From positions 1 to 33,717 of the forward strand of contig VFLK01000006.1 of assembly GCA_009885085.1 (NCBI GenBank): 33,717 nucleotides of DNA, given 5' to 3'. Below the pieces are notes generated by a model, which was not told the DNA's origin, ran no database searches, and saw nothing but the letters and a program-made list of their open reading frames with translations. This DNA is from Minisyncoccota bacterium. Its GTDB lineage: Bacteria; Patescibacteriota; Microgenomatia; UBA1400; PJMF01. Shown here one piece after another: positions 1 to 33,717 of the stretch. Position numbers and translations under genes: made by a program. Numbering within the stretch: the first letter of the stretch is position 1; the number at the start of each line of letters is the position of its first letter.

Positions 1-217
1 AAATATTTTATATCTAAATAGTTCTGGATGAAGTGTTTGATATCCATCCTTAAAGAAATTTGTTACAGTGTCAGTAATTGAGATAGTTGCAGGGAGAAGT
101 AAGACGAATCTAATAATATCTATTAGTTTTTTTAACAATGGTACTGTGTTCTTTTTAGATAGCTTAATCATGTTTTAATTTACTCAGGTCCTAATTAAAA
201 TCTAATTGATGCTCTAA

Positions 218-829
218 TTAAGACGGTTCATCATTTGACGTTTCTAGCAAGTCAAGGATTTGCAAAGCTTCATCGACTGCACTTTGATTCATAATTGTAG
301 CGGCTGGAAGCTGGGCTACTTTCATTTCATCAATGATGACTGGTCTAAAGCACTCACCAGTTTGAGTGCTTTTATCAGCTTCTCCCAACCTGCATGTTAA
401 GACAACGCCTGTGAGCCATAAATGTCTATCTTCTAGTTTTAGTATAATAGGATATTGATTATTTCTTTTTAACAAATTGGCAACATCATCCATTGAAATG
501 ATTTTATGCTCAACAAGTATAAATAATATTATTTCAAGTACATTATGATCGAAATCAAATGATGCTAACATACCATCAATTTTTGCAGTAATGGAAAATG
601 ACTGATTGGAGTAGATGATGAGTTGAAAGATCTGAAATGATTGGGTAATTATAATAGTCTGTCTAACATCACCGACATTTTTTGAAAGATATGTTCCAAA
701 ATCTATTAAATAACCTATGTTGTCATTGGTTGTCATTGGTTTTTTTAATTTCTTACTCATCCACCAGATTAATAATACCATAAATCCACACATATAGTTT
801 GTGTTGTTTTGAAACATTTTTCTAGACAA
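218..829 (-). CDS. hypothetical protein of mobile region; true start may be downstream of 829
   Basis: 203-aa ORF on minus strand, no recognised family; start only 8 bp from divergent XRE gene. Confidence 0.5.
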   Translation of the reverse strand: MSRKMFQNNTNYMCGFMVLLIWWMSKKLKKPMTTNDNIGYLIDFGTYLSKNVGDVRQTIIITQSFQIFQLIIYSNQSFSITAKIDGMLASFDFDHNVLEIILFILVEHKIISMDDVANLLKRNNQYPIILKLEDRHLWLTGVVLTCRLGEADKSTQTGECFRPVIIDEMKVAQLPAATIMNQSAVDEALQILDLLETSNDEPS

Positions 830-837
830 TGTGATTT

Positions 838-1053
838 ATGAGAAAATACTCAAGATCACCTAAATTTCTTTCTAAGAAAATAAAGACTTTAAGAAGTCAA
901 AAAGATTTAACTCAAGAAGAACTTGCTGAGATAGTTGGAGTGTCAGTAAACTATATTGGCTATATTGAGCAAAACAAAAGGGTCCCTGCTATAAAAACTG
1001 TAGATAAAATAGCTAGAGCCTTAGGTGTTAAATTTGCAGATTTGTTTGAATAA
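838..1053 (+). CDS. XRE/Cro-type HTH transcriptional regulator
   Basis: 71 aa; IKTLRSQKDLTQEELAEIVGVSVNYIGYIEQNKRVPAIKTVDKIARALGV is a classic HTH_3 pattern. Confidence 0.9.
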   Translation: MRKYSRSPKFLSKKIKTLRSQKDLTQEELAEIVGVSVNYIGYIEQNKRVPAIKTVDKIARALGVKFADLFE

Positions 1054-1136
1054 ATTTCTAGCCTTCTTCATTAAAATAAGTTAGTCTTATTAATAAGCCA
1101 ATCTCTATTGATTTCGGTATTTATTTTAATGAAGCT

Positions 1137-1721
1137 ATGAATCATCTTTTCTACAAAACTATGGAAGCTGACTATCTTAAAAAGATAAGAATTTGGGGAT
1201 TAAAAAAAGATGGATGCTTAAAATTAGGTAGAATTACCCAAAACACAATTAGTTGGAACTACAATGGAAATTATAGCAAAATATTATTAGAAATTTCTTT
1301 GAAGCCAGATATAAATATATTTACTCGCTTTGAATATACACAAATGGATTCTCATGGAAACAGAGTCAATTTTGACTATAAAGTTTTTCTTACTACAACT
1401 CCTTGCAACTTTGGTGGCTTGAGATATTGGTTCAAATGTTTTTTTTGTAAAAAGCGAGTAGGCATACTTTACAAGAGAGGTGATTATTTTGCTTGTAGAC
1501 ATTGTCAAAACCTAACTTATGAGAGTAGGAACTTAAGTGGACGTTGGAAATGGGCAGGGAAAATTATTTCTGCACCAGAAATTGATTCTCTACGAGAAGA
1601 GGCAAAAAGAGAATTTTATAATGGTAAGCTGACTAGAAAATTTAAGAGGTACTTATCCAAAAGACAAAAATTTTTACAAATTTGGAGTAAACACTTGTTA
1701 GCTATAAAAGGAATGAGATAA
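1137..1721 (+). CDS. zinc-ribbon protein of unknown function
   Basis: 194 aa with CFFCKKRVGILYKRGDYFACRHCQNLTYESR (two CxxC knuckles). Confidence 0.65.
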   Translation: MNHLFYKTMEADYLKKIRIWGLKKDGCLKLGRITQNTISWNYNGNYSKILLEISLKPDINIFTRFEYTQMDSHGNRVNFDYKVFLTTTPCNFGGLRYWFKCFFCKKRVGILYKRGDYFACRHCQNLTYESRNLSGRWKWAGKIISAPEIDSLREEAKREFYNGKLTRKFKRYLSKRQKFLQIWSKHLLAIKGMR

Positions 1722-1787
1722 ATAATAGACCAAGAAAGTGTTTAGATTGAGATTGGAATTCACATATCCGGTATAATGTAGATAAGA

Positions 1788-2528
1788 ATGAAAATGAAAA
1801 TTAATTATTTAATTAGATCGCTATTATTAAAAAAAGTTGTTCACGATCTTATAATAGAGATATGCGATTTATACAAGAAACACGGTGATAAGTTTGAAAT
1901 TTATCCGACAAATGTCAATAGTTGTCTGAATAGCGTTTATAGTGAGGACTCATTATATCTTGATTCAGAAGCGATTAAACAAAATACCAATCGTTGTTAT
2001 GAAGGTAATGAGTTGAAAATGCTTGACTTACTTAAGATAAATGAAGTTATTGAATTAAAATATGATAGTGGTGAAGATGGCGGATCTTGTATTGCAGAAA
2101 TTAAAATTATTAATCATGAATTATTTAAAGACATATCTAATTGGGTATTAAAAAATAAACTTATTATTACCTATGGACTCTTTTCACTCAATACTTTAAC
2201 TGGAGAAGCTTATTGTAAAGATAACTACCATTTATTTAAACCAGGTAGCGGATACTATGACTTACTTAAAGAGTTTCTAAAAAAGAAAAATCATTTTCTT
2301 AATTTTGAAGAGATGGTCAATATTCAACAACAAGAATATAAAAAAGTTGGTGGAGTTATTACTAGATCAGATTATGTATATGATGAGCGTAAAAATAGCG
2401 AATTACAAAACAAAGCCAAAAATAATATTAAATATTTGCAAAAGAACCTAAAAATGAGAGAGGGTTTAGGTGAATTATTCAAAACCTATGAAAAAAGAGG
2501 TTTTATTCTTCTACCAGACTTAGATTGA
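1788..2528 (+). CDS. hypothetical protein
   Basis: 246-aa ORF downstream of TATAAT-like box near 1770; no recognisable family. Confidence 0.55.
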   Translation: MKMKINYLIRSLLLKKVVHDLIIEICDLYKKHGDKFEIYPTNVNSCLNSVYSEDSLYLDSEAIKQNTNRCYEGNELKMLDLLKINEVIELKYDSGEDGGSCIAEIKIINHELFKDISNWVLKNKLIITYGLFSLNTLTGEAYCKDNYHLFKPGSGYYDLLKEFLKKKNHFLNFEEMVNIQQQEYKKVGGVITRSDYVYDERKNSELQNKAKNNIKYLQKNLKMREGLGELFKTYEKRGFILLPDLD

Positions 2529-2633
2529 AAAAGTCCCACCATTAGTACCTAAATTTAGTACTAAATTTCATTGTTAGTCTCTTAATTGATCACATCGTTC
2601 GTCATCAACTAAGGTAATAAAATTACCATAGTT

Positions 2634-2870
2634 ATGAACAATGAATATTACCAAACTTCCGATTTTTGTCTAGCTACGACACTTGTTGCATTAGGATTCC
2701 AAATAATTAGCATGGATAGGTCAAACCCAAAGAGGGTTAATTTTAATTTCTCTAACTGCAAAAATCTTCAAAATAAAATTTATCAATATTGGGAAAAACA
2801 AATCAGAGTCTCACCTCTTGATTTTTATTATGCACAAAAGAAGCTAAAAAGCCTTTTATATATGGGGTAG
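2634..2870 (+). CDS. DUF5659-like small protein
   Basis: 78 aa; pattern YYQTSDFCLATTLVALGF...VNFNF...W...V.PLDFYYAQKKLKSLLY. Confidence 0.55.
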   Translation: MNNEYYQTSDFCLATTLVALGFQIISMDRSNPKRVNFNFSNCKNLQNKIYQYWEKQIRVSPLDFYYAQKKLKSLLYMG

Positions 2871-2886
2871 CTTAAAAGAAATAAAT

Positions 2887-3165
2887 ATGAATATGAAAAC
2901 CAAAATTAAACCTCAGACAAAATTTACATTAAAAATCTTTTTTATTAACAAAGAAACTCAATATATAAGCACTAAGAAACGACAACGAATTTCTTATTTT
3001 ATCCAGATAGCAAAAGAGTCAGAGATAGAAAAATTCTATATACGTGTGTCCTATGGAAAAGTAACAGATGTTTTTGGAAAAAGCACAAAAGCATTTAATG
3101 ATGGCGAATATCAAACAAAGCAATTATTAAAGGAAGCATTCAAGTGTTTTGTAGAAAAAATATGA
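2887..3165 (+). CDS. hypothetical protein
   Basis: 92-aa ORF; TGA stop overlaps the ATG at 3162 of the next gene. Confidence 0.5.
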   Translation: MNMKTKIKPQTKFTLKIFFINKETQYISTKKRQRISYFIQIAKESEIEKFYIRVSYGKVTDVFGKSTKAFNDGEYQTKQLLKEAFKCFVEKI

Positions 3166-3665
3166 CAATGAAAAACTTTACCATAGTTCCAAATGAACTA
3201 TTAGACAAATCGCAACTTTCTATCTCAGCAAGATATCTTCTTTGTGTACTACTTAAATATTGCGGTCAAGACGAAACTTGTTACCCAGCTCAAAAGACAC
3301 TTGCTAAAGTGCTGGGATTCTCTGATAGATATATTCGATCTTTAATCACAGAGCTTGAAGGTGCCGATTTGATTTCTAAAAAGAGAACTGGATTTAACAA
3401 ATCTAACACATACACAGTTTCTAAGAAGTATAGGAAGTATGGTTCCGGTCATTCTAATAATGAGGAGAATAGCAATTCCGGTAAGTTAGGAAGTGCGTTT
3501 CCTCTTCATCAAGGAAGTGGTGTTCCTAATAAAAGTACTTATAGAAAAGAAACAAGTAAAAGGGGTAGTGATAAAGGATTCCAAACTCTTAAAGAAGCAA
3601 TGCTAAAAATAGGTTACCGTGATCCGAACCAAGTATTATCCTCAAAAAGGGAAAATGAAACTTAG
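3162..3665 (+). CDS. HTH (HTH_36-type) replication-initiator-like protein
   Basis: Track ORF 3144..3665; ATG at 3162 overlaps upstream TGA; NFTIVPNELLDKSQLSISARYLLCVLLKYCGQDETCYPAQKTLAKVLGFSDRYIRSLITELEGADLISKKR resembles a winged HTH. Confidence 0.7.
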   Translation: MTMKNFTIVPNELLDKSQLSISARYLLCVLLKYCGQDETCYPAQKTLAKVLGFSDRYIRSLITELEGADLISKKRTGFNKSNTYTVSKKYRKYGSGHSNNEENSNSGKLGSAFPLHQGSGVPNKSTYRKETSKRGSDKGFQTLKEAMLKIGYRDPNQVLSSKRENET

Positions 3666-3849
3666 TAATGAAGCTGTTGCCAGTTTCCAAAAGCTCTACC
3701 AAGAGAAGTGTGGGATAGAGCTTGAGTTTGAAGAAGCACAGGTGAAGGCTTTAGAGGAATTGAAACGATTTGCTTTAATTTATAAACCGATTCAGATCAA
3801 GAATTTAGACATCTATGAGGAATTTAGTAGCGAAAAAATTAATAAATAA
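3655..3849 (+). CDS. small hypothetical protein
   Basis: Track ORF 3619..3849; ATG at 3655 preceded by AAAAGGGAAA overlaps the upstream stop (ATGAAACTTAG). Confidence 0.5.
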   Translation: MKLSNEAVASFQKLYQEKCGIELEFEEAQVKALEELKRFALIYKPIQIKNLDIYEEFSSEKINK

Positions 3850-3856
3850 TAGTAAG

Positions 3857-3943
3857 ATGAGTGTGGACTCATAAATCAGTGAAAATATAGATGCCTTCTT
3901 TAGGACAATCTTCACTGATTGAGTCCACCTAAAGGAGGCTTTT
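3857..3943 (+). promoter_or_regulatory. structured 5' leader of serine recombinase; SD-sequestering helix, possible pseudoknot
   Basis: 18-bp interrupted stem 3863-3870+3874-3883 / 3911-3920+3921-3928; loop 3893-3904 pairs 12 bp with 3928-3939 containing AAAGGAGG. Confidence 0.75.
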
Positions 3944-3947
3944 ATAT

Positions 3948-5798
3948 ATGCAAGATGTTAAACTTTCAGACCTGAAATGGGCTATCTATTGTAGAAAGAG
4001 TAGCGATAGCGAGGATAAACAAATTGAATCATTGCCCGCTCAAGAAAAAGAATTAAGAGAAGCGGCTAAGCGAAGTGGTATAAAAAACATTGTTAAACTT
4101 TTCAAAGAATCACATTCAGCATTTCATCCCGGAAGACCAGACTACAATGAAATGATTAGAATGGTTTACAGTGGTGAAATAAATGCTATCTTGGTTTGGG
4201 CTGGTAATAGAATTGCACGAAACCCTGTTGATGCTGGTGCCTGCATTTATGCTATGGATCAAGGCAAGTTGCTGGTGGTCAAAACTATAGGAGGCACATA
4301 CTTCAATACACCAGATAACAAGTTTGCTCTAAGTATTGACTTTACTGTATCTAAGAAATCATCTGATGATAAAAGTGTCGCAGTTCATAGAGGCAACAAA
4401 CATAAGTTTTTTGAAAATAAAGAATGGGGAGGTCCTGCAAAACAAGGCTTTATTAATTATATCGATCCACTTACAAAAAAACGAGATATTAAGATTGATG
4501 AAGAGAGATTTGATTTATTGCATCAAGCTGGAAAGCAGATTGCTAATGGTAAGTTCACACCTCTAGAAGCTCTCGATTGGCTAAATAAAGATATGGGATA
4601 TAGAACACTGCCTCAAAGAAAACAGGGTGGTGGTCCCTTAGCAGAGACAACATTTTATAATTTTCTTTCAGATACATTCTATTATGGAGTAATGCGACAC
4701 AAGGTTGATGGAATCTTTCAAGAAGGTGATCATAAGTATAGAAAAATGTTTACTAAAGAGGAGTGGGACACTATTCAGATCAGATTGGGTAAAAAGAGCC
4801 GGTCCATACAAAAGAAACACGATTTTCCATTCAAGGGTGTAATGAGCTGTGGAGAATGCGGTGGTTTTATTACTGCAGAGAAAAAAGTTCAGATTATTTG
4901 CTCCGGATGTAAGACTAAGTTTACCAAAACAGCCAAAAGGGCAGAATGTATTAAGTGTGGTCTGAGAATCGATCTTATGGATGATCCCACAATACTAAAT
5001 TACACCTATTATCATTGCACTAAAAAAGTGAACAAAAACTGTGCTCAAGGATGGTTGGAAATTAATGAGTTAGAAAAACAAGTGGATCAAGAGCTTCAGA
5101 GATTTGAGATAGATCCCGATTTTAAGGATTGGGCTATTAAACATCTGGGAGAACTGAATGAAAATGAGGTCCAACAAGATAAAAAGTTGACAAAACGCAA
5201 CATTGATAACTACGAAAGCCTAAAATCAAGGCTTAGAAGAATGACTAAGCATCGTTTTACAGATGCCTACGAGGAATCTAGTCTAGAGGAAAAAGAAATC
5301 TATGAAGACGAGTTAAAGACACTTAAAGATCAAATAGAAACTGTAAAAAATAATATCGAGATAGTGGACCAGAAACAGTATGATTGGATCGACTTGTCAA
5401 AGAAAACCTTTGATTTTGCTTGTTATGCTCGTTATTGGTTTCGTAATGGAGATGTTAAGACTAAAACACAGATACTCGAGATGCTTGGGTCGAACCTAAA
5501 GCTACACAACAAAGAAGTCTTGGTAAATGGGGATAGTTTATGGTGGATCATTGAAAAAGCAAAGAAAGAAGCAAAAGAATTGGGAGTTTGGTTAGAACCT
5601 ACGAAAAAAGCGGGTCCAGTAGACTTTAATGCCTATTTAGATCCCGCCATTCCCACATTGTTGCGGGACTGGGAGTCGAACCCAGCCTGTGAGATTATGA
5701 GCCTCACGTGCACCGTACACTATCCCGCGCGTTATTGTTTGCATTTTTCCATTCAAGGTTCTCTGCAATCCAGAGTAAACATTATAGTTACTTTCTAG
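3948..5798 (+). CDS. large serine recombinase (resolvase N-terminal, recombinase and zinc-ribbon domains)
   Basis: AIYCRKSSDSEDKQIESLPAQEKEL, RIARNPVDAG, CGECGGFITAEKK; C-terminal ~45 aa are translated across the antisense tRNA. Confidence 0.92.
   Translation: MQDVKLSDLKWAIYCRKSSDSEDKQIESLPAQEKELREAAKRSGIKNIVKLFKESHSAFHPGRPDYNEMIRMVYSGEINAILVWAGNRIARNPVDAGACIYAMDQGKLLVVKTIGGTYFNTPDNKFALSIDFTVSKKSSDDKSVAVHRGNKHKFFENKEWGGPAKQGFINYIDPLTKKRDIKIDEERFDLLHQAGKQIANGKFTPLEALDWLNKDMGYRTLPQRKQGGGPLAETTFYNFLSDTFYYGVMRHKVDGIFQEGDHKYRKMFTKEEWDTIQIRLGKKSRSIQKKHDFPFKGVMSCGECGGFITAEKKVQIICSGCKTKFTKTAKRAECIKCGLRIDLMDDPTILNYTYYHCTKKVNKNCAQGWLEINELEKQVDQELQRFEIDPDFKDWAIKHLGELNENEVQQDKKLTKRNIDNYESLKSRLRRMTKHRFTDAYEESSLEEKEIYEDELKTLKDQIETVKNNIEIVDQKQYDWIDLSKKTFDFACYARYWFRNGDVKTKTQILEMLGSNLKLHNKEVLVNGDSLWWIIEKAKKEAKELGVWLEPTKKAGPVDFNAYLDPAIPTLLRDWESNPACEIMSLTCTVHYPARYCLHFSIQGSLQSRVNIIVTF
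5661..5729 (-). tRNA. tRNA-Met (CAT), initiator type by C1:A72 mismatch
   Basis: rc CGCGGGATAGTGTACGGTGCACGTGAGGCTCATAATCTCACAGGCTGGGTTCGACTCCCAGTCCCGCAA folds as a cloverleaf; loop CTCATAA; TTCGACT T-loop. Confidence 0.85.
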
Positions 5799-5809
5799 AT
5801 AAAAGTCAA
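5781..5809 (-). promoter_or_regulatory. sigma70-type promoter for minus-strand tRNA
   Basis: minus strand TTGACT-N17-TATAAT. Confidence 0.7.
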
Positions 5810-5814
5810 AGTTC

Positions 5815-5823
5815 TGCTATAAT
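5815..5823 (+). promoter_or_regulatory. extended -10 promoter for plus-strand tRNA
   Basis: TGCTATAAT 21 nt upstream of tRNA start. Confidence 0.6.
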
Positions 5824-5844
5824 TACCTCCGTAATAAGACACTT

Positions 5845-5918
5845 GCCAGGGTAGCTCAGTTGGTTAGAGCATGGGATTCATAAACCCAAGGTCGTGAGTT
5901 CGAATCTCACTCCTGGTA
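5845..5918 (+). tRNA. tRNA with CAT anticodon (elongator Met or Ile2)
   Basis: GCCAGGGTAGCTCAGTTGGTTAGAGCATGGGATTCATAAACCCAAGGTCGTGAGTTCGAATCTCACTCCTGGTA cloverleaf. Confidence 0.92.
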
Positions 5919-5951
5919 CATTTTAAACCAATTTTTTTATCTGGAGATCTG

Positions 5952-6326
5952 TTAAAATATTAAATCTAGCCACATATCTAGAGGTTGCTTATTTTCAACA
6001 GTGTCGGGCTCTATATTACTTTCCTTATAATTAACCGATGGCAGTTGAATTATCTTTTCGCCTGGTTTTTGCAATAAAAGTTCATTTCTGATAACTTTTT
6101 CTTTATAGGCCTCAGAATCGGAATCAATAATTTTTTCTTCTAGTTGAGCGGTTTGGGCTGACATATCATTTATTTCTTGCTCTAAAATTTCAATATTTTT
6201 GCTTGATATCTCAGTCTTTTGCGAACTCTTGTCTAAGGATATAAAAAATATTATGCTTATAACAGTGAAAATAATTATTATAAATGGATGATATATTATC
6301 TTTATCATTGCAAAAAATCCATCCAT
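5952..6326 (-). CDS. FtsB/DivIC-like septum formation initiator
   Basis: N-terminal TM, coiled coil, then VIRNELLLQKPGEKIIQLP. Confidence 0.7.
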   Translation of the reverse strand: MDGFFAMIKIIYHPFIIIIFTVISIIFFISLDKSSQKTEISSKNIEILEQEINDMSAQTAQLEEKIIDSDSEAYKEKVIRNELLLQKPGEKIIQLPSVNYKESNIEPDTVENKQPLDMWLDLIF

Positions 6327-6403
6327 GTGATATTATAAGACATTATTATTTAAAAAAACGACAAACACAGATTAAGAATAACAAGTAACAATTTAAGTAT
6401 ACT

Positions 6404-7270
6404 ATGCAAAAAACATTATTAGATGCACAAGCACTCTTTACCGAAAATCTTAAAGAAGCAGGTAAAGCTAACGCAACTGTTATTGCCTACAGTAAGGATA
6501 TAGAACAGTTAGTGACTTTCGTTGCCAAAAAGGGTAAAGCCGATATTGATGAAATTACTTCTGATGATATTGATGAATTCAAAGCTTTACTTAATAAACA
6601 AAGATACACCGGAAAATCAATCTCAAGAAAAATTAATTCTATCAAAGCATTTTTTAGATTTTTGATTTCAAAAGGTTTGATTTCTAGTAACCCTGCAGAA
6701 ATTATCACACATCCAAAATATGAGCAATCTCCGCCAAGAGTTCTCTCTAAAATAGAGTACAGAGCTTTGAGAGATGCTTGTAGAGGTGATGCTCGTATGT
6801 CTGCAGTAGTTGAAGTTTTACTTCAAACTGGTATGAGAATCAGTGAATTAGCAGCTCTTCAAATGGGAGATGTTGATTTCGAACGCAATATAATTGTTAT
6901 TCAAGCTCAAAATTCTAGAGGTGCTCGTAAAGTTCCGCTTAATGTAGCTGCAAAAACATCTTTAACTGAATATTTACAAGTCAGACCAAGAGCTAGAGAA
7001 AAAACTGTATTCTTAACCAAGACATGTAGACCATTTTTAGTTAGAAACATTAGAACTGCTATTGATAGATACTTTAGATTAGCTGGTATCAAAGGTTCAA
7101 AAGTTAACGATTTAAGACATACATTTATTGTTGAACAGCTTAAGGCTGGCACACCATTAGTATATGTATCTCAATTAGTCGGTCACAAAAGAATCACAAC
7201 CACTGAGAAATATCTCAAACTTATTGAAGCTCCAGAAATGGAACCAAATATTCAAATTGAGGAACTTTAA
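6404..7270 (+). CDS. tyrosine recombinase XerC/XerD-like
   Basis: 288 aa; LLQTGMRISELAALQMGDVDF, NDLRHTFIVEQLKAG, LVGHKRITTTEKYLKL. Confidence 0.9.
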   Translation: MQKTLLDAQALFTENLKEAGKANATVIAYSKDIEQLVTFVAKKGKADIDEITSDDIDEFKALLNKQRYTGKSISRKINSIKAFFRFLISKGLISSNPAEIITHPKYEQSPPRVLSKIEYRALRDACRGDARMSAVVEVLLQTGMRISELAALQMGDVDFERNIIVIQAQNSRGARKVPLNVAAKTSLTEYLQVRPRAREKTVFLTKTCRPFLVRNIRTAIDRYFRLAGIKGSKVNDLRHTFIVEQLKAGTPLVYVSQLVGHKRITTTEKYLKLIEAPEMEPNIQIEEL

Positions 7271-7301
7271 TATTTTAAGTTTATAGGTTAGAATAAATAT
7301 A

Positions 7302-7352
7302 ATGAAAACAAATACACAAATTACCAATTCTTGGTGGAACTCTCTTAAATAA
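7302..7352 (+). CDS. trpL: candidate trp leader peptide MKTNTQITNSWWNSLK
   Basis: 16 codons with tandem TGG TGG at 7332-7337, immediately upstream of competing hairpins and a terminator. Confidence 0.75.
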   Translation: MKTNTQITNSWWNSLK

Positions 7353-7405
7353 AGGGAGTTGTTTGTGTAGTAATAAAACAAAGGCTCCCTTAGGGGAGTT
7401 TTTTT
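7338..7405 (+). promoter_or_regulatory. trp-type transcription attenuator
   Basis: 1:2 = 7338-7346/7352-7360; 2:3 = 7352-7360/7383-7391; 3:4 = 7385-7389/7394-7398 followed by T7 (7399-7405). Confidence 0.8.
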
Positions 7406-7430
7406 GTAGCTTAAACTTAAGTTTTGATTA

Positions 7431-7455
7431 AACCCCCTGAAAATGGGGGTTTTTT
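7431..7455 (+). terminator. intrinsic terminator (second in tandem)
   Basis: AACCCCC-TGAAAAT-GGGGGTT then T run. Confidence 0.85.
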
Positions 7456-7603
7456 GTAATTAAATCAAGATTAGGAAAATAAGAATTAAGAAAATATAAA
7501 AATGAAAATTTACTACTTAAAAATTAATTGGACATGCAGCCGTTATCTATGGCGAGCCGTCAATAAAATTTAAACAATTAATAAATATAAAAGGAAAAAT
7601 AAA

Positions 7604-8806
7604 ATGAAAATGAATAATAAATATAATTTACCAGATAAATAAGGTAATTTTGGTCAGTTTGGAGGTCAATATGTTCCGCCGGAGCTGGTGGTGATTTTAA
7701 ATGAGATTGAGCAAGTCTATATGAAATTAAAAAATGACAAACAATTTAAAAAGGAATTGGCGGATCTCTATCAAAATTATGTAGGGAGACCCAGCGTTCT
7801 CTACTTTGCCAAAAAATTGACTAAAAAATATGGAGGAGCAAAAATCTATTTAAAAAGAGAAGATTTAAATCATACAGGCGCTCATAAAATAAATAATACT
7901 GTTGGTCAGGCTTTATTGGCTCAAAAAATGGGGAAAAAGCGACTGATTGCAGAAACTGGTGCTGGACAACATGGAGTGGCAGTCGCTACTGTTGCAGCTC
8001 TATTTGACATGAGTTGTGATATTTATATGGGTAATAGAGATATAGTTAACCAAAAGATGAATGTTTATAGAATGAAAATGCTTGGGGCAAATGTAATTCC
8101 TGTCACTCAAGGTCAAGGAACTTTAAAAGATGCTGTGGATGTGGCTTTGGGCGCTTTTATTAATGATCCAGAAGCTTTTTATCTAATTGGTTCTGTTGTT
8201 GGTCCTCATCCACTGCCAATGATTGTCAGGGACTTTCAAAAGATAATTGGTAAAGAAACCAGGAAGCAGATTCTAAAAGTTGAGTCAAAATTGCCAAATT
8301 ATCTAGTTGCTTGTGTTGGTGGCGGCTCAAATGCCATGGGTCTTTTTTATGACTTTATCGATGAGTCTGAAGTTAAGCTAGTGGCTGTAGAACCTGCAGG
8401 TGAAGGGGCTAATACGACCAAACATGGCTTGGCATTAAAAAAAGGCAGACCAGGAGTTATCCATGGATTTAAGTGCAATCTTCTTCAGGATAAAGATGGA
8501 AATATTTTGGAATCATATAGTGCTGCATCAGGTTTAGATTATCCAGGTGTTGGTCCAGAATTAAGCTCTTTGAAAGAGCTTGGAAAATTGCGAGTAGTTG
8601 GAGCAACAGACAAGGAAGCTGTTGCTGCCATGATTGAGTTATCCAAGGAGGAAGGAATCATTCCAGCTCTTGAATCTGCTCACGCACTTGCTTATGCAAC
8701 TAAATTGGCAGCCAAGCTTCCTAATGAAGAAATTATAATTGTTAATTTATCTGGGAGAGGAGATAAGGACGTTGAAAATGTTTATGAAAATCTAATTAAT
8801 AATTAA
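7604..8806 (+). pseudogene. trpB: tryptophan synthase beta chain interrupted by in-frame TAA at 7640-7642; downstream ORF 7688..8806 from GTG
   Basis: [43 protein letters not shown]; frame from ATG 7604 reads [36 protein letters not shown]. Confidence 0.85.
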
Positions 8807-8815
8807 TGAAAAAAA

Positions 8816-8842
8816 GGGGTGCAGACTATCCATCTGCACCCC
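8816..8842. terminator. 10-bp GC-rich hairpin; T-tract present only on minus strand
   Basis: GGGGTGCAGA-CTATCCA-TCTGCACCCC, preceded by an A-run on + strand. Confidence 0.6.
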
Positions 8843-8919
8843 AACATATATAAATAGTATAAATTAAAACTTACAAAAGAATGATAAAATGTTCTTCAAG
8901 AACGATTTAGAAAGAAATT

Positions 8920-9906
8920 ATGAAAAATAGAGTTTTAGCAGGAATGAGACCTACTGGTCGTTTACATTTGGGAAATTATTTAGGCTCAGCCAAAGGAATG
9001 CTAGCGCTTCAAGATAACCCAGAGTTTGAAACACTTTTTACAGTAGTCGATATTCACGCCACCACTACACCATATGATCCTGAAACTCTTAAAGCTAGCG
9101 CAAGAGATGTTTTTATCGATTATTTAGCAATTGGACTTGATCCTGAGAAAAGTGCTATTACGATTCAATCAGATTTAGCAGATTTAATTACGCAACTATC
9201 TTTTTATCTTTCAACAGTGATGACGGTGGCTAGAATGCAACATTTGCCAACCTACAAAGATAAAGTTGTTCAACATCCAGATAATGTCACAATGGCTTTG
9301 CTAAATTATCCAATGTTAATGGCGGCAGATATTTTAATTTATAAAGCAAGTAAAGTTCCGGTTGGGATAGATCAAGAACCACATCTGGAAATTGCTAGAG
9401 AAGTAGCTAGAAAAATGAACGAGCAGTTTGGTTTGGATTTTCCTGAGCCAACTAGATTTGCAACGGTTGGCGAATATGTACCTTCATTATTAGGCGAAGG
9501 CAAAATGAGCAAAACTGTTGAAGGAAGCTCGATTGAATTGAGTGATAGTTTGGATACTATTATTAAAAAGCTAAAAAGATCGCCAACAGATTCTGGTCAG
9601 GGAGATGTGGTTCCAACTGAAGGTGGAGTGGCAAATCTACTTAAATTTGTTGAATTATTTGAGGGAGTAGAATCAAGAAAACACTACGAAACTCTCTACA
9701 CTTCGTCTGGTATAAGATATGGAGATTTAAAAAAACAGCTGGCTGATGCAATTTTTGCTGAAATAAAGCCAATTCAAGAAAAGCGAGCTGAACTTGAGAA
9801 AAATCCAGAATATATCGACAAAATGATTAAATTTGGAGCTGAAAAGTCCAGAGTAATTGCCGGGCAGACTGTATTAGAAGTTAGGAAAGCAATGGGGTTA
9901 GGTTAA
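8920..9906 (+). CDS. trpS: tryptophanyl-tRNA synthetase
   Basis: VLAGMRPTGRLHLGNYLGS; GEGKMSKT. Confidence 0.97.
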   Translation: MKNRVLAGMRPTGRLHLGNYLGSAKGMLALQDNPEFETLFTVVDIHATTTPYDPETLKASARDVFIDYLAIGLDPEKSAITIQSDLADLITQLSFYLSTVMTVARMQHLPTYKDKVVQHPDNVTMALLNYPMLMAADILIYKASKVPVGIDQEPHLEIAREVARKMNEQFGLDFPEPTRFATVGEYVPSLLGEGKMSKTVEGSSIELSDSLDTIIKKLKRSPTDSGQGDVVPTEGGVANLLKFVELFEGVESRKHYETLYTSSGIRYGDLKKQLADAIFAEIKPIQEKRAELEKNPEYIDKMIKFGAEKSRVIAGQTVLEVRKAMGLG

Positions 9907-9980
9907 TTTTGTTAAATACATGTGACACTCGCTCGATAAGCAAAGCTTATAGGCGAGCTTACACAAGTATTCAACAAAAT
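9906..9980. repeat. 75-nt intergenic imperfect palindrome
   Basis: ATTTTGTTAAATAC/GTATTCAACAAAAT, TGTG/CACA, CTCGC/GCGAG, ATAAGC-AAA-GCTTAT. Confidence 0.75.
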
Positions 9981-10002
9981 CACATATATAACAAAGGAGA
10001 AA

Positions 10003-10338
10003 ATGATGAAAGATGAAATTCAATATGATGATTTTGCAAAGCTAGATTTAAGAGTGGCCAAGATAATTGCTGCAGAAGAAATTGAAGGCGCTGACAAGCT
10101 TCTAAAAATCACTTTATATGTAGGCGAAGAAATCGGTGAGCGAACGGTTGCGGCTGGAATTAAACAGTGGTACTCACCAGAAGATTTAGTTGGAAAAACT
10201 GTTGTTTATTTGGCAAATTTGGCACCTAGAACTTTAAGGGGCGTAGTTAGCCAAGGCATGATTGTTGCTGCTGGTTCAGATACGGCAATTTTATTGAAGC
10301 CAGAAAGTGATGCAATCCCAGGAGAAATCATCAGATAA
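10003..10338 (+). CDS. stand-alone tRNA-binding domain protein (MetG C-terminal/Trbp111-like)
   Basis: FAKLDLRVAKIIAAEEIEGADKLLKITLYVG...RTVAAGIKQWY. Confidence 0.88.
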   Translation: MMKDEIQYDDFAKLDLRVAKIIAAEEIEGADKLLKITLYVGEEIGERTVAAGIKQWYSPEDLVGKTVVYLANLAPRTLRGVVSQGMIVAAGSDTAILLKPESDAIPGEIIR

Positions 10339-10403
10339 TTTAGTATAATTTTTCATGCTACAATGTGACGACAATTAAGTGACAAAAAATAGAAAAACAA
10401 ATT

Positions 10404-12356
10404 ATGATTGAAACAAAAAAAACTCCAAAGAAAATTGCTGATAAAATTGCTGATAAGACTACTGAGAAATCTTCTGAGAAGACACCTTCAGCTGATGAAA
10501 TTAAAAAAATAAAGATCAAATCTTACACGATAAATTTAAGCCCAAAAAATATCATGAGTAAAGGGTTCCTTTACATCTTTTTAGGTCTGTTATTTCTGCC
10601 ATTTTTGCTTTCATTATTTACCGGCAATACAACTAATGAAATATCTTTAAGTACTTTAGTTTCAGATGTACGCGCAGATAAAATTGAAAAAATTGGCATT
10701 GCTGGCAAAGAATTGAGAACAACTTATAAAGATGGAACAGAAAAAGTTGCCCTAAAAGAAGAAGGTCAGGATTTGGTAAGTATTTTTAAGGCCGCAGATA
10801 TTGACTTAACCAAGACTAATCTTGAAATTCAAAGTGTTTCAATCGGTAGCTTGATCTGGGAGTTGGCACTTTCGTTTTTACCAGTGTTATTAATGATTGG
10901 TGTTTTCTTATTTATTTTTAGACAGGCTAAAGGCGGACAAGATGGAATTTTGGGAATCGGCAAAAGCAAAGCAAAACTTTTTGTAAAAGGTAAACAAAAT
11001 ACTAAATTTTCAGCAGTTGGTGGTATGGACGAAGCCAAGAAAGAACTTGAAGAAATTGTCGACTTTCTAAGAAATCCAAAGAAATATACTAAAATGGGTG
11101 CCCGAACTCCAAAAGGAGTTTTATTGGTGGGACCGGCTGGAACTGGAAAAACATTGCTGGCTAGAGCCGTTGCCGGCGAAGCAGGTGTTCAATTTCTCTC
11201 AATCGCAGGTAGTGAATTTATGGAAATGCTTGTTGGAGTTGGTGCTTCCAGAGTAAGAGATTTATTTACAACTGCAAAAAAACTTTCCCCAGCTATTATT
11301 TTTATCGATGAGATTGACGCAATTGGAAGAGCTCGTGGTAGAGGTAATATGGGTGGACATGACGAAAGAGAACAAACTTTAAATCAAATATTAGTCGAGA
11401 TGGATGGCTTTTCACAGAATGACAATGTGATTGTTGTCGCCGCAACCAATAGAGGTGATATGTTAGATCCTGCCTTAGTACGTCCAGGTCGTTTTGATAG
11501 AAGAGTTATGGTTGCATTACCAGACTTAATTGAGAGACAGTTCATTATAAAAATTCACGCCAAAAATAAACCTTTTGTTGAGGGTCTAAATTGGGCCACT
11601 GTTGCTAAACGAACAGTAGGTTTTTCAGGTGCAGATATCGAAAATATGCTCAATGAAGCTGCCATCGCAGTTGCAAGAACTAAAAGAGATGCAATTACTG
11701 CAGAAGATATAGAAGAAGCTGCTCTCAAGGTCAAGTTGGGTCCAAGCAAAAAAAGACTTCAGGACGAACTAGAAAAAGAAATGACTGCTTACCATGAAAT
11801 TGGCCACTCAATTGTTGCTCATGTTTCGCCAAATGCAGACCCAGTTCACCGAGTTTCTATCATTTCTAGAGGTAGTGCGCTTGGATTTACGTTAACTCCT
11901 CCAGAAAAAGACAAATTGCAAACGACTAAGTCTGAATTAATTGATGATATAGCAGTGCTTTTGGGAGGAAGAGGAGCAGAGAAATTAATCTTTAATGAGC
12001 TGACAGCTGGAGCAAGCAGTGATATTCAAAAGGCTACAAAAATTGCTAGAGCTATGGTGATGGATTTTGGAATGAGTCCATTGGGTCCAATGAATTTTAG
12101 TCCACAGTATGATGTTTCATATAGTACTCCATGGGGAGAACCTGCTAAAATTTCTGAGAAGCTTCAAGAAAAAGTTGATGAAGAAATTAAAAATATTATC
12201 GATGCCGGTCAAGTTATCGCAGATAATCTTTTGAAAAAATATAGAAAACAACTTGATTCAATTTCAAAGAAACTTATTGAAGTAGAATCCCTTGATGGCG
12301 AAGACTTCGAAAAGTTAATGGGAATGCCAAAGGCAAAAAATGCACCTAGAAAATAG
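10404..12356 (+). CDS. ftsH: ATP-dependent zinc metalloprotease FtsH
   Basis: GPAGTGKTLLARAVAGEAG Walker A, IIFIDEIDAIGR, HEIGH zinc motif. Confidence 0.97.
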   Translation: MIETKKTPKKIADKIADKTTEKSSEKTPSADEIKKIKIKSYTINLSPKNIMSKGFLYIFLGLLFLPFLLSLFTGNTTNEISLSTLVSDVRADKIEKIGIAGKELRTTYKDGTEKVALKEEGQDLVSIFKAADIDLTKTNLEIQSVSIGSLIWELALSFLPVLLMIGVFLFIFRQAKGGQDGILGIGKSKAKLFVKGKQNTKFSAVGGMDEAKKELEEIVDFLRNPKKYTKMGARTPKGVLLVGPAGTGKTLLARAVAGEAGVQFLSIAGSEFMEMLVGVGASRVRDLFTTAKKLSPAIIFIDEIDAIGRARGRGNMGGHDEREQTLNQILVEMDGFSQNDNVIVVAATNRGDMLDPALVRPGRFDRRVMVALPDLIERQFIIKIHAKNKPFVEGLNWATVAKRTVGFSGADIENMLNEAAIAVARTKRDAITAEDIEEAALKVKLGPSKKRLQDELEKEMTAYHEIGHSIVAHVSPNADPVHRVSIISRGSALGFTLTPPEKDKLQTTKSELIDDIAVLLGGRGAEKLIFNELTAGASSDIQKATKIARAMVMDFGMSPLGPMNFSPQYDVSYSTPWGEPAKISEKLQEKVDEEIKNIIDAGQVIADNLLKKYRKQLDSISKKLIEVESLDGEDFEKLMGMPKAKNAPRK

Positions 12357-13326
12357 GGTTGAAGACAGAGACAGATTTTTAATTCTCGATGGCCACGCCA
12401 TTATTTATCGAGCCTATCATGCTTTTCCAGATTTAACTGATTCAACCGGACAGCTAATCAATGCTGTTTATGGCTTTTCTAGAATTCTTTTAAAATCAAT
12501 TAATGATTTCCAACCAAAGTATATTGCGGTAGCCTTTGATCATAAGGATGGAAAATCCAAAAGACTTGAATCTTTTGAGGATTACAAAGCTCAAAGAAAA
12601 CCAATGCCTGATGATTTAATTTCTCAAATTCCAATTATTAAAGAGATTGTGAAGACATTTAATATTCCTCAATTTGAGTTAACAGGATTCGAGGCTGATG
12701 ATATCTTGGGCACTATTGCAAAAATAATGGCTCAAGATAATAAAAAAAAGCAAGAATCAGAGAAGATTTTGACAACAATAGTTACTGGTGACAAAGATAT
12801 TTTACAATTAGTTGATGACGACAATACTCATGTCTTCATTCCAGGAAGAGGAAAATTTTCTCATGATGTTGAGTATGATGAAGCAGCAGTTTTAGAAAAA
12901 ATGAAGGTTAGAGCAAATCAAATTGTTGATTTAAAAGCATTGATGGGCGATCCTTCCGATAATATTCCTGGTGTAAAAGGAGTTGGTGCAAAAACAGCAG
13001 CTAAATTAATTCAGGAGTTTGATACTTTGGAAAAAGTATATCAAAAGGTTGACGAACTTGAGAATAATAGTACGGCGACTCATCCATCTCTTAAGGGAGC
13101 AATTCTTACAAAATTAATTGCTGACAAAGAAATGGCTTTTCTGAGTCAGGATTTAGCAACAATTTTATTGGACGCTCCGGTAGATTTTTCTCTAGAGAAA
13201 TGTGTTGTGAAAGATTATAGTAAAGATAAGGTAGCTGATATTTTTGACAAATATAATTTTGTTTCTTTAAAAAGGATGTTGCCCAAAGATGATTTTGAGA
13301 TTTCGATTCAAAATGCACTTTTTTAA
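12340..13326 (+). CDS. stand-alone 5'-3' exonuclease (PolA N-terminal domain)
   Basis: LILDGHAIIYRAYHAFP, FEADDILGTIA, TGDKDILQLV, GDPSDNIPGVKGVGAKTA; no polymerase domain; overlaps ftsH by 17 nt. Confidence 0.93.
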   Translation: MHLENRVEDRDRFLILDGHAIIYRAYHAFPDLTDSTGQLINAVYGFSRILLKSINDFQPKYIAVAFDHKDGKSKRLESFEDYKAQRKPMPDDLISQIPIIKEIVKTFNIPQFELTGFEADDILGTIAKIMAQDNKKKQESEKILTTIVTGDKDILQLVDDDNTHVFIPGRGKFSHDVEYDEAAVLEKMKVRANQIVDLKALMGDPSDNIPGVKGVGAKTAAKLIQEFDTLEKVYQKVDELENNSTATHPSLKGAILTKLIADKEMAFLSQDLATILLDAPVDFSLEKCVVKDYSKDKVADIFDKYNFVSLKRMLPKDDFEISIQNALF

Positions 13327-13337
13327 TTAAATTGAAC

Positions 13338-13408
13338 TTTAAATAAATATTATAAAAGCTCTCGCAGGAACAAGTCCTGAATGTTCGCTTTTCTAATATT
13401 TATTTAAA
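13338..13408 (+). repeat. 39-nt structured motif, copy A, with long AT-rich outer stem
   Basis: core AAAAGC-TCTCG-CAGGA-ACAAG-TCCTG-AATGTTC-GCTTTT at 13354-13392. Confidence 0.85.
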
Positions 13409-13461
13409 CTTAATTAAAAGAAAATGTCTCTGAACAGAAATTTAAAATAAGTGATAAATAT

Positions 13462-14652
13462 ATGAAAAACCTGAAAGTTGCATTAGCACATGATTATCTC
13501 CGTGAATATGGGGGTGCTGAGCGCGTTCTTGAAGCACTTCACGAAATCTTTCCTGATGCTCCAGTTTATGTTTCTTTTGTTGATTCTTCTGTAACAGGAA
13601 TTCATTGGAAAAAATTTGCCGATTGGAAAATTTATCAAAGTTGGTTAACCAAAATTCCTTTTTATAAAAAATTATTTTCTCCATTGAGAATTTTTGCACC
13701 TCAGTATTTTTCACAGTTTGATTTAACTGAGTATGACGTTGTTATTTCTTCTACTAATGCTTATTTTTCAAAAGCTGTAAAAGTTAGGAAAAATAAGTCG
13801 CGAGATGAAAAACACACAACTAAAGAGAAACCAACATTACATATAAGCTATTGTCACACTCCTGCTAGATCTTTGTATGGCTATACAACAATGACCGATT
13901 GGAAGAAAAATCCGGTAACAAATTTTTTGGGTACAATTGCTAATCATTATTTGAGAGTTGTTGATCTATACGTTGCAAGAAATAACGTAGATCATTTTAT
14001 TGCAAATTCGCACGAGACTGCCAGAAGAATTAAGAAGTTTTATAAACTTGATTCAACAGTAATTTATCCGCCAATTGAAATTGAAAAAGGCAGAAAGTTT
14101 GTTGATGAAACGACGCTAGCAAAACTTACTTCGTCAACATCATCGTTAAATAAACAGAATTATTATCTTTATGTTGGTCGCTTGGCCATGAGTAAACACG
14201 TTGATTTAGCAATTAAAACCGCTACAAAGATGGGTTTAAACCTAAAAGTTGTGGGATCTGGCAAGGGTCTGGAGTTCTTAAAAGAATTGGCCGGTCCAAC
14301 AGTCGAGTTTTTGAGCCGGGTGGATGACAAACAACTTTATGATTTGTACGAAAATGCTACAGCGTTGATCTATCCTGCAGAAGATGAAGATTTTGGTATG
14401 GTTCCAATTGAGGCGATGGGTCATGGAATTCCTGTAATTGCTCATAAATCTGGTGGTCCACTCGAAACCGTTATTGAAGGCCAGAACGGCGTTTTCTTCG
14501 ATCAGTTCACTGTAGAAAATTTAAGTAACGCAATTAAAAAAATCCAAAAAATTAAGTTTGATAAAAATAGAATTTATAATTATTCTTTAAAATTCAGTAA
14601 AGAAAGATTTAAAAAAGAAATCACAGATTTTGTTAGATCAAAAATTAAATAA
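13462..14652 (+). CDS. glycosyltransferase family 4-like
   Basis: HDYLREYGGAERVLEALHEIFPDAPVY; YVGRLAMSKHVDLAI; EDFGMVPIEAMGHGIPVIAHKSGGP. Confidence 0.92.
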   Translation: MKNLKVALAHDYLREYGGAERVLEALHEIFPDAPVYVSFVDSSVTGIHWKKFADWKIYQSWLTKIPFYKKLFSPLRIFAPQYFSQFDLTEYDVVISSTNAYFSKAVKVRKNKSRDEKHTTKEKPTLHISYCHTPARSLYGYTTMTDWKKNPVTNFLGTIANHYLRVVDLYVARNNVDHFIANSHETARRIKKFYKLDSTVIYPPIEIEKGRKFVDETTLAKLTSSTSSLNKQNYYLYVGRLAMSKHVDLAIKTATKMGLNLKVVGSGKGLEFLKELAGPTVEFLSRVDDKQLYDLYENATALIYPAEDEDFGMVPIEAMGHGIPVIAHKSGGPLETVIEGQNGVFFDQFTVENLSNAIKKIQKIKFDKNRIYNYSLKFSKERFKKEITDFVRSKIK

Positions 14653-14779
14653 AGCTGACTGCTGCAACTTAATAAATATTTGCGAAATGAGCCTCAGCGA
14701 AATTCTAATTTTGCAGTAAATAATGAGCATAAGCTCATGGAGTAAATATTTATTAAGTTGCAGAGCGTTAGTAATGCTT
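14651..14779. repeat. large multi-branched intergenic palindrome
   Basis: 20-bp perfect arms CTGCAACTTAATAAATATTT (14662-14681)/AAATATTTATTAAGTTGCAG (14744-14763), outer AAAGC/GCTTT, two internal hairpins. Confidence 0.8.
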
Positions 14780-16185
14780 TAATTTTTTTTCAAGGTAACA
14801 AATCCCACGCTATTAGTTGGCATAAAAATGTTAGTTTTTAGCTTGGCTTCTGTTGTAGCAATCTTTTCTGTGGTGTTCTGGCCACTGTCTAGTTCTTTTG
14901 TGATTGTATAATTTCCAGGAGTTATATCTTCAAAAGTAATTGGCACATTTTCACCATGAGAATTATTTTTATCATAGTTTGCTAATATAACTTCAATATT
15001 TTCATTAGCGTTTTTACCTGCAAGTGCTTTCACCCAACTACCTTTTCCAAGTAATTGAACTTTTTGATTGGAGATTCTATCAAGCATTTTTAGGGCGTAA
15101 TATCTTGGTTTGGCTTTACTACCAAAATCTTGATGCGTAAATAATCCCCAACGTCCCCAATATTCAGAACCATCTCCAGACTTTCCATCCTGAATTTCAA
15201 AGGCGAATGCTTTGTCAATAGTTCCAACCATTTCGATAGAAGTGGCTACTGCGTGAGCAGCGGCAATGTTCGAGTCATATCCTGGGTTATTATCACTATC
15301 AAGACCCCACTCAGTAATATGGAACTCGACTGTATTTTCTAGTTGGGGGTATTTTTCAAATATATTTCTTACTTGAGAAATATCGGCACGATATTGATCA
15401 ATATCGTCACTATATTTATGCCAAGAAATGAAGTCGAGTTTTAAATTATTTTCAACTGAAAATTTTGCGAGCGCATCAATCCAATTTTTGTAAAATGCGG
15501 TTGTGGCGGGACCACCCAGCTTGAAAGGCTTCACACCTTTGGCATTTTGGGCGCCTCTAGAAGAGTATAGATAGAGATCGAGATAATTTTTATTACCATA
15601 ATATTTCCAACTTCCAAATAGGTCAGGTTCATTCCAGACTTCATAATAAACATCGCTAATGCCCTTTGTTCCGCTAATATGTTCAATTGTTTTTTGAACA
15701 ACTATTTGCCAATCATTGTAGTTTTGAGGCGCGCCTACGAGATCGCTGTCAGAAAGTTGCGGTGGCATATAGGTGAGCGCAATATAAGGTTTTGCACCTG
15801 TTGCCAAGATATCATCAATAATGAGATCGAGTTTCGAAAAATTAAAGCTAAGATTTCCAGAAGTTCCTTGAACAATATCAAAAAAATCATAAAGATGATC
15901 AATTCTAATGTACTCAGGATTAAGAGCTTTAACTTGGGGAATTAATGGAGCTAGTCGTCAATTATGATCTTCTCCTCCTTGAGCCAGATTTCTCCATGGT
16001 CGGTTATAATTGCCAAGAATTTTTTTAGTGTAAACGTGGATATCAGCAACTTCTCCAGACGCTTGGCCAAAAAAATCTCTAATTACTGAGATTTGAGAAG
16101 CGCTTACAATTACAGAAATTAAAATCCCTAAAAATACCAAAAACTGGATGATGATTTTTGTTTTTTTAACTTTTTGACTCAGCAT
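14779..16185 (-). pseudogene. GH39-like glycoside hydrolase with N-terminal TM, interrupted by in-frame TGA at 15958-15960
   Basis: DVYYEVWNEPDLFGSWKYYG, FHITEWGLDSD; ORFs 15958..16185 and 14779..15807 are in the same frame and the 50 codons between them are open. Confidence 0.75.
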
Positions 16186-16237
16186 GTTTAAATCAATAAT
16201 TATTGGTTCTAGTATAGTCTACAGAGTTTATGTTCAG

Positions 16238-16272
16238 TTGACAATCTAGCAAGCAATAGATATGATTGCTAA
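16238..16272 (+). promoter_or_regulatory. hrcA promoter with overlapping CIRCE-like operator
   Basis: TTGACA-N17-TATGAT (16238-16266); CTAGCAAGC-N9-GATTGCTAA (16246-16272). Confidence 0.75.
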
Positions 16273-16275
16273 CAT

Positions 16276-16998
16276 ATGATTGATTTAACAGCGCGTCAAG
16301 TTCAAATTTTAAGAGCATTAATCGAAGAATTTATTACGACAGCCGAACCAGTTGGTTCTGAAACAATTGATAAAAAATTTGCAATTGGAGTTTCTCCAGC
16401 AACTATTAGAAATGAGATGGTTTACCTTACAAATCAAGGTTACATGACTAAAACTCATAGCAGTGCTGGTAGAGTGCCAACGCCCGTTGCCATGAAATTG
16501 TATGTCAACGAGTTAATGAAAGAAAAAGATCTTTCAGTTGCTGATGAAGTTTCTGCAAAAGAAAAAATTTGGAATAGCAGAAGTCACACCGACAAAATGT
16601 TTCATCAAATTACTAAAGTCTTGGCAGATAAATCAAATGCGCTGGCAATTACATTAGTAGAAGATGACCAACTTTACCACGCTGGCTATTCAAATTTACT
16701 TCAAATGCCAGAGTTTTATGATATTAAGGTAATGAGACATGTTTTACAGTTGATAGAAGAGGAAACACTGCTTGAAGAAATTTTTAGATCTAGTACAAGT
16801 GAAAACATAATTCAAGTTGTTTATGGACCTGAATTGGGAAATAGAGATTTAGACCCAATCGGAATTATTCATATGACCTTTAATGTAGATAACCAAGTGA
16901 TTCACGTTGGTGTTTTGGGATCAAGCAGATTTGATTACCCTTACATTATTCCAATGATGAAGTACGTTAGAACTTTAATCAATGAAATTGTCGAATAA
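16276..16998 (+). CDS. hrcA: heat-inducible transcription repressor HrcA (short form)
   Basis: LTARQVQILRALIEEFITTAEPVGSETI...SPATIRNEMVYLTNQGYMTKTHSSAGRVPT. Confidence 0.95.
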   Translation: MIDLTARQVQILRALIEEFITTAEPVGSETIDKKFAIGVSPATIRNEMVYLTNQGYMTKTHSSAGRVPTPVAMKLYVNELMKEKDLSVADEVSAKEKIWNSRSHTDKMFHQITKVLADKSNALAITLVEDDQLYHAGYSNLLQMPEFYDIKVMRHVLQLIEEETLLEEIFRSSTSENIIQVVYGPELGNRDLDPIGIIHMTFNVDNQVIHVGVLGSSRFDYPYIIPMMKYVRTLINEIVE

Positions 16999-17028
16999 AT
17001 TTTAAATATTCATTTTTAGAAGGAAATT

Positions 17029-17595
17029 ATGAAATCAGATGATCAAAAGATTGTAGATAACAAAGTTGACGAAACTGGTCAAGACTCAGAAAAACTTGTC
17101 GAAGAAGCTTTCGAGTCCAACAAAGAAGCTTTCGAGTCAAAAAGCGAAACTATGGATTCAAAAAGCGAAACCGTTGAGATAACTCAGGAAGAGCTTATGG
17201 GACTTATCAATCAATTAGCTGAGTCAAAGAATAAAGAGCAGAGAGCTTTGGCAGATTATCAAAATTTAGTAAGAAGAACGCAAGAAGAAAGATCTAAAAT
17301 TGCTAGATTAGCGGCAAAAGATTTTGTAGAAGATCTAATCCAGCCATTAGCCCACTTAACATTGGCTTCTGAGCAACTGGATGATGTGGGTTTAAATATG
17401 GTTATTGCACAGTTGTGGCAGGTGCTAGAGCAGAATGGTCTGAAAAAAATTGATTGTATGAATAAAATTTTTGATATTGAATTTATGGAAGTAATCGACA
17501 AAGGTAAAAAAGGTGAGAAAGTTATTAAAATTGTCAAAGATGGTTACATGCTTAATAATGAAGTCATTCAGCATGCAAAAGTGATACTAAATTAG
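17029..17595 (+). CDS. grpE: nucleotide exchange factor GrpE
   Basis: RALADYQNLVRRTQEERSKIARLAAKDFVEDLIQPLAHL and position between hrcA and dnaK. Confidence 0.93.
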   Translation: MKSDDQKIVDNKVDETGQDSEKLVEEAFESNKEAFESKSETMDSKSETVEITQEELMGLINQLAESKNKEQRALADYQNLVRRTQEERSKIARLAAKDFVEDLIQPLAHLTLASEQLDDVGLNMVIAQLWQVLEQNGLKKIDCMNKIFDIEFMEVIDKGKKGEKVIKIVKDGYMLNNEVIQHAKVILN

Positions 17596-17644
17596 CAGTC
17601 TCTTGACCAAATTGCTACTAGCAGTCTAATTGATTGTCTGCTAA
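17592..17644 (+). promoter_or_regulatory. two tandem CIRCE-like HrcA operators upstream of dnaK
   Basis: TTAGCAGTC-N9-AATTGCTAC (17592-17618) and CTAGCAGTC-N9-GTCTGCTAA (17618-17644). Confidence 0.65.
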
Positions 17645-17711
17645 AATTGGCTCATAATTACAAAGTATTAATACAAAAAAATAAAGTAGAAATTAGTAAA
17701 GGAATAAAAAT

Positions 17712-19682
17712 ATGACAGATAAAAAACAAGCTACCGGAAAAATTATTGGTATCGATTTAGGTACCACTAACTCTGCCGTTGCTGTGATGGAAGGTGGTTC
17801 ACCAAAAATTATCGCAACTGCTGAAGGAAGAAATACTTTTCCTTCAATTGTTTCTTTCAAAGGAAATGATGTTTCAGTTGGAGACGTAGCTAAACGTCAG
17901 ATGGTCTTAAATCCAAAAAAGACCATTAATTCAGTGAAACGTTTTATGGGTGCCAAGCTTAAATCAGATGAAGTTAAGAATGCTGTGAAGCACGTTTCAT
18001 ACGATATCGTAGAAGGTAAAGATGGAATGGCCATGGTTAGTGTTGAGGGTAAGAAATACTCTCCACAAGAAATTTCTGCAAAGATTTTGGCAAAAGCAAA
18101 AGCGGATGCAGAAAGCTATTTGGGAACTACAGTTACTAGAGCAGTTATCACTGTTCCGGCATATTTTGATGATGCTCAAAGACAAGCCACTAAACAGGCC
18201 GGTGAAATTGCTGGACTTTCAGTAGAACGTATTGTTAATGAACCAACCGCAGCAGCTTTGGCTTATGGTTTAGATAAATCGGGTAGTAAAACAATTGCTG
18301 TCTATGATCTTGGAGGTGGTACTTTTGATATTTCAATTCTAGAAATTGGTGGTGGAGTATTCGAAGTTAAATCTACAAACGGCGATACCTTTTTAGGTGG
18401 AGACGATTTTGATGGAAAAGTGATCGAATGGATTGTTTCTGAGTTCAAAAAAGAAACCGGCAAAGATTTATCAAAAGATCCTCAAGCTCTACAACGTGTT
18501 AAAGATAGTGCTGAGAAGGCTAAAATCGAGCTTTCAAGCGCTCAATCTACAGAAATTAATCAACCTTTCATTACGCAAGGTGATGATGGCCAACCACTAC
18601 ATCTTACTTTGACTTTGACTCGTTCAAAACTTGAAGAGTTGGTGGATGAATTAATTAAGAAATCATTTAAGCCAGCTGAAAAAGCATTGAAAGATGCTGG
18701 AGTCAGCAAGAGTGAGATTGACGAAGTTGTTCTAGTCGGTGGTATGACCAGAATGCCAAAAATTCAAACAGAAGTTGAAAAATTCTTCGGCAAAGAGCCT
18801 CATAAGGGTGTTAATCCTGACGAAGTTGTGGCTATTGGAGCTGCAATTCAAGCAGGTATTATCGGTGGCGATGTCACAGATGTTGTTCTATTAGATGTGA
18901 CTCCACTGACTTTGGGATTAGAGACTTTGGGAGGAATTAGAACCCCACTTATTGATAGAAATACAACTATTCCTACAAGTAAGTCGCAAGTATTTTCAAC
19001 TGCTGCTCCAAATCAAACTCAAGTAGAAATCAATGTTCTACAAGGTGAGCGTGAGATGGCAGCGGACAATAAAACTCTTGGAAGATTTGTGCTTGATGGT
19101 ATTCCACCAGCACCTAGAGGTGTTCCACAGATTGAAGTAACTTTTGACATTGATTCAAATGGAATTTTAAATGTTACAGCAAAAGACAAGAACACTAGTA
19201 AAGAGCAAAAAATCACCATTCAAAATTCAACGAACTTATCAAATGAAGAAGTTGAAAAAATGAAGCAGGATGCTGAAAAACACGCTGAGGATGACAAACA
19301 AAAAAAGGAATTAGTTGAAGCCAAAAATCATGCTAATCAAGTTTCTTTTGAAATCGAAAAACAACTCGAAGAGTATGGAGACAAACTTGAGAAGGCTGAC
19401 AAAGAAGCTATTGCTGAAAATGTCAAAAAACTTAAGGAGTTGGCTGCTAAAGATGACGTTACCAAAGAGGAGTTGGACAAAGCTACAGACGAAATGTTTA
19501 AGTCAGCTCAAAAGATTGGTGAAGTGATGCAAAAAGAACAAGCTGCAAAGGCTGGAGCAGCTGCACCAGGAGCTGGAGCTGAAGGATCAGCAGATGCTGG
19601 AACAGGCGCTGATGGGGAGGCAAAATCCAAGTCAAAAACTGACGCAGAAGGTGTCGAAGAAGCCGAAGTGGTCAACGAGTAA
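17712..19682 (+). CDS. dnaK: molecular chaperone DnaK
   Basis: [47 protein letters not shown]. Confidence 0.99.
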
Positions 19683-19709
19683 TTGAAAAAAATAATTTAA
19701 GAATAAGTA

Positions 19710-19808
19710 GAAGTCGTAGAACTTGTATAAGCAAGCCTAATGAAGCAAAGATTTGCAATGGTTTTTAAATCTGCGCAATCGAGATTGCGTTACAAGTTCT
19801 ACGACTTC
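19710..19808. repeat. 99-nt intergenic palindrome with internal hairpins upstream of dnaJ
   Basis: 18-bp perfect arms GAAGTCGTAGAACTTGTA/TACAAGTTCTACGACTTC; internal CGCAATC-GA-GATTGCG. Confidence 0.8.
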
Positions 19809-19833
19809 GAATTTCTGTTAAAATAGAACACTT

Positions 19834-20694
19834 ATGTCAACCAAACGAGACTACTACGAAATTTTAGGTGTTAAAAAAGACGCTGCAAAAGCTGACATTA
19901 AAGCAGCTTACAGAAAAGCAGCTCTAAAGTGGCATCCAGACAAAAATCCAAATAATAAGGCGGAGGCGGAAACCAAATTTAAAGAAATTAATGAGGCTTA
20001 TCAAGTAGTTTCAGACGAGAAAAAACGTCAAACTTATGACCAATTTGGTCATGCAGCTTTTGATCCTTCCAGTGGCATGGGTGGAAATCCCTTTGCAGGG
20101 GGTAATCCTTTCGGTGGCGGTGGACAAACCTATACTTACTCAAGTGGTCAAAATCCCTTTCAAAATTCTGATTTTGGAGATCCCTTTGATATTTTTGAAC
20201 AATTTTTTGGTGGTGGCTTTTCTAGACAACCAGCCAGACAAAGATACTCCCTTTCAATTGATTTTGTTGAGGCTGTAAAAGGCGTTACAAAAGAAGTTGA
20301 GATTGAAGGCAAGAGTCATAAAATTAAGGTTCCTGCAGGTGCAAATGATGGCACTAGGCTTAGATTTTCAAATTTTGATATCAGTATAAATGTCAAAACT
20401 CACCCAATTTTTAAACGTGAGGGCTATGATTTATTTATTGATCAAAAGATTTCTATATCTACTGCGACTTTGGGCGCAGATGTTAATGTGAGAACTATCG
20501 ATCAAAGTCTAAAACTCAAGGTTAGACCAGGTACGCAGTCTCATACTATGGTTAGACTTAGAGGAGAAGGTGTTCCTCACCTTCAAGGCAGAGGAAAAGG
20601 CGATCTTTATGTCCGTTTTATAATTGAAATTCCAGAAAAAATTAATCGTGCTCAAAGAAAAGAATTGGAAAAGTTGAGCGACTTGGGCTTGTAG
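19834..20694 (+). CDS. dnaJ: DnaJ-family co-chaperone lacking the zinc-finger domain
   Basis: [36 protein letters not shown] region; C-terminal substrate-binding domain; no CxxCxGxG repeats. Confidence 0.93.
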
Positions 20695-20995
20695 TAAAAA
20701 TCAATATTTGTGATATTCTTTTTTTAGTTAGAAAAATAAAAGAAATGTTACTATTATTTATAATTAAGGATATATTTTTATGCAAGAAGGAAAAACTGGA
20801 GCTGAAGAAGACTTATTGAAGGTGAAAGAATTACTAGAAAATACGATAAAATTAAAAAGGAGATTAGGGCTAGAGATGATATAAATGATCTTGAAAAACT
20901 AGAATTAATCCAGGAAGTGAATAAAGAAATGCAAGATGAAATGAATGAAATAGAATAGTAATTTCTTTGCCACCAAATTACTGGTCCAAGCTATT

Positions 20996-21070
20996 TTGCA
21001 ATTTCTCAATAAATTTGGTATAATACAATAAGATTTGATGATGAAGGACCCGAGAGATTGGTCCTTTTTT
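20996..21070 (+). ncRNA. candidate ~40-nt transcript: promoter followed directly by intrinsic terminator
   Basis: TTGCAA-N17-TATAAT (20996-21024); AAGGACC-N9-GGTCCTTTTTT (21044-21070). Confidence 0.55.
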
Positions 21071-21122
21071 ATTAAATTAGTGTAAAGCACACTTTAACAA
21101 GTTATTAAAAATTAACTGTGTA

Positions 21123-21190
21123 TTAAATAAATATTAAAAAAGCGAACATTCAGGACTTGTTCCTGCGAGAGCTTTTATAATATTTATTTA
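21123..21190 (-). repeat. 39-nt structured motif, copy B (inverted relative to copy A)
   Basis: core 21138-21176 is the reverse complement of the copy A core; 13-bp outer stem. Confidence 0.85.
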
Positions 21191-21220
21191 GACAAACAGT
21201 AAAATATTTGGAAAGAAAAA

Positions 21221-22528
21221 ATGGCAAAATCAAAAAAAGCAGCATCACAATCAAAATCACAATCAAAAATGGTTCGAACCGAGTTCGCAGCAGCAATTAA
21301 CCAAATTGCCAGCGAAAGACATATTGAGCCAGCAGCAATCTATGAGGCTATTAGACAGGCTCTAGTTTCTGCATACAGAAAGCAATTTGGCAATTTAGAA
21401 GAAGAATCCTATTACTTTGTAGATCTTAACGAAGGTAGTGGTGAATCCACAATCTTCAAGTGTCCAATCGTCGAAAAAGACGAAGAGACAGGTGAAATCT
21501 TAAAGTGGGACGATTCAAATCCAATTGATGTTACTCCAGCAGGATTTGGTCGTATTGCTGCTCAAACTGCAAAACAGGTAATCTTACAAAAAATCAGAGA
21601 ATCTGAGAGAGACATGGTTATCAAAGATTACGAAGATAAAGTTGGCGAAATAGTCACGGCACAAATTTTGAGAATGGATGGCAGATCAGTTATTTTAGAT
21701 CTCGGTAGAGGTCAAGGATTCATGCCTCCAGAAGAGCAGATGCGCGGTGAGTTTTACAAAATGAACAACAGAATTACTGTTTTCATTCGTGAAATTGCCG
21801 AAACCCCAAGAGGCAAAAAAATTATCGTTTCTCGTGCAGCTAAAGAACTAGTTTCAAAACTTTTTGAAAGAGAAGTTCCAGAAATTGCAGCAGGAACAGT
21901 CGAAGTTGCATTAATTGCTCGTGAAGCTGGTGTTAGAACCAAATTAGCTGTTAGATCTACCCAAGAAGGCGTTGATCCAGTTGGATCATGTGTCGGACAA
22001 AGAGGAATTCGTGTTCAAGAAGTTATCAGAGAATTAAATAACGAAAAATTAGATATCATTTCTTTTTCAGAAGATGACAGACTTCTTATCCAAGGCGCAT
22101 TAGCTCCTTCAGAAGGTCTAAAGATTACTATCAACAAGGAAGACAGATCAGCAGTGGTCGTTGCTCCAGATGATCAATTATCACTCGCAATTGGTAGAGG
22201 TGGCCAAAATGTTAGATTGGCAGCCAAACTTACTGGTTACAAGATTACAATTCAATCTGCAGAGGGCAGTGTCAAGTCGCACATGACTGGAAACGAAGAG
22301 TACGAGATTGATACTTTTGAAGGATTGATTGAAGACACAAGAGATTTCTTAGTTCAGAATAAATTGACGACCTTAGCTGATTTATCAAGATTTAAGAATA
22401 AATGGCTCGAAGCTGAATTGGGTGATGAACAAGAAAAAATATTAAGCGAAAGAGTTGAAAAATTCGAAGCCGAGATGGCTGAGAGAGATTCCTTTGATGA
22501 TCTCGCTACAAAGTTAGAAAGCAATTAA
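21221..22528 (+). CDS. nusA: transcription termination/antitermination factor NusA
   Basis: S1 and KH regions: VGSCVGQRGIRVQEVIRELNNEKLDII, LAIGRGGQNVRLAAKLTGYKI. Confidence 0.97.
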   Translation: MAKSKKAASQSKSQSKMVRTEFAAAINQIASERHIEPAAIYEAIRQALVSAYRKQFGNLEEESYYFVDLNEGSGESTIFKCPIVEKDEETGEILKWDDSNPIDVTPAGFGRIAAQTAKQVILQKIRESERDMVIKDYEDKVGEIVTAQILRMDGRSVILDLGRGQGFMPPEEQMRGEFYKMNNRITVFIREIAETPRGKKIIVSRAAKELVSKLFEREVPEIAAGTVEVALIAREAGVRTKLAVRSTQEGVDPVGSCVGQRGIRVQEVIRELNNEKLDIISFSEDDRLLIQGALAPSEGLKITINKEDRSAVVVAPDDQLSLAIGRGGQNVRLAAKLTGYKITIQSAEGSVKSHMTGNEEYEIDTFEGLIEDTRDFLVQNKLTTLADLSRFKNKWLEAELGDEQEKILSERVEKFEAEMAERDSFDDLATKLESN

Positions 22529-22530
22529 AA

Positions 22531-24024
22531 ATGGCACTAAAACCAAGACCAGCAATAATTACGATCATGGGTCATGTTGATCATGGTAAGACAACTCTGT
22601 TGGATTACCTTAGAAAATCAAACGTTGTGGCCGGTGAAGCTGGTGGTATTACCCAACATATTGGTGCTTATAGCATTAAACACAACGGCAAAGACATTAC
22701 TTTTATTGATACTCCAGGACACGCTGCTTTTAATAAAATGAGAGAACGTGGTGCAAAAGTAACAGATATTGTAATTTTAGTTGTTGCTGCAAATGATGGT
22801 GTAAAGCCACAGACAATTGAGTCAATCAGACATATCAAAAATTCAAACGTACCAGTCGTAGTTGCAATTAATAAGATTGATTTGATAGACGTAAATCCAG
22901 ATATTGCAAAGGCAGGTTTAGCAGAGCACGGTTTAGTAGTAACTGATTACGGCGGAGATATTGAAGCTGTAGAAATTTCTGCGCTTAAAGGCAAAGGTAT
23001 TGATAAGCTTCTCGAAACAATTAATCTTATAGCTGATTTGCAAGAAATTACTGCTGATCCAGACGCACCTCTTGAAGCAATTGTGATCGAATCTTCAAAA
23101 GATTCCAAAAAAGGTGTCGCTGCAACAGTAATTGTCAAAAACGGTACTTTATCATTAAGACAAGATATCTTTTCTGATAATGTAGATGGTCGTGTAAAAA
23201 AACTTTCAAGCGCAACTGGCGAGGATTTGAATAATGTTACTCCAGGATTTGCAGCCGAAATTATTGGTTTCAAAGACGCTCCAAGTGTTGGCTCTACAGT
23301 TAAGGATTCAAGCAAAACTTATCATGAGGTCGTAAGCGATGATGCCGAGGGTGCTGACGCCGATGATGAAGCAACAAACAAAAACGCAGACGACGGCTGG
23401 GGTGATATTGATTTTTCAGGAATGATTGACCAAAAACCAAAATTAAACTTAATTATTAAAGCTGATGTAGAAGGTACTTTGGAAGCAATTTTACAGACTA
23501 TTGATCTTGAAAGTACAAGACTAATTTCTTCAGGAGTTGGAAGTATTACGGAATCAGATGTTGAAAGTGCTGTTACTAGTAAAGCACTAATTATTTCATT
23601 TCATACAAAAGTTTCAAAAAAAGTTTTGATTTTAGCCAAGAATGCAGGGGTAAAAATTAAATCTTATGACGTCATCTATAAGTTGATTGAAGATCTTCAA
23701 AAACAGATGCTGAAGCTTATTGAGCCAACAATTGATGAAGTTGTTTTGGGAGAAGCTGAAATTATCCAAATTTTTGAGATGAACGGCGAAAAAATTGCTG
23801 GATCTAAAGTCAAAACCGGTGAAATTAAAAAGACTGATCTTTTCCATTTAAAACGTGGCGATGAAATTATTTCAGATCCAACTGTCAAAAACATGATGCA
23901 TGGCAAGGAAGATATTACTCAAGCTAAAGTTAAAACAGAGTTTGGAATAACTTTTAAAAATAAGAAACTTGATTTTCAAGTTGGTGATGTTATTGTCGCA
24001 TATAAGGTTGAGGACGAAGAGTAA
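22531..24024 (+). CDS. infB: translation initiation factor IF-2 (short form)
   Basis: IMGHVDHGKTTLLDYLRKSNVVAGEAGGITQHIGAY; DTPGHAAFN; NKID. Confidence 0.98.
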   Translation: MALKPRPAIITIMGHVDHGKTTLLDYLRKSNVVAGEAGGITQHIGAYSIKHNGKDITFIDTPGHAAFNKMRERGAKVTDIVILVVAANDGVKPQTIESIRHIKNSNVPVVVAINKIDLIDVNPDIAKAGLAEHGLVVTDYGGDIEAVEISALKGKGIDKLLETINLIADLQEITADPDAPLEAIVIESSKDSKKGVAATVIVKNGTLSLRQDIFSDNVDGRVKKLSSATGEDLNNVTPGFAAEIIGFKDAPSVGSTVKDSSKTYHEVVSDDAEGADADDEATNKNADDGWGDIDFSGMIDQKPKLNLIIKADVEGTLEAILQTIDLESTRLISSGVGSITESDVESAVTSKALIISFHTKVSKKVLILAKNAGVKIKSYDVIYKLIEDLQKQMLKLIEPTIDEVVLGEAEIIQIFEMNGEKIAGSKVKTGEIKKTDLFHLKRGDEIISDPTVKNMMHGKEDITQAKVKTEFGITFKNKKLDFQVGDVIVAYKVEDEE

Positions 24025-24052
24025 ATAAAGTTTTATCTAGAGAATATTTAGT

Positions 24053-24262
24053 ATGATAAGAAAACGAAGAAGTGGAGAGGTCAAAGACGCCGACTATTAT
24101 TCTCAATATACAGTTAGAGATTTAACTGGGATGGCTGGGATAGTTACTACAGATCGTATAGAAGATAACCCAAAAGGTCTTAGATTTCCAAAAACTAGAA
24201 TACTTATAGTAAAAATTCCTGACGGAATTGAGGTTGATAAAAGTTATCAGCTCAAGGATTAA
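24053..24262 (+). CDS. small hypothetical protein
   Basis: 69-aa ORF downstream of infB; no clear RbfA similarity. Confidence 0.55.
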   Translation: MIRKRRSGEVKDADYYSQYTVRDLTGMAGIVTTDRIEDNPKGLRFPKTRILIVKIPDGIEVDKSYQLKD

Positions 24263-24382
24263 TTTATTTTATTAGCTAATTTGTGATATACTACTATCTA
24301 GTAAAAATAACGGTTACTTTACCTTTCGGTTTTAAATAGGGGCAACTCATTTTAGACTGCGAGAGTAAGGGAAAGGAATACC

Positions 24383-24652
24383 ATGGCTTTAGTAAAAGTT
24401 CAAAAGCAACAAATTATCAAAGATTACGCTCTTTTTGAAGGCGATACTGGATCTCCAGAAGTTCAAATTGCATTATTAACTGCTTCAATTCAAGAGTTAA
24501 CAAAGCATCTTGGTGGTCATAAAAAAGATAACCATTCAAGACGTGGTTTATTGAAACAAGTTGCCAAAAGAAGAAGACTTCTTAATTTCTTACTCACCAG
24601 AAGTGAAGAAAGATATAGAAAACTTCTTGATAGATTGGGATTAAATAAATAA
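24383..24652 (+). CDS. rpsO: 30S ribosomal protein S15
   Basis: [23 protein letters not shown]...[22 protein letters not shown]. Confidence 0.98.
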
Positions 24653-24705
24653 TTTCATTTTTAGTAATTAATTTTATTCCTACTTAAAAAAGTAATTTAA
24701 ATTTT

Positions 24706-24733
24706 AAAGCCCCGCTCAAGAGCGGGGCTTTTT
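24706..24733 (+). terminator. strong intrinsic terminator after rpsO
   Basis: AAAGCCCCGCTC-AA-GAGCGGGGCTTTTT. Confidence 0.93.
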
Positions 24734-24795
24734 GGTCAAGAACTCAAATTTCTGATATAATAATTTTATTAATTGATAATTAATAAAAGGTAAAC

Positions 24796-25464
24796 ATGAC
24801 AGAAGAAATTCTTACAGAGTTAGAAGTAAAGACAGTAAATAATGACTCTGGATTATTTATAGGAAACACAATTAGAGAGGCTTGGAAAATTTTTAAGGCC
24901 GATTGGATTTCTATTTACGCAGTATTTATTTTGCCTTGGATATTAGTTGCTGCCTATTCTTTCGCTCAATCTGCCTTTAAAATTGAACAAGGAACTACTG
25001 CCTATTGGGTTTGGTATGTAGCTTATATCCTTTTGAGTATGGTACTTGGTATGGGAGTAACAAATGCTTTTCTTTCAATCACCAGAGGTAAAAAAATTAC
25101 TGCTGAGACATTCACTTCGATGCTTCCAAGAGTATTTAATTATTTAGCAGCTCAGTTTTTAATGACGCTTATCATTTTTGGAGGATTTATTTTATTTATA
25201 ATTCCTGGATTTATATTTTCAATCAAATATATGTTTACTCCATATCTGATAATTGACAAAGGAATGGGTCCAGTTGAGGCATTAAAAGCTAGTGGAAAGC
25301 TAACTGATGGAATTAAATGGGATTTAGTCGGTTTTATGGCTGTAATTATTATTTTAATGTATTCTGGAATTTTAGCCTTATTCGTCGGATTGCTAGTTAC
25401 AATTCCAGTTATGATAGTTGCTTGTGTAGTTTTATATAATATGTTAATAAGTAGGCAGAAATAA
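24796..25464 (+). CDS. multi-pass membrane protein of unknown function
   Basis: 222 aa with several hydrophobic helices. Confidence 0.7.
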   Translation: MTEEILTELEVKTVNNDSGLFIGNTIREAWKIFKADWISIYAVFILPWILVAAYSFAQSAFKIEQGTTAYWVWYVAYILLSMVLGMGVTNAFLSITRGKKITAETFTSMLPRVFNYLAAQFLMTLIIFGGFILFIIPGFIFSIKYMFTPYLIIDKGMGPVEALKASGKLTDGIKWDLVGFMAVIIILMYSGILALFVGLLVTIPVMIVACVVLYNMLISRQK

Positions 25465-25534
25465 ATTCTGATTTAGTTTTCATGCTATAATAGAAACAGA
25501 TTTACAAACAGTAAGTCTAATTAATAATTTAATA

Positions 25535-25682
25535 GAACTCTAGATAAAAACTTGATAATTGAGGATTCAAGAGAGAAGATAAATCAGGCCCAAAGAGTCG
25601 CAATTTGCGTTCAGCCATAAATTAATTTGTCCTTTCTCATGGAATACTCTCACTCTAGTTTTTCAAGAGTTCAAGAAAGGAT
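25535..25682 (+). promoter_or_regulatory. structured pnp 5' leader
   Basis: GAACTCT/AGAGTTC and AAAAACT/AGTTTTT long-range helices; GTCCTTTCT (25629-25637) complementary to SD region AGAAAGGAT (25674-25682). Confidence 0.5.
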
Positions 25683-25685
25683 TTC

Positions 25686-27992
25686 ATGTCTTATCCGACA
25701 TATCCAAACACCTACAAGAAGGACATTCAAGTTGGTGACAAAATCGTATCCATCGAGATCGGTAAATTTTCAGAACAAGTCAGTGCCGCTGTGCTCATAA
25801 CTTGTGGTGAAACCGTAGTACATACCACCGTTGCTCTTGGCAGAAAAATTGATTTGGGTTATTTCCCACTTTCAGTTGAGTTTGCTGAGAAATTATACGC
25901 AGCTGGAATCATTAAAGGTTCTAGATGGGTTAAAAGAGATGGTCGTCCTTTAGACGAAGTTATCTTGAAAGCACGTGTTATTGACCGTTCATTAAGACCA
26001 TTATTTCCAGAAGGTCTCACAAATGAAATTCAAGTAATTAATACTGTTTTCTCATATGATGGTCAAAATGATCCAGACATGCTTGGTCTATTAGGAAGTG
26101 CTCTTGGTTTAGCAATTTCTGAAATTCCTTTCGATGGTCCAATGGCTGGTTTGAGAATTGGTTACAACAAAGAAACAAGTCAATTTTTATACAATCCAAC
26201 ATATGATGAAAGAGACACATCAAGTTTAGATTTGATTGTTGCAGGTTCCGGAGATGCAGTTGTTATGGTTGAGGCAGGCGCAAATGAAATTAAGGAAGAC
26301 ATAATGGTCGAAGCCTTAATTAAAGCTCAAGAAGAAATGGGCAAGATTTGTACAGCTATTAACGAAATTGTCGCCGAAGTTGGCAAAGAAAAAGTAGAAT
26401 TAATTGATGATGCAACAAAAGCAAAAAGTGCTAAAAATGAAGCATTAGTCGAAAAAATCTACGCTAAAAATGTCAAAGAACTTAAAGAAATAGTTAAAAA
26501 AGAAGGTGTTTTAATCAAAGAGTCTGGTTTTGATGAACTCAAAGCAAAATTAGTTGCAGAACTTGTCAAAGAAGATGATGACAGCAAAGATGCAGTTACT
26601 GAAAAGGAAGTTGCTTCAGCTCTTTATAATATGACTAAAAAAGCTGCTAGAGAAATGATCTTAGCCGATGGTATTAGACCAGATGGTAGAAAAACTGATG
26701 AAATTAGACCAATTTGGGTCGAAGTCGATGTTTTTCCAAGAACCCATGGTTCAGCTATGTTTAAAAGAGGCGCAACACAAGGTGTTACGATCGCAACTTT
26801 AGCAGATCCTTCTAGAGCTCAATTGACTGAAAGTATTAGAGGAGAAGAAGAACTTAAATACTTTCATCACTACAGTATGCCTCCTTATGCTTCTGGAGAA
26901 GCCGGTAGATTTGGTGCTCCAAAACGTCGTGAGATTGGTCATGGTGCTTTAGCAGAGAGAGCATTGAAACCAATGCTCCCTACCCAAGAAGAATTCCCAT
27001 ACACGATTCATGTTGTGACTGAAATTATGAGTTCAAATGGCTCAACATCTCAGGCTGCAGTTTGCGGTTCAACACTTTCATTAATGGCTGCAGGTGTACC
27101 TATTAAACGTCCAGTTGCAGGAATTGCAATGGGTCTAATGAGTGATGGTAAGCAATACTTAGTTTTATCAGATATTCAAGGTTTAGAAGATCACGTTGGT
27201 GACATGGACTTTAAAGTAGCTGGAACAACAGAAGGTATTACCGCTATCCAAATGGATATTAAGCTAAAAGGAATTCCAAGAAAAGTTTTAGAGCAAGCAC
27301 TTGAACAAGCAAAAATTGGTAGATTGCATATTATGGGCAAAATGCTTGAAGTAATTTCTGCTCCAAGAACTGTTCTTTCTGAGTTTGCTCCAAAAGTTAA
27401 ACAGATTTCCATACCTGCAAGTAGAATTGGCGAATTAATTGGCCCAGGTGGAAAAATGATTAAAAGCATCATTGAGAAGTCAGGTGCTGAGATTAGTGTT
27501 GACGAAGACAAGGAAAATGAACTTGGTTTAGTTAACATTTCTTCACCAGAACAAGAGAAAATTGATGCAGCAACAAAAATTATCACAAACATGATGAGAG
27601 TTGTTGAAGCAGGAGAAGAATTTGACGGCACTGTAACCAGAGTTGAAAGCTATGGCGCATTTGTTGAATACCTAGACGGCAAAGAAGGTTTAGTTCACGT
27701 TTCAGCTATGAACACTGAATTTGTTAAAGATGCAAATGATATGGTCAAAGTTGGTGACAAGGTTCACGTCATGATTGCCGAAATCAAAGACGACGGCAAA
27801 ATTGGACTTAGTATGCTTACTAAAGATCAACAAGCTGAAGTAAACGCCAAAAGAGAATCACGTCCTCAGAGACCATCTTTTAGAGGTGGCAATGGTGGAG
27901 ACCGTGGCGGATATCGTGGCGGTGACAGAGGTGGCGACAGAGGTGGAGATCGTGGTCCAAGTCGTGGTGGCAGTTACGGTGGAAACCGATAA
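25686..27992 (+). CDS. pnp: polyribonucleotide nucleotidyltransferase with C-terminal RGG-rich tail
   Basis: RPLFPEGLTNEIQVI; GSTSQAAVCGSTLSLMAAGVPI; KH ASRIGELIGPGGKMIKSI; S1; tail GGDRGGYRGGDRGGDRGGDRG. Confidence 0.98.
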   Translation: MSYPTYPNTYKKDIQVGDKIVSIEIGKFSEQVSAAVLITCGETVVHTTVALGRKIDLGYFPLSVEFAEKLYAAGIIKGSRWVKRDGRPLDEVILKARVIDRSLRPLFPEGLTNEIQVINTVFSYDGQNDPDMLGLLGSALGLAISEIPFDGPMAGLRIGYNKETSQFLYNPTYDERDTSSLDLIVAGSGDAVVMVEAGANEIKEDIMVEALIKAQEEMGKICTAINEIVAEVGKEKVELIDDATKAKSAKNEALVEKIYAKNVKELKEIVKKEGVLIKESGFDELKAKLVAELVKEDDDSKDAVTEKEVASALYNMTKKAAREMILADGIRPDGRKTDEIRPIWVEVDVFPRTHGSAMFKRGATQGVTIATLADPSRAQLTESIRGEEELKYFHHYSMPPYASGEAGRFGAPKRREIGHGALAERALKPMLPTQEEFPYTIHVVTEIMSSNGSTSQAAVCGSTLSLMAAGVPIKRPVAGIAMGLMSDGKQYLVLSDIQGLEDHVGDMDFKVAGTTEGITAIQMDIKLKGIPRKVLEQALEQAKIGRLHIMGKMLEVISAPRTVLSEFAPKVKQISIPASRIGELIGPGGKMIKSIIEKSGAEISVDEDKENELGLVNISSPEQEKIDAATKIITNMMRVVEAGEEFDGTVTRVESYGAFVEYLDGKEGLVHVSAMNTEFVKDANDMVKVGDKVHVMIAEIKDDGKIGLSMLTKDQQAEVNAKRESRPQRPSFRGGNGGDRGGYRGGDRGGDRGGDRGPSRGGSYGGNR

Positions 27993-28108
27993 TTAGCTTT
28001 TGTTGGCTATCGTTAGTATATTAACGTATTAGTGCTAGCACCATAGCACTTGCCCACGCTAGTTAACTCTTCTTGAAAAGAATTTGATGAAGCCTCATAC
28101 TTTAGGGT

Positions 28109-28975
28109 ATGAGGCTTCAAAATATTAAGAACACTTCAGGCGTATTTTCATTGCTAGATTTTTCTAGAATCGCTACTTTGGCAGAATCTATTGGCCTAGA
28201 TATTGATCATTTAGATCATAAAGATGTGCTTAGCTTTATTTCAGAGAAAATTATGGAATATGTTTCTCCAGAAGTTTCTGGGGTTATTATTGATCCAGAT
28301 TTTGATTTCTCCAGTTTGACTAAAAAATCTAGCAGCACAGGTCTAGTGATGTCTCTCGAAAAGAAGAGAGACAGTTTGGATCCATTTGGTTTGCCAACTA
28401 TCGCTGATGGCTGGGGAATTGAACAAATTAGAAATAATTATGGCTTGGCCAAACTCGAACTTTTTTATAATCCACAGGAAGCTGAGGCATTGAAAAAAAA
28501 GCAGTTTGTGTCTGAAGTGCATGATTACTGCAAATATGTTGGGATCGATTTTTTGTTGGAGCTGATGGTATATCATCCTGGCGGAAGTAATGAAACTACC
28601 AAAGAAGCAATGCAGGAGACACAACTTCAAGCTATCAGCGAACTCTCAAGAAGTTGTGATTTAATTGGTTTAGAGTTATTAGGAGATTCATTGTCGGCGG
28701 TAACTATAACTGCGGCTTTAGACATCCCTTGGATTTATAACGCTAGAGAAATTGGCTATGAAGAGTTTAAAAATAATTTAAGAATATGTGTGGAGAGTGG
28801 AGCTAAAGGATTTATGGCAGGAGATCCAATTTGGTTCGGCGAGGATGTTAAAAAAGTATTATCTTCCTATGAAGATAAGGATAAAATAAAAGAGTATATA
28901 AAGACAGATATAAGAGACAAAGTTATTGAAGTCAATAGAATTGCTAGCGAGATAAGTTCGAATGTTGAAAGTTAG
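28109..28975 (+). CDS. LacD/tagatose-bisphosphate aldolase-like TIM-barrel protein
   Basis: 288 aa; GVIIDPDFDF, LELMVYHPGG, AGDPIWFGED. Confidence 0.55.
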   Translation: MRLQNIKNTSGVFSLLDFSRIATLAESIGLDIDHLDHKDVLSFISEKIMEYVSPEVSGVIIDPDFDFSSLTKKSSSTGLVMSLEKKRDSLDPFGLPTIADGWGIEQIRNNYGLAKLELFYNPQEAEALKKKQFVSEVHDYCKYVGIDFLLELMVYHPGGSNETTKEAMQETQLQAISELSRSCDLIGLELLGDSLSAVTITAALDIPWIYNAREIGYEEFKNNLRICVESGAKGFMAGDPIWFGEDVKKVLSSYEDKDKIKEYIKTDIRDKVIEVNRIASEISSNVES

Positions 28976-28976
28976 T

Positions 28977-29267
28977 ATGAATAAATTTTTAAAAGATTTA
29001 TCAAATGTTGTTTTTTCAATAGTTGGAGTTTTTTTGATGTTTAGGCTTGTCATGAAGCTTTTGGGTGCAAATGAAAGTTCAGCTTTCGTGAATTTTGTTT
29101 ATGAGAATTCGCTTCCGTTGTTATCACCATTTTTGTTAGCTTTCCCGAGCCCAAGTGTTAATGGAAAATTTGTTCTAGAATTTACAACTTTATTTGCTAT
29201 ATTTGTTTATGCATTCATCAGTTACTTGGTTCAAGAAATATTGGATTTCATCAGTAGTAAAAAATAG
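28977..29267 (+). CDS. YggT-like small membrane protein
   Basis: Track ORF 28962..29267; two hydrophobic helices, LPLLSPFLLAFPSPSVNGKFVLEF. Confidence 0.5.
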   Translation: MNKFLKDLSNVVFSIVGVFLMFRLVMKLLGANESSAFVNFVYENSLPLLSPFLLAFPSPSVNGKFVLEFTTLFAIFVYAFISYLVQEILDFISSKK

Positions 29268-29282
29268 TAAAGGTTAAATATT

Positions 29283-29891
29283 ATGTTTACATTACCAAAA
29301 CTTGGATTCGAGTTTGATGCACTCGAGCCTCACATTGATGCAAAAACAATGGAAATTCATTATACAAAACATCATCAAGGCTATACAGATAAACTTAACA
29401 TGGCCTTACAAGGTAAAGAAGATTTATTAAAAATGACAATTGAGGAAATTCTTAAGAATGTCGAGGCTGTACCAGAGGAAATTCGTCAAGCAGTAGTTAA
29501 TAATGGTGGTGGTTTTTATAATCACAATATATTTTGGAGTGTACTATCACCAGAGGGAGGTGCAGAGCCAACTGGAGTATTTAAGGAAGCTCTGATGTCT
29601 AAATATGGCAATCTAGAAGTGTTCAAAGATCAATTTGGTCAAGCAGCTGTTGCTCGATTTGGATCTGGTTGGGCATGGCTAGTTGTTGATGGAGAAAAAA
29701 AATTAGATATTATGTCTTCAGCTAATCAGGATTGTCCTTTGTCAGTTGGTCAAACACCAATTTTGGCTTTGGATGTCTGGGAGCATGCTTACTATCTTAA
29801 TTATCAAAATCGTAGACCAGATTACATTACTGCATTTTGGAATGTAGTTAATTGGGCCGAGGTTGAGAGACGTTACGAATCGGCTAGATAA
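29283..29891 (+). CDS. superoxide dismutase (Fe/Mn)
   Basis: [57 protein letters not shown]. Confidence 0.97.
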
Positions 29892-29966
29892 TTTTTTTAA
29901 TATCCGTTATCATAAGTTTTCGCATTGTTGTTTATTTAGTTGAAATGATAGCGGAGGGTAAATATT

Positions 29967-30551
29967 GTGTTGCAAATAATTTTAGACGTAGAAACCAAGA
30001 AAACTTTTGATGAAGTTGGTGGCTTTTTCCCAGATAGATTGGGTATTTCATTTGTTGGAGTTTGCGTCAGAGAAGGATTATCTGGTAAAGGTGAAATGAA
30101 AAGCTATTGGGAAAAAGATTTACCATTACTTTTTCCACTTTTAGAAAAAGCAGACGTAGTTATTGGATTTAATGTAGATAACTTTGATATGCAGACTTTC
30201 GTTCCATATTACAGTGCTGATATTACTAAAATTCCTACTCTGGATGTTTTGACTCGTATCAAGGAAAGCGCTGGTCACAGAATTGGTCTTGATGCTGTTG
30301 CGCAAGAAACTCTTGGGATTGGAAAATCTGGAGATGGTTTGGATGCCATAAAATATTTCAACACTCAGCAGTGGGACAAACTTGAAAAATATTGTTTACA
30401 AGATGTGGAAGTAACTAGAGATGTCTATGATTATGGTTTGCAAAAAGGACATGTAAAATTTAAAAATAAATGGAACAGGTTGGTGGAGTGTCCAGTTGAT
30501 TTTAGTTTTACTCCACAAAGAGATGCCGGGTTGCAGATGAGTTTAATTTAA
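29967..30551 (+). CDS. RNase H-like/YprB-type 3'-5' exonuclease
   Basis: ILDVETKKTFDEVGG, VIGFNVDNFDMQ, LEKYCLQDVEVTRDVYDYG exonuclease-like motifs. Confidence 0.7.
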   Translation: MLQIILDVETKKTFDEVGGFFPDRLGISFVGVCVREGLSGKGEMKSYWEKDLPLLFPLLEKADVVIGFNVDNFDMQTFVPYYSADITKIPTLDVLTRIKESAGHRIGLDAVAQETLGIGKSGDGLDAIKYFNTQQWDKLEKYCLQDVEVTRDVYDYGLQKGHVKFKNKWNRLVECPVDFSFTPQRDAGLQMSLI

Positions 30552-30570
30552 TATTTAAATTTAGTATTTA

Positions 30571-30609
30571 AAAAGCTCTCGTCGAAACAAGTTCGAAATA
30601 TTCGCTTTT
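30571..30609 (+). repeat. 39-nt structured motif, copy C
   Basis: AAAAGC-TCTCG-TCGAA-ACAAG-TTCGA-AATATTC-GCTTTT. Confidence 0.85.
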
Positions 30610-30621
30610 ATTTAATTTAGC

Positions 30622-30660
30622 AAAAGCTCTCGTTGGGACAAGCCCAAAATGTTCGCTTTT
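30622..30660 (+). repeat. 39-nt structured motif, copy D (tandem with C)
   Basis: AAAAGC-TCTCG-TTGGG-ACAAG-CCCAA-AATGTTC-GCTTTT. Confidence 0.85.
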
Positions 30661-30758
30661 GTTAAATTAATCAAATTAAAATAATGAACTCGCTGGGCGT
30701 TTTCTTAAGCAAAAATTAAGTTAAACAATTAAATGCATGTTGCCTATATAATGAACGT

Positions 30759-31289
30759 ATGAGCGATTTACAAAAATTTTCCGCAAAAATTTGTTACACA
30801 GCCACCGGAATGCTGATAGTCGATGACAAAGTGCTTTTGGTGAAGCATAAAAAGTTGGGTTTTTGGTTGAATCCTGGAGGACATATTGAGGCTGACGAAC
30901 TTCCTCACATAGCCGCAGAACGCGAGTTCTGGGAAGAGACTGGGATTAAAGTAAAAGCATACGATTCTTTAGGACTAATGAAATCAAGTACCTCGGAATA
31001 TGTTCCTTCGCCAGTCTTGACTAGTCTGCATTGGGTAAATAAAGAAAGTTATGACAAACGTAATTCCAGTAACGATCAAACCAAAAGGGTTGTGACTGAA
31101 AAGTGGCCACTGGGCTGTGAACAACATTTAAATTACATGTTTTTGGTAAAACCAGTCAAAGATGTGGAATTCAGACAAAATACAGATGAATCTGATGGTA
31201 TTGCATGGTTTTCTTTAGATGATTTAGAAAATTTAGAAACGATTGAAGACATCAAGAATGAAATTAAGTTTGGATTTGGGCTGATCTGA
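30759..31289 (+). CDS. NUDIX hydrolase
   Basis: GGHIEADELPHIAAEREFWEETGI NUDIX box. Confidence 0.9.
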   Translation: MSDLQKFSAKICYTATGMLIVDDKVLLVKHKKLGFWLNPGGHIEADELPHIAAEREFWEETGIKVKAYDSLGLMKSSTSEYVPSPVLTSLHWVNKESYDKRNSSNDQTKRVVTEKWPLGCEQHLNYMFLVKPVKDVEFRQNTDESDGIAWFSLDDLENLETIEDIKNEIKFGFGLI

Positions 31290-31432
31290 TTAAATTATTT
31301 ATGATCCTAAAAAATTACCAGAATTTAGCAATTTAATAGATAGAACAGATATTGAAACTTAATCAAATTTATAGTATTTTTGAATCACAGCTAATTAGTA
31401 AAGCTAAATAAGATAATTAAAGGTAATTCAAT

Positions 31433-31684
31433 ATGAACGAAGAAGAAACCCCAAAAGATAATGAATTCGACGCAAACAATTTAACTGGCCTGATATTGGA
31501 TTACTACGATAGATATAGAGTTCCTATCGAGTCAGCAGTAAAATGGCAAAGTAGAATTTCTGAATTAAAACCTGTAGTTAAAGAAGTGCAAAAACAGTTT
31601 ATGATTGCACAAGCAGCCGGTTTTCCAGATCACAATACTTATAATGCAATTATGAATCTTATTAAAAAATTGCAAATGAAATGA
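31433..31684 (+). CDS. small hypothetical protein
   Basis: 83-aa ORF upstream of sufC. Confidence 0.5.
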   Translation: MNEEETPKDNEFDANNLTGLILDYYDRYRVPIESAVKWQSRISELKPVVKEVQKQFMIAQAAGFPDHNTYNAIMNLIKKLQMK

Positions 31685-31752
31685 TTTCATTTTTATTTGG
31701 TCATAACACTCTTCCATGTTAAAATAGCTCCTCAGCAGTAAGTACGGATCAG

Positions 31753-32520
31753 ATGAAAAAAAATACTTTCCAAATATCAAATCTTAAGGTTTCCATAGAC
31801 GGCAAGTCAATTTTGCGTGGCGTAGATTTAGAAGTTAAAGCTGGAGAAGTCCATGCAATTATGGGTCCCAATGGCTCTGGAAAATCAACTTTAGCCAATA
31901 CTTTGGCAGGTCATCCAAGTTATAAGGTTGAGAGTGGAAGTGTTATCTTGAGTGGATTAGATTCTATTGATGAAAATATTTTAGAAATGTCTCCCGATGA
32001 AAGAGCCAATACGGGAGTTTTTCTGGCATTCCAATACCCGGTGGAGGTCCCAGGAGTTCGAGTTCAAAATTTTCTTAAGATGGCTTATGAAGCTCGATTC
32101 AAAAACCAACCAGAGCGACAGTTCAAAAAAGCAATAGATTTTAGAAAACATTTACAGGGTTTGGCAGATGAATTAAAAATCAATAAAGAGTTTTTGAGCC
32201 GTGGACTTAACGAAGGTTTTAGTGGTGGTGAAAAGAAACAGCTAGAGATTTTACAAATGGCTTTGCTTGAACCTAAGTTTGCTATTTTAGACGAAACCGA
32301 TTCAGGATTAGACATTGATGCAATTAAGAAAGTTGCAAATGGAGTTGTAGAAATTATCAAAAAATACAACACAGGAGTGATAGTTATTACTCATTATCAG
32401 AGAATTTTGGATTATTTAAAACCAGATTTTGTGCATGTAATGATTAAGGGAAAAATTGTAGAAAGTGGAGACGCTTCACTTATTAGTAGTATAGAAAAAA
32501 AAGGATATACTGATTTTTAA
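31753..32520 (+). CDS. sufC: Fe-S cluster assembly ATPase SufC
   Basis: VHAIMGPNGSGKSTLANTLAGHPSYKVESGSV; GFSGGEKKQLEILQMALLEPKFAILDETDSGLDIDA. Confidence 0.97.
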   Translation: MKKNTFQISNLKVSIDGKSILRGVDLEVKAGEVHAIMGPNGSGKSTLANTLAGHPSYKVESGSVILSGLDSIDENILEMSPDERANTGVFLAFQYPVEVPGVRVQNFLKMAYEARFKNQPERQFKKAIDFRKHLQGLADELKINKEFLSRGLNEGFSGGEKKQLEILQMALLEPKFAILDETDSGLDIDAIKKVANGVVEIIKKYNTGVIVITHYQRILDYLKPDFVHVMIKGKIVESGDASLISSIEKKGYTDF

Positions 32521-32543
32521 TTAAAACTATCAATCAAAAAAAT

Positions 32544-33026
32544 ATGAAAAAAAATGATCATCAACTCACAAACGACGTTAAATTGCTTCAAAAAGTAGTG
32601 CTAATCCATGGCGACAAATTTTTGATTTTGCAAAGACAAGAGAATGCTTTTTCAAGACCGCTCGCCTGGGATCTGCCTGGAGGAAATGCTGAGTGGCCAG
32701 AAACTTTAGAAGACAAGGAAAACCCCCATCAAAACAATGTTACCAGAGAAGTGTTTGAAGAAACGGGAATTGAGGTTTCAGATGATTTCTTTACAACAGA
32801 AAACTTAGTTGAATTTAGAACTTTTTTTGAGGCTAAAGATCAAGTTTTCAGTGTAATCACAGGTTGGAAAGTAAAACTTAATGATGACTTTGATGAAGAA
32901 AAAGTTAAGATAAGTTCTGAACATATAAATTTTGATTGGATAACTTTGGATATGCTTGATGACTATAATTTTGATGGATTCAAAGGTGAATTTATTAAAG
33001 AAATAATTAGGAAATCAATATTATAA
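32544..33026 (+). CDS. NUDIX hydrolase
   Basis: GGNAEWPE...NNVTREVFEETGI. Confidence 0.88.
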   Translation: MKKNDHQLTNDVKLLQKVVLIHGDKFLILQRQENAFSRPLAWDLPGGNAEWPETLEDKENPHQNNVTREVFEETGIEVSDDFFTTENLVEFRTFFEAKDQVFSVITGWKVKLNDDFDEEKVKISSEHINFDWITLDMLDDYNFDGFKGEFIKEIIRKSIL

Positions 33027-33048
33027 TTTAAAATACTATGCAAAGGAA

Positions 33049-33396
33049 TTGACTATGAATGGCGCCGACACAGAAAAAGATCCAATGGTAACTATAGTAT
33101 CAGAGGCTTTATCAAAACTCTTATTAGTTCCTTCTGAAAAACCAGATAGGATTTTAGATAGTACAGATGGTAAATCAAAATGGAGACGAGGTTGGTTTGC
33201 ATCAGTAATTGGATATATTGATATGCTCGGTATGACCTTTTTTGAAAAAGATAAAGAATTAGAACAGAGAATATCTGATTCAAGAACAAGTTGGTCGGTC
33301 GGTGAAATGAGACAGAGAAGTTTGACAGAACAAAGTGATATTGATCAAGCCGACCAGTTAATTATTGATGTTTTGGAGTATTTGAAAAAGTTATAA
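33049..33396 (+). CDS. hypothetical protein
   Basis: 115-aa ORF between NUDIX and sufB. Confidence 0.5.
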   Translation: MTMNGADTEKDPMVTIVSEALSKLLLVPSEKPDRILDSTDGKSKWRRGWFASVIGYIDMLGMTFFEKDKELEQRISDSRTSWSVGEMRQRSLTEQSDIDQADQLIIDVLEYLKKL

Positions 33397-33406
33397 TACA
33401 AATGCG

Positions 33407-33717
33407 ATGGCAAGATTTACAACCAAGAAAACCAAGGATTTTAAAACTGATAGTTCAGATTCATATGAGCACGGTTTTTCGTACTCAACTGACAGTTACA
33501 AATATATTTTAAAGCCTGGTTTGAATGAGGGCGTTGTCAAGGAAATTTCTGGAATTAAGAATGAACCAGAATGGATGCTAAAAATTCGCTTGGAAGCCTA
33601 CAAAGCTTTCCAAGCGAAGCAAACTCCAATTTGGGGAGCTGATTTATCAGAAATTAATTACGATAAAATTCATTATTATTTGCGTCCTTCCGATAAACAA
33701 GAAAAATCTTGGGATGA
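33407..33717 (+). CDS. sufB: SufB/SufD-family protein, truncated by window end
   Basis: MARFTTKKTKDFKTDSSDSYEHGFSYSTDSYKYILKPGLNEGVVKEISGIKNEPEWMLKIRLEAYKAF, typical SufB N-terminus. Confidence 0.9.
   Translation, partial: MARFTTKKTKDFKTDSSDSYEHGFSYSTDSYKYILKPGLNEGVVKEISGIKNEPEWMLKIRLEAYKAFQAKQTPIWGADLSEINYDKIHYYLRPSDKQEKSWD

What the first reader, a model, noticed from the sequence alone, without database searches (positions are those of the whole stretch)
30571..30660. Covarying 39-nt RNA/DNA motif family with invariant loops (tandem copies C and D; four copies in window)
All four copies are exactly 39 nt: AAAAGC-UCUCG-N5-ACAAG-N5'-AAURUUC-GCUUUU. The apical 5-bp stem is CAGGA/UCCUG (A, B), UCGAA/UUCGA (C), UUGGG/CCCAA (D): fully different sequences, fully compensated. 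The ACAAG loop and the asymmetric internal loop UCUCG/AAURUUC are invariant except one transition. Copy D also has a compensated outer stem (TTAATTTAG-C / G-TTAAATTAA). This is strong evidence for selection on structure plus conserved unpaired bases. I do not recognise it as a known family.
Basis: seen in the sequence. Interest (0 to 1): 0.85.

Follow-up and report, generated by a model that had tools for sequence, protein, structure and literature searches.

The report
Palindromic hairpin repeats of one Pacebacteria genus
The motif is a real family of about a dozen scattered hairpin-forming DNA repeats per genome, found in only one genus of ultra-small bacteria; it behaves like inserted repetitive DNA whose matching arms seem to be copied from the insertion site, rather than like a regulatory RNA kept in shape base by base.

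Summary
In detail: four exact 39-nt copies in the window, none expected by chance, no Rfam match. The feature is larger than described. The 39-nt core (variable 5-bp apical stem, fixed loop and internal loop) sits in 18-33-nt inverted arms that differ from site to site. Three species of one Ca. Pacebacteria genus hold about 12-15 copies each. A covariance model found none in a fourth species of the genus, nor in 381 other genomes of the class.

Copies are insertions. Clean empty sites exist; one copy is an in-frame 17-aa insertion in a membrane-protein gene; cores occur in both orientations, and at two sites are inverted between species while the arms are kept. One arm is native flank (at two genes it contains the stop codon), the other its inverted copy. 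Where arms are retained between species, changes are one-sided (14 to 0 compensated). So arm 'covariation' reflects how each hairpin was made or replaced, not base-by-base selection on an RNA.

Best reading: a palindromic interspersed repeat, RPE/REP-like in behaviour but a member of neither tested family, shaped by replication template switching. Y1 transposase and reverse transcriptase are absent from two of the three carriers; how cores spread is unknown.

The parts
30571..30609 (+). Copy C: core AAAAGC-TCTCG-TCGAA-ACAAG-TTCGA-AATATTC-GCTTTT; arms disturbed because it is in tandem with D
30609..30673 (+). Copy D: core 30622-30660 (TTGGG/CCCAA) with about 16 nt of arm on each side
13338..13408 (+). 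Copy A: core 13354-13392 (CAGGA/TCCTG) with 22-nt arms; a clean 71-nt insertion relative to the sister species (G003)
21124..21190 (-). Copy B: core 21138-21176 (CAGGA/TCCTG) with 20-nt arms, about 30 bp before the nusA start codon, antisense to nusA; present in G001, absent in G003
30541..30570 (+). Left outer arm of the C/D pair; it overlaps the last codons and stop (AGT TTA ATT TAA) of the 194-aa ORF 29967-30551. The orthologous G003 hairpin has an inverted copy of TTAATTTAA in its right arm

Best explanation
The motif is the core of a short non-coding palindromic interspersed repeat (core 39 nt, whole hairpin about 65-95 nt) that inserts mainly between genes, and in one case in frame inside a gene. 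Shown: genus restriction, multiple copies, empty sites, both core orientations, core inversion with arms kept, one arm native and the other its inverted copy, no in-place compensation in retained arms. Inferred: a copy of the core enters a site through a DNA fold-back or template-switch event. The end of the core (GCTTTT) pairs back onto AAAAGC, synthesis continues by copying the adjacent native flank as an inverted arm, and the strand returns to its template at a short microhomology (TAAA at site A, TCAA at site e). Later template switches between the arms can invert the core. The fixed loop and internal loop are kept because the folded single strand is the form that is recognised or propagated; by what is unknown. 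There is no evidence that individual copies do anything for the cell.
For: Copies (R1, E<=0.05, both-strand calls on one hairpin counted once): about 12-15 per genome in G000, G001 and G003, none in same-genus G002 or other family members; none in the other 381 class genomes at E<=1e-4. Clean insertions: site A 71 nt in G000 vs G003; site e 80 nt in G003 vs G000. In-frame 17-aa insertion in a ~580-aa membrane-protein gene of three species, absent from G002, G004, G009, G049. Native arm plus inverted copy: site A TTTAAATAAA, site e ATCAAATAT, site i TTTATTTTACAAAA; G003 C7 arm TTAATTTAA is the conserved coding end TTA ATT TAA; G001 mraZ arm begins with the TTAG of its stop, 26-bp perfect. Retained arms: 14 one-sided vs 0 compensated. 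Core inversion with similar arms at C51 vs C70/C69 and C20 vs C65, and in a related hairpin type at site g. Spacer inversion and arm homogenisation by template switching are documented (PMC8604942, PMC8794818).
Against: About nine positions are occupied in two or all three species although neighbouring intergenic DNA hardly aligns, and different core types occupy one site; this could mean selection for a hairpin there, or an insertion hot spot. On the transcribed strand G-U mismatches outnumber A-C 13 to 5 (orthologues not independent), a weak sign of RNA-level constraint. In G000 C51 the apical stem changed on both sides (TCGAA/TTCGA to TCAAA/TTTGA, intermediate in G003), and a different hairpin family (window 14662) shows one compensated arm pair between G000 and G003. 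Site i is filled in G000 and G001 but empty in G003, so a deletion leaving one arm can mimic the native-arm pattern there. The arm consensus TTTAAATAAATATTT shows that the inner arm belongs to the element or reflects target choice. No mobilising enzyme was identified.
Confidence: 0.62

Rival explanations
1. A functional RNA element (processing, stability or termination hairpin) kept by selection at operon junctions; the loops bind a protein.
For: Sites conserved between species near stop and start codons; strong covariation between copies; G-U over A-C 13:5 on the transcribed strand.
Against: Core in both orientations to the genes and inverted between orthologues; one copy inside a coding gene; no compensated changes in retained arms; no terminator-like sites at the window copies; absent from same-genus G002 and from orthologous junctions in sister species.
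Confidence: 0.17
2. A non-autonomous transposon end or REP-like unit moved by a single-strand (HUH/Y1) transposase that recognises the folded core.
For: Fixed unpaired bases with free stems is how folded single-strand substrates are recognised (established for IS200/IS605 and REP/RAYT); copies occur as tandem or inverted doublets.
Against: No Y1_Tnp in G000 (99.8% complete) or G003; the examined G001 Y1 locus carries no such hairpin; no GTAG end tag. A lost or unrecognised enzyme remains possible.
Confidence: 0.13
3. A DNA-level protein-binding or chromosome-organising site, such as a cruciform bound by a nucleoid or recombination protein.
For: Orientation-independent, low copy number, conserved loops.
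Against: No positional regularity was established; absent from G002; core types are swapped and arms decay.
Confidence: 0.08

Closest known systems
Rickettsia palindromic elements (RPE)
   Same: Palindromic repeats present between genes and in frame inside genes, absent from relatives, losing arm identity with time (as summarised in PMC6649704)
   Different: Different sequence and organism; conserved loop and internal loop with freely varying stems; arms differ by site; core inversions. R. conorii RPE is reported to end in CGTC (PMC3733652)
REP sequences (GTAG and CGTC families)
   Same: Short palindromic repeats with alternative complementary stem residues, singletons and doublets, some inside genes (PMC3733652)
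   Different: No GTAG end tag, no Y1/RAYT transposase in two carriers, asymmetric internal loop, locus-specific arms, about 12-15 copies per genome
Template-switch mutations at inverted repeats
   Same: Create and homogenise hairpin arms and invert the spacer (PMC8604942, PMC8794818)
   Different: Described as local mutations; here they act around a repeated core at many unlinked sites
Double-hairpin / repetitive hairpin elements of mitochondria
   Same: Scattered hairpin-forming repeats in AT-rich DNA (titles and abstracts, e.g. PMC2800124, PMC5910586; papers not read in full)
   Different: Other structure; bacterial host; no sequence comparison made

Membership tests
Rfam families (4227 models) | score at or above gathering threshold | tested here: not met
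   only two tRNAs at gathering; nothing at the copies at E<=1
REP (GTAG) / REPtron | GTAG tetranucleotide at one end | tested here: not met
   the junction is AAAAGC/GCTTTT followed by variable arms; no GTAG in the core
REP (GTAG) / REPtron | RAYT (Y1) transposase in the genome | tested here: not met
   PF01797 absent from G000 and G003; two hits in G001, and the examined one has no such hairpin nearby
RPE / CGTC repeats | insertion inside genes in frame | tested here: met
   one site, three species
RPE / CGTC repeats | CGTC tag at one end | tested here: not met
   CGTC appears only inside TCGAA-type cores, not in CAGGA or TTGGG cores, and not at an end
Intrinsic terminator | GC-rich stem followed by a U-run | tested here: not met
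   0 terminator-like sites at copies A, B, C/D; the tool only allows loops of 3-8 nt next to the counted stem
Retroelement-made repeat | reverse transcriptase in carrier genomes | tested here: not met
   PF00078 absent from G000 and G003, three hits in G001
Template-switch-shaped inverted repeat | arm copied from the opposite flank and core (spacer) inversion | tested here: met
   direction of change inferred from few species

The most novel reading that the evidence does not exclude
A transposase-free structural repeat: a 39-nt core that is copied between sites as a folded single strand and builds its own long inverted arms by fold-back copying of whatever flanks the target, with core types exchangeable and invertible inside existing arms.
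Probability: 0.22. Interest if true: 0.75.

Novelty: new variant of a known kind. Interest (0 to 1): 0.5.

Why it matters
It warns that textbook covariation between repeat copies can come from DNA-level inverted copying rather than selection on RNA, a trap for RNA-motif discovery. It also gives a natural, multi-species system (low copy number, clean empty sites, core inversions) for studying how palindromic repeats arise and spread in genomes where two of three carriers lack Y1 transposase and reverse transcriptase, and where no SbcD was detected.

Tried and rejected
Rfam, gathering and relaxed: nothing at the copies. Y1 transposase as mobiliser: absent from G000 and G003. Reverse transcriptase: absent from G000 and G003. 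Loss of SbcD as the discriminating cause: absent also from copy-free G002 and most relatives, so at most permissive. Phage origin: no exact core in viral contigs. Terminator. The G060 hit was not confirmed by R1 in that genome, and the G049 hit (E=0.003) was weak; neither was followed. Literature searches for a known Pacebacteria hairpin repeat found none, within an open-access library only.

Full report
Observation. They have no Rfam match.

Extent. Each copy is the tip of a longer hairpin: outward from AAAAGC/GCTTTT there is often a mismatch, then an AT-rich arm. Best-scoring arm length from the core pair is 18-33 nt for most copies. On 21 copies 23 of 24 pairs change on both sides; the covariation score is 0.521 against 0.174 in shuffles and at most 0.133 when the partner is slid. 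A covariance model R1 gives 14, 17 and 14 hits at E<=0.05 in G000, G001 and G003; several are the same hairpin read on the other strand, so about 12-15 distinct copies each. None was found in G002 of the same genus, in the other family members tested, or in the other 381 genomes of a 384-genome class sample at E<=1e-4. Filters in large searches can lose weak matches. The exact pattern over 85,488 species returned two contigs, a Patescibacteria MAG (JAHIVL010000068) and Ca. Pacebacteria CG_4_10_14_3_um_filter_34_15 (PFJN01000040); contig lengths and positions correspond to G001 C15 and G003 C53. Viral contigs: none.

Core types. Besides CAGGA, TCGAA and TTGGG with loop ACAAG there are CAGGC/CAGAC with loop AGTTC, and degenerate forms.

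Position. Nearly all lie in short gaps between co-directional genes, many within tens of bases of a stop or start codon, with the core in either orientation. Many positions are shared between species: nusA; the 194-aa exonuclease-like gene (copies C/D); the MNNPED gene; the membrane-protein gene; the SufB/SufD-like pair; miaA; mraZ; the gene pair at G000 C20; the dnaB-like gene; G003 C11/G001 C8 (in the last the two insertions are tens of bases apart). Gene names here are by eye from the translated sequence and were not tested with profiles. Core type often differs between species at one site.

Insertions. Copy A is a clean 71-nt insertion in G000 relative to G003; G003 C55 (site e) is a clean 80-nt insertion relative to G000. 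By nucleotide identity in several genes G000 and G003 are closest and G001 is further; A and e also lack the hairpin in G001, which favours gain. One copy is inside a ~580-aa membrane-protein gene in all three species as an in-frame 17-aa insertion missing from G002, G004, G009 and G049.

Arms. At A the native left flank TTTAAATAAA (present in the empty G003 site) reappears inverted in the right arm; at e the native right flank ATCAAATAT reappears inverted on the left; site i likewise. In G003 the hairpin after the exonuclease-like gene has a perfect 22-nt arm whose outer nine bases are that gene's last codons, TTA ATT TAA; in G001 the mraZ hairpin has a perfect 26-bp arm that starts with TTAG of the stop. 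Comparing orthologous hairpins, arms are either retained, with one-sided changes only (14 one-sided, 0 compensated, 3 non-complementary double changes over six pairs), or different wholesale with blocks of compensated differences. That is the signature of arms made as a pair, not of gradual compensation. It does not exclude selection on the core. An arm consensus near the core shows that part of the arm is element-derived or reflects target choice.

Inversions. The core is inverted between species with similar arms at C51 versus C70/C69 and at C20 versus C65. A related hairpin type at site g is inverted between G000 and G003. Core inversion and arm homogenisation are known products of polymerase template switching (PMC8604942, PMC8794818).

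Enzymes. Y1 transposase and reverse transcriptase are absent from G000 and G003. SbcD, whose complex cuts hairpins (established knowledge), was not detected in any of the four genus genomes or most relatives, which may permit palindromes but does not explain their distribution.

Wider setting. Other long-armed hairpins with different cores occur in the same genomes: 14 in 402 kb of sampled stretches of the three carriers (some of them copies of this motif), against 1 in 200 kb of G002, 2 in 110 kb of G006 and 0 in 72 kb of G050; locally shuffled sequence gave 0 (small numbers, and samples from carriers were chosen partly around copies).

Verdict. A real, genus-restricted palindromic repeat, behaving like RPE/REP elements but belonging to neither tested family. 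The covariation in the arms is best explained by DNA-level inverted copying; for the core, recognition of a folded strand remains likely and untested.

Noticed in passing
window 14662-14763: Another long hairpin (20-bp perfect arms, 62-nt loop GCGAAATGAGCCTCAGCGAAATTC...) between two genes; orthologous hairpin in G003 (L075 2688-2783) with one compensated T:A to C:G arm change.
   Followed up: partly
window 19710-19808: Hairpin with 18-bp perfect arms just after dnaK; its loop contains AAATCTGCGCAATCGAG, shared with hairpins elsewhere in G001 and G003.
   Followed up: partly
window 9907-10002: Long imperfect hairpin in the trpS gap where G003 has two copies of the motif (C14).
   Followed up: partly
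G000 L133 and G003 L147 (site g): Related hairpin (TAGGC-AGTTC-GCCTA, arms TTTTGTGA) whose core is inverted between the two species.
   Followed up: partly
G000 L099 3974-4044; G001 L101 3959-4038: Motif-like hairpin with loop ACAAG but a different internal loop (TCACA/AGCGCTC), beside the MNNPED gene.
   Followed up: no
window 3948-5919: Large serine-recombinase-like ORF whose end overlaps an antisense tRNA-Met (5660-5729), with a second tRNA-Met at 5845-5919; looks like an integrated element's edge.
   Followed up: no
G002 L172 6067-6139: A single long-armed hairpin of another type in the copy-free congener.
   Followed up: no
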